From contig JACRLR010000067.1 of the NCBI GenBank assembly GCA_016219645.1, positions 1-64,000 of the forward strand: a stretch of DNA of 64,000 nucleotides, in the 5' to 3' direction. Below the pieces are notes generated by a model. That model worked only from the letters and a program-made list of their open reading frames with translations. It did no database searches and had not been told where the DNA came from. Position numbers and translations under genes: made by a program. Below, in pieces: positions 1 through 64,000 of this stretch (position 1 is the stretch's first letter; each line of letters opens with the position of its first letter). The stretch comes from Nitrospirota bacterium (GTDB taxonomy: Bacteria; Nitrospirota; Nitrospiria; Nitrospirales; Nitrospiraceae).

Positions 1-189
1 GAAGTCAAACGGCTCGTGATGGAAAACTATGAACGGGCGAAGCGGCTGCTCACGGAAAATATGACCAGTCTGAAGAGATTGGCGGAAGCCCTGTTGGAGA
101 AAGAAGTGCTCGATGGCTCCGATATTGATCAGATAATCACGGAGTCCTCGTACTGCATCTCTCGTTCAACCGCGCCTGGGTGTATATGA
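1..189 (+). CDS. ftsH: FtsH-type ATP-dependent zinc metalloprotease, C-terminal fragment
   Basis: Reading frame 1 is open from the window edge to a TGA and encodes 62 residues. The segment with ENYERAKRLL, LAEALLEKE and LDG followed by an Asp-Ile pair is the characteristic helical end of the FtsH peptidase domain. FtsH is a membrane-anchored AAA+ protease that degrades misfolded membrane proteins. The AAA+ module and the HExxH zinc site lie outside the window. The last 15 or so residues after the conserved end (a Ser/Cys/Pro-containing tail) do not look like a usual FtsH terminus, so this may be a divergent paralogue or a frame-altered tail. Family assignment is fairly sure; intactness cannot be judged. 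Confidence 0.75.
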   Translation, partial: EVKRLVMENYERAKRLLTENMTSLKRLAEALLEKEVLDGSDIDQIITESSYCISRSTAPGCI

Positions 190-414
190 ACCCTTTTGTT
201 TATTCCGCAAGTATAGGCCATGACTCCACAGCATGCCTATCTGGGGGTGTACCGACTGAGGCAGGTGTGAATACGGTGTTAGCGGACGCGACAAAACGGG
301 TTGAAGTGAGATGAATAGGGACAAGGTGAGACACACCCCTCAAGCTCAAGGTACGGGTTTTGGGGTGATCGAGGCGGTCGAACTCTGGTTGGTGCCCGTT
401 CCGGTGAAAAGCTT

Positions 415-762
415 GTGGTAAATTTCCGGGCGAATACGTTGGAGGATATTCGCGAGCTGCAGAATGTCATCGAGCGAGCCGTCGTGCTGTGCGAGAGCGA
501 AACCATTTCCGTCGACGAGACCTGGTTGAAACAGGAAGAGCAGAAGGTGTCGGGGTCGGTGGTTCCTTTAGGCGCCACGCTTGCCGAGCATGAACGGGAC
601 ATCATCGAAGCCGCATTGGCGGATTGCGGGGGCCAGGTCAGTGGTCCGACTGGCGCTGCTGCCAAACTCGGGCTACCGAGGCAGACGCTGGAGTCAAAAA
701 TCACGGCCCTGGGAATTAACAAACATCGTTTCAAGACTCGACAAACCGAATACACACGATAA
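415..762 (+). pseudogene. Remnant of a sigma-54-dependent response regulator (AAA+ end and Fis-type HTH only)
   Basis: The 115-residue frame contains IRELQNVIERAVVLCESE, which matches the end of the NtrC/FhlA AAA+ domain, followed by a Fis-like helix-turn-helix with the motif AAAKLGLPRQTLESKI and a terminal GINKHRFK. Sigma-54 activators normally have 400 or more residues with a receiver or GAF domain and a full AAA+ ATPase. Here the Walker motifs and the GAFTGA loop are absent. No homologous coding is apparent in the roughly 225 bases upstream, and the usual WPGN before RELQN is replaced by unrelated residues. I read this as a truncated gene. It could still make a small DNA-binding protein, but no good ribosome-binding site precedes the GTG at 415. 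Confidence 0.7.
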
Positions 763-1039
763 CGAGGCCGATAGCCGTTTGCACGCCAACCGTAAGATCC
801 CGTCTCTTGCGAATCGTTCCTTCTGATTTCGACTGTTTTTCTGAGCGCTTCTCGCCATCACCCGCATAATCGGATCGACGAAGTGAATCCCCATCGGATA
901 CTCCTGCTGTTCTTGCCGATTATTCAGCAAATGCTGAAACTTCAGCGAAGTTCCACACGTTAAGCACAAGTCTATCAACGACTTACAACTGGTCTCCTCA
1001 TTGCATTATTTGTGGCCATCCAGGTCGCAGAGATCGCAC

Positions 1040-1306
1040 ATGACAATACGGATTGAAAAAGAAACCCAGAAACTCAAGACGAAGATTCGCCTGAGCGGTC
1101 GGCTGCAATCGAAGCATCTGGATCAATTGAAGACACAACTAGAAGGGGCTCAGTCGCGAATTGTGCTGGACCTCAATGGGGTGACGCTCGTGGACGTCGA
1201 GACCGTTCGATTTTTGAACGATTGTGAGCAAGAAGGAGTCGAGTTCCTTCATTGCTGGCCCTACATACGGGAGTGGATGGTACGTGAAAAAGGCAAAGAG
1301 GGCTAA
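1040..1306 (+). CDS. STAS-domain-like small protein
   Basis: This 88-residue protein starts at the ATG at 1040; the open frame begins earlier but that leader looks non-coding. Residues 1-75 follow a STAS (anti-sigma-antagonist-like) pattern: alternating strands, a helix, then IVLDLNGVTLVDVETVRFLNDC and a CWPYIREWM ending. In classical SpoIIAA-type STAS proteins the segment after VTLVD carries a phosphorylatable Ser. Here it reads Asp-Val-Glu-Thr, so a phospho-switch at that residue is unlikely. It is the first member of a rightward run of small proteins. The fold is moderately certain; the role is unknown. Confidence 0.6.
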   Translation: MTIRIEKETQKLKTKIRLSGRLQSKHLDQLKTQLEGAQSRIVLDLNGVTLVDVETVRFLNDCEQEGVEFLHCWPYIREWMVREKGKEG

Positions 1307-1357
1307 GGCCATGCTGTGGTCATAACCAACAACGGTACACAAGAAAGGAGAATTCCA

Positions 1358-1474
1358 ATGGCAGCTACGACTCTTCCAAAAAAAGATCACTCGGTGAAGG
1401 GTCTCATTTTCATTATCCTTGGTGCCGTAACTGTGATGTGCCTGGTACTGGCTACTGGTTACTTCAAAGGCTAA
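1358..1474 (+). CDS. Small single-pass membrane protein (38 aa)
   Basis: An AAGGAG ribosome-binding site lies just upstream of the ATG. The product has a short charged N-terminus (KKDHSVKG), one hydrophobic helix (residues about 15-33) and ends in YFKG. It lies in the same direction as its neighbours, 51 bases after the STAS-like gene. No family is recognised. The strong ribosome-binding site and clean helix make a real gene more likely than chance. A role as a small subunit or regulator of a membrane complex is only a guess. Confidence 0.55.
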   Translation: MAATTLPKKDHSVKGLIFIILGAVTVMCLVLATGYFKG

Positions 1475-1576
1475 GGCTGAAGGGAACAGGCCAGGCAGGG
1501 GGGGTAAGCGCAAGAGCCCCTAGGAAAGGGTCATGGAGGATCAGGCACAAGGTCCCGTCGAAGAAGGAGGCATCCG

Positions 1577-1843
1577 ATGATGTGCCTACGCTGTGATGGA
1601 TTAATGGTATTCGAGCTGTTTGAAGACTTTGAAGGTCTCTCGAGTGACTATGAGTTTACTGGATGGCGTTGCATCAACTGTGGAGCAATTGTCGATCCAG
1701 TGATTGCTGCTCACAGGCGTATCACGTCGTCAGTCGTCGCACCGACCCAGACATTGATGACCCTGCACGGAGCTCTGTCCTCATGGGCGGGTCGAATAGC
1801 GGATCATCTGACGGCCCCAAAGAGGAGGGTTTGCCATGATTAG
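1577..1843 (+). CDS. Small zinc-ribbon protein (88 aa)
   Basis: The frame starts behind an AAGGAGG at 1564-1570 and has two CxxC knuckles, Cys3/Cys6 and Cys32/Cys35, with a hydrophobic acidic stretch between them. This is a typical four-cysteine zinc ribbon confined to the first 40 residues. The C-terminal half is polar and unremarkable. It ends 8 bases inside the next gene, which suggests translational coupling. The likely role is protein or nucleic-acid binding; no specific function can be named. Confidence 0.7.
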   Translation: MMCLRCDGLMVFELFEDFEGLSSDYEFTGWRCINCGAIVDPVIAAHRRITSSVVAPTQTLMTLHGALSSWAGRIADHLTAPKRRVCHD

Positions 1844-2426
1844 ACATATGATAGGCGCAGGATCGACGGTGCTCCTGCTCGTGGCAGCCCTGTCACACCC
1901 AGGCATCGCCATGGCACATGGCGGCGCCGATATGGAACAGGATCCCTGCATGCGCCTGGCCGGTGAGAACATGGTGCACTTCAGTGCCTATCAGCCCCAA
2001 TACGAAATAAAAATTCAATACTGCACGGAAATTCCTCAGGAAGGTGAGACATTCCTGGTCGTGGACCTGGTAGACCTAGCGCTACGCAACGAGCCGATTG
2101 GGATGCGGGTCATACGGGGTAACGGCAAGAATGAGGCAGAGGGTGAGATAGTGGCGGACGTACGTCCGATCTTCCACCCGGATGGAGTCCTTCGGAGCGA
2201 AGTCCGGCTGACCGAGGGCCTGTACACGGTCACCATTGAGTCGGAGAAGCGGGATCTTCTACGACGACCGCAGTATCTCCTGCGGGTACACATGATCGAT
2301 TATCAGAAGCTGGTGCTGTCCATAGCGGGACCGCTGGTGGGCCTGCTGGTATTTGGCTGGCTCGCCTACAAGCTCCTACGATCGAAGTGGGTGCGGAGCT
2401 GGTGGACTGCGGCTCCCAGTTCGTAG
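1836..2426 (+). CDS. Exported, membrane-anchored protein of unknown function
   Basis: This is a 196-residue protein. Residues 1-27 form a signal peptide ending near AMA, residues 28-150 form a beta-rich extracytoplasmic domain, and one transmembrane helix (about 158-180) precedes a basic RSKW tail, so most of the protein faces the periplasm. The mature N-terminus begins His-Gly-Gly and has closely spaced Cys, Met and His residues (DPCMRLAGENMVHF, then YC), which could bind a metal such as copper. The layout of periplasmic domain plus one C-terminal helix recalls small accessory proteins of copper membrane enzymes such as PmoD/AmoD, but I cannot show homology. It overlaps the zinc-ribbon gene by 8 bases. 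Confidence 0.7.
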   Translation: MIRHMIGAGSTVLLLVAALSHPGIAMAHGGADMEQDPCMRLAGENMVHFSAYQPQYEIKIQYCTEIPQEGETFLVVDLVDLALRNEPIGMRVIRGNGKNEAEGEIVADVRPIFHPDGVLRSEVRLTEGLYTVTIESEKRDLLRRPQYLLRVHMIDYQKLVLSIAGPLVGLLVFGWLAYKLLRSKWVRSWWTAAPSS

Positions 2427-2478
2427 AAAGCCAGCCATCCAGTCATTCTGGGTGACCAGGTGCTTAGGAGGGACTCAC

Positions 2479-2691
2479 ATGACATCACACAGTGATATGG
2501 CGATAAACAACAAGGGGAAGATTCCTTGGTACCTCTACTTCATCGGAAGCATGGTCTACACCGTACTAGGCGGGTGGCTGTTCGCGGAATCGTCGCCTTT
2601 GGCATGGATCTGTCTCCTCAGTGCGCCGGTGGGGTTTTTCTATGCCTGGAGAGGATGGCAACGCGAGACACAGCACAGAGGTGAGCCCTAA
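2479..2691 (+). CDS. Small two-helix membrane protein (70 aa)
   Basis: The ATG at 2479 follows a TAGGAGGGA ribosome-binding site; the frame is open further upstream but that part has no start signal. The product has a polar N-terminus and two hydrophobic segments (about 17-35 and 38-56) separated by a short turn, then a basic, Trp-containing tail. It is the last gene of the 1.0-2.7 kb run of small envelope proteins. No family is recognised. Confidence 0.6.
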   Translation: MTSHSDMAINNKGKIPWYLYFIGSMVYTVLGGWLFAESSPLAWICLLSAPVGFFYAWRGWQRETQHRGEP

Positions 2692-2801
2692 GGGTGCGCG
2701 GCCATGCACTCGGCCATCGGCACAGACTTTGGCCGTACGGGGGGGCAGAAACCAGACTGAGAAAAACAGGCGGTCGATGTGACGCTGCAACTACGTACGG
2801 C

Positions 2802-2865
2802 GTCTCACGCTGAGGTAGGCAGGTCCCTCTCTTCACCCCGGAGGGACCTGCCTTCTCGGTGAGAC
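2802..2865. terminator. Long inverted repeat, probable transcription terminator
   Basis: A perfect 13-bp inverted repeat (2817-2829 against 2841-2853, core GGCAGGTCCCTC) surrounds an 11-base loop. An outer GTCTCAC/GTGAGAC pair at 2802-2808 and 2859-2865 extends the structure. It sits between the end of the small-protein cluster and plsC. No U-tract follows, so termination could be Rho-assisted or the hairpin may serve as an mRNA 3' barrier. Confidence 0.5.
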
Positions 2866-2966
2866 AGGGAGGCGGGCGGCAAGCAAGAATCAACGGGATG
2901 GTCACAAGACGGCCAAACGACCAATGGGTGCGTGAGTGCAGTCGCGAATGACGAGGAGGAGGTCTG

Positions 2967-3617
2967 ATGGAATCATTGATGGAAACTCTTGTCGGCGGAC
3001 AGACAAATAAGGATAAAGGACTCATACCGTTCTCCGCTCCGACCTATGCACAAGTTCGCCAGACATTCTGTCACTGGGTGCGCGCCGTCTATCGACTCGA
3101 AGTGGTCGGCGCCGATCGCCTTCCCGTCGCCGGCCCTGCGGTCGTCGCGCCGAATCACGACTCAGTACTTGACGGGATCGTCTTAGGCACGGCAATTTCA
3201 CGGGAACTGCGTTTCCTCGCGAAAGCAGAGCTCTGGCGATCCCGGTTGCTCGCGTGGATGCTCGACGGACTCGGTGCAATTCGAATTGAGAGGGGGCGTA
3301 GCGACCATCGCGCGCTCGTGCAGGTACGGCAGGCGCTCGATGCGGAACAGGCGGTGGTGATTTTCCCGCAGGGCGCGGTCCGTGGCGATCGAGTCTGGCA
3401 CAGGGGTGCCGCACGCATGGCGCTCGTGACGGGCGCGCCACTTGTGCCGGTCCGCCTCATCGACACGGCGCGGGCCCTCGCATACGGTAGAATCGGCTTC
3501 CCAAAGTTGCGCGTGATCGTTGGGGAACCGATCAAAGTCGCGCGCGCCCCGGAAGATCCAGTTGCAGCGGCGGAACTGACGGAGCGGTTACGCGTTGCCG
3601 TTGAATCGCTGGCCTAG
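2967..3617 (+). CDS. PlsC-like 1-acyl-glycerol-3-phosphate acyltransferase
   Basis: This 216-residue protein has a strong GAGGAGGAGG ribosome-binding site. The acyltransferase HX4D motif is His64-Asp69 (NHDSVLD). Motif III appears as FPQGAVRG at about 133-140, and the conserved VGEP strand lies near the end. Family members move an acyl group from acyl-ACP or acyl-CoA to lysophosphatidic acid at the inner face of the membrane. The usual Glu of motif III (FPEG) is Gln here, which may change acceptor specificity. No obvious N-terminal membrane helix is seen. It appears to be a single-gene unit. Confidence 0.85.
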   Translation: MESLMETLVGGQTNKDKGLIPFSAPTYAQVRQTFCHWVRAVYRLEVVGADRLPVAGPAVVAPNHDSVLDGIVLGTAISRELRFLAKAELWRSRLLAWMLDGLGAIRIERGRSDHRALVQVRQALDAEQAVVIFPQGAVRGDRVWHRGAARMALVTGAPLVPVRLIDTARALAYGRIGFPKLRVIVGEPIKVARAPEDPVAAAELTERLRVAVESLA

Positions 3618-3667
3618 TTGGCTTCTATACCCTAGGACCGAGGAGAAGTACCAAGGGAGGGGATGCG

Positions 3668-3847
3668 ATGTTTGCAAAAACTTTAGCTCAGACCAAAATG
3701 TGGGGGTTTTGGCAATATATGTTTGATCTCTGCAACGAGGATTTTTCCTGCGTGCTTGGCTCATTAACGGCTATCCTCCTGGTTTTTTTGGCTATCGTAT
3801 TGGGCTTGGGTGCCATGATGACGCGCCTCAATAATAGAAGAGGGTAG
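3668..3847 (+). CDS. Small single-pass membrane protein (59 aa)
   Basis: The ATG at 3668 is preceded by CAAGGGAGGGG. The first 30 residues are amphipathic and aromatic (WGFWQYMFDLC), residues about 35-53 form one hydrophobic helix, and the tail is basic (RLNNRRG). It lies 50 bases after plsC in the same direction. No known family is recognised. The ribosome-binding site and composition support a real gene. Confidence 0.5.
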   Translation: MFAKTLAQTKMWGFWQYMFDLCNEDFSCVLGSLTAILLVFLAIVLGLGAMMTRLNNRRG

Positions 3848-3978
3848 CCGGATGCGTCACACTGGGTGCCAAGAGCGTTGACAAGGTCTGGGGATGGTGA
3901 GGGGAGCGGAAGAGGCTGCCCTTTACTGCGCGCATCGAACGATATTAATAATCCCTCCAAGCTTGCTCGTTCACTCTT

Positions 3979-4080
3979 GAGGGATGGGGGCTGATTGATC
4001 TTCCACTGCGCGCGTCCAACGAGGGCCTTCGGAGGCCGCGCGTTGCGCGAGCACAGAAGATCATCAGGCTCCATCCCCTC
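3979..4080. repeat. Long-hairpin repeat, family B copy 1
   Basis: Two arms of 25 bases (3979-4003 and 4056-4080) are largely complementary, with the inner end GATCTTC/GAAGATC exact. They enclose a 52-base GC-rich core that is itself palindromic. The core (CAACGAGGGCCTTC and GCGCGTTGCGCGAGCAC parts) is nearly identical, in reverse complement, to the core at 62888-62938, while the arms are different. It lies between two convergent genes, so it could act as a bidirectional terminator. A degenerate half-copy begins at about 3928 (CTGCGCGCATCGAACGA). Confidence 0.7.
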
Positions 4081-4112
4081 CTCTGCGAGCAAGAAGGACA
4101 TCTGGCCACCCC

Positions 4113-6524
4113 CTAGCCTAACCTCACGATCGTCACTCCATCCCCGCCTTCTCCCCGATCTCCCGCTCGAAACTCCGCCACATAGGGCGAGTCTTTTAAG
4201 TGGTCTCGCAAAGACGCTTTGAGTTTTCCCGTTCCGTGGCCATGAATGATGCGAAGGAACGGCACGCCTGCCAGCGTCGCACGATCCAGCGCTGCCACCA
4301 CCTCATCCAACGCCTCGTCCGACGCCTTCCCTCGAACATCTACAACCGTCTGTTCATCGAGTCCCAGCCCACCGCCTGAGGAGAACCGGCTGAGGTTCGA
4401 TGACGATGGCACTGGCTTCGGCGGTGCAACAGGTGTTCGTGAGAGACCAACGAGATTCGCCACTGTGGCGAGCACTTCTCCATCCCCCACTTTCACCCTC
4501 ACACGTTTCTTTCCCTGTGGCGTTTCGAGGAGCGTGCCGGTGATGCCAAGCCCGCTGATTTCGACCTGATCTCCCACTCCCAACTGTGCGAGCGGGATCG
4601 GCGTAACGGCCGGAGCCATTTCGGCTCTCGTCCGCGCCTCAAGCTCGAACAATCGTTGCTTTGCCGCTTTGGCCTTCATCAATTTCTGCTCGCCCTTGAC
4701 CGCGTCGACCGTGGCTTGCACTTCTGCCCTTGCGCGGCTGAACTGTTCGCTGAGTTTTCGTTTGAGACCCCTCTGCGCTTCTCGTTCGGTCTCTTCCAGA
4801 TGGGTCAGTTGTGCCTTCACTCGCTGTTCCGCCTGTTCCGCTTCACGCCTGGCCTCGACAGCCTTGGCCAAGTCGTCGGCCAACTTCCGCTGCGTCGCTT
4901 GCAAATCGTGCAGCATCGTTTCCATGGCACGTTCGTCTTTATGGAGCCTTTGCCTCGCCTGATCAAGCAAGGCACGATCCATCCCTAACCGGCCGGCAAT
5001 CTCAAGGGCAGAGGACCCGCCTGGTATCCCCATGAAGAGGCGATAGGTGGGCGAGAGGGTCACAACGTCGAATTCGACGCTGGCGTTGGCGAAGCCCGGC
5101 ATCGTGTGGGCCATGGTCTTCAGCGATCCATAGTGAGTCGTTGCAATGACCTTCATTTCCAGCGTGGCGAGCCGGCAGAGTAGTGCTTCGGCAAGGGCAG
5201 CTCCTTCTGTCGGATCGGTCGAGGTCACCGGTTCGTCGAGGAGGAGCAGCGGTTGCTGCGGAACAGTATGCACGTTGTCTCTGCGCCTCCGGTCCGTTTC
5301 CTCCAGCAACTGAACCATCTGGGTCATGTGCGCGGAGAAGCTGGAGAGGTCACGGGCCAGGTCTTGGGTGTCGCCGATATCGGCATAGATGTCAGAGAAG
5401 AACGCCATTTCGGACTCCATGTCACAAGGCAGATGCAATCCGGCCCGGACCATCAAGGCAAAGAGCCCGACGATTTTGAGGGTGACGGTCTTCCCGCCTG
5501 TATTGGGACCGGAGATGACGAGCACGCGGATCGACTCATCCAGGAGAATATCGTTGGCCACCACCTGTTCTTTCGACAACACCAGCAAAGGATGCCTGGC
5601 CTGCAGCAGGCGGATGCGCCCTTTGTCGTTGAGCCTGACCGGATGAGCCTCTAGCAGGCGGCCGAACGATGCCCGTGCCGAGATGCAGTCGAGCAGGGTC
5701 AGCGCATCGAGCCCAGCCAGCAGGACATCGGATTGTGTTGCGACGAGGGAGGACAACTCACGGAGAATGCGTCGCACTTCCCGCTCGATCTCAAGATCCG
5801 TCACTTTAATGGAATTATTCAGGTCGACCAGCTCGCGCGGCTCGAGAAACACTGTGGCTCCGCTTGCCGAGATGTCATGGACGATCCCCGACACCCGCCC
5901 CTTCATGTCGGCCTTCACCGGAATGACATAGCGTCCTTCTCGCTGGGCGAAATACTTCTCTTGTAAGATTTCTTCATAGCGACTTGAATGCAGAATGTGA
6001 TCGACCTGATGCCGCATCTCCTGTTTGAGCGATTGGGTCTGGTGGGTCGAGCGTCGTAATTCCGGAGTCGCAGACTCCTTGATCGAGCCGTCGAGGTGGA
6101 TCGCCGCATCTAGCGCTGTTTTGACGGGTCGCAATTCTCGGATCGATTGCAGCTCTTGCGCAGCGGCTACGAGCGTTGGAGCGTCATCTTGATGCCGCTC
6201 CACAAAACGGCCGCATTCCTCCAGTAACTCCAGCACCACCGCGCAATCTCGGAGTTCGTGGGCTTCCAACGAGGCTCCTTTTCTTGCCCGAGAGAGTGGG
6301 TCACGGATGTCCGGAAAGGCTAAGGTTGGTAGAGTCTCGCCGGATGCTTGTAGCTGTCCCATCTCCGTCGTTTCCCATTGGAGTCGCTGTGCATCGTGGA
6401 GGCTGGTTGCCAATTCGAGGGCACGACAGCGGGCCGCCCCCATGGTCGAACGGGCATGTCCGGCAAGGGCCTCGAGCAGCCTGGGCCACTCCAATACCAT
6501 CGTTGTTTGATCGAAGAGATTCAC
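4113..6524 (-). CDS. mutS2: Endonuclease MutS2 (MutS family ATPase with Smr nuclease domain)
   Basis: This 803-residue protein has the full MutS2 layout: core and lever helices, Walker A GPNTGGKT at about residue 338, Walker B LLLDEP, a long coiled-coil clamp rich in Lys/Glu/Arg (about 520-640), a small linker domain, and a C-terminal Smr domain with VDVRG and HGHGTGKL. MutS2 lacks mismatch recognition; in characterised species it suppresses recombination or resolves collided ribosomes. After the Walker B Asp-Glu the family usually has Leu-Gly-(Ala/Ser)-Gly; here the residues are Pro-Val-Thr-Ser before TDPTEG. The start codon is GTG. It is transcribed alone, divergent from gap. Confidence 0.93.
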   Translation of the reverse strand: MNLFDQTTMVLEWPRLLEALAGHARSTMGAARCRALELATSLHDAQRLQWETTEMGQLQASGETLPTLAFPDIRDPLSRARKGASLEAHELRDCAVVLELLEECGRFVERHQDDAPTLVAAAQELQSIRELRPVKTALDAAIHLDGSIKESATPELRRSTHQTQSLKQEMRHQVDHILHSSRYEEILQEKYFAQREGRYVIPVKADMKGRVSGIVHDISASGATVFLEPRELVDLNNSIKVTDLEIEREVRRILRELSSLVATQSDVLLAGLDALTLLDCISARASFGRLLEAHPVRLNDKGRIRLLQARHPLLVLSKEQVVANDILLDESIRVLVISGPNTGGKTVTLKIVGLFALMVRAGLHLPCDMESEMAFFSDIYADIGDTQDLARDLSSFSAHMTQMVQLLEETDRRRRDNVHTVPQQPLLLLDEPVTSTDPTEGAALAEALLCRLATLEMKVIATTHYGSLKTMAHTMPGFANASVEFDVVTLSPTYRLFMGIPGGSSALEIAGRLGMDRALLDQARQRLHKDERAMETMLHDLQATQRKLADDLAKAVEARREAEQAEQRVKAQLTHLEETEREAQRGLKRKLSEQFSRARAEVQATVDAVKGEQKLMKAKAAKQRLFELEARTRAEMAPAVTPIPLAQLGVGDQVEISGLGITGTLLETPQGKKRVRVKVGDGEVLATVANLVGLSRTPVAPPKPVPSSSNLSRFSSGGGLGLDEQTVVDVRGKASDEALDEVVAALDRATLAGVPFLRIIHGHGTGKLKASLRDHLKDSPYVAEFRAGDRGEGGDGVTIVRLG

Positions 6525-6620
6525 CGCGACCCCAGAGGAGAACGTCTTAGGATGGGCTCAGGGAACTCTAACGAACTCAGCGACAAAGGCGCAAGATCGG
6601 AGTCGCGGCCCTTGCACTTA

Positions 6621-6634
6621 CTCTGTTAACAGAG
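6621..6634. promoter_or_regulatory. Perfect 14-bp palindrome upstream of mutS2/gap
   Basis: CTCTGTTAACAGAG is a perfect dyad in the 246-base divergent region between mutS2 and gap, about 60 bases upstream of the gap promoter. It has no T-tract and no loop, so it looks more like a protein-binding operator than a terminator. The binding factor is unknown. Confidence 0.35.
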
Positions 6635-6691
6635 GGCTAGGTGGCAGTCAAACTTCTCTGATACGCCGCAGGGTTACCATCTTGGTATCGC

Positions 6692-6720
6692 TTGACAAGG
6701 CCCGGGAGCGTGGATACTAT
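6692..6720 (+). promoter_or_regulatory. Sigma-70-type promoter of the gap operon
   Basis: TTGACA (6692-6697) and TACTAT (6715-6720) are separated by exactly 17 bases. This places the transcription start near 6727, about 45 bases before the gap ATG. The -35 box is a perfect consensus and the -10 box matches at five of six positions. It probably drives gap-pgk-tpiA-secG. Confidence 0.75.
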
Positions 6721-6746
6721 CGGCGTGATTCTGCCGGTATCTGTAG

Positions 6747-7784
<1,038 letters not shown>

Positions 7785-7868
7785 GTATCGTGAGGCCATC
7801 CCGCTCTCTGCCTGACTTCCTTTCACGTTGACCCCTATCCCTGGAAGGACGGACCTGACAGAACTGCC

Positions 7869-9068
7869 ATGAAATTGCGCAAACAAACGATCGACGATGT
7901 CGTGCTGCGGGACAAGCGCGTCATTATCCGCGCCGACTTCAATGTCCCATTGGACGATGAGCACCAAATCACCGACGACACCCGTATTCGCTCGACTCTG
8001 CCGACCATCAATCGAGCCGTCGATGACGGCGCCAAGGTAATCCTCTGTTCCCACCTGGGCCGACCGGACGGAAAGGTCAACCCCAAGTACAGTCTGGCCC
8101 CTGTGGCAAAACGTCTGGGACGGCTTATGGGCAAAAACATTCTGTTTGCACCGGATTGCATCGGCCCGGCAGCGGAAGGGCTTGTCGCCAGAATGCAGCC
8201 GGGCGACGTCCTGCTCCTTGAAAACCTCCGATTCCATCAGGGTGAAGAGGGCAACGACGACACCTTCTCGAAAGCGTTGGCGTCCCTTGGCGATGTCTAC
8301 ATCAATGACGCCTTCGGCACCGCACACCGGGCCCATGCCTCTACCGTCGGCATCACCAAATTCATTCCCGTCTCTGCCGCTGGCTTCCTCCTCAAGAAAG
8401 AAATCGAATACCTTGAGGGAGCAGTCGAAAACCCTGTTAGGCCTTTTGTTGCCGTTCTCGGCGGGGCGAAAGTGTCAGGAAAGATCGGCGTCATCGAAAA
8501 TCTTGGCAAGCGCGTCGACAAAGTCATTATCGGCGGTGGCATGGCTTTTACCTTCTTAAAGGCTAAGGGAATGGAGATCGGCAACTCCCTGGTCGAAAAC
8601 GACATGTTGGACTTCGCCAAAGGCATCGAAGACCATGCCCTTTCCCGCGGCGTGAAGTTTTATCTGCCGGTCGATTGTGTTGTCGCTGCTAGCCGAGAGC
8701 CTGGGGCGGAATCGAAGATCGTCCCGGTCCAGGAAATTCCCAACGGGTGGTATGCCCTCGATATCGGTCCGGCCTCCGTCAAACTCTTCAAAGAGGCAGT
8801 CCAGAACGCGAAGACGATTTTGTGGAATGGACCGATGGGTGTCTTCGAAATCGATGCCTATGCCCGCGGTACCCTTGCAATGGCCCACGCGATTGCCGAT
8901 GCCTATGCGTTAACGATCGTCGGAGGAGGCGAAACTGCTCTGGCCGTGCATCGATCCGGCGAGTCTGAGAACATGTCGTTCATCTCGACCGGCGGCGGCG
9001 CCGCGCTGGAATTACTCGAAGGCAAACAACTTCCCGGCTTGACCGCCCTCCCGAATCGAATCACGTAA
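7869..9068 (+). CDS. pgk: Phosphoglycerate kinase
   Basis: This 399-residue, full-length protein has the N-domain signature RVIIRADFNVPLD, the substrate-binding HLGRPDG, GTAHRAHAST, and the C-domain nucleotide site WNGPMGVFE with GGGETALAV and STGGGAALE. It transfers phosphate between 1,3-bisphosphoglycerate and ADP. It lies 84 bases after gap in the same direction, consistent with one transcript. Nothing unusual is seen. Confidence 0.97.
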   Translation: MKLRKQTIDDVVLRDKRVIIRADFNVPLDDEHQITDDTRIRSTLPTINRAVDDGAKVILCSHLGRPDGKVNPKYSLAPVAKRLGRLMGKNILFAPDCIGPAAEGLVARMQPGDVLLLENLRFHQGEEGNDDTFSKALASLGDVYINDAFGTAHRAHASTVGITKFIPVSAAGFLLKKEIEYLEGAVENPVRPFVAVLGGAKVSGKIGVIENLGKRVDKVIIGGGMAFTFLKAKGMEIGNSLVENDMLDFAKGIEDHALSRGVKFYLPVDCVVAASREPGAESKIVPVQEIPNGWYALDIGPASVKLFKEAVQNAKTILWNGPMGVFEIDAYARGTLAMAHAIADAYALTIVGGGETALAVHRSGESENMSFISTGGGAALELLEGKQLPGLTALPNRIT

Positions 9069-9131
9069 TCGTCGCTTTGCTGAATAGTCCGGTGAGCTCA
9101 CACCTTCCATTCCCTTATTATTGAGACCCCC

Positions 9132-9902
9132 ATGCGTAGGCCACTCATCGTCGGCAACTGGAAGATGAATAAGACGGCCTCGGAGGCTGTAAGCTTTATT
9201 CGCGACTTCCTCGAACGAATGCCTGCCTCGCCCCACGCCGACGTGGTCATTGCGCCGCCTTTTACGGCCCTCGAATCGGCCCGCAATACCTTGGGTCCCT
9301 CCTCCTGGATCAGCCTCGGCGCGCAAGATGTACATTGGGAAACGCTAGGGGCCTTCACCGGAGAGGTGTCCGCTCCTATGCTGCGCGAATTGGACTGCCG
9401 TTATGTGATTGTCGGCCATTCTGAGCGTCGGACGTTCTTCGGCGAACGAGATGAGGATGTTCGAAAGAAACTCCTGGCGGCGCTGCGGCACGGGCTCTCT
9501 CCAATTCTGTGCGTGGGAGAATCGCTGGCAGAACGTGAGGCAGGCCGGACGGAATCGGTTGTGACAGCGCAACTGAGCGGCGGGTTGGCAGGCTTGACCA
9601 TACGAGATCTGGCGACCGTCACAATCGCCTACGAACCGATCTGGGCTATCGGTACAGAACGGCCTGCTACAACGGAGCAGGCCGTGTCCGTGCATCGCTC
9701 GCTCCGTTTGTGCATGGAAACCGGCTGGGACAGCAAAACGGCGTCGGCCATGAGAATCCTGTATGGCGGAAGCGTGACGCCCAAGAACATCGAATCGCTT
9801 CTCGCCTCGGATGCGATCGATGGGGCATTGGTAGGTGGGGCTTGTCTCCTTCCCGATTCGTTTGCTAGAATTGTGGGTGCTGCTCAGACACAGCGGGTCT
9901 AA
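9132..9902 (+). CDS. tpiA: Triose-phosphate isomerase
   Basis: This 256-residue protein has NWKMNKT (catalytic Lys), the catalytic His region in IVGHSERR, the catalytic Glu in AYEPIWAIGT, and the phosphate-binding YGGSVTPKN. It interconverts dihydroxyacetone phosphate and glyceraldehyde-3-phosphate. It lies between pgk and secG in the same direction, so three consecutive triose enzymes are encoded together. Confidence 0.97.
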   Translation: MRRPLIVGNWKMNKTASEAVSFIRDFLERMPASPHADVVIAPPFTALESARNTLGPSSWISLGAQDVHWETLGAFTGEVSAPMLRELDCRYVIVGHSERRTFFGERDEDVRKKLLAALRHGLSPILCVGESLAEREAGRTESVVTAQLSGGLAGLTIRDLATVTIAYEPIWAIGTERPATTEQAVSVHRSLRLCMETGWDSKTASAMRILYGGSVTPKNIESLLASDAIDGALVGGACLLPDSFARIVGAAQTQRV

Positions 9903-9916
9903 CTGATCGGAGTGCC

Positions 9917-10279
9917 ATGTATACGCTTCTCGTCGTGATTCATGTATTGATCTGTATTCTCATGGTCGGCGCCATTCTCTTGCAATCGGGAAAGGGTGCC
10001 GAGATCGGGGCGTCTTTCGGGGGCTCTAGCCAGACGGTCTTTGGTAGTCGAGGACCCGCCAATTTTTTGAGTAAATTCACGGTCGTCGTCGCTGCTGTGT
10101 TTATGATGACCTCGCTGGGATTGGCCATCCTGGCAAAAGAGCAGGCGTTTTCTTCCACGGTCATCGACCTCAAGAAGAAAGAGACTTCCCAGAGCGCTCC
10201 AGAAACCACGCCCGCTACGCCGGCAGCCCCGGCTGCTGAGAGCCACACTCCAGGCGATTCCTCTTCAGGCAAACACTAA
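9917..10279 (+). CDS. secG: Protein translocase subunit SecG
   Basis: This 120-residue membrane protein begins 15 bases after tpiA. It has two hydrophobic helices (about 3-22 and 51-73) around the conserved loop LLQSGKGAEIGASFGG, then a Pro/Ala/Ser/Thr-rich cytoplasmic tail. SecG is the non-essential third subunit of SecYEG. A tpiA-secG order is common in bacteria. No tRNA gene follows it, unlike in many species. Confidence 0.95.
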   Translation: MYTLLVVIHVLICILMVGAILLQSGKGAEIGASFGGSSQTVFGSRGPANFLSKFTVVVAAVFMMTSLGLAILAKEQAFSSTVIDLKKKETSQSAPETTPATPAAPAAESHTPGDSSSGKH

Positions 10280-10337
10280 ATAGAACGCCACCAAGTTCGC
10301 CGGAACACGAAGACCGTTATTGGGTATGTGTCGTCCG

Positions 10338-10361
10338 TTTGGTTGAGCAAGACCAACCAAA
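10338..10361. terminator. Small inverted repeat between convergent secG and ilvE
   Basis: TTTGGTT (10338-10344) and AACCAAA (10355-10361) form a 7-bp stem with a 10-base loop in the 190-base convergent gap after secG. It could terminate transcription in either direction, but no U-tract flanks it. The rest of the gap shows no gene. Confidence 0.35.
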
Positions 10362-10469
10362 TGAATGAAAACCCAGATGAACCCATTCCGCTTTCCGAGC
10401 GAATAGGGATGCCACGAGCGGCGCGTAATTAGGGCAGGAAAGTAAGGACGAAAACAGCTCAGTGTTTGC

Positions 10470-11384
10470 CTAGATGCGTGTGAGCCATGCCTCGTGTGAA
10501 GGGTCTTCTCCACGCACGATGGAGAAGAATGTTTTCTGCAGGGATTGCGTAATCGGACCTGGCGTGCCGCTTCCAATGCGCCGGTTGTCGATCTCTCGCA
10601 CCGGTGTCAGTTCAGCCGCAGTCCCGGTCAGGAACACTTCATCTGCGATATACATGTCATCGCGCGTGAAGCGCTCCTCCACCACGGGGACGCGTTGCTC
10701 CCGAGCCAACTCGATCACAGAACTTCTGGTGATGCCATCGAGGATCGAAGTCAGCGGCGTGGTCCTGATCTGTCCTTTACGAACAATGAAGATGTTCTCG
10801 CCGGTTCCCTCAGACACATATCCCTCGGTGTCGAGCAAAATAGCTTCATCGTACCCATCTGCTTTTGCCTCCCGTTTCGCGAGGATCGAGTTCACGTAGT
10901 AGCCGGAAATCTTCCCCCTCGTCATCGAGGCGTTGACGTGATGGCGAGTGTACGATGACACACGCGCTCGCATGCCATTCGCGAGCGCATCGTCTCCGAG
11001 GTACGCGCCCCAGGTCCAGGCTGCGATAGCCAGTTTGATGGGGTTGTCGCCGGGATAAACCCCCATCGCTCCATGCCCGATATAGAGAAGCGGGCGAATA
11101 TAGCAGGCCTCCAGTTTGTTGACCTTCACGGTCTCCACGATCGCTTCCGCGACCTGCTTCTTGTCGAAGGGCATCTGCATCATGCCGATATGGGCAGAAT
11201 CGAACAGCCGGTCGACATGCTCCTGCAGTCTAAAAATTGCCGAACCGGATTTTCCCTTGTAACAGCGAATCCCCTCGAACGCAGCCAATCCATAATGAAG
11301 CGAATGGGTCATCACATGGACATGCGCGTCCGCCCAATTGACGAACGACCCATCCATCCAAATTTTTCCTTGAGGCTCAAGCAT
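10470..11384 (-). CDS. ilvE: Branched-chain-amino-acid aminotransferase
   Basis: This is a class IV PLP aminotransferase of 304 residues from the preferred ATG (nine residues could be added upstream; neither start has a clear ribosome-binding site). Family features are GKIWMDG at the start, LHYGLAAFEGIRCY, the Schiff-base Lys in NSILAKREA, EGTGENIF, and LTGTAAELTPV. It catalyses the last step of Val, Leu and Ile synthesis. It is encoded alone and convergent with secG, about 8 kb from the ilvBNC genes that supply its substrates. Confidence 0.93.
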   Translation of the reverse strand: MLEPQGKIWMDGSFVNWADAHVHVMTHSLHYGLAAFEGIRCYKGKSGSAIFRLQEHVDRLFDSAHIGMMQMPFDKKQVAEAIVETVKVNKLEACYIRPLLYIGHGAMGVYPGDNPIKLAIAAWTWGAYLGDDALANGMRARVSSYTRHHVNASMTRGKISGYYVNSILAKREAKADGYDEAILLDTEGYVSEGTGENIFIVRKGQIRTTPLTSILDGITRSSVIELAREQRVPVVEERFTRDDMYIADEVFLTGTAAELTPVREIDNRRIGSGTPGPITQSLQKTFFSIVRGEDPSHEAWLTRI

Positions 11385-11478
11385 TGGTGACGAAGACGAG
11401 CGGTAAACCATTGAGCGCTGAAGTCGGAATATAGCAGCGGGCTGGAAGAAGCGTCAAGCAATGGGGGTGGAGCGTCTC

Positions 11479-11853
11479 TCAGTTCGACAACGGAGAGCTG
11501 CGAATCTGCTGGTTCAAGAGAGAGGCAATGTGTTTCGCGGCTGCTGGATTGATGTGGACAAAGTCCAGGCCGAAGTCATACCCATCTACCCAGCGGACCG
11601 TTGCCCGTTCGATTTCCACGGTTGGGCCATCATCAGCAAGCGTGAGGCGCAAAGCAATATTGAGGCCAGGCTCAACCGCGTGTTCGCCTTGAACGCGCAT
11701 ACCGAATTGAGACAAATTGGTCACGACACCCTTTCCTACAAATTCACCGCTGAGATAATACAGGATACGCCATGTTGGTATACGACGATAGGGGCGAAAC
11801 ACGAATCGAGCATGTTTTGGTTTAGAGAGGGGAGATTTTGGTGCGATGGCCAT
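11479..11853 (-). CDS. PilZ-domain protein
   Basis: The protein is 124 residues from the ATG at 11853, which has GGAGAG upstream; 15 more residues are possible. PilZ signature residues are visible: RPYRR (RxxxR) and NLSQFG (D/NxSxxG) about 30 residues later, followed by a beta-rich half. PilZ domains bind cyclic di-GMP and act as stand-alone effectors. It lies upstream of ilvE in the same direction, separated by about 95 bases. The target is unknown. An HD-GYP phosphodiesterase at 46.1 kb is consistent with cyclic di-GMP signalling in this organism. Confidence 0.8.
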   Translation of the reverse strand: MAIAPKSPLSKPKHARFVFRPYRRIPTWRILYYLSGEFVGKGVVTNLSQFGMRVQGEHAVEPGLNIALRLTLADDGPTVEIERATVRWVDGYDFGLDFVHINPAAAKHIASLLNQQIRSSPLSN

Positions 11854-12138
11854 CAGTCTCTCCAATCGATAAAATGGCTCTCCGAGAAAAAATAGCATAC
11901 GCCAAAGACCTGGAGCGGGATAGCCAACGAAGAGGCTAACCCGAAGGAGGGGGAGCGAGGTGGCTTCCGTCGGGAGGAACGTTTCGTGGAAGGGTATGCC
12001 GAAACTGGGTGAACGGCGGCTTTTCGCAATATTGACAGATTTCTTATCCGTCTGTTAGCCTGACCGGTCTATTTTACGACCACTTACGTGTACCTTTCTC
12101 ACTGATTCCAGGTGGGGAAAAAAGGAGCTGCGACTCCC

Positions 12139-13953
12139 GTGGGCCGAGGCCTGATCTCTGAAGACGTGATCAATCAAGTCAAAGATCGAGTCGATATTGC
12201 CGAGGTGGTAGGCCAGCATGTGAGCCTGGCCCGGGCCGGCCAGAACTTAAAAGGCCTCTGTCCTTTCCATCAGGAAAAATCGCCCTCCTTTACAGTCAGT
12301 CCGTCACGCCAGATCTTTCATTGTTTCGGATGTGGCGCGGGCGGCAACGTATTTACATTTCTCATGCGGATCACTGGGGCGAGTTTTCCTGATACGGTAC
12401 GTGAGCTTGGACAGAAATTCGGGGTTGACGTGCCGGATAGTGGGTCAAGCGTGGGGCCTCAAGCGGCACAGGCGATTCGCTTTGAACAGCTCAATCGCGC
12501 GGTCGCAGCATGGTTTCGACAGAATTTGCGGGATGGGGTGACGGGAGCGACGGCGCGCGACTACTTGGCCAGCCGGGGCATTTACACTGAGACAATTGAG
12601 AGATTTGAAATCGGTTGTGCACCGGCTGAATGGGATGGGCTCATCAAGGCGCTGAGCAAGCAGGGCTTTCCACAGAGTGATTTGTCAGCTGTAGGGTTGA
12701 CGGTCGCACGCGAACATGCGTCTGGGGCCTATGATCGTTTTCGCACCCGTGTGATGTTTCCTATCATGGACTTGCGTAAGCGGGTGATCGGTTTTGGAGG
12801 ACGTATCCTTGGTGAGGGGACTCCAAAATACCTGAATTCTCCGGATACTCCCTTGTTTAAAAAGGGGCAGACTCTCTACGCATTGGATCTTGCACGGGAA
12901 GCGGTTGCCCGACTCAAGACCGTAATTGTCGTGGAAGGGTATTTTGACGCTGTCGCGCTTCACCAAGCCGGACTGACCCATACGGTGGCGACGTTAGGGA
13001 CCGCGCTGACAGCGGAGCATATTCAGGTGTTGAGACGGTTTGCCTCGAAGGTCGTGTTGTTGTTCGATCCGGATCCGGCAGGGGTTCGCGCAGCATTGCG
13101 CGGGCTCGATCTGTTCGTAAACAGTGGAATTGGTGTGAAGGTCGTCACATTGCCGGCGGGAGAAGATCCCGATACCTATGTGCGGAAGGAAGGACCAGAT
13201 GCTTTTGCTCGATTGGAAGAGCAGTCACCGAGCCTCTTGGATTTTTCCCTCGAACATTGTTTGAGTACGGCGGAGTCCGGTACGATTGAAGGGCGAATCC
13301 GCAGCGTGGACGATGTGCTGCGGATTTTACAAAAGAGCGAGCATCCGATCGAACGGGAGGAACGGATGCGGGTGGTGGCCGAACGACTGGGGATTAGTCA
13401 ACATCGATTGATCGAACGGTATCCGTTGTTAGTCCAGTCGGAGGGACGTCGCCCGGTGACAGTTCAATCGCCTGGCGTTCCACCGGCGATGTTCAAGGGT
13501 GCGAGCGAAGAACGGGATCTGGTGTATTTTCTGTTGCAGGGGCAGTTGACAGCTGCCGATATGCAACAGCTGCGGCCCGAGGCCTTCTCCGTTCCGGCCT
13601 GTCGGATCCTGGTCGAGGCGGCGTTGAAACACTGTGATCGAAGCGGTCGGGTTCGGCTCAGGGCGTTGTTGGATGAAGTGGCCGATCATCCGGACTGCGG
13701 GACGCTGGCGACGGAATTGTCCGTTCGGGAAGACCATTTCGATGACGTGCCGGCCCACATTGCCGGCTGTTTAGAGACGCTGGATCGGAAGCGGGACGAG
13801 GCTGCACTTCGAGAGAAGATTGCGCAGCTCAAAGCGGCCGAACGGGACGGTCGTGCGGAAGATGCGCGAATGCTGAATGTACAAGTAAATGAATTGCGAA
13901 TGCACAAAGCCGGTCGGCCTCCCGCCGGGATGTTGTCCTTCGTGAAGGAGTAG
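12139..13953 (+). CDS. dnaG: DNA primase
   Basis: The order is a CHC2-type zinc finger (CPFH, then CFGC about 20 residues later) near residue 40, the RNA-polymerase-like core, Toprim motifs with [11 protein letters not shown] and DPDPAG, and a C-terminal helicase-interaction domain. The GTG at 12139 has AAAGGAG upstream; a GTG at 12112 would add nine residues. The length is about 604 residues, normal for the family. It makes RNA primers at the replication fork. It ends two bases before rpoD, forming the widespread dnaG-rpoD pair. Confidence 0.95.
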
Positions 13954-13955
13954 TC

Positions 13956-15788
13956 ATGGCCAAACCAGAATTGCTCGGGGAAGTGAAGAGGCTGATCTCG
14001 ATTGGAAAAGAGAAAGGCTTTTTGACGTACGACGAGCTGAACAGCACGTTGCCAGCTGAAGTGGTGTCCTCCGAGCAGTTCGGCAGCATCATGACGATGT
14101 TCGGTGAAATGGATATCGAGATTGTCGATGCACCGGAAGGGGAGCGGATCAGAAAAGCCCGGGATACTGAAGAGGCAACTGAAGATGCCGAGGAAGCCGA
14201 GGTTGAAGCCGGCACCGGCGCAGGGGAGGAGAGTGAAAAGGAAGAGAAAGAGATCGATCTCACTCCCGGTGCGCTCAGCCGGACCGATGATCCGGTCCGG
14301 CTCTACCTCAAAGAGATGGGCAGCGTGGCATTGTTGAGTCGCGAGGGCGAAATCGAGATCGCGAAACGCATCGAAGAGGGAAAGAAGGACATCGCTTCGG
14401 TAATTTATGGGATGCCGATGACGATTGAGTTTGTCCTTGCCCTGTACGATCAGCTCAAGAATGGGACCATCGATGTGCGTGAGATCGTTCCCATTGTCGA
14501 GACCGAAGAAGAGTTCGAGGAAGAGCAAATCCAGCGAGACTATGAAGAACTGCGGGTCAAGACCCTCGAAGGGCTGAACTCCGTCCGGAAAATCTCGACC
14601 TCACTCAAAAGCCTTTATGAAGTTGTTCGGCATGCCAACAGTGACCCCGTCAAGCAGAAGAAGATCAAAAAGCAGATCGATACGATTCGCGATCAGGTCG
14701 TGGAGAAGATGGAGTCCGTCAACCTGCACGGCGTATTGAAGGACCGGATGGTGCAGCGTGTGAGGGAGTTGGCCATTCAGATACGAACTGCGGAGCGAGA
14801 GATCGTCAGTTGTCAGAGGCGGCTTGGGATCAGCGGTGAAGCCGGCGCTGAGGCTCTTAAGAAGCTCGGCCTCGCGCGGAAAGATTTCCTCGCGGTCAAA
14901 CGTAAGACGAGCTGTTCGGAGGAGGCACTCAACGAAATTAAGAAACTATACCAAGCGGCAAAGGGGAGGATCCTCAGACTGGAAACCGAAGAGGCCCTCG
15001 TGTCCGCTGCAGAGATTAAAGATGCGGTCAAACATCTAGATGTGGCGGAAGACAAGGTCAAGCGCGGGAAGGCCGAGCTGGTTGAGGCGAATCTTCGTCT
15101 CGTCGTGAGTATCGCCAAGAAATATACGAACCGGGGCCTTCAATTCCTTGACCTGATCCAGGAAGGCAATATTGGCCTGATGAAGGCCGTGGATAAGTTC
15201 GAGTACAAGCGCGGCTACAAGTTCAGTACCTATGCCACCTGGTGGATTCGCCAAGCGATTACCCGCGCGATTGCCGATCAAGCACGGACCATCCGTATCC
15301 CAGTCCATATGATAGAGACGATCAACAAACTGATTCGAACCTCCCGTCATCTGGTCCAGAAACTCGGGCGGGAACCGACGCCGGAGGAAATTGCCGAACG
15401 CATGGACCTGCCGCTCGATAAAGTGCGGAAGATTTTGAAAATCGCACGCGAGCCAATTTCTCTGGAGACTCCGATCGGTGAGGAGGAAGACAGCCATTTA
15501 GGCGATTTTATCGAGGACAAGAAGGCAGTTTCTCCTCTGGAGGCCGCAATCCGGTACGACCTCCAACGCCAGATCAACAGTGCGCTGGAAACATTGACGC
15601 CACGGGAAGAGAAGGTTCTACGGAAACGGTTCGGCATCGGCGAAGCCACCGACCATACCCTCGAAGAGGTTGGCCAGGATTTCGAAGTGACCCGCGAGCG
15701 TATCCGGCAGATCGAGGCCAAGGCCTTGCGCAAGCTGCGTCATCCAAGTCGGAGCAAGAAGCTACGCAGCTTCGTGGAAAGTCTGTGA
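13956..15788 (+). CDS. rpoD: RNA polymerase primary sigma factor RpoD (sigma-70)
   Basis: This is a 610-residue protein. Region 1.1 is N-terminal, followed by an acidic linker (about 70-100). Region 1.2 holds [11 protein letters not shown], a large non-conserved insert follows, then region 2 ([32 protein letters not shown]), region 3, and region 4 with [20 protein letters not shown]. This full-length form with region 1.1 marks the housekeeping sigma factor. It is co-transcribed with dnaG. The promoters found in this window match its expected TTGACA/TATAAT specificity. Confidence 0.97.
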
Positions 15789-15890
15789 CGGGAATAGTGA
15801 TGTTCCTTGGGATTTGACTCCGTTCCATGGGCGGCCTAAAATCGGACGTTCGTGTCTGGGGGCAGGCGCGAGAGAGTCATCCGCCTGATC

Positions 15891-15967
15891 GGGCCCATAG
15901 CTCAGGTGGTTAGAGCGGCTGACTCATAATCAGCTGGTCCTAGGTTCAAGTCCTAGTGGGCCCACCA
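15891..15967 (+). tRNA. tRNA with CAU anticodon (Ile2 or elongator Met)
   Basis: This 77-nt gene has a 7-bp acceptor stem (GGGCCCA pairing with TGGGCCC), an encoded CCA end, the D-loop TAGCTCAGGTGGTTAGAGC, the anticodon stem GCTGA/TCAGC around loop CTCATAA, and the T-arm with GGTTCAAGTCC. The anticodon CAT could read Met or, after lysidine modification, the Ile codon AUA. The acceptor with C at positions 4-5 and the T-arm resemble bacterial tRNA-Ile2, so I lean that way. It is not an initiator because position 1 pairs with the opposite base. Confidence 0.92.
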
Positions 15968-16023
15968 GTGAGGCAGCGCAACTCATGGCCGAGAGCGTTG
16001 TGCAGACCAATAGGTAGAGGAAT

Positions 16024-16803
16024 GTGTTGAACCAGAATCTTTCCCCCCTCATTGAGCTGCAGAAATTGGATTTCCGCATCATGGAAATCAAGGACCAGCG
16101 CCGAAAAATCCCAGAACGGCTCCAAGCGATTGAAGCTCCGCGTCGAGAAGCCCAGCAACTTCATCAACAAACCAGCGCTTCTGTGGATGTGCTGATCAAA
16201 GAGAGGCGATCGCACGAACAAGATCTTGAAGCCCATGAATCGCACACAGAAAAGATGAAGTCTCGATTGTCCGAGTTGAAGTCTAACAAGGAATACCAAG
16301 CGCATCTGTTCGAGATCGAGGTTGCCAACAAGAAGAAAGGGGATATTGAGGAGAAGATCTTGCTGTGTATGGAGAAGATCGAGCAAGTGCAATATAGGGC
16401 GAAAGAAGCGCAGGAGAAGCTCAGTGTAATCGACAAGACCTTTGCGCAGGAAAAACAGGCACTCGACGAACTGGAGCGCGCGCTGTCACGAGAGTTGGCC
16501 GATCTCGAATCGCAGTACCAAGCTCGCTCGTCTCATGTCGAGAAAGGGCTGCTCAACCGTTATAACACGATTAAGGCGGCACGGAAGGATCAGCCGCTCG
16601 CTGAGATCAAAGAGGGGATTTGTTCCGGATGCCGGCTTCAGCTTCCCCCCCAACTGATCACAGAGGTAAAGCGCTCCCAAGATCTCCATACCTGTCCCTA
16701 TTGCAGGCGGATGTTGTACTGGGATGGAGAAGTTCCTGTCGAAGCAGTGCCAGGTCCCGATCTCGATAAAACGTCGGCCCTTGAGATTGGCGAGTCTGTC
16801 TAA
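16024..16803 (+). CDS. Coiled-coil protein with C-terminal C4 zinc ribbon
   Basis: This is a 259-residue protein. Residues 1-185 form a long charged coiled coil with KSNKEYQAHLFEIE, typical of the zf-RING_7/CT398-like family. A zinc ribbon follows (CSGCRLQL, then CPYCRRMLYW). Proteins of this type often sit next to RNase H genes, as here, where it ends convergently with rnhC and overlaps it by 4 bases. Homologues are proposed to bind nucleic acid or to act in flagellar or secretion contexts, but no firm function is known. The start codon is GTG. Confidence 0.8.
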   Translation: MLNQNLSPLIELQKLDFRIMEIKDQRRKIPERLQAIEAPRREAQQLHQQTSASVDVLIKERRSHEQDLEAHESHTEKMKSRLSELKSNKEYQAHLFEIEVANKKKGDIEEKILLCMEKIEQVQYRAKEAQEKLSVIDKTFAQEKQALDELERALSRELADLESQYQARSSHVEKGLLNRYNTIKAARKDQPLAEIKEGICSGCRLQLPPQLITEVKRSQDLHTCPYCRRMLYWDGEVPVEAVPGPDLDKTSALEIGESV

Positions 16804-17462
16804 TCTCTTTCTCTCAAAACAGCCTGCGTCGTTTTGAAGTGGAGTTTGGCAACTGACCCCAGTCGCTCCTCTCCATGCTTCTTCACGATCATGCGTCCGG
16901 CCAGCTCAACGGCTGGTGATGCGCCTTTGGGCAACGTTGTGCCGATCTCATCCGAGAGACGTTTCAATCGCTGAAGGAATTCTGCACGGGCCAGGATCGA
17001 CGCAGCGGCCACGGCCAGGTCGGACTCGGCCTTATGCCGTTGTTCCAGAGTGATGGTGCGCCCCTTTTCCTGTAGTGCGTTGAGAATCAACCGTTCGTCG
17101 CCGAACTGATCGGCAATTGCGCGCTCACATGAAACCCTGTCTAGGAGAGTCTCGAGGGCTTTGGCATGTCCCCAGGCCAGCAGGCGATTCAAGTTGTGGA
17201 TCTTCGCGTACAGTTCGTTGTATCGCTGCGGGCCGATCGCGATAATGCTATGCGGGCAAATCATCCGGATGTCAGGCGCCATGTCGAGAATGCGGCCGTC
17301 GGAAATTTTCTTGCTGTCCCGCACCTGCATGAGAGTCAGTTCATCCTGTGTCGTCGCATCGACAAAGACGGCGGCGATGACCAGGGGACCAAAATAGTCC
17401 CCTTTGCCGGACTCATCAATACCGATTCGCTCAATGCGGGTTTTTTCAGTGGTTTTGGTCAC
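16800..17462 (-). CDS. rnhC: Ribonuclease HIII
   Basis: This 220-residue protein begins close to GIDESGKGDYFGPLV, the signature that separates RNase HIII from HII. Catalytic acids follow in RDSKK and in the AESDLAVAAASILAR helix region. It cleaves the RNA strand of RNA-DNA hybrids. The N-terminal TBP-like substrate-binding domain of Bacillus RNase HIII is missing, so the protein is the catalytic core only. RNase HIII is less common than HII. It is convergent with the coiled-coil gene. Confidence 0.9.
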   Translation of the reverse strand: MTKTTEKTRIERIGIDESGKGDYFGPLVIAAVFVDATTQDELTLMQVRDSKKISDGRILDMAPDIRMICPHSIIAIGPQRYNELYAKIHNLNRLLAWGHAKALETLLDRVSCERAIADQFGDERLILNALQEKGRTITLEQRHKAESDLAVAAASILARAEFLQRLKRLSDEIGTTLPKGASPAVELAGRMIVKKHGEERLGSVAKLHFKTTQAVLRERD

Positions 17463-17575
17463 AGGTCTGTGGCTTAGTAGAGATTCTCCGGGCGGCCCGG
17501 TAATCTAACAGAGCCTCAAGGGACGGTCAATTTCTCAAGTCGAAGACAGCGAGTCTTTATTGAGGAGGATGGGTG

Positions 17576-18436
17576 ATGCAGGCATGGAGGTTGTTCTCGC
17601 CTGGAGCGGTGGTAATTGTCGTGGGAATCGGGATGATGGTGGTCAGTGGGTGCGAAACGAATCCCTACACAGGGCGATCACAGTTGTTGATGACTTCAGT
17701 ATCAGAGGAGATGCAATTAGGCGCACAGGCCTATAGTCAAGTGAAGAACGATCCCAAGCTCCGGCAGTCGCAAGATCCGCGAGAGATCGAACCGGTCAAG
17801 CGGATCGCTGCCAGGATTATAGAGGCGGCGAAACGATCGAAATATGCTGAGATGGCACAGCAGTTTCAATGGGAAGTGACGGTGATCAAGGATGACAAGA
17901 CGGCAAATGCCTTTGCGCTGCCCGGCGGCAAGATGGCGGTCTATACCGGTATTTTTCCCATGGCCAAGACTGAAGCAGGGTTAGCCGCCGTCATGGGACA
18001 TGAAGTCGTCCATGCGCTGGCTCGGCATGGTGCGGAACGGATGAGCCAGGGCCAGCTGACGAATGTGGGACTTCAGGTCGTTGGCGCGGCAGCCGGCGCC
18101 ACAGGCGGAGGGGGGACGTTGGGGCAAGCGGCGATGGCGGCGTTAGGTGTCGGGGCACAAGTCGGTGTACTATTGCCCTTCAGTCGAAAGCACGAATCGG
18201 AGGCGGATTATGTGGGGATACTGCTCGCAGCAGACGCGGGGTACGACCCGCGCGAGGCTGTAGCCCTGTGGGAAAGGATGGGGCAGATGTCCGGCGGTGC
18301 GCCGTCTGAATTTCTGTCTACGCATCCAAGCCACGAGACCCGCATCACTCAGCTGAAAAGATGGATGCCGGAAGCCATGGCTATTTACCAGACCAGGCCC
18401 CCAGCGCCCGCAGCGCTGTTGCCGTCTGTGCAGTAG
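17576..18436 (+). CDS. M48 family zinc metalloprotease, lipoprotein
   Basis: The ATG follows GAGGAGG. Residues 1-27 form a lipoprotein signal ending in VVSGC. The peptidase domain has the zinc motif HEVVH with a following HARxG-like context, the third ligand region ESEADYVGILL, and LSTHPSHETR near the end. It resembles periplasmic M48 proteases such as LoiP/YggG and the BepA peptidase domain, without TPR repeats. It probably acts in outer-membrane protein quality control. It is a single gene, followed by rnpB. Confidence 0.92.
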   Translation: MQAWRLFSPGAVVIVVGIGMMVVSGCETNPYTGRSQLLMTSVSEEMQLGAQAYSQVKNDPKLRQSQDPREIEPVKRIAARIIEAAKRSKYAEMAQQFQWEVTVIKDDKTANAFALPGGKMAVYTGIFPMAKTEAGLAAVMGHEVVHALARHGAERMSQGQLTNVGLQVVGAAAGATGGGGTLGQAAMAALGVGAQVGVLLPFSRKHESEADYVGILLAADAGYDPREAVALWERMGQMSGGAPSEFLSTHPSHETRITQLKRWMPEAMAIYQTRPPAPAALLPSVQ

Positions 18437-18459
18437 GTCGAGGCATGCTGGATGAGCCC

Positions 18460-18488
18460 TTGAAAGGGCGGGCAGTCAGTCCTATAGT
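18460..18488 (+). promoter_or_regulatory. Promoter of the RNase P RNA gene
   Basis: TTGAAA (18460-18465) and TATAGT (18483-18488) are spaced by 17 bases and lie 12 bases before the predicted 5' end of the RNA. The -10 box matches the consensus at four or five positions. This is a good match for a constitutive sigma-70 promoter. Confidence 0.7.
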
Positions 18489-18500
18489 ACTGTGGCGCGA

Positions 18501-18926
18501 GGGAGAAGACCGGGTGATCGCTTGGAGCGGTAACGCTGTAAGAGGAAAGTCCGGACTTCATGGGCAGGGCGCTGGGCAATTCCCAGGCGGAGTGATCCGA
18601 CACCAGCACCACAGAGAATAGACCGCCGATGGGCGAAGCGATGGGATTCCAATCCCGTCAGCTTGGCTCAGGTAAGGGTGAAACGGTGGAGTAAGAGCCC
18701 ACCGCGGTGGTGGCGACATCACCGGCAGGGTAAGCGTCGCCCGATGCAAGGCCAAATAGGAAGACATCTGTCGGCTTTCTTCGGAGGGTCGGCGACCGGC
18801 TGGCCCGGCCGAGGTCTTCGGGTAGGCCGCTTGAGGTTCGAGGTAACTCGAATCCCAGAGAAATGATCATCACCGTTTGGGAGCAAATCCTAGGCGGGAC
18901 AGAATCCGGCTTATAGGTCTTCTCCA
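18501..18926 (+). ncRNA. rnpB: RNase P RNA (bacterial A type)
   Basis: Universal P-RNA blocks appear in order: GAGGAAAGTCCGGACT at about 18542, ACAGAGAATAGACCGCC, GGTAAGGGTGAAACGGTGG, GAGCCCACCGCG, GCAAGGCCAAATAGG, GTAGGCCGCTTGAG, AGAGAAATGATCATC, and ACAGAATCCGGCTTAT near the 3' end. The 5' GGGAGAAGACC pairs with the 3' GGTCTTCTCC (P1 helix), which sets the ends at about 18501 and 18926. The RNA is the catalytic subunit that matures tRNA 5' ends. A T-run at 18932-18938 follows and probably terminates it. The 3' 57 bases are overlapped by an antisense protein gene. Confidence 0.95.
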
Positions 18927-19175
18927 CCGCGCTTTTTTTATCGCTCGACGCAGCTCCCCTTCTGTTACTGCCCCTGCAAAGTGTTCAACCTCGTCGAGCA
19001 AGACAACGGGAACCCTCGCCCCGTAACGTTCCATCAAGACGCTGTCACCTTCGATAGACACCTTCCGTATTTCGATAGACAGTTCTGACTGGAGATGCAA
19101 CGCTATCCCATAGACGACTGTACAGAGATGGCAGTTATCACGAAAGAGGATGGTTACACGCACGGGTATGCTCAT
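18870..19175 (-). CDS. Glutaredoxin-like thioredoxin-fold protein (DUF836 type)
   Basis: This 101-residue protein has a beta-strand start followed by the redox motif CHLC at residues 15-18 (NCHLC), then YGARVPVVLLDE containing the cis-Pro, and a C-terminal helix that ends in a basic tail. This is the short glutaredoxin-like DUF836 pattern. It is likely a cytoplasmic thiol-disulfide protein. Its last 19 codons (18870-18926) lie antisense to the 3' end of rnpB and its terminator, an unusual constraint. Confidence 0.75.
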   Translation of the reverse strand: MSIPVRVTILFRDNCHLCTVVYGIALHLQSELSIEIRKVSIEGDSVLMERYGARVPVVLLDEVEHFAGAVTEGELRRAIKKARWRRPISRILSRLGFAPKR

Positions 19176-19269
19176 GGAGGCGTATCTCAGGACCGACGCA
19201 AGGGAGCGTGGAGGTTACCATGCGGGGGTCAAACTGTCAGAGAGGGAAGATCCATGACCTGCCTGAGTA

Positions 19270-19299
19270 TTGACGTACTTAAACGCGTGGTGATAGGAT
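19270..19299 (+). promoter_or_regulatory. Candidate promoter for ilvB
   Basis: TTGACG (19270-19275) and TAGGAT (19294-19299) lie 18 bases apart in the 268-base region between the glutaredoxin-like gene and ilvB. The -35 match is good and the -10 match fair. It would leave a leader of about 140 bases. I see no T-box or leader peptide in that leader. Confidence 0.4.
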
Positions 19300-19443
19300 G
19301 ACGTCTCTTTCTCCCTGATTTTTCAGAATGTTCTGAATGCATGCGGACGCTGTTTCTGGCCCATGAAGGCCCCAAACAGTATGTTGCAGCACCGTAATTA
19401 CCCTGCCTCGTTGCTACTGGATGGTATGGATGGAGGTTCTGTC

Positions 19444-21219
19444 ATGAAGCTCACGGGTGCTGAGATCCTCATAGAATGCCTCAAACGGGAAGGCGTGAAG
19501 ACGATTTTTGCGCTTCCTGGGGGTGTCGTTCTGAAGATTTTTGACATGCTTCATCAGCAGAAGGATATTGAGGTGGTTCTCACCCGTCATGAACAGGGTG
19601 CAGGCCATATGGCGGAAGGCTATGCCAAGGCGACCGGTAAGGCCGGGGTGTGTCTTGTGACTTCCGGACCCGGTATGACGAATGTCATCACCGCGTTGGC
19701 CGATGCCTACATGGATTCCGTGCCGCTGGTTTGTTTCAGCGGACAAGTGCCTACCAGTCTTATCGGAAACGATGCATTCCAAGAGGCGGACAATGTCGGT
19801 TTGAGCCGTCCCTGCACCAAGTACAACTTTCTTGTGAAAAATGTGGCCGAGTTGGCGACGACGATCAAAGAAGCTTTTTACATTGCGACGACCGGCCGTC
19901 CTGGCCCTGTGCTCGTGGATATTCCGAAAGACGTCTCTATGGATAAGGCTGAATTCATCTATCCGAGTTCCGTCTCCATCCGCAGCTACAATCCGGTGTA
20001 TGAGGGGAATAAGTGGCAGATCAAGCAGGCGGCCGAGGCCATGACGAAGGCGAAGAAGCCGATACTCTACGTTGGCGGGGGCGTCGTCTTCTCGGGCGCG
20101 TCGCAGGAGTTATTGGAGTTGGCTGAACTGACTCATATGCCGGTCGACATGACCTTAATGGGTCTTGGGGCTTTCCCTGGCGAACATCCGCAGTCTTTGG
20201 GCATGTTGGGGATGCACGGGACCTATTGGGCGAATATGGCAATGCACTACTCCGACCTCGTCGTTGCCATCGGTGCGAGATTTGATGATCGTGTTACCGG
20301 AAAAGTCTCTGAGTTCTGCCCGCATGCCAAGGTCATCCACATCGATATCGATCCGACCTCGATCCGGAAGAATGTCAATGTCGATATCCCGATCGTCGGG
20401 GACTGTAAGTCCGTGCTCCGTGAGTTGATTCAGATTCTTCGTGCCACGGTGAATGGTGATCAGAAAGAGCTGCGTCGGGCCTGGTGGAATCAGATTCACG
20501 AATGGCAACTGGCAAATCCTCTGACCTACCAACAAGACACTGATGGGCCGATCAAGCCACAATATATCATCAGGCGGCTCTACGACCTGACAAAGGATCG
20601 GGACCCGATCGTGTCAACGGATGTCGGACAACACCAGATGTGGGCCGCCCAGTACTTTAAATTGGCGAAGCCGAATCGTTGGCTGACCTCGGGGGGACTT
20701 GGGACCATGGGCTTTGGGTTTCCCGCCGCTATGGGAGCTCAGGCTGCCTTTCCAGGTCGTCTGGTTCTCTGCATCGCTGGCGACGGCAGCATCCAGATGA
20801 ATATGCAAGAAATGGCGACGGCAGTCGTGCATAAGCTGCCGGTCAAGATCATTATCCTCAATAACCGATTCCACGGGATGGTCCGGCAATGGCAGGACCT
20901 CTTCTATGAAAGCCGGTATGCGTCGAGTTATCTGGAGACGACGCCGGATTTTGTGAAGCTGGCAGAGGCATACGGAGCAGTCGGGCTCAGGGCCAACAAG
21001 CCGTCGGAGATCGATGCGGTCCTCAAAGAAGCGATTGCGGTGAACAAACCGGTCATTGTCGATGTGCCGACCTATCAGTATGAAAACGTCTATCCGATGA
21101 TTCCTGCTGGCGGCTGCAACCATGAGATGATTTTGGAGGATCCGCCGGCCTTAAAAAATAAGCCGACAAGCGGGAGCCAAGCGGCCCCGAAAGACTCGGA
21201 CACGATCCTCACGGCCTAA
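19444..21219 (+). CDS. ilvB: Acetolactate synthase, large (catalytic) subunit
   Basis: The ATG at 19444 follows GGAGG and gives the family start KLTGAEILIECL; 27 codons of open frame upstream are ignored. The protein is 591 residues. The catalytic Glu is in RHEQGAGHMAEGYA, the FAD-binding middle domain holds GARFDDRVTGK, and the TPP site is GDGSIQMNMQE with NNRFHGMVRQWQ. It joins two pyruvates, or pyruvate and 2-oxobutyrate, in the first step of branched-chain amino-acid synthesis. It leads an ilvB-ilvN-ilvC-psd-pssA series. Confidence 0.96.
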   Translation: MKLTGAEILIECLKREGVKTIFALPGGVVLKIFDMLHQQKDIEVVLTRHEQGAGHMAEGYAKATGKAGVCLVTSGPGMTNVITALADAYMDSVPLVCFSGQVPTSLIGNDAFQEADNVGLSRPCTKYNFLVKNVAELATTIKEAFYIATTGRPGPVLVDIPKDVSMDKAEFIYPSSVSIRSYNPVYEGNKWQIKQAAEAMTKAKKPILYVGGGVVFSGASQELLELAELTHMPVDMTLMGLGAFPGEHPQSLGMLGMHGTYWANMAMHYSDLVVAIGARFDDRVTGKVSEFCPHAKVIHIDIDPTSIRKNVNVDIPIVGDCKSVLRELIQILRATVNGDQKELRRAWWNQIHEWQLANPLTYQQDTDGPIKPQYIIRRLYDLTKDRDPIVSTDVGQHQMWAAQYFKLAKPNRWLTSGGLGTMGFGFPAAMGAQAAFPGRLVLCIAGDGSIQMNMQEMATAVVHKLPVKIIILNNRFHGMVRQWQDLFYESRYASSYLETTPDFVKLAEAYGAVGLRANKPSEIDAVLKEAIAVNKPVIVDVPTYQYENVYPMIPAGGCNHEMILEDPPALKNKPTSGSQAAPKDSDTILTA

Positions 21220-21247
21220 CCGCTGGAGCCAGGAGTCCGTATTGGGT

Positions 21248-21766
21248 ATGGAACACATTATTTCAGTGACGGTGGAAAATAAGTTCGGGTCGTTGTCTCG
21301 CGTCGCCGGCCTGTTCAGCGGTCGAGGATTCAACATCGAAAGCCTCTCAGTGGCGCCGACGCTTGACCCGTCTATGTCGCAGATGACCATTGTCACGTCT
21401 GGGGATGAACGGATCATCGAGCAGATCGTGAAGCAGCTCAATAAACTCATTGATGTCATTAAGGTCGTGGATCTGAACGAGAGCGATTTCGTCTCGCGGG
21501 AGACCGCCCTCATCAAAGTGCATACCCGGCCAGAAGATCGTGCTGAAGCCTTGCGGATTGCCGATATTTTTCGAGCCAACGTCATCGATTCCACGCCGGC
21601 GACATACACCATTGAGGTGACTGGAGATCCACGAAAGATCGAAGCGATCATCAATCTGTTGCAGCCTCTGGGAATCAAAGAGCTCACACGTACCGGGCGG
21701 GTTGCGGTTGCTCGCGAGTTGATTCGATCGACAGGTATGCAAGCGAAAAAGATTGCCCGCGAATAG
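21248..21766 (+). CDS. ilvN: Acetolactate synthase, small (regulatory) subunit
   Basis: This 172-residue protein has an N-terminal ACT domain (ISVTVENKFGSLSRVAGLFS, RGFNIESLSV) and a C-terminal activation domain with ALIKV. It binds valine for feedback inhibition and stimulates IlvB. The ATG at 21248 gives the usual MEHIISV start; a TTG six bases upstream is closer to the AGGAG and is an alternative. It lies 28 bases after ilvB. Confidence 0.95.
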   Translation: MEHIISVTVENKFGSLSRVAGLFSGRGFNIESLSVAPTLDPSMSQMTIVTSGDERIIEQIVKQLNKLIDVIKVVDLNESDFVSRETALIKVHTRPEDRAEALRIADIFRANVIDSTPATYTIEVTGDPRKIEAIINLLQPLGIKELTRTGRVAVARELIRSTGMQAKKIARE

Positions 21767-22849
<1,083 letters not shown>

Positions 22850-22856
22850 GGGTTCT

Positions 22857-23507
22857 GTGGCAGACCGTGCCGTTGGGATCCCGTTTGCTAAAGAAGGAAT
22901 TCCCTTCATAGGGGCCGCTGCCGGCGTTACACTGCTGGCAGGGTGGCTGGGCTGGATTATCGTGGCGATCGGGGCGGCGATCCTGACCCTCTTCGTCTCC
23001 TGGTTCTTTCGCAATCCGTCCCGGGTCATCCCTCAGGGGCCTCGCCTTGTCCTGGCGTCCGGTGACGGGAAAGTGATCGCCATCGAAGAAGAGTTCGAGC
23101 CGCGATTCATTAAGGATCGCAGTATCAGGATCAGTATATTTTTGAATGTGTTCGATGTGCATATTAACCGCGTACCCTGTGAAGGGATCATTGAAGATGT
23201 GCAGTATCAACCAGGTATGTTTCTGGTTGCCAGCAAGCCGGACGCGACGTTGAGAAATGAGCAAAATGCCCTGATGATTCGGACCGCGCAGGGTGCGAAG
23301 GTGTTGTGTGTGCAGGTAGCCGGATTGATTGCCAGACGGATTGTCTGTTGGGCTTCGCCAAGAGATCGGGCGGTGCTTGGTGAACGATTCGGTTTGATTC
23401 GATTTGGATCGCGGATGGATACGTTTCTTCCTATTGGGACGGCTGTTAAGGTTGCCGTTGGCGATCGAGTCAAAGGAGGGGAAACCATCCTGGGGGAATT
23501 GCCATGA
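22857..23507 (+). CDS. psd: Phosphatidylserine decarboxylase proenzyme
   Basis: This 216-residue, short-form enzyme has two N-terminal hydrophobic stretches (residues about 17-46), SWFFRNPSR, VFDVHINRVP with the catalytic His, and RFGSRMD near the C-terminus, where autocleavage before Ser creates the pyruvoyl group. It makes phosphatidylethanolamine at the membrane. The start is GTG, seven bases after ilvC. Its stop overlaps the pssA start in an ATGA. The next gene supplies its substrate. Confidence 0.93.
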   Translation: MADRAVGIPFAKEGIPFIGAAAGVTLLAGWLGWIIVAIGAAILTLFVSWFFRNPSRVIPQGPRLVLASGDGKVIAIEEEFEPRFIKDRSIRISIFLNVFDVHINRVPCEGIIEDVQYQPGMFLVASKPDATLRNEQNALMIRTAQGAKVLCVQVAGLIARRIVCWASPRDRAVLGERFGLIRFGSRMDTFLPIGTAVKVAVGDRVKGGETILGELP

Positions 23508-24310
23508 AAACCACAGGGCTTCGTCAATCGTTCGGGAAAGGTGGGAAACAGCGCAAAGCCGCCATGCACCTGATTCCGAATCTTTTTACGACAGGGAATC
23601 TATTGTGCGGTGTATTTTCGATGTTGTCCGTGTTCAATGCGGACTACATGGTCGCAGCGGTCGCAATTCTGGTGGCGATGGTTTTCGACGTGCTCGATGG
23701 AAAGTCGGCACGGTTGACGAACAGCACCAGCCATTTCGGCTTTGAATATGACTCCTTATCCGACGTGGTGTCTTTCGGGGTTGCTCCAGGTCTTTTGATC
23801 TATTCCTGGGCATTGAGCGGACAGGGTATGTTCGGTATGGCGGTGATGTTCGCCTACGTGGCGATGGGTGCAGTTCGGTTGGCCCGATTTAATTCGTCTG
23901 CGGCCGTCGCAGATGGCAAGTATTTTACCGGGTTGGCAATTCCTGCAGCGGCAGGGGTTGTAGCGTCGTTGGTGATCTTCGACCACTATAGTGTCAGAAT
24001 TGGTACGGAAGTGAAGCCCATCCTCGTCCTGATTATTACACTGACCCTTTCGTTCTTGATGGTAAGCACGATCAAGTATCGGAGCTTCAAAGATATGAAA
24101 TTCCGCGGCGGCCAGCAGATCACCTATCTCGTGTGGGGGATTTTGGCCCTCATGCTCATAGCCGCCTGGCCCCAAGTTATGCTCTTTGTCGTTTTTGCCG
24201 GGTATGCCTTGCTCGGTCCGGCAGAACGGCTCGTCGCACTTCTGTCTAAGGTTGCGGGAAAACGTCCGGTGTCTAAGACCGAGCAATCTGTCAGTGAATC
24301 GAAGTTCTAG
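23504..24310 (+). CDS. pssA: CDP-diacylglycerol-serine O-phosphatidyltransferase
   Basis: This 268-residue integral membrane protein has about eight hydrophobic helices. The CDP-alcohol phosphotransferase signature is present: DVLDGKSAR, then GFEYDSLSD (the DGxxAR...GxxxDxxxD pattern). It makes phosphatidylserine, the substrate of the adjacent Psd. It is translationally coupled to psd by a 4-base overlap. Its stop codon lies directly at the start of the T-box leader of leuA, so readthrough from the ilv-psd-pssA unit into leuA is likely. Confidence 0.94.
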   Translation: MKTTGLRQSFGKGGKQRKAAMHLIPNLFTTGNLLCGVFSMLSVFNADYMVAAVAILVAMVFDVLDGKSARLTNSTSHFGFEYDSLSDVVSFGVAPGLLIYSWALSGQGMFGMAVMFAYVAMGAVRLARFNSSAAVADGKYFTGLAIPAAAGVVASLVIFDHYSVRIGTEVKPILVLIITLTLSFLMVSTIKYRSFKDMKFRGGQQITYLVWGILALMLIAAWPQVMLFVVFAGYALLGPAERLVALLSKVAGKRPVSKTEQSVSESKF

Positions 24311-24312
24311 CG

Positions 24313-24569
24313 GCTTCGACGAGGAGTAGTAAGCGATTCGCACGGTACTGAGAGAGCTGGTGGATGGTGCAAACCAGCCTGTGCGGCGCTGAACTCGCCT
24401 CTGAGCCAGAGTCCGTGAAACCCGAGTAATGGATTCCGCCTCGCCCCCGTGACCGGGCGCAATCGAGGGCTACGGACAGCACACGTTGTTCATAGCTAAA
24501 TCAGGGTGGTACCACGGAGCTTTTCAAGCCTCCGTCCCTGGGCTGAGGGATGGAGGCTTTTGTGTTTTT
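24313..24569 (+). promoter_or_regulatory. T-box leader (leucine-type) with transcription terminator, upstream of leuA
   Basis: Classic T-box landmarks occur in order: the stem I bulge AGTAGTAAG, GAGAGCTGGTGGATGGTGC with AAACCAGC, the specifier-loop segment GAACTCGCCTCTGAG, and the T-box itself AGGGTGGTACCACGG (24503-24517). The codon CTC at 24394-24396 in the specifier position fits leucine. A terminator follows: AAGCCTCCGTCCCT (24526-24539) pairs with AGGGATGGAGGCTT (24546-24559), then a T-rich run to 24569. Uncharged tRNA-Leu would stabilise the antiterminator and allow leuA transcription. No strong separate promoter was found, so it may act as an attenuator inside a longer operon. Confidence 0.93.
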
Positions 24570-24570
24570 G

Positions 24571-24696
24571 CAGACTGCTGAAAACGACCGCGAGCTTCGT
24601 TCTCGGCTTGAAGACATCCTCAACGTACCCCAGAGGGTACGCCTGCGGTGTCTTCTGCACCTGCGGCCTTGCTGGACGATCGTTTTGAGCAGTCTG
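24571..24696. repeat. Hairpin repeat, family A, between the T-box terminator and leuA
   Basis: Outer arms 24571-24590 (CAGACTGCTGAAAACGACCG) and 24677-24696 are complementary at 18 of 20 positions. An inner hairpin CGTACCC/GGGTACG lies at 24624-24641. The right part shares CTGCGGCCTTGCT and TTTTGAGCAG with the element at 62056-62270. It fills almost all of the space between the T-box terminator and the leuA ribosome-binding site, so it will be part of the leuA mRNA leader. Confidence 0.75.
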
Positions 24697-24717
24697 AATT
24701 GAAGAGAGGGTAAAAAT

Positions 24718-26265
24718 ATGACACGCATGATCAGAATTTTCGATACGACGTTGCGGGATGGGGAACAGTCGCCTGGGGCCAGTATGAATGTGGAAGAAAA
24801 GGTCATGGTGGCGAAGCAGTTGGCACGTTTGGGAGTTGATATCATTGAGGCCGGATTTGCGTATAGTTCGCCCGGTGATTTTGCCGCGGTGCAGCGGATC
24901 GCACAGGAGGTCGAAGGCCCAACGATTTGCAGCTTAGCGCGGGCGCGACCGGAGGATATCACTCGAGCCTGGGAGGCATTGAAAGGCGCTCCGAAGGTCC
25001 GCATTCATACGTTTCTCTCGACGTCGGATATCCACTTAAAGCACCAATTCCGGATGACGCGCGACGAGGCAAAGAAACGCGCGGTCGACATGGTGCAACT
25101 GGCGAGGGGATATGTGGACAATGTGGAGTTTTCACCTATGGATGCCAGTCGCTCCGATCCGGCCTATCTCTATGAAGTGATTGAGGCGGTGATTGCAGCA
25201 GGCGCCGGCACGATCAATATTCCCGACACGGTCGGCTACGCAGTGCCGCAAGAATTCGGGAGGCTCATTCGTGACATTCGTGAGCAAGTGCCGAACAGTG
25301 CGAAAGCGGTGATTTCCGTCCATTGCCACAACGATCTTGGGCTTGCCGTAGGTAATAGCTTGGCGGCGGTGTTCGAAGGCGCCGGCCAGGTCGAATGCAC
25401 GATCAATGGAATCGGTGAACGGGCTGGGAACACGGCACTGGAAGAAATTGTCATGGGCCTTCGGACCAGGAAAGATTTCTATCGAGCCGACACGCAGATT
25501 CGCACCGAAGAGATCTCGAAGACCAGCCGATTGGTCAGCAAGATCACCGGCATGGTGGTGCAGCCGAACAAGGCGATTGTGGGGGCGAATGCCTTTGCCC
25601 ATACGTCTGGGATTCACCAGGACGGGCTCCTGAAGGATAAAACCACATATGAAATCATACGGCCTGAGGCAATCGGATTGCTTGAGAGCAAGATGGTCAT
25701 GGGGAAGCTTTCAGGCCGGCACGCATTTCGACAGAGGCTGATAGAGCTCGGATATACACTCTCGGACGAGGAGGTGAATCATGCGTTCGAACGGTTTAAG
25801 AAGCTGGCCGATCAAAAGAAGGAGATCTATGAAGAAGATCTCGAAGTCATCGTTTCTGAAGAGTTAGCCAAAATGGCTGATCGGATCGCGCTGAAATCAT
25901 TTCATGTGGCCAGCGGGACAGATCAGGTGCCGACCGCTACGGTCGAACTTGAGATCGACGGCCGAACGGTCGCGCAGACTGGGACAGGAGATGGGCCGGT
26001 CGATGCGGTCTATCGGACGATTGCTGCCCTGACGGAGACAAAGAGCACGCTCCTCATGTATGCCGTGAAGGCCATCACTGGTGGCACTGACGCCCAGGGC
26101 GAAGTCTCAGTTCGGGTTCAGGAAGACGGCCGCACTGTCTCAGGGCATGGGGCAGATACGGACATCATCATGGCGTCGGCGCGTGCCTATCTCAACGCAT
26201 TGAACAGGCTGTCGTTTCTGGCTGGAAAACAGGCGCAGGGCGAGCAGAGGGTGAACTTGATTTAG
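24718..26265 (+). CDS. leuA: 2-isopropylmalate synthase
   Basis: This 515-residue type 1 enzyme has the catalytic TIM barrel start [16 protein letters not shown], metal ligands in [12 protein letters not shown] and [23 protein letters not shown], and a C-terminal regulatory domain with [12 protein letters not shown], which binds leucine for feedback inhibition. It condenses 2-oxoisovalerate with acetyl-CoA, the first committed step to leucine. A leucine T-box and a hairpin repeat precede it; a GAGAGGG ribosome-binding site lies between the repeat and the ATG. leuC and leuD are not in the window. Confidence 0.97.
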
Positions 26266-26270
26266 GGAAA

Positions 26271-26693
26271 GTGACCACGGTAAGTTCACAGCTCAGGCCC
26301 TCAATAGTGCCGTTGGTTGTGAGGTATGCCGTGGTTCATGTTACCTTGGCAGATCGAAGGGAGTTTCTGGCGGGAGACCATACAGTTCTGCGAGAGCTTC
26401 TGCATCCGGCGAAACAACCGCTTGCGCTTCGATATAGTCTGGCTCATGGGACACTAGCCCCCGGCGGCCGGTCGAAATGGCACAGGCTGAGGTCTTCAGA
26501 GGTCTACTACATTATTGCCGGCCGGGGACGAATGACCGTAGAAGACTCGGTCGTGTTGGTTGAACCAGGCTCCGTTATCTATGTGCCGCCTGGCGGTAAG
26601 CAGTCTCTGGAGAATAGTGGTCCCGCCGCTATCGAGTTTCTCTGCCTGGTCGATCCCGCTTGGAAGCCGGAGGATGAGGAAGTACTTGAGTAG
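26271..26693 (+). CDS. Cupin-domain protein
   Basis: The protein is 140 residues from a GTG. The conserved cupin half-motifs are present: G(X)5H in GGRSKWHRLRSSEVYYIIAG, and PGSVIYVPPGGKQSLEN. Several metal ligands of typical cupins are represented (His, Glu), although the second motif has Gln where His is common. It lies 5 bases after leuA and 41 before leuB, so it is embedded in the leucine genes. The function is unknown; it may be a small sugar- or ligand-binding or isomerase-like protein. Confidence 0.75.
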   Translation: MTTVSSQLRPSIVPLVVRYAVVHVTLADRREFLAGDHTVLRELLHPAKQPLALRYSLAHGTLAPGGRSKWHRLRSSEVYYIIAGRGRMTVEDSVVLVEPGSVIYVPPGGKQSLENSGPAAIEFLCLVDPAWKPEDEEVLE

Positions 26694-26734
26694 AGACTGG
26701 GATGGCCATGTCTGACAAGGATGGAGGGTGATCT

Positions 26735-27808
26735 GTGAAGGCGAAGATTGCCGTATTAGCCGGTGATGGAGTGGGTCGAGAGATCGTCCCTGAAGCTGTG
26801 AAAGTGTTGAAGGCTGTGGCCGAAAAATTCCAGCACGGGTTCGAGTTTCTGTTCGGTCCTGTCGGCGGACAGGCTATCGACACAGTCGGTGTCCCGCTCC
26901 CACAGGAGACGCTGACCTTGGCTAAACAGAGCGATGCCGTTTTGCTTGGTGCAGTCGGCGGCCCTAAATGGGAAGGGCTGGACTATAACTTGCGTCCAGA
27001 ACGCGCGCTGTTGGGATTGCGCGAGCATCTGGGCCTCTACGCGAACTTACGTCCGGCGAAGTTGTATCCGATGTTGGCTGATGCCTCCACGTTGAAACGC
27101 GAGGTGATTGAGGGGATCGACATCCTCGTCATTCGTGAACTGACCGGCGGCATCTATTTCGGGAAGCCCAAAGGAATTGAGAAGCTGGCGAACGGGAGCG
27201 AGCGGGGTATCAATACCGAGGTCTATACCACCGAAGAAATTCAGCGCATTGCGAAAGTCGCGTTTGATGCGGCGAGAAAGCGCCGGAAAAAGGTGATGTC
27301 TGTTGACAAAGCGAACGTGCTGGAGTCCTCAGAACTCTGGCGCCGCGTGGTCATCGAGACGCACAAAAGCTATCCGGATGTGGAGCTGAGCCATATCTAT
27401 GTCGACAATGCGGCAATGCAACTGGTCCGCAATCCTCGGCAGTTCGACGTGATGCTGTGCAATAATATTTTCGGAGATATCCTGAGCGATGAAGCTGCGA
27501 TGCTGACGGGGTCCATCGGCATGTTGCCGTCTGCCAGTATTGGCGCACAGGTTGGGCTCTTCGAGCCGATCCACGGAAGCGCGCCGGACATTGCCGGGAA
27601 GAACATGGCGAATCCCATTGCAACGATTGCTTCGGCGGCCATGATGTTGTCGTACGCGTTTAAGTTGGATAAAGAAGCAGCAGCTGTTGAGCAGGCCATC
27701 GTGAAAACTCTCGATCTCGGCTATCGCACAAAAGATATTCATAGCCCCGGTACTCGTCTTGTCACGACGACAGAAATGAGTGAGGCTATTTTGCGAAACC
27801 TGAACTAG
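26735..27808 (+). CDS. leuB: 3-isopropylmalate dehydrogenase
   Basis: This 357-residue protein has [12 protein letters not shown] at the N-terminus, [21 protein letters not shown], the catalytic Tyr/Lys region [13 protein letters not shown] and [13 protein letters not shown], and the metal-binding [15 protein letters not shown]. The NAD-specific signature [14 protein letters not shown] is present. It oxidatively decarboxylates 3-isopropylmalate. The start is GTG. It lies downstream of leuA and the cupin gene in one direction. Confidence 0.97.
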
Positions 27809-27826
27809 CCAGGATTGTTGAGACGA

Positions 27827-29032
27827 ATGGGCACGGATCTCAAAACAGGATTCATCCAGACCGTTGTCGGTACCGGAGAGCCTGGGTGGTCCGGTGATGG
27901 GGCCTTGGCTCTCGTCGCTTGTCTGAATGAGCCGAAGGGGCTCACCCTCGATGCAGAGGGGAACTTCTTCATCGCTGACTCCGAGAACCACGTTGTTCGG
28001 AGGATCGACAGGAAGACTCGATGTATCAAGACGGTCGCGGGACGCGCACAGGGGGTTGAATCGGGAGCGAAGCACGGCTCGCTTGTTCTGGTGGCTGAGG
28101 GGGAGGATGACGATCCTTTTGCTGACAATGGCAAAGGTCATGATCATGCCTTTACCCAACAGGCCGACTTGAGCGGGACCGTTCGTTATGTTGTGACCGG
28201 TACGGCGCTGGCCAAACGTTTCAGCGGAGATGGCGGGCCTGCTGATCAAGCCCTCTTGAATTTTCCAACCGCGCTCGCGATCGATCGGGCAGGACATCTC
28301 TACATTGCTGATACGCTGAACCATCGGGTGCGACGTGTGGATGCGGTGACAGGGGTGATCACGACAGTCGCAGGCCTGGGGCAACCCCGATGCTCAGGTG
28401 ATGGAGGGTTGGCCGTGGAAGCGGGGTTGAATGAACCGGCTGCCTTGGCAGTGAGCGAGGAGGGCGTCCTCTATATTGCCGACCAAAATAACAACCGGGT
28501 GAGGGAGCTGGATTTAACCACCGGAGTGATCAAAACGGTCGCAGGCACCGGGATAGCTGAGTATAATGGAGATGGTATGGCAGCGACAGAAACCGGTCTA
28601 GCCGGTCCTAGTGGCCTAGACCTTGCGCCAGATGGCACGTTGTATATTGCCGATAGTTTTAACGGAAGGATTCGAGTTATTGATCCCGAGACCGGTCTCA
28701 TACGAACTGTGGCTGGTGACGGCGGTGAGTATCGATACCAGGGGTCGGACGAATCACCCAGTACTAGCCTCTCCCGGCCATCGGGGATTACGTTGGATGA
28801 GGAGGGGAATCTGTACGTCACAGATTCGGACAACCATCTGGTGAGACGATGGGATCGAATCACTGGGCGTATTGAGCGCGTTGCAGGGATTGGTGTGGCG
28901 CGCTACGGAGGCGATGGAGGCGCGGCCCTCGAGGCCGGCTTGAGTTATCCGTTTGGCATCGTGATGGATCGCGCTGGGCATGTGCTCGTGGCCGATACTT
29001 TTAATCATCGCATTCGTGAAATCGTACTCTAG
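27827..29032 (+). CDS. NHL-repeat beta-propeller protein
   Basis: This protein of about 400 residues is built of six to seven repeats of roughly 56 residues. Each has the pattern TVAGTG...SGDGG, a PxG turn, then LYIADTLNHRVRR. This predicts a six-bladed NHL propeller. No signal peptide is seen, so it may be cytoplasmic; an upstream TTG at 27815 would not change this. NHL propellers mediate protein or RNA contacts, and some bacterial ones are enzymes. It sits between leuB and asd (18 and 15 bases), which places it in the amino-acid operon. The role is unknown. Confidence 0.85.
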   Translation: MGTDLKTGFIQTVVGTGEPGWSGDGALALVACLNEPKGLTLDAEGNFFIADSENHVVRRIDRKTRCIKTVAGRAQGVESGAKHGSLVLVAEGEDDDPFADNGKGHDHAFTQQADLSGTVRYVVTGTALAKRFSGDGGPADQALLNFPTALAIDRAGHLYIADTLNHRVRRVDAVTGVITTVAGLGQPRCSGDGGLAVEAGLNEPAALAVSEEGVLYIADQNNNRVRELDLTTGVIKTVAGTGIAEYNGDGMAATETGLAGPSGLDLAPDGTLYIADSFNGRIRVIDPETGLIRTVAGDGGEYRYQGSDESPSTSLSRPSGITLDEEGNLYVTDSDNHLVRRWDRITGRIERVAGIGVARYGGDGGAALEAGLSYPFGIVMDRAGHVLVADTFNHRIREIVL

Positions 29033-29047
29033 GTAGGGTCGAAGCTC

Positions 29048-30070
29048 ATGTTGAAAAAGAAACCAGGATATGCCGTCGCGATCGTCGGTGCGACTGGGGC
29101 GGTCGGAAAAGAAACGCTCGAGATTCTTGAAGAGAGGAAGTTTCCATTGACCGTCCTTCGACTATTCGCTTCGAAACGTTCGGCCGGCGAAGTGTTGACT
29201 TGTCAGGACAGGGAATGGAAAGTGGAGGAGCTGACGCCTGAAGTCTCGTTTGCCGGTGTCGACATTGCATTTATTTCTGCGACCGACGACATCAGCCGCG
29301 AATATGGCCGTCGGCTTGGAGCGGCCGGTGTCGTGGTGATTGACGATAGCGGGGTCTTTCGCATGGAGGCCGATGTTCCACTAGTGGTGCCGGAGGTGAA
29401 TGCTCATGCGCTGAGAGCAATGCCTCGCGGAATCGTCTCGATTCCCAACTGTACGACAACCCCGCTCGTCATGGCGCTTAAGCCGTTGCAGGATGTTGTG
29501 GGGGTGAAACGTGTTGTCGTCACGACGTTTCAGTCCGTGTCTGGAACCGGTGCCGCAGCGATGGATGAACTCATGACCCAAACGAAAGATCTGTTGGCAT
29601 TTCGTGATGCGAAGGCCGAAGTATATCCTTACCAGATCGCTTTCAATCTCTTGCCGCACATCGGCTCCTTCAACAATGATGGGGATTGTTCTGAGGAAGT
29701 GAAAATCGCCAAGGAGACAAGGAAGATCCTTGAAGCCCCGACGCTGCGTGTGACGGCGACGACGGTACGGGTTCCGGTGCTGCGTTGCCACTCTGAGGCG
29801 ATCAATGTTGAATTAGAACGGCCGCTCAAGCCGAATGAAGCCCGCGCGGCGTTGGCAGCGATGCCTGGCGTGATCGTGTACGATGATCCAAGCAAGAAAC
29901 TCTATCCGATGCCGCTGGATGCGACCGGGAAGGATGATGTTTACATCGGTCGCATTAGAGAAGACGAATCGATTACCAATGGTCTGAACCTCTGGGTGGT
30001 ATCAGACAATCTTCGCAAAGGGGCCGCGCTGAATGCGGTGCAGATCGCAGAACACCTGGCCAAAGGCTGA
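29048..30070 (+). CDS. asd: Aspartate-semialdehyde dehydrogenase
   Basis: This 340-residue protein starts with the NADP-binding AIVGATGAVGKETLEIL. The active-site Cys is in IPNCTTTPLVMAL, with the conserved QSVSGTGAAAMDEL and the catalytic His in VLRCHSEAINVEL. It reduces aspartyl phosphate to aspartate semialdehyde, the branch point to Lys, Met, Thr, Ile and diaminopimelate. Its stop overlaps the next start by one base. It continues the amino-acid gene series. Confidence 0.96.
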   Translation: MLKKKPGYAVAIVGATGAVGKETLEILEERKFPLTVLRLFASKRSAGEVLTCQDREWKVEELTPEVSFAGVDIAFISATDDISREYGRRLGAAGVVVIDDSGVFRMEADVPLVVPEVNAHALRAMPRGIVSIPNCTTTPLVMALKPLQDVVGVKRVVVTTFQSVSGTGAAAMDELMTQTKDLLAFRDAKAEVYPYQIAFNLLPHIGSFNNDGDCSEEVKIAKETRKILEAPTLRVTATTVRVPVLRCHSEAINVELERPLKPNEARAALAAMPGVIVYDDPSKKLYPMPLDATGKDDVYIGRIREDESITNGLNLWVVSDNLRKGAALNAVQIAEHLAKG

Positions 30071-30324
30071 TGACTGAGTGGGGAATTCTAGGGAAAATAT
30101 TCATCGGAGTCGGGGCTTGTGTGGTACTCGCCGGCCTGTTGATGTTGGTGGCAGACCGTATACCAGGAGTTGGGAGTATGCTGGGATGGTTCGGCAAGCT
30201 CCCCGGCGACATCTCGATCCGACGAGATAATTTCAGCTTTTCGTTTCCCATCGTCACGAGCCTACTCCTCAGCGTCATCCTGAGTCTGGTACTCTGTCTC
30301 ATAACATGGATCTTTCGACGGTGA
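30070..30324 (+). CDS. DUF2905 family small membrane protein
   Basis: This 84-residue protein has a first hydrophobic helix (about 8-28), the signature GWFGKLPGDISIRRDNFSF, then a second helix (about 58-80) and a basic end. This is the typical DUF2905 layout, two helices around a conserved GKLPGDI loop. The function is not established. It overlaps asd by one base and the next gene by 19 bases, so it is probably translationally coupled to both. In many bacteria DUF2905 lies near queA or ruv genes, and here queA is two genes away. Confidence 0.85.
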   Translation: MTEWGILGKIFIGVGACVVLAGLLMLVADRIPGVGSMLGWFGKLPGDISIRRDNFSFSFPIVTSLLLSVILSLVLCLITWIFRR

Positions 30325-31535
30325 AACAACTGAAGGGTGTACTGTATCGAACCGTCGTGACGGGGGTGTGTCTTCTCAGCCTGTCCTGCGGGGCCGAGGC
30401 GGCTGAATCGATCCGTGTTCTGTTAGCGGCCGATGTGCCCAGGCTAGATATTCAAGCCAATGGTTCCTTGTGGGTGACGGATGCAAAGGGTCGTGATCAG
30501 GTTCTGCGAGCCCCAGTCCAGGTTGTGGCCGACGGAGCGGGGTTTCTGCTAAAGGGCCTCCGGATACAGACGGAACAACTGACATTACATGGCGGAGAGC
30601 AAGGCCTCGTGCTGACCTTCCCACGACTTGCCCGTAAGACCAATGGAGTGGGGATGTCAACAGGCGACTCCAGCACGGAGATTTCGCTGAGCGGTCTTGT
30701 CCAGCTCGTGCGAAGAGGCAAGGGGTTTTTAGTCATCAATCGGGTGGATCTTGAAGAGTACGTCAAGGGGGTGGTTCCCGCAGAGGTGAGTTCAACCTGG
30801 CACCAGGAAATGTTGAAAGCGCAGGCGGTCGCCGCACGGACCTATGCGCTCTACCAGAAAATGTTGAGTGCTACGCGGGAGTACGATGTGGCGGCGACGG
30901 TGCAGGATCAAGTCTATCGTGGAAAGCAGGGGATTGATGGGGGGATCCTGCGCGCGGTCGAAGAGACCCGTGGGCTGGTCGTCACCTATCAGAATGCGCC
31001 GATCTACGCAGCCTTCTCATCGACAGCCGCAGGCCTGACGGAAGATGCTATGAATGTGTGGTCGAAAGAGTACCCCTATCTCAAGGGTGTTGAATGTCCC
31101 TTCGATCTTGCCTCTCCCTATTATCGATGGAAGTCCTCGTTCAAAATCGATACGCTCGAGGAAAGTTTGCGACAGCAGGGATTTTCGGTGGGGACGATAG
31201 CAACGATCGCACCTCTGTCCTTCAGCCGCGGGGGACGTGTGGCGACGCTGCGTGTCGTCCACTCTGGTGGAGAGTTGGTTCTCCGCGGAGAAGAGTTGCG
31301 GAAAGCAGTTGGTTACACCATCATTCCCAGCACACAGTTTGCCATCGAATTTATCGGCCAAGATCTGGTGCTTTCCGGCTTTGGCGCAGGTCACGCCGTC
31401 GGGATGTGCCAGTGGGGAGCGAAGGAGCTGGCTGAATTAGGGTATTCATTTTCCACGATTCTGCAGTACTATTATCCCGGCACCGAACTGCAATCCCTGA
31501 CACTGGTCCGACCTCCTACCCCGCCGTCCTCGTAA
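30306..31535 (+). CDS. SpoIID/LytB-domain protein, exported
   Basis: The protein is 409 residues. A signal peptide (about 1-35) ends near AEAAES. The SpoIID domain has EEYVKGVVPAEVSSTW with the catalytic Glu, LKAQAVAARTYALY, and the C-terminal GAGHAVGMCQWGAKELA with YYYPGT. SpoIID proteins are lytic transglycosylases acting on peptidoglycan stripped of stem peptides; this one is expected in the periplasm of a non-sporulating organism. It overlaps queA by one base, a linkage also seen in other bacteria. Confidence 0.9.
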   Translation: MDLSTVKQLKGVLYRTVVTGVCLLSLSCGAEAAESIRVLLAADVPRLDIQANGSLWVTDAKGRDQVLRAPVQVVADGAGFLLKGLRIQTEQLTLHGGEQGLVLTFPRLARKTNGVGMSTGDSSTEISLSGLVQLVRRGKGFLVINRVDLEEYVKGVVPAEVSSTWHQEMLKAQAVAARTYALYQKMLSATREYDVAATVQDQVYRGKQGIDGGILRAVEETRGLVVTYQNAPIYAAFSSTAAGLTEDAMNVWSKEYPYLKGVECPFDLASPYYRWKSSFKIDTLEESLRQQGFSVGTIATIAPLSFSRGGRVATLRVVHSGGELVLRGEELRKAVGYTIIPSTQFAIEFIGQDLVLSGFGAGHAVGMCQWGAKELAELGYSFSTILQYYYPGTELQSLTLVRPPTPPSS

Positions 31536-32554
31536 TGCAGCTGTCCGAATTCGATTTTCCATTCGACCCTTCGCTGATTGCCGCTTACCCCTGTCTCCCG
31601 CGCGATCAGGCCAGGCTGCTCGTTCTGCGACCGCGCGAGAGCTCGTTCGCCCATCGCCACATCGGCGAGTTGGGTGAGCTTCTTCAGCCCGGCGATCTCC
31701 TCGTGGTCAATGATACGAAGGTGTTGGCCGCGCGTGTGGCCGGGAGGAAGCGCCCTTCTGGTACGGAGGTCGAAATCCTCTTTGTGAAGAATCTTGGCGA
31801 TGAGATATGGGAAGTGCTGATAAAGGGGACGTTGCATCCAGGGCAAATTATTGAAATGGGTGCGAAGGCTGTTGCCGTGGTAGTCGAACGTGGTGTATCA
31901 CGAACGACGGTTCGGGTTGAGAGTCCGACTCCGTTGAGTGAATGGATGCGACAACATGGTCAAATGCCGCTTCCTCCCTACTTGAAACGTGCACCGACCG
32001 ACCAGGATCGAGAATGGTACCAAACCCTGTTCGCGCAACATGAGGGCGCCATTGCTGCCCCGACCGCAGGGCTCCATTTTACACCCTCACTATTGGCACG
32101 ACTGCAACAACGAGGGGTACGTCTCACAACCGTCACGCTCCATGTTGGTACGGGGACGTTCAGGCCGGTGACGGTCAATCAGATCGAAGACCATCGGATG
32201 GGCGCAGAGTGGGTCGAGATTGGATCAGAGGCGGTTCGTGCTATCGAGCAGGCACAAGCAGGGGGGAGACGGATCATTGCTGTCGGGACCACGGTTGTGC
32301 GCGCACTCGAAACCGCAGCTCAAGCTGACGGCCAGATACGGCCTTATCGGGGAGAGACGGAGTTGTTCGTGACACCAGGGTTCCAGTTTAGGGCGGTTGA
32401 TGCCCTCCTCACGAATTTTCACTTGCCACGGACGACATTGCTCATGCTGGTTTCCGTATTGGCGGGGACTGAATTTCTTCGGCAGGCCTATGCAGAGGCG
32501 GTTCGTGAGCGGTATCGATTCTACAGCTATGGTGATGCGATGTTGATTCTCTGA
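31535..32554 (+). CDS. queA: S-adenosylmethionine:tRNA ribosyltransferase-isomerase
   Basis: This 339-residue protein contains FDFPFDPSLIAAYP, LVVNDTKVLAARV, PLPPYLKR, AAPTAGLHFTP, HVGTGTFRPV and TNFHLPRTTLLMLVSVLAG, all conserved in QueA. It transfers and isomerises ribose from SAM to preQ1 in the wobble position of tRNAs, forming epoxyqueuosine. It is the last gene of the rightward series that began at ilvB. Confidence 0.97.
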   Translation: MQLSEFDFPFDPSLIAAYPCLPRDQARLLVLRPRESSFAHRHIGELGELLQPGDLLVVNDTKVLAARVAGRKRPSGTEVEILFVKNLGDEIWEVLIKGTLHPGQIIEMGAKAVAVVVERGVSRTTVRVESPTPLSEWMRQHGQMPLPPYLKRAPTDQDREWYQTLFAQHEGAIAAPTAGLHFTPSLLARLQQRGVRLTTVTLHVGTGTFRPVTVNQIEDHRMGAEWVEIGSEAVRAIEQAQAGGRRIIAVGTTVVRALETAAQADGQIRPYRGETELFVTPGFQFRAVDALLTNFHLPRTTLLMLVSVLAGTEFLRQAYAEAVRERYRFYSYGDAMLIL

Positions 32555-32642
32555 CACAGTCAGTAAGTCCTCAAGCCGGACTCCCGTCGAAGATCATCCG
32601 AGAAGTTATGACTTGATGACGTGACGACTGTTGACGAGGGTA

Positions 32643-33341
32643 TTACAACAATTCTCGGTTGATCTTGATAGGGATGGTGGTTTTGAGCGATGCAGCGTAC
32701 GCCGTCAGAGCACGTTGCTGCTTTTGAAAGAGGACGTCTTGCACGGCAAGGTCTCTTGCTGCGGCAGCCTTTGCAGGATCTGACTCAGTTTGCCGTAGCG
32801 TGAGGGCTTGTGCTTCGGCAAGCTCGGCAGGGGTAAGGACCACGGCGTCGCGAATGATCATCCGGGCCTTGTTGCTCAGCACTTCTTTCGCCTCCATTGC
32901 CTCGAATGTCGCGGGCGTGAGATGATTTGCTGCCAGGAGCCGTTTATAGATCTCAGGATCGAACGTGCCATTTTTTTGAAAATCCGGTATTTGCATGATG
33001 ACTTCACGCAGATCGTCGCTGTCGACGGTGAGGCCCATGTTCTTTGCCGCAATGAGCCAAGTCCGATTATCAACGAGCTGATCCACGACTAATTGTTTGA
33101 TCGTTTCGTCCTTGAACTCTCCAGGGACTTTATCTTTATAGAAGCGATAGGTATTCTCATAGGCGCGTCGGAATTCCTCGTGGGAGACGGTGAGATCTCC
33201 AACTGAGGCAACGACGGTGCCGCGCTGTTCACCAAACCCCCACCATCCCATGGTGATAACGAAGGCCAGGGCGATGATTCCCATGACGGATTTGAGGAGC
33301 CACGGATAGCTATGGGACCCCTCACGGATAAGTTTGAGCAT
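32643..33341 (-). CDS. PpiD/SurA N-terminal-domain membrane protein without PPIase domain
   Basis: The ATG at 33341 follows GAGGAG; longer frames lack a signal. The protein is 232 residues. An N-terminal membrane helix (about 13-33) is followed by a SurA_N_3-like chaperone domain (VASVGDLTVSHEEFRRAYEN, LVVDQLVDNRTWL, DDLREVI, FDPEIYKRLLAANHLTP). The parvulin rotamase domain of PpiD is absent, and the C-terminus carries a basic coiled helix. It is probably an inner-membrane-anchored periplasmic chaperone. It is divergent from the RDD gene. Confidence 0.8.
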   Translation of the reverse strand: MLKLIREGSHSYPWLLKSVMGIIALAFVITMGWWGFGEQRGTVVASVGDLTVSHEEFRRAYENTYRFYKDKVPGEFKDETIKQLVVDQLVDNRTWLIAAKNMGLTVDSDDLREVIMQIPDFQKNGTFDPEIYKRLLAANHLTPATFEAMEAKEVLSNKARMIIRDAVVLTPAELAEAQALTLRQTESDPAKAAAARDLAVQDVLFQKQQRALTAYAASLKTTIPIKINRELL

Positions 33342-33507
33342 AACCACTCCTCGGAAAGTTCCTAGCCGGATTCTACTCATGGATTTGGGCAAAGGCAAGA
33401 GATGCCAGTTCTTCCGCGAGGTGATCGTATGGTCAAGTGAGATCGTCTGTTCGTAAAGCAGAGATCGACCACTCGCAATGATTGATCTGCAGAAGAATGG
33501 TCTTTGT

Positions 33508-33536
33508 TTGTGCTAGATGATCCGATTTGGTATACT
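33508..33536 (+). promoter_or_regulatory. Promoter upstream of the RDD gene
   Basis: TTGTGC (33508-33513) and TATACT (33531-33536) are 17 bases apart, giving a start near 33543, only about 20 bases before the coding start. The -10 box is strong, the -35 box moderate. It may also serve mreB and the following rod-shape genes. Confidence 0.55.
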
Positions 33537-33561
33537 TTGCTACCAATTGTAAGGAGATCCC

Positions 33562-35107
<1,546 letters not shown>

Positions 35108-35128
35108 AGTTCCTCCTTAACTCCCTTT

Positions 35129-36010
35129 ATGTGGATGGCTCATTCTCGCTCTCCCTACGGTGCCAGACGCCTGGCGATTGTCTGCTTCGCTCTCCTGTTG
35201 GTGGCTCTTTTTCTGCTTCCCAGTCAAGTCCAAGGACTCCTTCAGTACCTGGATGGGCCAGTTGGATACGTCGTGCGCATTCCACTCGAAGCCATCGCCT
35301 TCATTGATGCTGGGATTGCTGATCGCTGGGAGCAGTATGTGGCGTTGCAAGGGGTTCGGGAGGAGAACCAGCAGCTGCGGAAAGAAATTGAATGGTTACG
35401 CGGGCAACAGAGCCAATTGCGTGAGTCGGTTGCCGCAACAGAGCGATTGACAGCCTTGCTGCAATTTAAGGAGCAGGCGCTCCCCACGATGGTCGCAGCT
35501 CAAGTCATCGGGCGTGACGCGACGAACCGCTATCGAGCCATCATTCTCAATAAGGGAGAGGGTGACGGGATCAAGCCGGACATGGGAGTGGTCACGCCTG
35601 CCGGTGTTGTCGGACGGGTCGTAAAAACGACAGGGGCATCATCGGTGGTGCTCTTGGTGACCGATCCGAGCAACGCTATTGCGGGTCTTATTCAGCGGAC
35701 AAGAGACGAAGGCGTAGTGGAAGGGACGCAACAAGGGTTAGCCCAGATGAAGTATATTCCGTTGTTGTCGACGGTCCGAGACGGCGATCGCGTTGTGACC
35801 TCGGGCCTTGTTGGAGATTTCCCTCGCGGGCTCGTAATCGGCACGATCACGCGCATCGATAAGCAGGAAGGCGCCCTCTTCCAGTCTGCTGAACTCATGC
35901 CGGAGGTTGATATCGGTCGTGTGGAGGAAGTGTTGGTGATTCAGACTTCATATGGGCAGTCCACGAAGGCTGGAGCGGGTGCGGATCTGCCCGGAAAACC
36001 ATCACCGTGA
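35129..36010 (+). CDS. mreC: Rod-shape-determining protein MreC
   Basis: This 293-residue protein has one N-terminal membrane helix (about 13-35), a coiled coil (LRKEIEWLRGQQSQLRES), then the periplasmic beta-barrel part with the conserved AQVIGRDATNRYRAIILNKG, GVVTPAGVVGRVV and TSGLVGDFPRGLVIG. It scaffolds the elongasome, linking MreB to PBP2. It overlaps mreD by 4 bases. Confidence 0.95.
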   Translation: MWMAHSRSPYGARRLAIVCFALLLVALFLLPSQVQGLLQYLDGPVGYVVRIPLEAIAFIDAGIADRWEQYVALQGVREENQQLRKEIEWLRGQQSQLRESVAATERLTALLQFKEQALPTMVAAQVIGRDATNRYRAIILNKGEGDGIKPDMGVVTPAGVVGRVVKTTGASSVVLLVTDPSNAIAGLIQRTRDEGVVEGTQQGLAQMKYIPLLSTVRDGDRVVTSGLVGDFPRGLVIGTITRIDKQEGALFQSAELMPEVDIGRVEEVLVIQTSYGQSTKAGAGADLPGKPSP

Positions 36011-36498
36011 AATCTGTTATCTACCTGATCCTCGTGCTGCTGCTCGTTCCACTGCAGACAACGTTGCTGCCACATCTCAGTGTGTGGAACGTCAAGCCGG
36101 ATATGGGGCTTGTGGCTGCCGTGCTTGTCGGGCTTTTTGCCGGAGAGCTGGAAGGGCTTCTCGTAGGGCTTGCGATCGGATGGGTCTTGAGTCTGTTCTC
36201 CGCCGGGGAGCTCTGGTTAAGCCTTCTCACGAACGGAGGCGCCGGCCTCCTGGCAGGATTTCTGGGGCGGCAGGTCTCTCAGATGACATCTCTCTCCTTG
36301 GGGCTGGGGCTGTTGCTGGTGTCGTTGGTGAGCGGGGCGTTTGCCGCCTTGAATTTCCAGCATTTCGACGGGTCACAGATGTGGTGGATGATCGAGTCGA
36401 TCGTCTTCCCACAAGCCTGTTTTGACGGAGTAGTGGGAGGGGCGCTCTATTGGATTCTCTCTCAGCGGTTTGATGTCATCCGCCTGAGGACCGAATAA
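36007..36498 (+). CDS. mreD: Rod-shape-determining protein MreD
   Basis: This 163-residue polytopic membrane protein has about five hydrophobic helices. It shows the MreD pattern NVKPDMGLVAAVLVGLFAGELEGLLVG and ends in a hydrophilic tail. The GTG start overlaps the mreC stop (GTGA). Assignment rests on hydropathy, length and the position between mreC and mrdA. Confidence 0.9.
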   Translation: MKSVIYLILVLLLVPLQTTLLPHLSVWNVKPDMGLVAAVLVGLFAGELEGLLVGLAIGWVLSLFSAGELWLSLLTNGGAGLLAGFLGRQVSQMTSLSLGLGLLLVSLVSGAFAALNFQHFDGSQMWWMIESIVFPQACFDGVVGGALYWILSQRFDVIRLRTE

Positions 36499-36538
36499 CA
36501 GGTCTGTGATGGGCGTGGTGGAACGTTGATTGTGACAC

Positions 36539-38428
36539 ATGGCAACAGCTGGTCTGCATGATTCTGAACTTGGGGAGCTCCAGCGCCGGTTAGTCATTCT
36601 CCGTATCGGCTTGTTGCTCGTCGTGGCGTTACTGGGGCTGCGGCTGTGGCACTTGCAGATTCGAGAGGGGCCTTACTACCGCGATCTCTCCGAGAATAAT
36701 CGCACACGTTCTGTCATCATCGAGCCGGCTCGAGGGCTCATCTACGATCGCAATGGGGTCTTGTTGGCGAATAACGTCCCAAGCTTCACACTCTATGTCT
36801 CGCTTGAGGATGTCAAAGATCGCGACCTGCTCATAGAGCAGCTCAGTAATCTCTTGGGGTTAGATCCGGCGCTCATCAGGACCAAGCTCACGGCTCGCGG
36901 CAGTAAGCAACTGCCGCGCAAGGTGAAAGGTCGTTTAACCCTTCGAGAGGCGACGTTGATCGAGTCTCACCGCCTGGACTTGCCCGGAGTCATGGTGCAA
37001 GTCGAATCGCAACGGAATTATCCTGGCGGAGTGACGGCTTCGCATCTCTTGGGTTATGTCGGAGAAGTGTCGTCCGAGCAGTTGGAAAAACCTGAATTTG
37101 CCGACCTGCACCAGGGGAGCATTGTCGGGCAATACGGCGTGGAGAAGTTTTTCGATCGGCTCTTACGTGGGCAGGCCGGGCAGAAAAGCGTGGAAGTTGA
37201 TGCGGTAGGCCATGAGAAACAAACCGTGGTTGTCGAACAGCCCCATGCCGGGGACAACCTGTATCTCACGATCGATGTGCGTCTGCAAAAAGCGGCTGAA
37301 AGTTTATTAGGGGAGGAATCTGGCGCGATTGTCGCCCTCGATCCGAGGACTGGTGACGTGCTTGCCATGGCCAGCCGCCCAGGCTTCGATTCGAATATTC
37401 TCTCTCGGGAGCTTACACCGAAACAATGGACCGAGATCGTGCAAGACGAGGGGCGCCCCTTGAACAACCGAGCGTCACAAGGGCAGTACCCGCCTGGTTC
37501 GGTCTTCAAGGTCATGATGGCCGCTGCTGCGTTGGAAACCAAGACCGTGACACCATCGACATCTATTTTCTGCAATGGAGGGTATCAATTTGGTCGCCGC
37601 TTGTATCATGACTGGAAAGCAGGGGGGCATGGCTCTGTGGACCTCAGACACGCGCTTGTGCACTCGTGCGATGTCTACTTCTACACAGTAGGCCAGCGGA
37701 TGGGGATCGAGACGATGGCCTCTTTTGCGCATCAGTTTGGGCTGGGAGAAGAGACGGGTATTGAGCTACCGTCTGAACGGGTTGGGATCGTGCCCTCCGA
37801 GGCCTGGAAACGGAAAGCCAAGAACGAACCCTGGCTGCCAGGCGAAACGATTTCAGCATCAATCGGACAGGGTTATGTGAATGTGACCCCGCTGCAGATG
37901 GCGAGTTTGATCGGCACCATTGCCAACGATGGCGTTACATTCCGTCCTCGATTAGTTCGGGCAGTGTTGGATCGAGCGACCGGAGAGCTACAACAAAGGG
38001 TCGCGGCTCCCAAACGTACGGTACAGTTGAGGCCTGGAATCATACCGTTGATTAAAGAGGCACTGGCCGGAGTGGTCACAGAGGGAACGGCCACACGGGC
38101 AAAGTCGTCGCTGGTGACGATCGCGGGAAAGACCGGTACGGCTCAGGTGGCAGCCTTGCGTACAGGCCCAGAGAAGGATATTCCAAAGAAGTTCCGAGAT
38201 CATGCCTGGTTTGTCGCATTCGCTCCGGTTGAAGCACCCACCATCGCCGTGGCAGTGCTTGGCGAGCATATGGGCCACGGAGGGTCGGCATCAGCGCCGC
38301 TCGCCAAAGAGCTGATCGAGACATATGTGAGATTGGATCACCCTGCTCCTTCCGGCGTGACGGATGGCGCGGTTACACGGAAAGCGGATACCGGAGGAAG
38401 GGAACGAGATGATCGATCGGGCGATTAA
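36539..38428 (+). CDS. mrdA: Penicillin-binding protein 2 (peptidoglycan transpeptidase)
   Basis: This 629-residue class B PBP has an N-terminal membrane helix (about 22-40), a pedestal domain with RGLIYDRNGVLLA, then the transpeptidase. The active-site Ser is in PPGSVFK (SxxK), followed by SCD at the SxN position and KTGTAQV. It cross-links side-wall peptidoglycan with RodA and MreBCD. The rodA start lies 20 bases inside its 3' end. Confidence 0.96.
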   Translation: MATAGLHDSELGELQRRLVILRIGLLLVVALLGLRLWHLQIREGPYYRDLSENNRTRSVIIEPARGLIYDRNGVLLANNVPSFTLYVSLEDVKDRDLLIEQLSNLLGLDPALIRTKLTARGSKQLPRKVKGRLTLREATLIESHRLDLPGVMVQVESQRNYPGGVTASHLLGYVGEVSSEQLEKPEFADLHQGSIVGQYGVEKFFDRLLRGQAGQKSVEVDAVGHEKQTVVVEQPHAGDNLYLTIDVRLQKAAESLLGEESGAIVALDPRTGDVLAMASRPGFDSNILSRELTPKQWTEIVQDEGRPLNNRASQGQYPPGSVFKVMMAAAALETKTVTPSTSIFCNGGYQFGRRLYHDWKAGGHGSVDLRHALVHSCDVYFYTVGQRMGIETMASFAHQFGLGEETGIELPSERVGIVPSEAWKRKAKNEPWLPGETISASIGQGYVNVTPLQMASLIGTIANDGVTFRPRLVRAVLDRATGELQQRVAAPKRTVQLRPGIIPLIKEALAGVVTEGTATRAKSSLVTIAGKTGTAQVAALRTGPEKDIPKKFRDHAWFVAFAPVEAPTIAVAVLGEHMGHGGSASAPLAKELIETYVRLDHPAPSGVTDGAVTRKADTGGRERDDRSGD

Positions 38429-39524
38429 TAGCCGTGGCTTCGACAATTTCGATTTTCGTTTTATCGGACTGATCTTTGCCATCCTGGGGGTCGGCGTCCT
38501 GTCGATTTATAGCGTGACGCATGACCAAGGAGTCGCGTTCCCGTTTTACGCTAAACAGCTCGTATGGATTGTGCTCGGTACGGTCGCATTTCTCGTCATG
38601 TGGCTTTCGGACTATCATCGCATCGCACGGTTAGCGTATCCTGCCTATGCTATCATCCTCATCTTACTAGCCGTCGTGCTGTTTGAAGGCAGAAGCAGCC
38701 GGGGCGCGCAGCGGTGGATCCCGATGGGACCATTTGCCTTCCAGCCATCGGAATTCGCAAAGCTGGTCCTCATTCTGACCCTGGCGCACTACTATTCAGA
38801 GGCGCCGCGGGTTGGATGGCTCCAACGAGTGGTACTTCCGGGGTTGTTGGTGTTGCCAGGGCTGTTGCTGATCCTCAAGCAGCCGGATCTTGGAAGCGGC
38901 TTGAGCTTTATGGCGGTGTATGCGGCGATGTTGCTGATGGTGGGTATGCGGTCAAAGGCGATAGGTGTCATTCTTCTGTTTTCGCTGATGCTGTTCCCCT
39001 TCGCCTGGGAGCTGATGTGGGGGTCATTGCATGATTATCAGCGGCAGCGCATTATGACCTTTGTCGATCCGGTATACGATCCAGGGGGTAAGGGATACCA
39101 TGCTCTCCAATCGAAGATTGCGATTGGGGCGGGAGAGTTAATGGGGAAGGGGCTGTACGGCGGGACGCAAAGCCAATTGAAATTTTTGCCAGAAGGGCAT
39201 ACCGACTTTGTGTTTTCGGTATTTGCAGAAGAGTGGGGATTTCTCGGTGTGCTGGTCCTCTTGACATTGTTTGTCGCATTGATCTGGCTCTCATTGGAAA
39301 TTGTAGCGCGAGCGAAGGATCAGCTCGGGGCATTGTTGGCGGTCGGAATCATTTGCATGTTGTGCTTTTGCATAGTAATCAATATTGGCATGACAGTCGG
39401 TATGTTCCCGATCGTGGGGATCCCTCTGCCGCTCATGAGTTACGGAGGGAGTGCGACGATTATGACCATGGCGTCGCTCGGCCTGCTCTTGAATATCAAG
39501 CGCCGTCGATTGAGTTTCTTCTAA
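38409..39524 (+). CDS. rodA: Rod-shape-determining glycosyltransferase RodA
   Basis: The ATG at 38409 follows GGAGGAAGGGAACGAG and is preferred to a longer frame. The 371-residue SEDS protein has about ten membrane helices. Conserved stretches include FAFQPSEFAKL, QPDLGSGLSF, PEGHTDFVFSVFAEEWGF with the catalytic-loop acid region, and GIPLPLMSYGGSA. It polymerises glycan strands from lipid II. It overlaps mrdA. Confidence 0.96.
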   Translation: MIDRAINSRGFDNFDFRFIGLIFAILGVGVLSIYSVTHDQGVAFPFYAKQLVWIVLGTVAFLVMWLSDYHRIARLAYPAYAIILILLAVVLFEGRSSRGAQRWIPMGPFAFQPSEFAKLVLILTLAHYYSEAPRVGWLQRVVLPGLLVLPGLLLILKQPDLGSGLSFMAVYAAMLLMVGMRSKAIGVILLFSLMLFPFAWELMWGSLHDYQRQRIMTFVDPVYDPGGKGYHALQSKIAIGAGELMGKGLYGGTQSQLKFLPEGHTDFVFSVFAEEWGFLGVLVLLTLFVALIWLSLEIVARAKDQLGALLAVGIICMLCFCIVINIGMTVGMFPIVGIPLPLMSYGGSATIMTMASLGLLLNIKRRRLSFF

Positions 39525-39694
39525 TGAAAAGTTGATCGCACGGTCTCGAAAGAGTCGGGGTCGTGGCAAGAGGTTGATATTTATTGTGCGGATCGTCGGG
39601 CTGACGAACAGCCGAGTGGAGGTAGGAACCTGGGGATTCCCCGCGTTCGCTCCACGCATCAGTACGACGGTTCTACTGAACGGAAGGAGTCGGT

Positions 39695-41215
39695 ATGGGA
39701 ATAGAAATAGCGATTACAGTCGCACCAGAGGAAACTCGCGTTGCGGTGTTGGATGGCGGAGTCGTGACGGATCTCTTTGGGGACCGTGCAAAGCATAAGG
39801 ACTTCGTCGGCAACATATATAAGGGAAAAGTGGCGAAAGTGTTGCCTGGCATGCAGGCCGCATTCGTGGATATCGGTCTTCCGAAGGCGGCTTTCATGCA
39901 TGTGTCGGATTTATCATTGGATGCCGAGCCGGGAGACACGCTCGTCGATGCGGACGAAGAAGACAAGGATGCAGATAAAGACGGGGATATGCTGGGCCCT
40001 CGGCGCCAAAGCTCCAAGCCGATCGAACAGTTGTTGAGCGAAGGACAAGAGCTGATGGTGCAGATTTCCAAAGGGCCTATCGGCACGAAAGGCTCGCGGG
40101 TCACCACCTATGTATCGCTCCCAGGTCGGTATCTTGTGTTCATGCCCAACGTAGAACATATTGGTGTGTCACGCCGCATCGCCCGTGACGAGGAGCGGGC
40201 GCGACTCAAGGACATTATGAAACGAGTGCGGCACCCAGGTTGCGGATATATCGTTCGGACAGTGAGTGAAGGGGTCAAGGAAGATGAGCTAAAGTCCGAT
40301 GTCGATTTCTTGCACGTCCTTTGGCAGGACATTCTGGCGAAACGTGAACAGAAGGGGTCGCCAGCGTTACTCCATGCGGATTTGAGTTTGAGTTTTCGTG
40401 TCGTGCGCGATCTCTTTGGGAAAAAAGTTGATCGGTTATGGATTGACTCGCGTGAGGAATACCAAGCGGTCCGAGATTTCGTGGAGCGATTCTCGCCGGA
40501 GCAAACGTCACGCATTCACTTGTACGACAAGGATGAAAGTCTCTTCGATCATTTGGGGGTCGAGCAGGAAATGGCGCGAGCCCTCAGTCGCAAGGTCTGG
40601 CTCAAGTCCGGCGGGCATCTCGTGATTGATCATACGGAGGCGATGACTGTCATCGATGTCAACACCGGACGGTTTGTAGGGAAGCGAGATCAGGAAGAGA
40701 CCATTCTCCGGAACAATCTGGAGGCGGCGAAAGAAGTCGCGTATCAGATGAAACTGCGCGGGATCGGCGGAATCATCATTGTGGATTTCATTGACATGGA
40801 GCGTGAGAAGAATCGTGACAAAGTGTATCACGCGTTGCTCGATGCGATGTCAAGCGATAAGGCGCGTACCAGAGTGTCCAGAATCTCTGACCTTGGGTTG
40901 ATCGAGATTTCTCGTGAACGGGTGAGAGAAGATCTTCTGCGTTCGCTCTCCGAGCCCTGTCACTATTGTGAAGGGCGAGGCTATACGAAGTCTCCGACCA
41001 CGGTAGCCTATGAGATATTCCGCGATGTCCGCCGGATCGGAAGCAGCCCTGAACCGCAGCGGATCGTCATCGGCGCCCATCCCACGGTGGCTGGGCTGTT
41101 GCAAGATGAAGAGCGCCAAGGTCTTGAGGCCGTAGAGCGAGAGTGTGCCGCGAAGATCATTGTCATGCCGGACGAGCATCTGCATCTGGAACAGTACGAT
41201 CTGGCTGTTCTCTAG
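39695..41215 (+). CDS. rng: Ribonuclease E/G family endoribonuclease
   Basis: This 506-residue protein has an S1 domain with NIYKGKVAKVLPGMQAAFVD, an RNase-H-like and DNase-I-like catalytic part with metal ligands in VIDVNTGRFVG and IIIVDFIDM, and a zinc-link CHYCEGRGY near residue 425. The length and lack of a long C-terminal scaffold point to RNase G rather than RNase E. It processes rRNA 5' ends and mRNA. It lies 170 bases after rodA, a gap with no recognisable gene. Confidence 0.93.
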   Translation: MGIEIAITVAPEETRVAVLDGGVVTDLFGDRAKHKDFVGNIYKGKVAKVLPGMQAAFVDIGLPKAAFMHVSDLSLDAEPGDTLVDADEEDKDADKDGDMLGPRRQSSKPIEQLLSEGQELMVQISKGPIGTKGSRVTTYVSLPGRYLVFMPNVEHIGVSRRIARDEERARLKDIMKRVRHPGCGYIVRTVSEGVKEDELKSDVDFLHVLWQDILAKREQKGSPALLHADLSLSFRVVRDLFGKKVDRLWIDSREEYQAVRDFVERFSPEQTSRIHLYDKDESLFDHLGVEQEMARALSRKVWLKSGGHLVIDHTEAMTVIDVNTGRFVGKRDQEETILRNNLEAAKEVAYQMKLRGIGGIIIVDFIDMEREKNRDKVYHALLDAMSSDKARTRVSRISDLGLIEISRERVREDLLRSLSEPCHYCEGRGYTKSPTTVAYEIFRDVRRIGSSPEPQRIVIGAHPTVAGLLQDEERQGLEAVERECAAKIIVMPDEHLHLEQYDLAVL

Positions 41216-41241
41216 AGGTTTGGTTTCGTGCGATTAGTCCT

Positions 41242-42432
41242 ATGCAGCCTTTTATCAAGTCTGTACGTGCGGATTCTTCCTGCGAGGCCGTAGGTTCTCC
41301 TCCGGACCATCGTATGACCCAGGCGGCGTTAGAGTCTTGGCTTCGTCTGCGGGCGATCGATGGAGTGGGGGATGTGATGGTCCTTCGGTTGGTTCGCGTC
41401 TGGCGCTCTCCGGAGATTGTTTTGAATGCCTCCCGTGATGAGTTGGTTCAGGCTGGGTGTAGCCCGCAGCTGGCAGATGCCATACGACGTGGGCCGGATA
41501 GTTCCGCCCAGCGGAACATCGAGTCGCAACTTAACGCGATTGAGCGTAGGCGTGTTGAAGTCCGGAACCTGTTGGCCGCCAACTATCCCATGCGACTGAA
41601 GATGGTTGCGGACCCTCCACCGCTCCTGTATATCACAGGCACGTTGACTGAGGAGGATGAGCTGGCGATGGCTATCGTAGGTGCACGGCGCGCGACGGCA
41701 TCCGGACGTGCCATGACTGAAGAGTTGAGCCACGACCTGGCGGAAGCTGGCATGACGGTGGTCAGTGGGCTTGCGCGTGGGATTGATGCAGCAGCTCATC
41801 GAGGTGCTCTCGCTGCGCAAGGGCGCACGATCGCAGTGCTGGGCTGTGGGATCGATCAGACGTATCCGCCGGAACATGAACGGTTACGCAAACAGATCGA
41901 AGAGCGGGGGGCGATTGTGTCTGAGACACCGATGGGTGAGCCGCCTCGCAGCCATCACTTTCCTCGTCGGAATCGCATTATCAGCGGATTGTCCCTGGGT
42001 GTGATCGTGACAGAAGCGGCCATCAACAGCGGATCGTTGATTACCGCAAGATTCGCCGCTGAGCAAGGGCGAGAGGTTTTTGCGGTCCCGGGGTTTGTGA
42101 AGGAAGATACGAGTCGTGGAACGAACGCACTGCTCAAAGAAGGTGCGGCCTTGATCGAACGGGCGCAGGATGTCATCGACACGATCCTTCCGCAACTGGA
42201 ACAGTCATTGCGCCTACGGCTGCAGCCTTCTCGAGAGAAGAAGGTATTCGGCGATCAGCTGGGCGGAGAGGAACAGCGGGTGTATGATGTCTTATCGTAT
42301 AACCCGCTCACAGTAGACGACGTATGCGTCACCACGAAATTGCCGGCCTCCAACGTGATGGCTTCGCTCTTATCTCTGGAGCTTCGACAGCGGGTCAAAC
42401 AGCTCCCAGGTCAACGTTATCTTCGGGCGTAA
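41242..42432 (+). CDS. dprA: DNA processing protein DprA (DNA-protecting)
   Basis: The protein is 396 residues from the ATG at 41242 (an ATG at 41314 is an alternative; neither has a strong ribosome-binding site). The order is an N-terminal SAM-like helical domain (IDGVGDVMVLRLVRVW), the extended Rossmann domain with VGARRATASG, VVSGLARGIDAAAHRGAL, VLGCGIDQTYP, RNRIISGLS and SGSLITARFAAEQGREVFAVPG, and a C-terminal winged helix. DprA loads RecA on incoming single-stranded DNA during transformation. It is followed by topA, a common pair. Confidence 0.95.
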   Translation: MQPFIKSVRADSSCEAVGSPPDHRMTQAALESWLRLRAIDGVGDVMVLRLVRVWRSPEIVLNASRDELVQAGCSPQLADAIRRGPDSSAQRNIESQLNAIERRRVEVRNLLAANYPMRLKMVADPPPLLYITGTLTEEDELAMAIVGARRATASGRAMTEELSHDLAEAGMTVVSGLARGIDAAAHRGALAAQGRTIAVLGCGIDQTYPPEHERLRKQIEERGAIVSETPMGEPPRSHHFPRRNRIISGLSLGVIVTEAAINSGSLITARFAAEQGREVFAVPGFVKEDTSRGTNALLKEGAALIERAQDVIDTILPQLEQSLRLRLQPSREKKVFGDQLGGEEQRVYDVLSYNPLTVDDVCVTTKLPASNVMASLLSLELRQRVKQLPGQRYLRA

Positions 42433-42507
42433 TCATTGAACAGTTGCACAGATGATTTTTATTTGATACGGATGAGAGGCAAACTTTCGTAGCGAACCGG
42501 AGTCTTC

Positions 42508-44859
42508 ATGGCCAAAGCACTCATTATTGTCGAATCCCCGACTAAAGCACGGACCATTAGCAAGTATCTTGGGCGGGGTTATTCCGTCATGGCCTCAGTC
42601 GGCCATATCAAGGATCTACCAACGAGCAAGCTTGGAGTTGACTTGGAACACGATTTTGAGCCGCAGTATGTGACGATCAAGGGGAAATCGAAGGTATTGG
42701 CGGAGATTAAAAAGAAGGCGGAACAGGTTGACAAGGTGTTTCTCGCGCCGGACCCTGACCGAGAAGGCGAAGCTATTGCCTGGCATCTCGAGCAGGAGTT
42801 GGTCGGCAAACCCAAATCCAAGTCCAGAAAACGAACAGAGGGCAAGGTCTTTCGGGTACTCTTCAACGAAATCACGGAATCGGCCATCAAACGTGCACTG
42901 CAATCGCCTGGGCAGGTTGACATGAAGCTGGTGAACGCGCAGCAGGCTCGCCGGGTGCTTGATCGGATTGTGGGATACCAAGGGAGCCAGCTTCTTTGGG
43001 CCAAGGTGCGTCGCGGACTCAGCATGGGCCGGGTCCAATCTGTGGCGATGCGATTGATTTGTGAGCGCGAACAAGAACGAGAGGCGTTTCGTGCAGAAGA
43101 GTATTGGTCGATTGCGGTGGTCCTGTCAGGAACCAATCCTCCTCCGTTCGAAGCTAAATTGTACAGTATCAACGGACAGGATGCCTCGATTGCAACGGAA
43201 ACCGATGCGCGGCGCATTGTCGAGTCCATTCAAGGAAAAGACTTCGTTGTCGGTTCGATTGAGCGAAAAGAAAAGAAACGGAATCCTGTCGCGCCCTTCA
43301 TCACCAGTCGACTCCAACAAGAGGCTGCGCGGAAATTACATTTTTCCTCGAAGAAAACGATGACGCTTGCGCAGAAACTGTACGAAGGGATTGAGATTGG
43401 GGCGGAAGGTCCAACTGGTCTCATTACATACATGAGAACGGATTCTCCGCGTATTTCGAGCGAGGCGATGGCCGAAGCGCGCCAGGTGATCCAGGATCGG
43501 TTTGGGTCGGAGTACTTGCCTGCCACGCCGAACGTGTATAAGACTCAGAAGGCAGCGCAAGAAGCGCACGAAGCGATCCGCCCCACATCGGCGGCGCGCG
43601 ACCCGGAGTCGATCAGGCAGTACCTAGAGCCGGACGTCCATAGGTTGTACCAGTTGATCTGGAATCGGTTTATTGCGTCGCAAATGGTTCCCGCGATTCT
43701 CGATGTGACTCGCGTGGAGTCGAGCCCGGTGATGACGACTGGGGAATTTCTGTTCCGATCGACCGGCACCGTGGTGAAGTTCCCTGGCCATACGATTGTC
43801 TATATGGAGGGGATCGACAAGGAGCTCTTCTCGCAGAGGCAAAAGAATCAGCAGGAGGTCGAAGACGAGTCCGAACGCCAGTTGCCTCTGCTGAGCGAGG
43901 GAGAACACCTTCGGCTCGTATCCCAGGAGGGGCAGACCGTTCCCGGTGTGCTGTCGAAACAACACTTTACTCAGCCTCCGCCCCGGTATAACGAAGCGTT
44001 GTTGATCAAGGAATTGGAAGAAAAGGGCATCGGTCGGCCATCCACCTATGCGAGTATTATTTCGACGATTCAAGATCGAAAATATGCCGAAAAGGTCGAC
44101 GGACGGTTCGGCCCCACCGAAACAGGGCGAACCGTGAACGATTTTCTCATGAAGGGATTCCCAGACCTGATCAACGTCGACTTCACCTCGCACATGGAGG
44201 AGGAGTTGGACGAAGTCGAAGAAGGCGGCAAGCCGTGGGTCACGGCGGTGCGTGGGTTTTACGGAACCTTCTCTACGGATCTTCAAAAGGCGAAGATGAT
44301 CCCTGGCCCCAAGGACACGGTGGAGCCGCCGACGGATATTCCCTGCGAGAAGTGCGGCAGGATGATGGAGATCAAATGGGGGCGAAACGGTAAGTTTCTC
44401 GCCTGCCCCGCGTACAAGGACAAACCCCCCTGCAAGAATACGCAGAATTTTGAAAAGCTCGAGGATGGCACCATTAAAATCGTCCCCAAAGTCGAGTTAA
44501 CGACAGATGAGAAGTGCGAGAAATGCAGCAGTCCGATGGTGGTCAAGACCGGGAGGTTTGGCAAGTTTATCGCCTGCTCCGCCTATCCGGAGTGCAAGAC
44601 CACCAAGCCGCTCGCATTGGGTGTGAAGTGTCCTCAACCAGGCTGTGGCGGAGACCTCGTTCAGAAACGTACGAGAAAGGGGCGCTCGTTCTTTGCGTGC
44701 AGTAAATATCCTGCCTGTGAGTATGCCCTGTGGGATCGCCCGATCAACAAGGCCTGCCCGACCTGCAGCGCCCCGTTCCTCATTGAAAAAGTCAGCAAAC
44801 AAGTCGGCCGCAGCGTTCAATGCCGCAGTGAGGAGTGTGGCTACCGCGAAGCAGGATAG
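42508..44859 (+). CDS. topA: DNA topoisomerase I
   Basis: This 783-residue protein has the Toprim start IVESPTKARTISKYLG, the acidic cluster FLAPDPDREGEAIAWHL, and the catalytic Tyr in GLITYMRTDSPRIS. At the C-terminus are several four-cysteine zinc modules (CEKCGRMM..., CEKCSSPM..., CPQPGCGG..., CPTCSAPF...). It relaxes negative supercoils. The spacing from dprA is 75 bases. The Lys-rich linkers in the zinc region are normal for the family. Confidence 0.97.
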   Translation: MAKALIIVESPTKARTISKYLGRGYSVMASVGHIKDLPTSKLGVDLEHDFEPQYVTIKGKSKVLAEIKKKAEQVDKVFLAPDPDREGEAIAWHLEQELVGKPKSKSRKRTEGKVFRVLFNEITESAIKRALQSPGQVDMKLVNAQQARRVLDRIVGYQGSQLLWAKVRRGLSMGRVQSVAMRLICEREQEREAFRAEEYWSIAVVLSGTNPPPFEAKLYSINGQDASIATETDARRIVESIQGKDFVVGSIERKEKKRNPVAPFITSRLQQEAARKLHFSSKKTMTLAQKLYEGIEIGAEGPTGLITYMRTDSPRISSEAMAEARQVIQDRFGSEYLPATPNVYKTQKAAQEAHEAIRPTSAARDPESIRQYLEPDVHRLYQLIWNRFIASQMVPAILDVTRVESSPVMTTGEFLFRSTGTVVKFPGHTIVYMEGIDKELFSQRQKNQQEVEDESERQLPLLSEGEHLRLVSQEGQTVPGVLSKQHFTQPPPRYNEALLIKELEEKGIGRPSTYASIISTIQDRKYAEKVDGRFGPTETGRTVNDFLMKGFPDLINVDFTSHMEEELDEVEEGGKPWVTAVRGFYGTFSTDLQKAKMIPGPKDTVEPPTDIPCEKCGRMMEIKWGRNGKFLACPAYKDKPPCKNTQNFEKLEDGTIKIVPKVELTTDEKCEKCSSPMVVKTGRFGKFIACSAYPECKTTKPLALGVKCPQPGCGGDLVQKRTRKGRSFFACSKYPACEYALWDRPINKACPTCSAPFLIEKVSKQVGRSVQCRSEECGYREAG

Positions 44860-45113
44860 TCCCATTGCCTCAAGCAATGAGTATTTCCCGGCTCATGCCC
44901 CCTTCCCTTTCTTTCCCTCCGCCACCGAAACTGAGAACCAGTGTCATCAGCGCTGCAAACTGGCAGTTCTCCCTCTTGTGCTGCCCGGTTGACGGGCGAA
45001 GCGGCGGTGATGATAATGGAAGAGACTGCTGAAAAGTCAATGACCCGTATGGACCACCAACACATGCGCCCCTACTGGTGAGGGCCTACCCATCTTGAGA
45101 AAGGGGAGAATCC

Positions 45114-45590
45114 ATGAAAGCTAAAGAGGGCGTCATCAACATTCTCAATAAGATTTTGACAGCGGACTTGACGGCAATCAATCAGTACTTTGTCCATGCC
45201 AAGATGTGTGAGAATTGGGGCTACGAACGCCTCCATCATAAAGTGCGAGAGCGCAGCATGGCTGAGATGAAGGATGCCGATGAACTCATCGGCCACATTC
45301 TTTATCTGGATGGTGTGCCGAACGTGCAGCGTATGAATACGGTGCAGGTGGGCGAAACAGTTCCTGAGCAGCTCAAGCTCGATCTCAAGGCGGAGCAGGA
45401 AATGTTGACGTTGCTCAGCGAAGGCGTGGTGCACTGTACGAAGGTAGGCGACTTTACAACCCGCCATATGTTGGAAGATATGGCGAAAGACGTCGATGGG
45501 CATATCGATTGGATTGAGATGCAGATGGAAACGATCAAGCAGGTCGGTCTTGAAAATTATCTCGCCGAGCAGATTAAGAAGGACAGCTGA
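45114..45590 (+). CDS. bfr: Bacterioferritin-like protein with an altered ferroxidase centre
   Basis: The protein is 158 residues, a normal bacterioferritin length, with clear four-helix similarity (TAINQYFVHAKM, GHIDWIEMQMETIKQVGL). The haem-binding Met52 is present. Of the six usual di-iron ligands, Glu51, Glu94 and His130 are kept, but position 18 is Asp, position 54 is Asp (normally His) and position 127 is Val (normally Glu). Such altered subunits occur in two-component bacterioferritins, where one subunit binds haem and the other oxidises iron. It is a single gene with a GAAAGGGGAG ribosome-binding site, next to the iron region. Confidence 0.9.
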   Translation: MKAKEGVINILNKILTADLTAINQYFVHAKMCENWGYERLHHKVRERSMAEMKDADELIGHILYLDGVPNVQRMNTVQVGETVPEQLKLDLKAEQEMLTLLSEGVVHCTKVGDFTTRHMLEDMAKDVDGHIDWIEMQMETIKQVGLENYLAEQIKKDS

Positions 45591-46133
45591 CTCACGAATC
45601 TCGTCGAATCGGACAGAGTTAGGCCGTCGAAGGAAGAGCAACGAAGGCAAAGAAAGGGTAGTAGGCTCGCACGATCAACAGGATCTCATTCACAACGAAG
45701 CGTTGGTTTTCCAGCTGCACCGAGGAATCGTTTGGACAACAACTTGGCCTTTCGAGTACTGGCAGAGACGGCCCGCCCTTGCGTCCCCCACGTGCGTACG
45801 GTTGCCCTGAAGGTCTTAGTCCACCGCATATTTCCTCCATACCGGTCAGCTCACTCCTTGACCGGAAACTTCAGCCATCTGCTATGGCACTGGTGATTGA
45901 GGAGACTGCGGCGGAAGCTCCCGCAACGGCTGTCTCTCTTTGCCCGCCAGCCTTCTCATCAGGTTTCCCCCTTATCCCTCGAAGTCCTTTGGTCTGGCCT
46001 GCGGATCAGTGAACGGATTTTCGGCACACCGCCAATATGGTAGCGGGGAGCTCGGTAAAATGAGTGAGCCCTTTCGCTGGTGAAGTGGTAGGCAGACTCC
46101 CACTTCGATGCCGATGTGCCGGTGTCCGGATGG
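45591..46133. other. 543-base stretch without a supported gene
   Basis: No frame here shows a recognised family. A 73-codon leftward frame (45619-45840) has an AAGGAG upstream but its composition is not convincing. A CCGGTCA/TGACCGG inverted repeat lies near 45842-45866. The stretch separates bfr from the convergent HD-GYP gene and may hold decayed coding sequence. Confidence 0.4.
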
Positions 46134-46826
46134 TCATTGGCTATTGTCACGCAGGGCTTCGTCCGCTGCATGACTCGCCAAGGCCTGCGCAAGCGCTTCT
46201 ACAACGGAGGGGTCGAAATGGGTTCCTGATGAGATGAAAAGCATCCTCAGAGCAATGGCATTGCGCAAGACGTAATCGTAGACACGAGGAACCTTGATGG
46301 CGTCAAAGGCGTCAGCGACGGATAGGATTCTCGCTCCGAGCGGGATGAACTTCCCCCTGATGCCGTAAGGATACCCAGATCCATCCCACCGTTCGTGGTG
46401 GTGTGCGATGAGGATGGAGGCCTCTTTTATGAAGATAAATGGGTCAAGCAATGTCGCGCCAAGCCGCGAATGATTCTGAAGGGCGACGTAGTCTTCAGAT
46501 TCAAGCAGATATTTGCCCGCTGAGAGGTGGGCGGGAAGCATCAAGATCCCAATATCGTGGAGAAAGGCGGCAAGTTTCAGATCGTGCAACTCGCATGAAG
46601 TCAGATCGAGTACTTGTCCAATCAGTAACGAGATCGTAGCAGTTCTCCGGCCATGGCCTCTCTGCCAGGGGAGTGCGCGATCGATTTCTTTGCTGACTTG
46701 CCGGACGAGGATGCTTTCGACGTCACGGCGTGATGCCAGAGGGAGTCGAAGACGATCGATCTTTCGGAGCATCGCCTGCGTCGTGATGATCGCCGGGTGA
46801 ATCTGCTCAGAGATGTAAGGTTGCAT
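46134..46826 (-). CDS. HD-GYP domain phosphodiesterase
   Basis: The protein is 230 residues from the ATG with GGAGGAG upstream. The HD-GYP motifs are all visible: FLHDIGILMLP (HD), the mid His in NHSRLG, HHERWDGSGYP (HHExxDGxGYP) and ILSVADAFDAI. Family members hydrolyse cyclic di-GMP. No receiver or sensor domain is attached; the N-terminal 60 residues are short and helical. It is separated from the membrane-protein gene upstream by a strong terminator, so it is transcribed independently. Confidence 0.9.
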   Translation of the reverse strand: MQPYISEQIHPAIITTQAMLRKIDRLRLPLASRRDVESILVRQVSKEIDRALPWQRGHGRRTATISLLIGQVLDLTSCELHDLKLAAFLHDIGILMLPAHLSAGKYLLESEDYVALQNHSRLGATLLDPFIFIKEASILIAHHHERWDGSGYPYGIRGKFIPLGARILSVADAFDAIKVPRVYDYVLRNAIALRMLFISSGTHFDPSVVEALAQALASHAADEALRDNSQ

Positions 46827-46844
46827 CGTTACTCCTCCAAGAAA

Positions 46845-46885
46845 ACCCAGAGCCCAAGACCACATCGTGATCTTGGGCTCTGGGT
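46845..46885 (-). terminator. Rho-independent terminator after the flavin/membrane-protein operon
   Basis: A perfect 15-bp stem (46845-46859 with 46871-46885, ACCCAGAGCCCAAGA) encloses an 11-base loop. On the minus strand the right arm runs into TTTTC. It ends the leftward operon whose last gene is at 46933-47451. Confidence 0.8.
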
Positions 46886-46932
46886 GAAAGACCTCTGGCC
46901 GTAATCTATGCCGAGCGTCATGGCACGTCAGG

Positions 46933-47451
46933 TCATTCTTCTGCCCCGTGTTTTCCTGCCATCAGAGGTTGTTTCAGGATCCACATCTCGTAGAGAGGGA
47001 TCGTCATCATGATGAGGAAACCCACCGTCATGAGGGTATCGCCTGTCAACATCGTGAGTACAAAAATGGGTGAGATATAGCTGATGAGCCAAGGAGACAG
47101 GAGGTCCAGCATGACGCCACCGAACGAGATCCAGGTCGTGATAAATTTCAACCGGTTGCCGGCATTGGTGAGATAAAGCACATGCACCAGAATCATAAAT
47201 ACAACCGGCATCGTAAAGAGATGGAAATGAGTGATTTCTGCCAGTTCCCTGAACGACATCGGCTCGCCAAATGTGGCATCCGATCCCCGGTAATGATTGG
47301 CAATCCCTTGCGGCGAGAGCCCTGTCATGCTGTGGGCCCAGAAAAATGAAAAGGCAAAACCGGCCAACATCAAGAGGAGAAAGAAGGTGTAAACCAGCCG
47401 GATGTGTCGATCTGAATCACGGAGGCGGAAGCGGGTGTTGAAGTTGCGCAT
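46933..47451 (-). CDS. Four-helix membrane protein with conserved-looking histidines, partner of the FMN protein
   Basis: This 172-residue protein has four hydrophobic helices (about 18-40, 75-96, 103-125, 128-158). Histidines lie at the ends or within helices: His40 at the end of TM1, His75 and His77 at the start of TM2 and His90 inside TM2. This arrangement could bind b-type haem, but no known cytochrome motif is present. It starts 24 bases after the FMN-binding gene, in one operon. I infer an inner-membrane electron-transfer role, for example passing electrons between the quinone pool and the flavoprotein. The family is not recognised. Confidence 0.7.
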   Translation of the reverse strand: MRNFNTRFRLRDSDRHIRLVYTFFLLLMLAGFAFSFFWAHSMTGLSPQGIANHYRGSDATFGEPMSFRELAEITHFHLFTMPVVFMILVHVLYLTNAGNRLKFITTWISFGGVMLDLLSPWLISYISPIFVLTMLTGDTLMTVGFLIMMTIPLYEMWILKQPLMAGKHGAEE

Positions 47452-47475
47452 GATTGAGAAGGTCGTCGCTCCTGA

Positions 47476-48165
47476 TTAGTTTCCAAAGATGGAGCCAAAA
47501 ATCCCCTTCTCCGATTTCCTCGCTGCTACTGTGTCGCTGCCGAGTCCTGCCGGCTTGAGATAGAATTCATCGACTAGGACGAGGGCGCGCTTGACACCGG
47601 CGCTGATTGAGCGAACGGACATGGTGGCGCCAGTAATGTTGATGATGTCTTTGTTGATGCGAACAGGATCCTGAACGGTCTTGCCTTCGTATTGCACATT
47701 GAATCGTTTGGTTCGAACTTCGCTGCCTTTGGCCTCACGAAACACCAATAATTCCACATTTGTACAAGCTCCTGCGGTATCGACTCCGACCAGATACGTC
47801 ATATGTTTATGTTTGCCGATGGTATTTTGAATCAAGGCGTACCCGTCAATCTGAGCGCCGGTCTCGCCGATGTAGAACTCGAACACTTCCTCGGGAAACT
47901 TCCAACCGATCCGTTCTTCTATCTGAGTCTTTCTCTCGGCCGTCAGCCGGATGAGGTCTTTCCGAATTCGGCCGGACTTCGGGAACGTAAGTTTTAAAGC
48001 ATCATCCTCCGTCATATAGACATCGGCGTGGTTTATTTCCTCCTCGCTGAGATATCGGTGCAGATCGTTGTCCCAGATCCGTTCCGCCGAAAATGCATCG
48101 GTGGCGGAGAACATGAGGACCGCGCAGATGGTTGTGATGTGGATCGGCCTTATGTGAGTGAACAT
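47476..48165 (-). CDS. Exported FMN-binding domain protein (covalent flavinylation site)
   Basis: The protein is 229 residues. A signal peptide (1-27) ends near FSA. The C-terminal FMN_bind domain carries the flavinylation motif TGATMS at residues 178-183; in NqrC/RnfG relatives FMN is attached as a phosphoester to the Thr in this motif, here Thr181. A helical N-terminal domain contains EVFEFYIGE. It acts in the periplasm or at the outer face of the membrane. It overlaps the upstream lipoprotein gene by 16 bases. An ApbE flavin transferase is encoded 3 kb away. Confidence 0.88.
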   Translation of the reverse strand: MFTHIRPIHITTICAVLMFSATDAFSAERIWDNDLHRYLSEEEINHADVYMTEDDALKLTFPKSGRIRKDLIRLTAERKTQIEERIGWKFPEEVFEFYIGETGAQIDGYALIQNTIGKHKHMTYLVGVDTAGACTNVELLVFREAKGSEVRTKRFNVQYEGKTVQDPVRINKDIINITGATMSVRSISAGVKRALVLVDEFYLKPAGLGSDTVAARKSEKGIFGSIFGN

Positions 48166-48632
48166 CCGTGTTCTTTCATTTTGGCATTCAGACGATTCTG
48201 TACATCATGCCGAACCTCCTCGGAAGGATCTGTCTCAGCCCAACCAAAAAGACGCGAGCCTCCTCGAAAGACCCAGCTCTGTCGCTCCTCGGCATAGGTG
48301 ACCCGAATGACCTCTTCAGTTGCAGGTTCGACATCTACACGTTTGACGGTGAGAAACAGTCGGGACCGATCTTTGCTGTCAGGCACGTCCCGTCGAAGGA
48401 CGCCGAAACTCCGTCCGGGCATCGGGATTTCCACCCAGGCAGTCTCAATGAGTCCTCGATGCTTGTCCTTGACGGTGACAGAGCGATCCTTCACTGCGTC
48501 TAAGGCCGCGTCCCAGACATGGTCGTATGTGCATACGGCGTAACGCTCTTGAACGCCACTGAGGGAGGCGCAACTACTCAGGATGGCGCATGAGACGAGT
48601 AGGATGACACTATGAGAACCGTGGTACCACAT
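48150..48632 (-). CDS. Lipoprotein of unknown function
   Basis: The protein is 160 residues from the ATG at 48632 (13 more residues are possible). The signal peptide ends in a lipobox-like LSSC. The rest is mixed alpha/beta with VWDAALDAVKD and a conserved-looking GLIETAWVEIP, recalling DUF3576/BamC-like or NlpC-type periplasmic lipoproteins, but without a firm match. It lies between the porin and FMN-binding genes in the same operon. Confidence 0.65.
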   Translation of the reverse strand: MWYHGSHSVILLVSCAILSSCASLSGVQERYAVCTYDHVWDAALDAVKDRSVTVKDKHRGLIETAWVEIPMPGRSFGVLRRDVPDSKDRSRLFLTVKRVDVEPATEEVIRVTYAEERQSWVFRGGSRLFGWAETDPSEEVRHDVQNRLNAKMKEHGCSLT

Positions 48633-48690
48633 ACAGGCTCCAGAGGCTTGCGTCGCGTTGAAGCGACGCAAGCCTGAAACAGGAACAGAC

Positions 48691-50172
48691 CTAGAAGTAT
48701 GTTGCTGCCATAAATAAGAAACCGTTGCCGTCTATACGCGTCGTTTGATTGTTGCTCGGATTGTTCACAAAGTTGGTAACGCTCGTGTTTTCCTGGGTGT
48801 TGAACATGTAGCTGAATTTGAATACCGTGTCCTCAATCGGTCGGAAGTTGAGGCCAATCGTCAACCGTTCAAGTTCCCGTTGGTTGCTGGGCTGGCCGTT
48901 AGCAAGTCTTGAGTTATCACTTGTGTCTGTATCCACCGTCTCCCATCGGACAGTGGCGGTGAATGTCGAAGCTTCCGTAAAATGCGTCGGCGCAAGCCTC
49001 CTCAGAAACTCCGGCATGAAATGATAGTTGCCTTGGACGTAGTAGCCGAACATTCCGGAAGGTCCTTGAGTGGTTAAGGTTGTTCCCTGGTTCCCTTCGA
49101 TGCGGGACCAGGCTGCTTCACCGATGACTTCCCATGGGCCGCGTTGGAGTGTCCAGTCGAGGGCATAGATTCCAATGTAGTCGCTTTGATTGTTGACGCC
49201 CGCGGCATTTTTGTTGTTGTACTGGCCGTAGAACGACGATCCGGCGACCTCAATGCCGAGGAAAGGGCTAAATGCCAGACGTCCGACGACAGCTTTATTG
49301 TCGTTCAGATCACGCGAGACGCTGCCGCGACAGTTGCGCATTCCGTTCGTGTCCGTGATGGCGCCTCCTCGTGCGTTACAACCCATTCCGTTGACCACGT
49401 AGACTTCGTAGTCCAATTTTGAAAGCGAACTCGGATACAGGGAGCCGTAGATACCGGCTCCCGTCTCGAACCAGGTGCTGGGAATGATCAGGCGACTGAC
49501 CATAGGCCTATCTGGCAGGTCGTTCAGCGGCGAATCGTGCAAGAGGTTGAACTTGCCGACCGGCATCAAGACCATCCCGCCACGGATGTTGATAGCTTCA
49601 TTGATGAGATAGTCGAGTTGGGCGAATTCAAGGTTCGACGAGCCTGCATTGGTCCCATTCGCCCCGGGAGAATTGTTCCCCCCGCGCTCAAACTCAATTT
49701 CTGTTGCGAACTTCACACGATCGGTAATGTCGGCATAGAGAAAGGGAACCATCCGTTCTTGGTTGAAGGAATTCCTGCTGAGGTTGTCAAGCGTGGGTCC
49801 TGTCAGGGAACCGAACTTAAAGTCTGCATACCCACCAATTATGGCTCTGGGGGCACTTATGAACGGTTTGGCGTACACTAACTTACCTGACCCTGTCGAA
49901 CTGAAGCTCAGGGGGACCTTTTCCTCGCCCTTTCGTTCGACACGAATGTCGGGTATGGGACCTGTCGAAATTGGATACTGGGCTCCAGCAGGAGGAGGCT
50001 CACCCTCCTTCCTCTCCATAGCGCCTTGCCGCCGCTCATGCTCCTGCATCCGCTTGTTGACGGCTTCGTCGACTAATTTTTGAATGTCCTCTGGGGTCAT
50101 GTTCTCAGCCCAAACCGGAGTAAACGGCAAAGCTGTAATCACGAGAGCCCCGAGGATTGACCTGATCCTCAT
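48691..50172 (-). CDS. Outer-membrane beta-barrel porin
   Basis: The protein is 493 residues. A signal peptide ends at about residue 22 (VWA), followed by a short coiled region (EDIQKLVDEAVNKRMQEHERR). A long series of alternating beta strands follows and the protein ends in TYF, the C-terminal aromatic signal for BAM insertion. It looks like a Gram-negative substrate-specific or phosphate-selective-type porin. It lacks the plug domain and TonB box of TonB-dependent receptors. It is the first large gene in the leftward operon with the lipoprotein, FMN and membrane-protein genes. Confidence 0.85.
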   Translation of the reverse strand: MRIRSILGALVITALPFTPVWAENMTPEDIQKLVDEAVNKRMQEHERRQGAMERKEGEPPPAGAQYPISTGPIPDIRVERKGEEKVPLSFSSTGSGKLVYAKPFISAPRAIIGGYADFKFGSLTGPTLDNLSRNSFNQERMVPFLYADITDRVKFATEIEFERGGNNSPGANGTNAGSSNLEFAQLDYLINEAINIRGGMVLMPVGKFNLLHDSPLNDLPDRPMVSRLIIPSTWFETGAGIYGSLYPSSLSKLDYEVYVVNGMGCNARGGAITDTNGMRNCRGSVSRDLNDNKAVVGRLAFSPFLGIEVAGSSFYGQYNNKNAAGVNNQSDYIGIYALDWTLQRGPWEVIGEAAWSRIEGNQGTTLTTQGPSGMFGYYVQGNYHFMPEFLRRLAPTHFTEASTFTATVRWETVDTDTSDNSRLANGQPSNQRELERLTIGLNFRPIEDTVFKFSYMFNTQENTSVTNFVNNPSNNQTTRIDGNGFLFMAATYF

Positions 50173-50303
50173 TGCAAACCTCCATGGATACCATATTGTG
50201 ATAGGTCTGACTCGGGACTCGATGGTCTCTGGTCGTTATTGTTGACAACGATAGATCGTATTTTGGTGGATTGGTGCGAAGCCTCCTTTCGTTGAAGAGC
50301 GCA

Positions 50304-50483
50304 TCATGATGCGACCCTGCTCCATCCTTTGATAGAAGAGAAAGGGATGACAACGATACGTTTGCAGCGTTTGCACTTAAGTTCCAGCCCCTGTCCATGC
50401 ACCTTAGCGATCAGTTGACCGCACTCGCAGCGAGTCTCACTGCAGTCTGCAGAGTGGTCGACCGGAGATATCGCACTAGCCAT
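50304..50483 (-). CDS. Small Com-like zinc-finger protein (59 aa)
   Basis: The core CECGQLIAK and LELKCKRCKRI match the pattern of Mu-like Com proteins, small zinc fingers with two CxxC pairs. The ATG at 50483 follows a GAGG; a longer TTG start is possible. No prophage genes are nearby, so this is probably a domesticated or unrelated regulator. It lies downstream of the Fur-like box and upstream of the porin, so it may head the leftward operon. Confidence 0.7.
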   Translation of the reverse strand: MASAISPVDHSADCSETRCECGQLIAKVHGQGLELKCKRCKRIVVIPFSSIKGWSRVAS

Positions 50484-50511
50484 TATTGGGGCCGCCTCAT
50501 CCAAGTGAAAT

Positions 50512-50526
50512 TGAGAACGATTATTA
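50512..50526. promoter_or_regulatory. Fur-like box in the divergent promoter region
   Basis: TGAGAACGATTATTA matches the 7-1-7 Fur consensus TGATAATGATTATCA at 12 of 15 positions. It lies between the leftward Com-like gene and the rightward lipoprotein-apbE pair, overlapping the leftward -10 region. Confidence 0.5.
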
Positions 50527-50553
50527 ATATCCTATTTTTGGATTCGAAGTCAA
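50524..50553 (-). promoter_or_regulatory. Leftward promoter of the Com-like/porin operon
   Basis: On the minus strand TTGACT (50553-50548) and TATTAA (50529-50524) are 18 bases apart, with a start near 50517, about 34 bases before the Com-like ATG. The Fur-like box covers the -10 region and start site, the position expected for a repressor. Confidence 0.5.
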
Positions 50554-50618
50554 GCGGTGAACGTGTTCGCCAGGATGCAGGATGTATTGGCATCGCAGGA
50601 GGCCTATACTATCTGTGC

Positions 50619-51242
50619 ATGCTTCAGAAGCTGTTGAGACAGCAGTGGTGGTGGCAATCTCTCTGTGCATTGAGCTTGAATCTCTCAGGCTGTGCCACAG
50701 AACTTCCTGTAACAGTGGCAGAGGCTGATGTATCGGGGGCTTTGGTAGTGGGGCGGGTCGCCACGACCATCACCGGGCACTCGCAACGAGTGTATCCACC
50801 TGAACTCCGTTCCTTTGAGCTGATCAATACAGAGAACCAGGAACGATTTAAGATATATGTGAAATCTGCAGACGGGTATTTTTCGCTTTCCCTCCCTCCC
50901 GGACGCTATGCAATTAATCGTGTACAAGTCAGTGAAGGTCCATTCTTGACCATGGCGCAGCTCACGGGAAGCTTTGTGCTCGAGCCTGACGTAGTGACCT
51001 TCCTCGGTACGTGGCATTTTGGAGTGGACTCTCCGAAATACGGACGCCAAGTGATGATCTCCATCATCCATGACGAACAAGATCATCTGCGAGCCCAACA
51101 GTTCGTTAAGGATTCATATCCCACCTTTGACGCCAAGCCTGTGGTGGTGCTGATACCGGAGCCATCGCACGAGCAGGCCCGCTTATTCGAAGTGATGCCC
51201 TATCCAAACTATCCAAGATATTTCCGTCGCCACTGGTGGTAA
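50619..51242 (+). CDS. Lipoprotein upstream of apbE
   Basis: The protein is 207 residues from the ATG at 50619. The upstream open frame is not used because the Com-like gene and the Fur-like box lie there. The signal peptide has a Trp-rich start and a lipobox LSGC at Cys25. The mature part contains YFSLSLPPGRYAINRVQV, a beta-sandwich pattern of carboxypeptidase-regulatory-like domains. It is 9 bases from apbE. The function is unknown. The ribosome-binding site (AGGAGG) is unusually far (16 bases), so the start is uncertain. Confidence 0.65.
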   Translation: MLQKLLRQQWWWQSLCALSLNLSGCATELPVTVAEADVSGALVVGRVATTITGHSQRVYPPELRSFELINTENQERFKIYVKSADGYFSLSLPPGRYAINRVQVSEGPFLTMAQLTGSFVLEPDVVTFLGTWHFGVDSPKYGRQVMISIIHDEQDHLRAQQFVKDSYPTFDAKPVVVLIPEPSHEQARLFEVMPYPNYPRYFRRHWW

Positions 51243-51251
51243 GCGCTATTC

Positions 51252-52274
51252 ATGTCACGCATACGCTCACACATAGCAGTCAACATTCTCGCAGGGCTAG
51301 TGGCGCTACTCGTCGGGTGTGGAAGCCTTGTCACGCGATCCGAGCCTGTTGTCGTGAAACGGGCGCAGATGCACATGGGTACGCTGGTCACGATCACTGC
51401 GGTTGCAAAGAATGAAACGGTTGCCCAAGCTGCGACCACCGCCGGATTTGCCGAAATCCATCGTCTGGAAGGGCTTCTGAGTACATGGATCCCTACGAGC
51501 GAACTATCTCGCGTGAATGCCTCGGCGGGAGTCATGCCAGTCTCTGTGAGTTCAGAAACACTGGCGGTTGTCCAAAACGCGCTTCAAGTTGCGGAGATGA
51601 CCAACGGCGGATTCAATATCGCTATCGGTCCGGCGGTGGACGCGTGGAACGTGATTGAAAGCCAACGAATACCGACAGAGTCGGAATTGGATGAACTCCG
51701 TCCATTGGTAAATCTGCAAGCGGTTCATGCTGACGTGCGCGCCAAGACGATCTTTCTAGAAAAAACAAGGATGCGGATCGATGTGGGGGGAATTGGTAAG
51801 GGCTACGCAGCAGATCAAGCCGCCGAGGCGTTACGGAAGGCGGGTGCTGTTGCCGGTGTTGTGGCCCTGTCAGGAGACATTAAAACGTTCGGTCGATTAC
51901 CTGATGGGAAGCAGTTCCCCATCGGCATTCAACATCCACGACAAGATGGATCGGTGCTAGTCTGGATTGATTTGCAGGACGAAGCGATATCCACCGCGGG
52001 GGATTATGAGCGGTTCTTTGAACGGGATGGGGTCCGGTATCATCATATTCTCGACCCCCGCACGCTTCAACCGGCGCGCGGCTGCCAGAGTGTCACAGTG
52101 ATTGCCCGTGAAGGGGTCTGGGCAGATGGCTTGGACACTGGGATATTTGTCATGGGGGCTGAATTGGGAATGAGGCTGGTCGAAACTTTGCCGGATGTGG
52201 AGGCTATTATCGTCGATGCCGATGGTCGTTTGTTGGTATCCTCCGGATTGCAGCAGCGGATTCGCATGCCATAG
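51252..52274 (+). CDS. apbE: FAD:protein FMN transferase ApbE, lipoprotein
   Basis: The protein is 340 residues with a lipobox LVGC. ApbE signatures are MGTLVTITAVA, VDVGGIGKGYAADQAAEAL, LSGDIKTFG, and STAGDYERFFERDG followed by HHILDPRT. It transfers FMN from FAD to the Ser/Thr of FMN_bind domains outside the cytoplasm. The flavinylation target is most likely the protein at 47476-48165, encoded in the divergent operon. It is paired with the preceding lipoprotein gene. Confidence 0.95.
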   Translation: MSRIRSHIAVNILAGLVALLVGCGSLVTRSEPVVVKRAQMHMGTLVTITAVAKNETVAQAATTAGFAEIHRLEGLLSTWIPTSELSRVNASAGVMPVSVSSETLAVVQNALQVAEMTNGGFNIAIGPAVDAWNVIESQRIPTESELDELRPLVNLQAVHADVRAKTIFLEKTRMRIDVGGIGKGYAADQAAEALRKAGAVAGVVALSGDIKTFGRLPDGKQFPIGIQHPRQDGSVLVWIDLQDEAISTAGDYERFFERDGVRYHHILDPRTLQPARGCQSVTVIAREGVWADGLDTGIFVMGAELGMRLVETLPDVEAIIVDADGRLLVSSGLQQRIRMP

Positions 52275-52301
52275 CAGGATGTGACTAGTCGGCACCTCAG
52301 T

Positions 52302-53243
52302 CTACCGGTCCAGTCGATAACTCATCGGGATTTTGATCGTCATGTCTGGCTTCCCCAATGGGCGAGATAACTGGAATGGAGCTGCTTGCCGTAGGGTTTC
52401 CAGTGCAGCCTTGTCGAGACCGAGGTGTCCAGAGCTTTGGAAGACTTCCACCTCTCCAAGACTTCCATCTTCGTTGATCACGGCTTTCACCACGACCTTT
52501 CCCTCTGCTCGATCCATCCTGGCTGAGGCGGGGTAGCGTTTCAGCTCTTCCACACGACGTAGAATCATTTCAGAGAGCCACCCGTAGTCGCGCTTGGCCT
52601 GAGCATTCGAGGGTAGAGGGGAGACTGCCGCCATCTGCACTGGTGCCGGGACCTGGACAGATGGTTCGATTGGCTCGAGGATTGCTGATGGCGTGCTTAA
52701 CGATGTTGCCTGGGCAGAAGATTCCTCAGAGACTCTCGTCGATTCTTTGGCTGGATTCACAATTGATGAGGCACCGGTGACCATCGGTTCCCGAATTTCC
52801 TGTCTGACTGGCTCAGCTGGCTGTGTCGTGTGAGCAGTCGATTGTAAAGGAATCATTGGTTGCGGTGGATTCGACTCGGTCATCACCGGTGAGGCTGGTC
52901 GCTCAATGATCGAGGGAGTCGTCTGTTGGGTAAGCGGCTGGGGCGACGGAAGGGTCTGGGCTGACGCAGACTGCTGTGCGTGGAGAGAGGAAACCGAGGT
53001 TGTCGATTGAGCCGATCGGGCTGGCGTTTGGTCTCGGGATGATGCCGTCGGTTGAACAGACTGTGTCGGTGACGTCATGGCAACGTCCCATTTGAAGGCT
53101 TCGTTCTGCGGTGCGAGTTGGACTTGCTTCACAAACAAGAGTGCTGTGAACGCCACGGTGCCGTGCAAGAGGACTGAGATAATCCATCCCTGGGCATGCG
53201 CTTCCTTCTGGTCTCCGGAGCGATGTGACCCGGCAGCAATCAC
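52302..53243 (-). CDS. TonB-family energy transducer
   Basis: The protein is 313 residues. One N-terminal membrane helix (about 20-40), then a long Pro/Ser/Gln/Thr-rich periplasm-spanning linker (about 50-215), and a C-terminal TonB domain with YPASARMDRAEGKVVVKAVI and LDKAALETLRQAAPF. It transmits proton-motive energy from ExbB/ExbD to outer-membrane receptors. It is co-transcribed after exbD with a 4-base overlap. No TonB-dependent receptor is encoded in the window. Confidence 0.93.
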   Translation of the reverse strand: MIAAGSHRSGDQKEAHAQGWIISVLLHGTVAFTALLFVKQVQLAPQNEAFKWDVAMTSPTQSVQPTASSRDQTPARSAQSTTSVSSLHAQQSASAQTLPSPQPLTQQTTPSIIERPASPVMTESNPPQPMIPLQSTAHTTQPAEPVRQEIREPMVTGASSIVNPAKESTRVSEESSAQATSLSTPSAILEPIEPSVQVPAPVQMAAVSPLPSNAQAKRDYGWLSEMILRRVEELKRYPASARMDRAEGKVVVKAVINEDGSLGEVEVFQSSGHLGLDKAALETLRQAAPFQLSRPLGKPDMTIKIPMSYRLDR

Positions 53244-53614
53244 AGTCGAATGACCTCCAGGCTGACTTGTTGAAATCCCAACCCCCGCACTTCGTCGACC
53301 ACCGACACGAATCGTTCGAGCAAGGTGACTTTATCCGCCCGCACGATGACCGCCGATTCTCGAGGTTCCACTGTCAGCACACTCTTGAGGCCCCCTTCGG
53401 GAACTGTACGGTCGTTGAGAAAAAGCGTGCCGTCGGCAGTCAGGGTGATGATGATGGGCGCATCGGTGCGAGTCCCGACTTCTTTTGCTTTCGCCAGATT
53501 GACCGGGATCTGTCCGCTGCTGATGAAAGTCGCGGTGGTCAGGACGATGACCAACAATACCAGCATAACGTCCACGAGCGGGATGACGTTGATCTGATCA
53601 ATGTCGCGTTGCAA
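53240..53614 (-). CDS. exbD: Biopolymer transport protein ExbD
   Basis: The protein is 124 residues. The N-terminal helix contains the essential membrane acid in INVIPLVDVMLVLLVIVLTT, followed by a periplasmic beta-alpha domain. It forms the proton-channel motor with ExbB. It overlaps exbB by 17 bases and tonB by 4, so exbB-exbD-tonB is one unit. Confidence 0.94.
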   Translation of the reverse strand: MQRDIDQINVIPLVDVMLVLLVIVLTTATFISSGQIPVNLAKAKEVGTRTDAPIIITLTADGTLFLNDRTVPEGGLKSVLTVEPRESAVIVRADKVTLLERFVSVVDEVRGLGFQQVSLEVIRL

Positions 53615-54029
53615 GGTGTTCCTTGTGTAGGGCCAGAATCTCGGTCACTTTCCGTCTGAGCACATTGTTCATGACGACGCAGGGAATTGCGACGAGCAGT
53701 CCGACCGCCGTGGCTTTCAGCGCGAGGCTGAGCCCAATCATGATGGCATTGACAGCCATGGTGCCGGAGGTGCCCATCGTGTGGAATGTTAGCATAATAC
53801 CAAGCACGGTGCCCAATAAGCCAATATAGGGAGCATTCGCGGCCACTGTGCCAATGATAACCAGGCGTCTGGTCAGAACCATTTCCAATCCCAGGCTGTC
53901 GGGGTATTGGGCGAGATCGACACGGCGGTAAAAAAGCCACCGCTCCACCGCAATGGCCATTGTCCAGATACTGAGTGCCAGCAGAAGCCCGATGATTCCG
54001 TAATCGACCACGTCTTGTAACGCGTTCAT
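53598..54029 (-). CDS. exbB: Biopolymer transport protein ExbB (MotA/TolQ family), short form
   Basis: This 143-residue protein has an N-terminal helix and two C-terminal membrane helices, with NAPYIGLLGTVLGIMLTF and LALKATAVGLLVAIPCVVMNNVLRRK typical of the TolQ/ExbB pore helices. It is shorter than E. coli ExbB, which has an extended cytoplasmic part. It starts the exbB-exbD-tonB unit; the 121-base gap upstream has no convincing promoter. Confidence 0.92.
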   Translation of the reverse strand: MNALQDVVDYGIIGLLLALSIWTMAIAVERWLFYRRVDLAQYPDSLGLEMVLTRRLVIIGTVAANAPYIGLLGTVLGIMLTFHTMGTSGTMAVNAIMIGLSLALKATAVGLLVAIPCVVMNNVLRRKVTEILALHKEHLATRH

Positions 54030-54150
54030 GGGGGAGGCCTCGAGTCCTCTTCGTGATTCACGGATCAGTGTGGCAGGAGACCGTGATGAGGGTCTATCAA
54101 TGCCAGATCGTGAAAAAGCCTGTCAATGCTTGTCAAACCTGCGAGAACGC

Positions 54151-55275
54151 CTATCCGGTGGAATCCTCTCGACGAAAGAGCACGGTATGGGTTGCCAGGA
54201 CACGAACTTCTACCGGCGTGCCGGCCTGATAGATGCTCGTGGAGCCTTGGCTGCTATGGACGATTTGGCCGGAGGGGAGACTGACTGTGTACAGATTCTC
54301 CGAGCCACGGAATTGGCGAGAGAGGACTCGTGCCCGGGCACCTTTCGTGGGGACGAGGTGAATATCGTCAGGCCGAATCATGACGACCACGGCAGTGCCG
54401 TCTTTGCACTCGATCGTGTCGGGAAACTCTCCCAGTTCGGTGCGGACCATACCCTGGGAGACGGTTCCAGGAACGAAGTCTGCCTGACCGACAAAGTCGG
54501 CTACGAATGGTGTGGCCGGCATGTGATAGGTCATCTCCGGTGTGTCGAACTGCTCTAAACGGCCTTGGTTGAGGACTGCAATTCGATCGGCCATGGCAAA
54601 CGCTTCGTCGTGGTCGTGAGTCACGAGCACCGTCGTTGTTTTCGTTCGGCGTAACAGATCGTGCAGTTCTTGGCGCATGCGACCAGCCATGTCAGGGTCC
54701 AAATTACTGAATGGCTCATCGAGCAACAGCACGACGGGATGCTGGACAAGGGCGCGAGCCAGCGCGACTCGCTGTTGCTGGCCGCCTGATAATTCGTGCG
54801 GATACCGCCGCTCGAATCCTTCCAATCCTGTAAGGCGCAACATTTCCTGGACCCGGGCGGCGCGTTCACTTCGAACAAGGTGGCGGAGTCCAAAGGCGAT
54901 GTTGTCCTGCACGCGCAGGTGAGGAAACAGCGCATATTCCTGAAAGACCATCCCGACGCGCCGGTTCTCCGTGGGCACTGTCACGTCCGGAGACGACACA
55001 AGTTGGCCCGATAAGAACAGTTGGCCTGAGCGAACTGGTTCGAACCCGGCGATCGCCCGCAGAATCGTCGTCTTCCCACATCCCGAAGGACCAAGCAGGC
55101 AGAGAATCTCCCCTTCTCGTGCCGAGAAGGAAATTCCCTGGACCGCGGGGTGTCCCGGCTCGTAAGCGCAGGATACAGCACGCAGCTCTAAAACTGAGGA
55201 GGCGGGTGTAAAGAGGTTCCCCTCAAATGTGGTCTCCATCGAATGCGCTGGTGCGGTTGAACGGTCCTGGGTCAC
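54151..55275 (-). CDS. fbpC: ABC transporter ATP-binding protein, ferric-iron type
   Basis: The protein is 374 residues. Walker A GPSGCGKTT, signature LSGGQQQRVALARAL, Walker B LLLDEPFSNLDP and the switch His in VTHDHDE are present. A C-terminal TOBE-like regulatory domain follows (VVMIRPDDIHLV). This architecture is typical of FbpC/PotA ATPases. It powers ferric import with FbpA and FbpB, encoded directly upstream. Confidence 0.88.
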   Translation of the reverse strand: MTQDRSTAPAHSMETTFEGNLFTPASSVLELRAVSCAYEPGHPAVQGISFSAREGEILCLLGPSGCGKTTILRAIAGFEPVRSGQLFLSGQLVSSPDVTVPTENRRVGMVFQEYALFPHLRVQDNIAFGLRHLVRSERAARVQEMLRLTGLEGFERRYPHELSGGQQQRVALARALVQHPVVLLLDEPFSNLDPDMAGRMRQELHDLLRRTKTTTVLVTHDHDEAFAMADRIAVLNQGRLEQFDTPEMTYHMPATPFVADFVGQADFVPGTVSQGMVRTELGEFPDTIECKDGTAVVVMIRPDDIHLVPTKGARARVLSRQFRGSENLYTVSLPSGQIVHSSQGSTSIYQAGTPVEVRVLATHTVLFRREDSTG

Positions 55276-55294
55276 TGGATCAACATTCCTTCTA

Positions 55295-56878
55295 TTAAGC
55301 GGCGCGCCAATCTTTCGAGACCAGCAAGGCCAGCGCCGGGAGGCTCAGCAAGACAATGAGAAGTGCCGAAGGAGCAGCGAGTTGAAAATACTCCTCGCTC
55401 GCTTCCATCCAGACACGAATGGCCAGGGTGTCGAATCCCACCGGCCGCAACAGGAGGGTCGCTGGTAATTCCTTCATGGTCTGGAGAAACATCAGGACCC
55501 AGGCCACGACAAATCCATTCCGAACGAGTGGTAGCGTCACCCGTCGCCAGGTGTCACGCATTCCGAGGCCAAGGGTGCGCGATACCTCTTCCAGATTCGG
55601 CGACAGTTGCTGGAGTGCCGGCTCCAGTGACTGGAGTCCGGCGGGGAGAAAGTGGATCACGTAGGCCACGATGAGGATCAGCGCCGAGCCATAGAACACC
55701 GGAGCTATTGTGGTGAAGAGAATGAGAACAGCCAGTGCCGCCACAGGTCCGGGAAGCACATAGCCGGCATAGGCTGCTTGTAGGCAGCTCAGGTTCAGGA
55801 GGGTCGGCCTCCGACAGGCGAGATAGGCAAGCGGCAAACCGATCAAGACACCGCCAGTGGAAGCACCGGCGGCCAGGATGGCGCTGTTCCAGACGAATCC
55901 AAAAAACCGGTTGTCGATGGTCGCTAACGCCTCGGGCGACAGGCTCCATTGAATCAAGAGTGTGGTTGGGAGTGCGAAGGCCGCGCCAACGATCAACCCT
56001 AGATAGCTGATGACTGCAAAGGTACCGAGCCGGCCATAGCGATGCCGTTCCGGAGCTCGATAGCGGCCGGTGGTCTGATAGAACCGGCTCCGTTGGCGGA
56101 ACCACCGTTCAGTGATCAGGAAAATCAGCGCGATCACGACCAGCAGAAGGCTCAAGATGCTCGCCGCGGTATTGTCGGACCGTCCGGTCATCTGTTGAAA
56201 CACGGCATAGGTGAGCGTCTGGTAGCGAAGCAATGACACAGCACCGAAGTCCGAGACGACGTACAAGATGACCAGCGCAAGGCCGGCGGCGATCGAGGGG
56301 CGCATCAGCGGCAATGTCACGCGCCAGAGGGTCGCGAGACGTGAGACGCCGCTGGCTCGTGCCACTTCCTCGAACGATACGTTCATACTGAGGAGGGCAC
56401 TACGGCTGAGGAGATAGACGAAGGGAAACGTATCCAACGCCATGACGAGCGTGGCGCCCCAAAAACTGTGGGGAGAAAAGATTCTCGCTTGTGGACCGGC
56501 TGCCAGCTGCCAGAGATGCTCGACAGGCCCACCGAATCCCAAGAGGTAAGAGTAGACATAGGCCAATACGTATGTCGGCATCGCCAATGGAAGCACCAAG
56601 GCGCCTTCCCATAGCCGACGACCGGGAATCTCTACACGCGTGATCAACCAGGCGGTTGAGACGCCCAGGATCAGCGTGACGACTGCCACGCTGGCAGCCA
56701 GCGAGACGGTATTGAATAAGAGCTCTGGAATGCGGGTCGTCCACAAGCGCTGCCAGACGACCGGGTCGGCTGAGAGGGCTTGTGCGGTAACATAGCCGAG
56801 CGGGAGCAGGATGATTCCCGCGCTGGCGAGCGCGAGGAGTTGTAGCGGCGACGCAAATTGGTGGCGAGTCGTGACCAC
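55295..56878 (-). CDS. fbpB: Ferric-iron ABC transporter permease, fused two-domain type
   Basis: The protein is 527 residues with about twelve membrane helices forming two BPD_transp_1 halves. Each half has an EAA-type loop: EEVARASGVSRLATLWRVTLP and EEVSRTLGLGMRDTWRRVTLP. This duplicated permease layout is characteristic of the FbpB/SfuB ferric transporters. It lies 16 bases after fbpA. The GTG start is assumed. Confidence 0.9.
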   Translation of the reverse strand: MVTTRHQFASPLQLLALASAGIILLPLGYVTAQALSADPVVWQRLWTTRIPELLFNTVSLAASVAVVTLILGVSTAWLITRVEIPGRRLWEGALVLPLAMPTYVLAYVYSYLLGFGGPVEHLWQLAAGPQARIFSPHSFWGATLVMALDTFPFVYLLSRSALLSMNVSFEEVARASGVSRLATLWRVTLPLMRPSIAAGLALVILYVVSDFGAVSLLRYQTLTYAVFQQMTGRSDNTAASILSLLLVVIALIFLITERWFRQRSRFYQTTGRYRAPERHRYGRLGTFAVISYLGLIVGAAFALPTTLLIQWSLSPEALATIDNRFFGFVWNSAILAAGASTGGVLIGLPLAYLACRRPTLLNLSCLQAAYAGYVLPGPVAALAVLILFTTIAPVFYGSALILIVAYVIHFLPAGLQSLEPALQQLSPNLEEVSRTLGLGMRDTWRRVTLPLVRNGFVVAWVLMFLQTMKELPATLLLRPVGFDTLAIRVWMEASEEYFQLAAPSALLIVLLSLPALALLVSKDWRAA

Positions 56879-56894
56879 GGTGAGTCCCTTCGAG

Positions 56895-57935
56895 TTACCG
56901 GAGACCCACTTGTTCGATCAGGGTGAGAGTCGGCTCGCGCAGTTCGGCCAGTTTGGTGAGAGGGACCAGTGCCGCGCGGAAACTCTTCCGATCCATGAGA
57001 GCCGGGTCCGCTTTCACGTCCTGGTGGAGAGGATATTCCTTGTCGAGTTCCGCAAATAGCTTCTGCCCTGCTTGAGCGACTAAGAACTCCACGAGCAGTT
57101 TGGCGCTGTCGAGATGCTTGGTCGACTTGACGATACCGACGCCTGCGATGTTCATGATCGCCCCCATGCCACCCTCTTGCTGGTCCGGCATCAATGCCGC
57201 GATCGGTGCGTCAGGCTGGGTGGCCAGGTGCCGATAGATGTAGTAGTGATTCACAATACCCAGCGCAACCTGCCCCTTGGCGACTGCATCCACAATTTGA
57301 GAGCTTTTCTGGTAGACCTGGTTGTCCGCATTGGCCTTGATGCCTTGGAGGAATTGCCTTGTTTTTTCATCGCCATAGGTTGCACGGATGACCGACACGC
57401 CGGCTTGTAAATACTCACTGCCAGAGTTCGGAATCGCAATCTTATCCTTCCATTTTGGATCGGCAAGGTCCAGGAGAGAACTCACTTGGTCCGGCTGCAC
57501 CATCGTGCGGTTGTAGACCACAATCCAGAATCGTCCGGAGAGCCCTACCCAGGCATTATCCGGCGCGCGAAATTGCGACGGAATGGCTCGGTCGATTTCC
57601 CGCATATTCAAGGGGCGGAGGAGACCGGCTGTTCGGGCCAGTTCCAAGCTGCCGGCGTCATTGGTAATGAAGAGATCCGCCGATGTGCGATCGCCTTCAG
57701 CCTTCAGCCGATTCAGCAATTCCGTCGTGCCGGAGGACAACAGCTGGATCTGAATCCCGGTAGTCGCCGTAAAGGCATCGAGGACTGGCTTAATGAGGCG
57801 TTCCGAACGGCCGGAGTAGATTGTGAGGCTATCGGCGGCTGGGGCAGAGGGTACGAAGGCCCCCACAATGAAGAGCAGAAAGAGACTTGAGAGGACTGTT
57901 CGGCGCAGGGTGGGGAGAGAGCATACAAATAACAT
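56895..57935 (-). CDS. fbpA: Periplasmic ferric-iron-binding protein FbpA
   Basis: The protein is 346 residues with a signal peptide ending near PAAD. The mature protein starts LTIYSGRSE, with GLSGRFWIVVYN, IPNSGSEYLQ, and the adjacent tyrosines in NHYYIYR that bind Fe3+ in FbpA-type ferric-binding proteins. It captures ferric iron in the periplasm for FbpBC. A consensus promoter and Fur-like box lie upstream, so it is probably iron-repressed. Confidence 0.9.
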   Translation of the reverse strand: MLFVCSLPTLRRTVLSSLFLLFIVGAFVPSAPAADSLTIYSGRSERLIKPVLDAFTATTGIQIQLLSSGTTELLNRLKAEGDRTSADLFITNDAGSLELARTAGLLRPLNMREIDRAIPSQFRAPDNAWVGLSGRFWIVVYNRTMVQPDQVSSLLDLADPKWKDKIAIPNSGSEYLQAGVSVIRATYGDEKTRQFLQGIKANADNQVYQKSSQIVDAVAKGQVALGIVNHYYIYRHLATQPDAPIAALMPDQQEGGMGAIMNIAGVGIVKSTKHLDSAKLLVEFLVAQAGQKLFAELDKEYPLHQDVKADPALMDRKSFRAALVPLTKLAELREPTLTLIEQVGLR

Positions 57936-57959
57936 GGGTGGTCCTTATGGAATTGAAAT

Positions 57960-57974
57960 TGATAAACTGTCTCA
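57960..57974 (-). promoter_or_regulatory. Fur-like box at the fbpA start site
   Basis: On the minus strand TGAGACAGTTTATCA matches the 7-1-7 Fur consensus at 11 of 15 positions and lies just downstream of the -10 box, overlapping the expected transcription start. The fur-family gene is adjacent. Confidence 0.45.
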
Positions 57975-57976
57975 AA

Positions 57977-58005
57977 ATTATACTAAAAAAAAGGTGGTGC
58001 GTCAA
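57977..58005 (-). promoter_or_regulatory. Promoter of fbpABC
   Basis: On the minus strand TTGACG (58005-58000) and a perfect TATAAT (57982-57977) are separated by 17 bases. The -35 box overlaps the stop codon of the Fur-family gene. Confidence 0.75.
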
Positions 58006-58433
58006 TGACGGCAGGATGAGCAGAGTCCGTAGAGCTCAAGGCGGTGGTTCTTGATGGTAAATCCATTCCTGGTAGCGACTTCCTCTTGGAGCCGCTCGAT
58101 CTCCTCATTCTCAAATTCCACGATCTTCTCGCAGCCGGTGCAGATGAGGTGGTCGTGGTGGCCCTTGTGCGAGACATTGTCATACTTCGTCTGAGAGCCG
58201 AAGTGTCTGGCTTGAGCGAGGCCGGCATCGCAGAACAGATTGAGTGTCCGATAGATTGTCGCCAGCCCAAGATGAGGATCAGCCTTGGCCAGTTGGTGAT
58301 ACATAGCCTCTGCGGTAATGTGTTCTTGCCGGAGGAAGGCACTGAGAATCAGCTCACGCTGGCGTGTGAGCTTGAGTTGATGCTTACCCAGATGCTCCTT
58401 CAGAGCCGCCATTTCTTTCACATGCTTCCCCAT
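58002..58433 (-). CDS. fur: Fur-family metal-responsive transcriptional regulator
   Basis: The ATG at 58433 follows GGAGG; 8 additional residues are possible. The protein is 143 residues. The winged-helix DNA-binding half has KLTRQRELILSAF and HLGLATIYRTLNLF. The dimerisation half has the His-rich metal site KGHHDHLIC and two CxxC pairs, CTGC and CSSC, which form a structural zinc site. Fur/PerR-type sensing of iron is likely; the fbpABC neighbourhood favours Fur. It is transcribed toward fbpA, about 65 bases away. Confidence 0.92.
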   Translation of the reverse strand: MGKHVKEMAALKEHLGKHQLKLTRQRELILSAFLRQEHITAEAMYHQLAKADPHLGLATIYRTLNLFCDAGLAQARHFGSQTKYDNVSHKGHHDHLICTGCEKIVEFENEEIERLQEEVATRNGFTIKNHRLELYGLCSSCRH

Positions 58434-58587
58434 CACGGGCCTCCGATAGGGCCTCATTAAAGACGAAACTGCCTATCTGGTCAAGGGGGTTCTGTGCGTC
58501 ATTGACAGAAGGTGGATGAATTGACGGAAATCTCCGACGCTGTCTATAGTGCAGCCTGCAAAATCGGACGGACGGGCGACTATCAGG

Positions 58588-59151
58588 ATGCGGCAACCCA
58601 ACCAGATTACGGTCGATCGGGCTCTCCTGCTCTATGTGCTGCACCGTGCTGAACCCTTTGGGCTGCTCAGCGACGTGAAACTACAGCAACTGTGTTTTCT
58701 GTGCGAGCTGCAGATGTTCGGCAAGGGTTTCAAGGGCTTCCATTTTGAGTTCTTTCGGTTTGCCTATGGAGCCTTCAGTAAGGACCTCGATAACGACCTG
58801 ATGTCGTTGCGTCGGAAAGAACGGGTGGAAAACTTCACGCTGTCGGACCAAGCCCAGGAAGAAATTATCCCCTTGCTGGAGAAAGGTATTGAAGGAGTTG
58901 AGACGAACGAGAAGATTGCAGAGATTCTGAAAGCTGTGGTGACGACCTACGGCCCACAGGACAGCGGGGCGATCACTCAGTCGGTCGAATCAGTCGAATT
59001 GAGCACCCCTCAGCAACCGGAGTTCAAGATCCCGATTCGCGACATTGTCTTTCACACGACGCTCTTAGTGCCGGCTCGCATCGAGGTGCAGGCGGAGTTC
59101 ACATTACCCGCTGCAAGCTTGGTGAGGCTGAATCAGGCGATGGGATACTGA
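58588..59151 (+). CDS. Uncharacterised protein, possibly DUF4065/YwgA-like
   Basis: The protein is about 187 residues from the ATG at 58588; a GTG at 58549 is possible. The pattern of a helical N-terminus with VKLQQLCFLCEL followed by FRFAYGAFSKDLDNDLMSL resembles the Panacea (DUF4065) or YwgA-like fold, which occurs in antitoxins and small uncharacterised proteins. No toxin gene is adjacent, so an antitoxin role is not supported. It has a hairpin terminator immediately after the stop. Confidence 0.6.
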   Translation: MRQPNQITVDRALLLYVLHRAEPFGLLSDVKLQQLCFLCELQMFGKGFKGFHFEFFRFAYGAFSKDLDNDLMSLRRKERVENFTLSDQAQEEIIPLLEKGIEGVETNEKIAEILKAVVTTYGPQDSGAITQSVESVELSTPQQPEFKIPIRDIVFHTTLLVPARIEVQAEFTLPAASLVRLNQAMGY

Positions 59152-59170
59152 CTCAGGCCGCTGGCCTGAG
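59152..59170 (+). terminator. Hairpin terminator after the DUF4065-like gene
   Basis: CTCAGGCC (59152-59159) and GGCCTGAG (59163-59170) form a perfect 8-bp stem with a 3-base loop starting right after the stop codon. A short GTTTTG follows at 59179. It also faces the convergent carboxypeptidase gene. Confidence 0.55.
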
Positions 59171-59249
59171 AGTCCTGAGTTTTGAGTTGTGAATTCTGAG
59201 GTGTAGTCACGACTCTCGATTCGTTACTCAGAACTCAGAATAACTCCCC

Positions 59250-60782
59250 CTAGAGCTGATACAGCTCGCCGTATTTTTTCTCAACATACGTCAAGAATGG
59301 TTCAGGGTCGAGGCTCTTTCCCGTGACTCGACGGGCGAGGTGATCAGGGGTGAACATTTTCCCCCAACGATGAATCTTTTGCCCGAGCCAGCGTTGCAGC
59401 ACCATCAGTTGTCCTGCCGCAATTTCATCCTCCAGGTGCGGGATTTCTAGTTTGGCCTGTTCATAGAATTGAACGGAGTAGAGATTTCCGAGCGTGTACG
59501 TCGGGAAATAGCCGAAGGCGCCCAATGACCAGTGTACGTCTTGGAGCACACCTTCCGCATCATTGGAGGGGACGATGCATAAGTATTCTTCCATCTTCCG
59601 GTTCCAGATTCCCGGAAGGTCTTCCGGGCGTGTCCGCCCCTCGATGAGGTCCTGCTCGATTTCGAACCGCAGCATGATGTGGAGATTGTAGGTGAGTTCA
59701 TCGGCCTCGACCCGAATCAGAGAAGACTTCACGCGATTGATGGCCGCGTAGAATTGTTCTGCATCGAGGCCGCGCAGTTGATGGTGAAAGGTAGCTTGCA
59801 GCATGGGGTAGAAGAAGCGCCAGAAAGCACGAGACCGGCCCACGCAGTTCTCCCACATGCGAGATTGGCTCTCATGAAAGCCGAGGGACACCGAATCGCC
59901 CAGCGGGGTGCCGAAGTAACGGGGGTCGAGACCCTGGTCATACAGCCCATGGCCGCCTTCATGGATGCAACTGAACAGGCAGGATTGAAGGTCATGCTCG
60001 TGGACGCGTGTCGTGACACGAACGTCAGTCGGATGGAATGATGTCGTGAAAGGATGCACCGACAGGTCAAGACGTCCCCGCTCGAAGTCATAGCCCATCG
60101 CGATCAACACCAATCGGCCGAATTCCAGTTGGCGTGCCTGGTCGAAGGTGTGAAATAACATCGTGTCGTCGATCTGCACGGGACTCTGCTGGATTTTCTT
60201 CAGCAGTGGCACGAGACGCCCCTTAATCTGCGCAAACAGTGGGCGCAATGTCGCGATGGTGGACCCAGGCTCGTACACATCGAGCAACGCATTGTACGGA
60301 GAGTCCCGGAAGCCGAGGTACTCGGCTTCCTGTTGCTTGAGCGAAAGGACTGTGCGGAGATTCGGGAGAAATTGTGAGAAGGCATGATTGTCTTTTGCCT
60401 CGGCCCAGACCTGTTGCGCCAACGAAGATTCTCTGCTGAGCCTTACGACAAAGTCGGAGGGCAGCTTCTTTGCACGGCTAAAATCACGCCAGACTTCTCG
60501 GAGCAACGATCGAGCGGGCTCGTCCCAGGCATCTCCTGGGCTGTCACGAATCTGACCAGTCTCCGAATCGACCCAATTCGCAAGCAGTTTTTCAATGTCC
60601 GGTGAAATGAGTTTCTGATGCGCGATGCCTTGGAGCGTCGAAATCTGTTCGGCGCGAGCCTCGCCCCCGCCGGCCGGCATGTAGGTTTCTTGATCCCAGG
60701 AAAGAACCGCGGCGGCGCTGTTAATGCGCTGGATTTCCAAGAGCGGGATCGTCAAGGCCTCCAGCGTCTTCAGGGTCTTCAC
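59250..60782 (-). CDS. M32 family metallocarboxypeptidase (Taq-type)
   Basis: The protein is 510 residues, the usual length. The zinc motif is HEGGHGLYDQG (HExxH), with the downstream Glu in FHESQSRMWEN and the family features AAVLSWDQETYMP and VRVTTRVHEHD. It removes C-terminal residues, cleaving most amino acids except proline in the characterised thermostable enzyme. No signal peptide is seen, so it is probably cytoplasmic. It is encoded alone. Confidence 0.94.
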   Translation of the reverse strand: MKTLKTLEALTIPLLEIQRINSAAAVLSWDQETYMPAGGGEARAEQISTLQGIAHQKLISPDIEKLLANWVDSETGQIRDSPGDAWDEPARSLLREVWRDFSRAKKLPSDFVVRLSRESSLAQQVWAEAKDNHAFSQFLPNLRTVLSLKQQEAEYLGFRDSPYNALLDVYEPGSTIATLRPLFAQIKGRLVPLLKKIQQSPVQIDDTMLFHTFDQARQLEFGRLVLIAMGYDFERGRLDLSVHPFTTSFHPTDVRVTTRVHEHDLQSCLFSCIHEGGHGLYDQGLDPRYFGTPLGDSVSLGFHESQSRMWENCVGRSRAFWRFFYPMLQATFHHQLRGLDAEQFYAAINRVKSSLIRVEADELTYNLHIMLRFEIEQDLIEGRTRPEDLPGIWNRKMEEYLCIVPSNDAEGVLQDVHWSLGAFGYFPTYTLGNLYSVQFYEQAKLEIPHLEDEIAAGQLMVLQRWLGQKIHRWGKMFTPDHLARRVTGKSLDPEPFLTYVEKKYGELYQL

Positions 60783-60892
60783 AGTAGGGTGTCTCCTCCG
60801 GGAACCGTCATGCTATGATTGCGCTGATCCGCAGCTGCTCGTGCATTGTACGTAATGAGTCATTCGTTTTCAAACCACTTCGCCTCAACGTG

Positions 60893-61012
60893 ATGAATAG
60901 ACTTGTGTCTGCAGAGATCGAGGCCTATGCCCAGGCCCACTCCAAGCCTGTATCAGATCTCGTCGAGCTTTACAAAAAGCAACGCAACAGCGGATGGCCT
61001 TGTCTCAGGTGA
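60893..61012 (+). pseudogene. N-terminal remnant of a class I O-methyltransferase
   Basis: The short frame encodes MNRLVSAEIEAYAQAHSKP, which resembles the start of small SAM-dependent O-methyltransferases, then diverges and stops after 39 residues. The SAM-binding domain of about 200 residues is absent. It lies in a 368-base interval without a complete gene between the carboxypeptidase and transporter genes. I read it as a truncated gene; the similarity is short, so confidence is modest. Confidence 0.4.
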
Positions 61013-61151
61013 TCATCGGGCCTGGTGATATCAGCTGATCCGCTGATCACAGCTGTGTGAGTGACAGTCAGGGATGGGATTTTGGCGATCAGGCTACCAT
61101 CATGAATGTGCATCGCGTGACGCCCGTCAACAAGGACTGTGTCCATCACCT

Positions 61152-62054
61152 ATGACACCTCCGTCGAGTCGTCTGGCCTATGGTGCGATCATCGCTGCCG
61201 CTGTGCTGTGGGGCGGGTCGATCGTGGCCCAGAAGCTGGCTCTCAGCGGATTTTCAGCGGTTGAAGCCTCAGTACTGAGAGACATCGGCGGCCTGGCGAT
61301 TCTTCTGACCACATGGTGGTGGCAAGAAGGCACCTTGGCCAAGCTGACCAAGACGGATGTACGGATGCTGGGACTGCTGGGGCTCGGCGTGTTGGGCAAC
61401 CATCTGTTCATTCTCATGGGGCTCGAGTACGTGAGTGGAGCCGTAGGAGGGGTGATCATCGGGTCGAGCCCTGTGGTGACCTCGCTGCTCTCGGCCGTGT
61501 TGATTCGCGACGTTCCGCTGCGCGCTGTGTGGGCGGGCAGTCTCCTGTCCTTCGCAGGGGTTGGGCTGGTCTCTGTCGCGGGGTTCCAGGCCGCGGGCGA
61601 TCAGCCGCTGCTCGGCAGTTTGCTGGTCTTTCTTGGCGTCGTGAGCTGGGCACTCTACAGTATCGGCGGTCGACAACTCATGGAGCGCCACTCGGCCCTC
61701 ACCGTCAATTGGACGACCTTGCTCGTCGCCACCGTCCTTCAAATTCCCCTCTTGTGGACAGATCGCAAGATGCTGGATGCAGGACTTGAGTCTGTGACAC
61801 CGGTGGATTGGATGGCGCTGGGGTATTTGGTTCTCTTCGCCACGGCTATCGCGCAACAGGCCTGGCTGTATGGCGTGAAGGGTATTGGGCCTTCACGCGC
61901 TTCGGTTCTTGGCAATCTGACTCCTGTGGCCGCCATCGCTCTGTCTGCGGCGCTGTTGAACGAATCAGTGGGCATGAACGAAATCCTGGGCATTGTCCTG
62001 ATTCTGGCCGGAGTCTGGGTCGTGGACTGGCAAACATCCCGCCTCACCAAATAG
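61152..62054 (+). CDS. EamA-family (DMT) transporter
   Basis: The protein is 300 residues from the ATG at 61152, chosen because the upstream codons are polar and not family-like. It has ten hydrophobic helices arranged as two EamA repeats, each ending in a pattern such as LLGLGVLGNHLFILMGLEYVSG or AWLYGVKGIGPSRASVLGNLTPV. It is a drug/metabolite exporter; the substrate cannot be told. Its stop codon is directly followed by hairpin repeats. Confidence 0.9.
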   Translation: MTPPSSRLAYGAIIAAAVLWGGSIVAQKLALSGFSAVEASVLRDIGGLAILLTTWWWQEGTLAKLTKTDVRMLGLLGLGVLGNHLFILMGLEYVSGAVGGVIIGSSPVVTSLLSAVLIRDVPLRAVWAGSLLSFAGVGLVSVAGFQAAGDQPLLGSLLVFLGVVSWALYSIGGRQLMERHSALTVNWTTLLVATVLQIPLLWTDRKMLDAGLESVTPVDWMALGYLVLFATAIAQQAWLYGVKGIGPSRASVLGNLTPVAAIALSAALLNESVGMNEILGIVLILAGVWVVDWQTSRLTK

Positions 62055-62055
62055 G

Positions 62056-62270
62056 AGGCTGCTGAAAAAGAAAGGAAAGGGTAGCCTGGTCGTCCTCCTG
62101 CTCGCGGAACGCGCACGCTCGGAAGGTGCTCGTTCGACGCACGCAATCGAGGATCAACCAGGCTACCCTTTTGAGAGCGAGTACTAAAATGCTGCGGCCT
62201 TGCTTGGGAAAGTCGCGTCTCGGCGCGCCAGGGTTGGGCGGGTGAGAAGGTTGGCCTTTTTGAGCAGCCT
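62056..62270. repeat. Hairpin repeat, family A, with a family B copy nested inside
   Basis: Outer arms AGGCTGCTGAAAAA (62056-62069) and its near complement (62257-62270) match the family A arms at 24571-24696; the inner right part shares CTGCGGCCTTGCT. Inside is a family B unit: arms 62076-62096 and 62150-62171 around the core 62099-62145 (CTCGCGGAACGCGC ... CGACGCACGC). It begins 1 base after the eamA stop. Confidence 0.75.
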
Positions 62271-62305
62271 GCAAGATTAGGATCCGTTCTTCTTTTCCTA
62301 CCCTA

Positions 62306-62405
62306 AAAGGGAATAGTCAGGTTATCCTTCCCTGCGCGCATTGACCGAGCACAGTTTTATCGTGAGCGGGCAGCGAGCAAGAAGGATGACCTGACTATTC
62401 CCTTT
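62306..62405. repeat. Long-hairpin repeat, family B copy 3
   Basis: Arms 62306-62330 and 62381-62405 are complementary at 24 of 25 positions, with a 50-base core containing CTGCGCGCATTGACCGAGC. The core resembles the other family B cores in reverse complement, but the arms are unrelated to theirs. It lies between eamA and the NTF2-like gene. Confidence 0.7.
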
Positions 62406-62478
62406 CCCATTCTCCCTCTCGCCCTCGTCTCTTTGATTGCAGTATGATACAGCGCTTTTCCCGGGTAAGGAGCCGCGC

Positions 62479-62871
62479 ATGTTGGAACAACGCATCGAGG
62501 AAGTGAACAAAGCAAACCACGCGTTCTATGCCGCGTTTGGCAATCTCGACATCAGCGAGATGGATACGATTTGGGCGCATCAAGATTATGTGACCTGCAT
62601 CCATCCCGGCTGGTCGTTGCGGTCTGGCTGGCCATCCGTACGCGACTCCTGGGTGTTGATATTCAACAATACCTTTTCCATGACATTCGAACTGACCGAC
62701 GTGACGGTGCAGGTGGCCGGCGATTTGGCCTGGGTTGTCTGTGTGGAGCACATCACGAGCCAACAGTCCGACGAACCGCAGCAGGCGCAAGTGTTAGCCA
62801 CGAATCTCTTCGAGCGGATCGGAGATGAGTGGTTGTTGATTCATCATCATGGTTCGGCGGTGATGGGGTAG
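62479..62871 (+). CDS. SnoaL/NTF2-like protein
   Basis: The protein is 130 residues from the ATG at 62479, which has AAGGAG upstream. The pattern of a helical start (EEVNKANHAFYAAF), DISEMDTIWAHQDYVTCIHP, then curved beta strands ending in WLLIHHHGS is typical of the NTF2-like cone fold (nuclear transport factor 2/SnoaL/DUF4440). Members include small enzymes and ligand-binding proteins; no substrate is suggested. It is flanked by hairpin repeats on both sides. Confidence 0.85.
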   Translation: MLEQRIEEVNKANHAFYAAFGNLDISEMDTIWAHQDYVTCIHPGWSLRSGWPSVRDSWVLIFNNTFSMTFELTDVTVQVAGDLAWVVCVEHITSQQSDEPQQAQVLATNLFERIGDEWLLIHHHGSAVMG

Positions 62872-62965
62872 GGAGCTGGTGGTCTCCCTGCTCGCGCAAC
62901 GCGCGGCCTGAGAAGGCCCTCGTTGGACGCGCGCAATCGGAGACCAACCAGCTCCCTCCCCCATT
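62862..62965. repeat. Long-hairpin repeat, family B copy 4, overlapping the stop of the NTF2-like gene
   Basis: Arms about 62862-62887 and 62939-62965 are complementary over about 25 bases (GGGAGCTGGT and ACCAGCTCCC plus flanks). The left arm includes the last codons and stop of the preceding gene. The core 62888-62938 (CTGCTCGCGCAACGCGCGGCC, then GGCCCTCGTTGGACGCGCGC) closely matches copy 1 at 4004-4055 in reverse complement. A degraded copy may follow at 63003-63050. Confidence 0.75.
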
Positions 62966-63142
62966 GTTTATACCGGGGGGAATAGGGAGAAAGGAAGTTC
63001 TGGGTCGTGCGCTCCATGAAGGCCCTCAATCGACGGGCGCAGGAGAAGACCGCGAGCTTACCCGCTTGATGTTGTTGTAAGAGAGAAGGGCTTGATCAAT
63101 GGCTCAGTCTAAGCGACCAGCTTGGCCAATTAAAATTGTCTG

Positions 63143-63895
63143 GTGACTTCTAAAATGATGAGTACAGTTCAATACACATTTTTCGGGAAGGTTTACCCGG
63201 AACGATGCAATGTCTCAATTACGGAGTTGCGCGCGCAGGTAAAGTCTCTGGATGGCGATGTCGACGGAGTCGTTCGCTACTCCATTTCTCTATCTCAGGT
63301 GACGGCAACTTTTGCCGGTGGTAGACCGGTACAGAACATTTACACACTCAAGAACACTGTTGAGGATGTGATTCGTGTTGCACTAGATGCGCTGGGATAC
63401 ACATTGGCTTGTGGGTATGACCTTGAAATTATTCAGATGATTGATTCCGTCGAGAATCCACCTGTTGTATTTGGAGTTGGGGTCCCGGCTATCGAAAATT
63501 CCGCTGCAAGAGGGGGCGTGAAATTTGAGAACATTGTCAGTATCTTTGGCGACAGGAAAGGACAATACCTTCAGCGTTGCCTTGCCGATCTCCGTGAAGC
63601 TATTCGCGTCCCCAAAGACACCGGGTTTTTCTGTTACCGAGGGATCGAAAGTCTTAGGCAGTTCTTTCTTCAGGAAATGAAGGCTAAAGATGACAAGGCA
63701 TCCTGGGAACTGCTGCGTTCCGAGCTAGCTGTTGGCCGCGAGGAAATCGAGACTATCAAAGGATTTGCCGATCCGATAAGACATGGAGGAAGTGGGGGAA
63801 TCAGTGATTCAGAACGAGCCAATGTCTTCACCTTAACTTGGAACATCGTTAACAAGTTCATCACGTATGCTAACGCAGGTTACCAAAAAGTGTAG
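63143..63895 (+). CDS. Protein of unknown function (250 aa)
   Basis: The frame is a full 250 residues from a GTG (ATGs at 63155 and 63158 are alternatives). The protein is mixed alpha/beta with no signal peptide or membrane helix. The C-terminal half is helical (SERANVFTLTWNIVNKFI). I do not recognise a family. Its base composition is visibly more A/T-rich than the upstream genes, which suggests recent acquisition. It stands next to the repeat-rich intergenic region at the window's end. Confidence 0.55.
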   Translation: MTSKMMSTVQYTFFGKVYPERCNVSITELRAQVKSLDGDVDGVVRYSISLSQVTATFAGGRPVQNIYTLKNTVEDVIRVALDALGYTLACGYDLEIIQMIDSVENPPVVFGVGVPAIENSAARGGVKFENIVSIFGDRKGQYLQRCLADLREAIRVPKDTGFFCYRGIESLRQFFLQEMKAKDDKASWELLRSELAVGREEIETIKGFADPIRHGGSGGISDSERANVFTLTWNIVNKFITYANAGYQKV

Positions 63896-64000
63896 TTTGG
63901 TAGAGGGTAGAGAGGTGTGGGTGGAAAAGTGTGTGAAACATTTTAGAGTCAGGTCTTTGGCTTTTCGGCCGTAGGGACTTCTTCGACGTGGCAAGGAATA

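Follow-up and report, generated by a model that had tools for sequence, protein, structure and literature searches.

A leucine T-box between pssA and leuA in the ilv-leu gene series of Nitrospiraceae, a likely operon-internal read-through switch

From its sequence, the stretch between pssA and leuA is almost certainly a class I (transcription-attenuating) leucine T-box. We identified it in the window, by which we mean the whole 64,000-nucleotide stretch of DNA analysed. The leader sits within the series ilvB, ilvN, ilvC, psd, pssA, leuA, a cupin protein and leuB, and NCBIfam and Pfam matches bear out the ilv-psd-pssA-leuA order that an earlier, sequence-only reading had claimed. On present evidence it is likely to be a read-through switch internal to the ilv-leu operon. 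What is new here is a promoter contrast: the leaders of Nitrospiraceae lack a consensus promoter, whereas those of the Geobacter group and of the Nitrospirota families f9 and f16 carry one.

Table 1. Features of the T-box leader and of the surrounding gene series in the window
Feature	Position	Strand	Basis
Likely operon promoter TTGACG-18-TAGGAT, 5′ of ilvB	19270..19299	+	sigma-70 scoring; similar site in 13/13 related loci
ilvB, ilvN, ilvC	19363..22849	+	NCBIfam/Pfam
ilvB	19363..21219	+	NCBIfam/Pfam
psd, phosphatidylserine decarboxylase	22857..23507	+	NCBIfam/Pfam
pssA, immediate upstream neighbour; stop abuts Stem I	23504..24310	+	NCBIfam/Pfam
Complete T-box leader, Stem I through terminator T-tract	24312..24569	+	cmscan RF00230 and sequence
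Stem I	24312..24407	+	RF00230 match, covariation alignment
Specifier codon CTC (Leu), next base G	24394..24396	+	RF00230 match; cognate tRNA-Leu(GAG) in genome
Stem II (GAGTCC / GGATTC)	24409..24436	+	97% paired cells and compensatory changes, 30 leaders
Antiterminator, bulge TGGTACC at 24507-24513	24503..24539	+	RF00230 match, alignment
Intrinsic terminator hairpin and T-tract, exclusive with antiterminator	24526..24569	+	sequence, terminator-state pairing
Dispersed imperfect-palindrome repeat, 126 bp, between terminator and leuA	24571..24696	+	sequence, covariance model
leuA, 2-isopropylmalate synthase, putative regulated gene	24718..26265	+	NCBIfam TIGR00973 above cut-off
Cupin-domain protein and leuB, 3′ of leuA	26271..27808	+	NCBIfam/Pfam

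A cmscan of 601 bases returned a match to RF00230 at 24307-24542 on the forward strand that spans the full model (1-219) with 85.4 bits and E=4.1e-19 (E=5.8e-19 at whole-genome search size). This confirms the T-box leader that the sequence-only reading had placed at 24313-24569, and a whole-genome covariance search counts one T-box in this genome. The Infernal check proposed in that reading had a split outcome, with a highly significant whole-model match whose bit score falls short of the 93 that Rfam sets as gathering score, a curation threshold and not an anatomical feature; the refuting condition of that reading, a covariance score under threshold, is thereby formally triggered. Scanned with Rfam defaults, the window therefore yields RNase P and one tRNA alone, without the element. 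We do not read the sub-cut-off score as exclusion, since the match is highly significant, T-boxes before leuA exceed the gathering score in 58 of the 396 genomes sampled from the phylum, and all anatomical features are present. Most likely the low score reflects the AT-rich consensus of the RF00230 model. A chance match is rejected by the E-value of 4e-19, by covariation above all 500 shuffles, and by nearly 100 other loci with the element in the same place.

The anatomy is that of a complete leader. The pssA stop codon TAG occupies 24308-24310 and Stem I pairing begins at 24312, in keeping with an element described as starting directly at the pssA stop. Stem I contains the specifier loop, the GA-rich motif, and the distal AG-bulge/loop module, with GAGGAGTAGTA, AGAGAG, and GGATGGTGCAAACC in the expected positions, and both the CTC specifier and the terminator claimed earlier are present. 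The antiterminator is formed by AGGG (24503-24506), the TGGTACC bulge, and ACGGAG, pairing with CTCCGTCCCT (24530-24539); the conserved UGGN bulge within the AGGGTGGTACCACG antiterminator complements a tRNA NCCA end. The terminator is AAGCCTCCGTCCCT-GGGCTG-AGGGATGGAGGCTT (24526-24559) followed by TTGTGTTTTT, and because CTCCGTCCCT is common to both hairpins, the two are mutually exclusive. The same genome has a tRNA-Leu(GAG) gene that encodes its ACCA end (L157, ARAGORN); this tRNA complements both the CTC specifier and the bulge TGGT, and the specifier, the leuA target, and the cognate tRNA all agree on leucine.

A T-box covariance search of 396 genomes sampled from the phylum found a match in 125 of them, comprising 108 of the 110 sampled Nitrospiraceae, 6 genomes in the rest of the class, and 11 in the rest of the phylum; no T-box was listed in the other families of the same order. 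This is the survey of Nitrospirota that had been suggested, and the Nitrospira-like host was also correctly called, with named Nitrospira contigs carrying the same operon. None of these 396 genomes had a second full T-box, and two listed pieces at contig ends in one genome (G319) look like a single leader split by assembly. Wherever the downstream gene is readable, leuA lies 3′ of the T-box, and psd and pssA precede it in nearly all such loci; the exceptions are an f16 locus (L007), in which 824 bases separate the T-box from leuA and pssA is more distant, and an f9 locus (L166) without a pssA match. In nearly all close relatives that we read, the leader lies about 0-20 nt from the pssA stop. 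Genomes of the Geobacter group and other Nitrospirota also show the order ilvBNC-psd-pssA-T-box-leuA. Relatives without the T-box motif, including those with longer pssA-leuA gaps (L043, L047, L055, L098), contained no undetected T-boxes.

Some observations on gene order and leader form stand beside this survey. The pair psd-pssA lies between ilvC and leuA, in the same order, in Nitrospirota, in the Geobacter group, in one Nitrospinae contig, and in several deltaproteobacterial contigs (L042-L080, L098, L100), and the linkage of psd-pssA to ilvC and leuA is apparently an old one. In the leuA T-boxes of four f9 loci of the same class (L164, L165, L166, L167), Stem I is truncated: the specifier loop is topped by a short hairpin only (GGTC-AACA-GACC in L166) and the distal AG-bulge module is missing. 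These truncated T-boxes do have a transcription terminator and their own TTGACA promoter. Truncation of Stem I is known mainly from actinobacterial ileS T-boxes.

Whether the leader is transcribed from its own promoter or by read-through determines how it could act. A single simple, E. coli-like sigma-70 matrix, which other promoter types could escape, was applied to the 90 bases preceding each leader. Neither the surroundings of the leader in the window nor 76 Nitrospiraceae leaders showed a sigma-70-like site; at the 76 leaders the mean best score was 2.9 versus 3.4 for controls. This agrees with the earlier remark that no clear separate promoter is present. The mean scores were 13.0 for f9 (4 leaders), 10.9 for f16 (5 leaders), and 11.6 for the Geobacter group (12 leaders), with controls at 3.3-4.2. 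Clear boxes such as TTGACA-18-CATAAT and TTGACA-17-TAAGAT, located 13-23 bases 5′ of the leader, were observed at the 4 f9 leaders, at 4 of the 5 f16 leaders (L007 being the one with a low score), and at the 12 Geobacter-group leaders, while f15, f6, and f19, with 2-3 leaders each, gave no clear pattern. The matrix works in Nitrospiraceae: it recovers an ilvB promoter of the form TTGAC[CGT]-17/18-TA[GC][GC]AT in 13 of 13 loci with scores of 9.3-9.9 and gives the tRNA genes of this genome a mean score of 7.6. Several of these tRNA genes score low, as does L007, so that a low promoter score by itself weighs little.

We weighed the alternative in which the leader has its own promoter of a non-E. 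coli-consensus type inside the 3′ end of pssA, making leuA a separate transcription unit with a stand-alone T-box. An own promoter is the usual T-box arrangement, and it is what the Geobacter group, f9, and f16 display; yet the 76 Nitrospiraceae leaders lack a sigma-70-like box under the same scorer that detects the ilvB promoter in every locus scored. A promoter hidden in pssA also has counter-evidence at the level of the coding sequence, since conservation of four-fold, synonymous sites at the pssA 3′ end does not exceed that found elsewhere in pssA. In many Nitrospirota relatives that lack the T-box, the pssA-leuA spacing is -26 to +80 nt, and such overlap or near contact makes pssA and leuA look co-transcribed in those genomes. 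Together, the promoter scan, the synonymous-site test, and the gene spacing favour the operon-internal valve and support the suggestion that the leucine branch may be controlled without its own promoter, and we consider a stand-alone transcription unit unlikely.

Covariation and specifier identity bear on whether the element is functional. In an alignment of 30 leaders with 42 antiterminator-state pairs, tested against 500 shuffles and slid versions, 89% of the pairs are standard versus 79% after shuffling, and double changes number 129 versus 39, a value that 0 of 500 shuffles equalled and that is far above every slid version. The terminator has 93% paired cells in the same alignment, whereas the helix after Stem II (the IIA/B region) is only 62% paired, and we make no claim for it. 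Covariation among thirty homologues supports the fold. Among 98 leaders read, the specifier is CTC in 95 and CTG in 3, all leucine codons and always followed by a purine. The three CTG specifiers belong to three Nitrospiraceae genomes (L017, L022, L179), and a change from CTC to CTG would shift sensing from tRNA-Leu(GAG) to tRNA-Leu(CAG). A decayed relic without regulatory function could account for a score under the Rfam gathering cut-off; it fits poorly with motifs that are all intact, helices with compensatory changes, retention in all but two of the Nitrospiraceae genomes, and specifiers that change solely to another Leu codon, and we regard it as very improbable. Least credible of all is a ribosome-mediated leucine leader-peptide attenuator of the kind used by Gammaproteobacteria leucine operons, or another attenuator that only resembles a T-box, given the full T-box model match with its AGGGTGGTACCACG antiterminator, the lack of any Leu-leader family match in an Rfam cmscan of the leader region, and a specifier that lies in the internal loop of Stem I instead of among consecutive Leu codons of a leader reading frame.

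Taken as a whole, we think it likely that this class I leucine T-box works on read-through within an ilvBNC-psd-pssA-leuA operon. RNA polymerase would initiate 5′ of ilvB, pass through ilvBNC-psd-pssA, whose intergenic gaps from ilvB to pssA are 22, 69, 7, and -4 nt, and meet the leader just past the pssA stop. When tRNA-Leu(GAG) is uncharged, its anticodon would pair with the specifier CUC, and its ACCA end would pair with the bulge UGGU, stabilizing the antiterminator and allowing read-through into leuA-cupin-leuB. When tRNA-Leu is charged, its CCA end would be unable to pair, the 14-bp terminator would form, and transcription would end, turning the leucine branch off with ilvBNC-psd-pssA still expressed. 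The leader anatomy, the specifier, the exclusive hairpins, the cognate tRNA gene, the conservation, and the absence of any consensus promoter at this site are read directly from the DNA; that the leader binds tRNA, that transcription reads through from ilvB, and that the element regulates are inferences. If this scheme holds, the valve would set the ratio of the leucine branch to ilvBNC-psd-pssA within a single transcript.

The transcript may extend further. Between 26265 and 32554 of the window, leuA is followed by the cupin gene, leuB, an NHL-repeat protein, asd, DUF2905, a SpoIID-domain protein, and queA, with small gaps and no strong intervening terminator. Given this spacing, genes beyond the leucine set may also be under T-box control.

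The spacer from the terminator to leuA holds a dispersed palindromic repeat with no Rfam family match. A covariance model of this repeat has 113 matches in the same genome and from 48 to at least 140 matches in each of 15 other genomes of the genus, where up to 140 candidates per genome were scored, and most genomes of neighbouring families have few matches. The repeat folds far better than its shuffles (z=-6.4), and its terminal stem TGCTGAAAA...TTTTGAGCA covaries between copies (L112-L119, L221-L240). In this genome 15 of 20 other copies lie no more than 15 nt 3′ of a same-strand reading frame, and the sequence context suggests a 3′-end element or an orientation-specific insertion. It may influence how stable the read-through transcript is or how well it is translated. 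Many Nitrospiraceae loci from several genera (e.g. L187, L192, L209, L067, L185) have elements of a similar kind and other sequence types right after the T-box terminator, and about 20 Nitrospiraceae loci have none at this site; repeated insertion and replacement by conversion are both possible origins of this variety. In two loci (L030 and L207) the palindrome loop is interrupted by an extra segment, and in two others (L182 and L183) by a different segment.

The history of the leader can be approached from LeuA. Of 247 genomes sampled from the Geobacter phylum, 10 have a T-box, and in the fetched loci each of the ten precedes leuA. Mapping the T-box label onto a 106-row LeuA tree takes a minimum of 7 changes, of which well-supported branches force 4, with gains not distinguishable from losses by this labelling. 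The Nitrospirota rows cluster mostly by lineage, and the Geobacter-group rows form their own clade apart from them (SH-aLRT 99). A simple transfer of the leuA operon and its T-box from Geobacter is rejected by these separate clades. Outside Firmicutes, T-boxes may have long occupied the pssA-leuA junction and been lost from it repeatedly, and by the tree either repeated loss of an old leader or repeated gain is possible. Our somewhat favoured reading is that a promoterless, operon-internal leucine T-box became fixed in Nitrospiraceae at a junction where other Nitrospirota families and the Geobacter group have a leader with its own promoter, the promoter having been lost or the leader inserted without one, to give a tRNA-controlled valve.

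These results extend T-box control to Nitrospiraceae, a family of nitrite and complete ammonia oxidisers that does not figure in the T-box surveys consulted. The element is nearly universal in this family, and about half of its T-boxes escape the default Rfam cut-off. They offer a test case for a T-box as a valve within a long operon. That Nitrospirota and Geobacter share this gene position, some leaders having a promoter and others none, with T-box-free operons in between, also provides a data set on the age versus the acquisition of T-boxes outside Firmicutes.

Parts of this arrangement have counterparts elsewhere. In the B. subtilis gltX-cysE-cysS operon, a T-box between gltX and cysE acts on read-through from the upstream promoter; it is likewise in-operon, and it differs in its Cys specificity, its genes, and its phylum. 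The B. subtilis ilv-leu T-box also senses tRNA-Leu on branched-chain amino-acid genes, but there a single leader serves the entire ilvBNC-leuABCD operon (PMC12452182), whereas here the leader follows ilvBNC-psd-pssA and would act on leuA and beyond only. A 2013 survey gave the range of T-boxes as Firmicutes, Actinobacteria, Chloroflexi, and Thermus/Deinococcus together with Geobacter (PMC3766115). Our literature search, made outside the main T-box surveys, found no paper naming a T-box in Nitrospira, and databases such as TBDB, with 23,535 T-boxes (PMC7778990), may include some. The sequence-only reading had called a leuA T-box outside Firmicutes notable; this stands for a Nitrospira-like host, with the surprise lowered by T-boxes already published before leuA in Geobacter sulfurreducens and Pelobacter carbinolicus in 2008 (PMC2494555) and, with tRNA-Leu(GAG), in Geobacter metallireducens in 2009 (PMC2700814). 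Those leaders resemble ours in their CTC/tRNA-Leu(GAG) specificity and leuA target, and L100 and several other Geobacter-group genomes match the Nitrospiraceae order psd-pssA-T-box-leuA. However, the Geobacter-group leader has a consensus sigma-70 promoter directly 5′ and an Rfam score above the cut-off, whereas the Nitrospiraceae leader has no such promoter and abuts the pssA stop. The type of switch is thus already known, and its clade-wide promoterless placement is probably the unusual part.

Follow-up and report, generated by a model that had tools for sequence, protein, structure and literature searches.

A candidate Fur-regulated flavin electron-transfer cassette linked to iron assimilation in a relative of Nitrospira

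A conserved gene cassette of Nitrospira probably passes electrons out of the membrane via a flavin-bearing protein, aiding iron capture. On balance, we favor the more specific reading that it encodes a flavin-based reductase of the envelope that is repressed by Fur and serves iron assimilation, probably as an assimilatory ferric reductase. The cassette was analyzed in a 64-kb stretch of DNA, referred to as the window, the host of which is a Nitrospira relative. A leftward unit encodes a porin, a lipoprotein (A), an exported FMN-binding (FMN_bind) protein and a four-helix membrane protein, here called TM4; it is divergent from a pair formed by a second lipoprotein (B) and apbE. Beyond apbE come tonB-exbDB, then fbpCBA and then fur. 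The genes named in a preliminary description of this DNA were all found as open frames at the positions given below, which confirmed its observation as a whole.

The exported FMN_bind protein (47476-48165, reverse strand) has a Sec-type signal, recognized by eye, and passed the Pfam cut-off for PF04205 (32.1 bits against 22). The TGATMS motif ascribed to it was found at 47617-47634 on the reverse strand; GATMS is invariant in 19/19 aligned relatives, and the seven members outside the order have SGATLS (six) or SGASLS (one). We take (S/T)GATx(S/T) to be the flavinylation motif and, by analogy, Thr181 to be the site, to which FMN is presumed to be covalently attached. ApbE, the flavin transferase (51252-52274, forward strand), is of the lipoprotein type, with a lipobox recognized by eye. 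It gave a full-length match to PF02424 (positions 1-266; 279.9 bits), in agreement with its earlier naming as the divergent partner of the leftward unit. Genome-wide, in an assembly of 71 contigs with a completeness of 100, these were the single ApbE and the single FMN_bind match, and neither Nqr/Rnf (NqrB/RnfD) nor PepSY_TM (PF03929; 0 matches) was detected. ApbE and FMN_bind are fused beside TM4 in five genomes. Fusion proteins from other orders within the class combine ApbE, a Tat-like signal and FMN_bind in a single chain, and we therefore propose that the flavin may be attached inside the cell, before export.

TM4 (46933-47451, reverse strand; 172 aa) is an inner-membrane protein and the proposed electron donor to the flavoprotein. 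Its predicted structure consists of four long helices (pLDDT 88.5), and this confident model, together with invariant histidines, bore out the claim of a four-helix, histidine-bearing membrane protein. The sequence is 60-95% identical across the order, with His75, His77 and His90 invariant in 24/24 aligned order members; in the TM4 alignment, His75 and His77 are invariant in 31/31 rows and His90 in the 24/24 flavin-linked rows. TM4 matched no Pfam or NCBIfam family at E ≤ 0.1, nor were there Pfam matches to NapH-like, MsrQ-like, PepSY-like, DsbD, Nqr/Rnf-like or DUF4405 partners. In the comparison with PDB sequences, only cytochrome b subunits came up, three in number and aligned over residues 23-59, and none was significant (E 0.48-0.67). 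Foldseek with either TM4 model gave no match at E ≤ 0.001, and profile comparison did not find a known cytochrome relative. The best reading of these sequence comparisons is that TM4 represents a new kind of membrane partner for a flavinylated protein, the helix histidines of which may bind heme.

The co-occurrence expected in related genomes was observed: TM4 and FMN_bind are adjacent in 58/58 Nitrospirota genomes with this TM4 type, and ApbE is present in 57/58, the exception (G018) having a run of N at the place of apbE. The lack of TM4 in G156 is accounted for by the contig, which ends just past apbE. A scan of named genomes provided the best 80 of 158 relatives (the named loci), which are titled Nitrospira, Nitrospirae, Nitrospiraceae or Nitrospirota, two 'uncultured Nitrosospira' excepted. 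Among these best 80 of 158, a downstream neighbor encoding an HD-GYP domain protein (46134-46865, reverse strand; HD_5, 111.7 bits), absent from the earlier gene list, is conserved at 67 loci; a bacterioferritin match is present at 53, and lipoprotein B (50619-51242, forward strand), an accessory component, is not constant, being present at 21. The bacterioferritin-like neighbor of the window (45114-45590, forward strand; PF00210, 112.1 bits) had been described as altered; the gene is real, and its iron site is presumably altered, judging from residue numbers that we take to be those of the site. Lipoprotein A (48150-48632, reverse strand), which has a lipobox, recognized by eye, and two further invariant cysteines, was found at 33 of the 35 order loci.

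The remaining member of the leftward unit is an outer-membrane porin (48691-50172, reverse strand) that is weakly Porin_O_P-like. At E ≤ 0.01, PF07396 (Porin_O_P) matched 10 of 23 porin relatives but not the window porin, which shares 25-31% identity with the aligned members from outside the order. In hhalign, the cassette porin scored 96.5% over 274 columns against a cytochrome-porin and 1.3% against FecA. Since another porin also scored 90.9% (over 118 columns; 21% between the cytochrome-porin and that porin), this kinship is only modest evidence and does not establish the cassette porin as an MtrB-type conduit.

Of the two Fur-like boxes claimed previously, the one in the divergent promoter region, between the porin and apbE units (50513-50531), is solid. 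It scored 15/19 against the consensus that we take for Fur, a value reached nowhere else in the 64 kb and in none of ten Markov shuffles. Furthermore, 26 bp containing the box (50506-50531) are identical in 13/13 aligned species, whereas the flanks diverge. The other box, before fbpA (57955-57973), is weak (13/19) and not significant on its own, 10 boxes scoring at least 13 being seen in 64 kb versus about 4.5 expected; identical or almost identical copies of it are present in L037 and L047. From the conserved promoter box, we predict that the Nitrospira cassette is Fur-regulated. The box is weak or absent at most loci of two families, a significant one being missing from 5 of 6 regions in f3 and any from 3 of 4 regions upstream of the porin in f4.

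The iron genes next to the cassette were identified to different degrees. In tonB-exbD-exbB (52302-54029, reverse strand), TonB has a Pfam match (TonB_C, 61.5 bits), and ExbD and ExbB were named by sequence and synteny, with no family search. In the ferric ABC transporter locus fbpC-fbpB-fbpA (54151-57935, reverse strand), comparison of FbpA with the PDB gave 29 distinct sequences with E ≤ 1e-10 (8.9e-52 for the best), the majority bearing iron-binding names, which supports the claimed ferric-binding function; FbpB and FbpC were assigned from sequence and synteny alone. The gene announced as fur (58002-58457, reverse strand) has Fur as its best NCBIfam model, yet its score with PRK09462 (111.1 bits) is under the cut-off of 146; it is a Fur-family protein, not certified as the PRK09462 equivalog.

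The preliminary description had interpreted the locus as an iron-regulated flavin electron-transfer system. Co-occurrence, a recurring iron linkage and the conserved Fur box support this interpretation, which overall is partly supported. We infer electron flow and its direction, the topology, all of the chemistry and the Fe(III) acceptor, as follows. When iron is short, Fur would leave the box at 50513-50531 and both divergent units would be made. The exported FMN_bind protein would receive its FMN, at Thr181, from ApbE. TM4, with its N-terminus inside, would draw on the membrane pool for electrons, either quinol or a cytosolic donor being their source, and would probably conduct them through b hemes ligated by His77 and His90. 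These two histidines, on a single helix, have the spacing (13 residues) that a homodimeric di-heme bundle would need. Electrons would leave TM4 near His75/His77 for the flavoprotein, which would reduce ferric iron or a chelate of it that had entered through the porin, and the freed iron would pass to FbpABC or FeoB. FbpABC imports Fe(III), so that it is not evident why reduction should be needed, and the step would not be strictly required. The cassette also occurs with no fbp gene nearby, which counts against a ferric reductase: three genomes (G180, G185 and G219) retain it together with fur in this way, and neither fur nor fbp is near it at L054 (G035) or in f4, whose four loci include some with short flanks. 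The shortage of Fur boxes in f3 and f4 weighs against the reductase reading as well.

We considered the possibility that the neighborhood reflects inherited synteny, the flavin set being unrelated to iron. Within Nitrospira, inheritance accounts for most of the gene order, topA and bfr adjoining. Yet in six families outside the order, iron genes adjoin the cassette in different arrangements, namely fur in five (in f5 and f9, as fur-porin-fbpBC in f7, with fbpAB in f10 and with ferritin in f22) and FeoB in one (f17); four of these six have the ApbE-FMN_bind fusion. (An assignment of fbpA to the f7 clusters was rejected, since the gene at L161 encodes a porin; the one in L160 is 82% identical.) This, and a Fur box that stays identical while its flanks diverge, makes mere inheritance quite unlikely. 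TM4 itself could be a heme-copper-oxidase-like protein of reduced size, with O2 or NO as its substrate: its top VIA-align match was an oxidase subunit I (Z 7.9, rmsd 4.2, 139 aligned, 16% identity), and its HxH resembles that of the helix that we take to bear this motif in oxidases. However, a Z under about 13 in VIA-align is not telling for helical bundles, and hhalign was insignificant for TM4 against COX1 and against true four-helix COX1-like proteins (mini-COX), with E values of 0.058 (A7 versus mini-COX), 0.17 (A7 versus COX1) and 0.47 (A1 versus mini-COX), the control pair, mini-COX and COX1, giving 98.4%. The kinship, unsupported by hhalign, was kept as a lead only, and we regard an oxidase-like function as very improbable.

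Other readings arise from the sister clade of TM4 (7 rows, 99/98 support), of which 6/7 rows have a CxxCH insert; this heme-c form carries the insert between helices 1 and 2 and is without His90. Some of these relatives adjoin a CxxCH-porin in a Cyc2-like layout, and other CxxCH proteins share the locus of the TM4 relative in L168, L171, L172, L174 and L176. The heme-c motif in most of the clade suggests that flavin may take the place of heme c; Meheust et al. 2021 (PMC8238504) put this idea forward in a general form. The cassette might thus replace an envelope heme-c relay under iron limitation, with an acceptor other than iron, such as a disulfide partner or a periplasmic oxidoreductase. The insert and the further CxxCH proteins agree with this, and Fur control is compatible with either role; yet no conserved acceptor enzyme was seen in the cassette, the iron transport genes are conserved, and a FecA-like receptor occupies the cassette slot in two relatives that keep fur-fbp without the cassette. 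We hold this replacement to be possible, though rather doubtful. We also advance, tentatively, a joint reading, in which TM4 would be a new electron-transfer class with heme-c and flavin sister forms. The flavin form, which lacks the insert, has His90 and would work with a porin free of heme and a separately encoded FMN_bind protein, would be a Fur-switched, iron-sparing, trans-envelope ferric-reducing relay, and the fusion clade would flavinylate inside the cell before export. Electrons might instead flow inward, as in the cytochrome-porins of iron oxidizers, surface or periplasmic Fe(II) oxidation supplying Fe(III) to FbpABC or limiting Fenton chemistry; the Cyc2-like layout fits this direction, as do Cyc2 homologues reported in Nitrospirales (PMC9040806). 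In contrast, FeoB, which adjoins the cassette in G046, fits reduction. FMN_bind flavins are low-potential electron donors and would be poor oxidants of Fe(II), and we consider inward flow unlikely.

The proposed envelope reductase resembles several known systems. The PepSY-like/DUF2271/ApbE clusters described in PMC8238504 also combine ApbE, an exported flavoprotein and a membrane electron-transfer protein with a link to iron uptake and Fur; in the cassette, however, the membrane protein is not PepSY, the substrate is FMN_bind, and a porin and a lipoprotein are conserved. In the P19/FTR1 clusters of the same paper, an FMN_bind protein adjoins an iron transporter as well, whereas the cassette has Fbp, TonB-ExbBD and a porin instead; P19 and FTR1 were not found among the Pfam matches of the scanned cassette proteins. 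DUF4405 and FezC cytochromes (PMC11334425) share with TM4 small size, conserved helix histidines and a flavinylation or iron link, and FezC was modelled as a homodimeric heme-b protein. TM4 differs by having no DUF4405 match, by its four helices and by its HxH plus His90 pattern. Another parallel is cyanobacterial ARTO, which occurs with FutABC/FeoB: according to PMC7676907, this redox protein of the inner membrane reduces ferric iron in the periplasm, and the cells also have an Fbp-type transporter. ARTO is a terminal oxidase, however, and the cassette consists of a flavoprotein and TM4. Among the literature titles and abstract openings listed in searches that covered few subscription journals, none dealt with the cassette or with Nitrospira iron acquisition.

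Nitrospira are central nitrifiers with a heme-rich respiration and a high iron demand. A sole flavinylation system, predicted to be Fur-controlled and to have an undescribed membrane partner, would offer a directly testable mechanism of iron reduction, and the heme and flavin sister forms of TM4 may exemplify the replacement of heme by flavin.

The host genome of the window measures 3.65 Mb in 71 contigs; its closest named relatives by TM4, the four-helix membrane protein, are, among the matches listed, Nitrospira and Nitrospiraceae MAGs. The reading frames of the cassette are open and stand in the order claimed in the preliminary description: leftward, the porin (48691-50172), lipoprotein A (48150-48632), the FMN_bind protein (47476-48165) and TM4 (46933-47451), with an HD-GYP gene next (46134-46865); the rightward unit consists of lipoprotein B (50619-51242) and ApbE (51252-52274). 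Pfam clearly matched the FMN_bind protein and ApbE, matched lipoprotein A only below the cut-off and gave no match for TM4, the porin or lipoprotein B. In searches of this genome for ApbE, FMN_bind, NqrB/RnfD and PepSY_TM, a single ApbE and a single FMN_bind match were obtained, and none for NqrB/RnfD or PepSY_TM. The bacterioferritin gene (45114-45590) reads MKDAD where the typical protein has MKHAD; two consecutive bfr matches occur in many of the named loci (best 80 of 158 relatives). A 200 aa uncharacterised protein (58549-59151) adjoins fur, likewise in families f2 and f3 and in other f1 loci.

TM4 was present in 39 of 41 genomes (our own and 40 relatives). All 35 Nitrospirales loci retrieved for gene-content reading contained TM4 and FMN_bind, counting one partial FMN_bind gene (L034) and one at a contig end (L035); lipoprotein A and the porin were found in 33, being missing from these two. 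In L034 (9431-11417, genome G024), a deletion or an assembly fault accounts for what lies between TM4 and apbE: a truncated FMN_bind, with neither porin nor lipoprotein A. In the loci of the best 80 of 158 named relatives, many on short contigs, we found TM4 and FMN_bind in 80, lipoprotein A in 76, the porin in 75, apbE in 63, fbpB in 45 and lipoprotein B in 21. The HD-GYP gene is kept downstream of TM4 in 67 of these 80, a possible link to c-di-GMP, and some Nitrospira have an extra porin directly downstream of TM4 (L048 10673-12190, L050 10445-11962, L191 11380-12969).

Of 198 Nitrospirota genomes drawn evenly, 64 gave a TM4 match, and 58 of these were counted as the flavin-linked type; the other six (G170, G047, G048, G051, G082, G193) have only sister-clade, partial or unread matches, G082 with a weak FMN_bind-like neighbour from which the GAT motif is absent (L167). 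The expected co-occurrence in relatives was borne out: FMN_bind accompanies TM4 on the same strand in 58/58 genomes (median distance 28 bp, maximum 228 bp), and ApbE is found in 57/58, a run of N occupying its place in G018. When 28 further genomes were searched for ApbE, it was unmatched in G002, G014, G027 and G034 (77-90% complete).

His75 and His77 of TM4 are invariant in 31/31 superfamily rows. His90, 13 residues from His77 on the same helix, occurs in 24/24 flavin-linked rows and 0/7 others; in 6 of these 7, helices 1 and 2 have a CxxCH between them. The split between the two groups had a branch support of 99/98, with a warning of long branches from the tree program. The heme-c form adjoins a Rieske protein and cytochrome b in L168, and a protein of 395-421 aa that bears CxxCH near its N-terminus lies near it in L168 and L172 and farther away in L174; two of these three proteins gave porin matches, one above a cut-off. 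A wider alignment improved the TM4 structure model from a poor pLDDT of 72.6 to 88.5 (pTM 0.80). FezC is modelled as a homodimer with heme-binding histidines (PMC11334425); by analogy, two hemes could be bound by a dimer of TM4. Small HxH proteins (132-147 aa) from 11 Nitrospirota genomes (L226-L236, e.g. L230 5025-5435) align with the C-terminal portion of heme-copper oxidase subunit I (98.4% in hhalign).

In G154, G189, G192, G203 and G211, ApbE and FMN_bind form a single frame of 501-508 aa (L158 5107-6630, L159 8394-9905, L160 7495-9000, L161 7942-9465, L162 10228-11754). ApbE is, by eye, not preceded by a signal peptide, and an RR-type, Tat-like motif lies between the two domains, with a weak Pfam TAT match in L161 (E 0.11). 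The natural reading of these sequences is that flavin would be attached inside the cell and export would follow; an internal translation start may be used instead.

Described flavinylation partners are NapH-like, MsrQ-like, PepSY-like, DsbD and Nqr/Rnf-like proteins, and iron links of such systems have been noted (Meheust et al. 2021, PMC8238504); a 2024 follow-up (PMC11334425) added DUF4405 and FezC. Neither the main text of the former nor the latter, in the portions available, contains 'Nitrospir' or 'porin'. Cyanobacterial reductive iron uptake has been reviewed (PMC7676907), and a paper on Manganitrophaceae mentions Cyc2 and, in its available portion, does not mention FMN, flavin, ApbE or Fbp (PMC9040806).

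A fur or fbp gene was seen in 24 of the 35 order loci. Six of the remaining 11 are on short contigs or end soon past the porin (L032, L035, L038, L039, L046, L051); L054 lacks both across 20 kb, as do four f4 loci within the available flank, and an apparent TonB receptor tail adjoins TM4 in L064 (f4). In f2, fur-fbpA-fbpB-fbpC-porin-lipoprotein-FMN_bind-TM4 lie on a single strand (L058, L061, L062). Outside the order, where brackets denote a fusion, we read fur-porin-[ApbE-FMN_bind]-TM4 in f5; fur, then porin-[ApbE-FMN_bind]-TM4 in f9; [ApbE-FMN_bind]-TM4-fur-porin-fbpB-fbpC in two f7 genomes; fbpA-fbpB, fur, porin-[ApbE-FMN_bind]-TM4 in f10; fur-porin-FMN_bind-TM4 with a ferritin gene nearby in f22; and FeoB, then porin-FMN_bind-TM4 in f17. 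Thus, fur or feoB is near 7/7 outside-order flavin-type loci read, in a gene order that differs among them.

Fur boxes were scored over the whole window with a 19-base consensus. The top match (50513-50531, 15/19) was equalled in 0/10 Markov shuffles and belongs to 26 consecutive bases (50506-50531) that are identical in 13 aligned Nitrospira divergent regions, including the window, with diverging flanks; L034 and L039, outside this alignment, have the identical 19 bases. In f3, L055 (16/19) has the sole significant box, the remaining five regions giving p 0.08-0.17. The f2 boxes range from the identical 19 bases (L060) through 14/19 (L058) and 13/19 (L061) to only 11/19 (L062), and in f4, L065 has 17/19 upstream of the porin and L063, L064 and L066 10-11/19.

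Five Nitrospira-family genomes of the draw are without TM4 and FMN_bind: G156, because of a contig end; G205 and G217, where ApbE is likewise unmatched and FbpB matches are weak only; and the small G141 (2.0 Mb) and G194 (1.7 Mb). The latter two retain fbp genes next to fur, exbB and tonB; where the cassette would stand, flanked by tonB on one side and by topA or bfr on the other, a TonB receptor is found (L193 15116-17446, FecA-like; L194 2267-4636). These receptors share 61% identity, that of G194 being closest to FecA (6e-48), and are a natural replacement of the cassette. Conversely, G180, G185 and G219 carry the cassette together with fur, and in the first two exbBD is present as well; fbp genes are absent from the 20 kb examined in each.

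The flavin redox cassette is real and conserved, and includes an undescribed membrane component, TM4. It had been proposed as an iron-linked electron-transfer system: its conservation stands, its regulation by iron is very probable, and assimilatory ferric reduction is the best single reading of its putative role.
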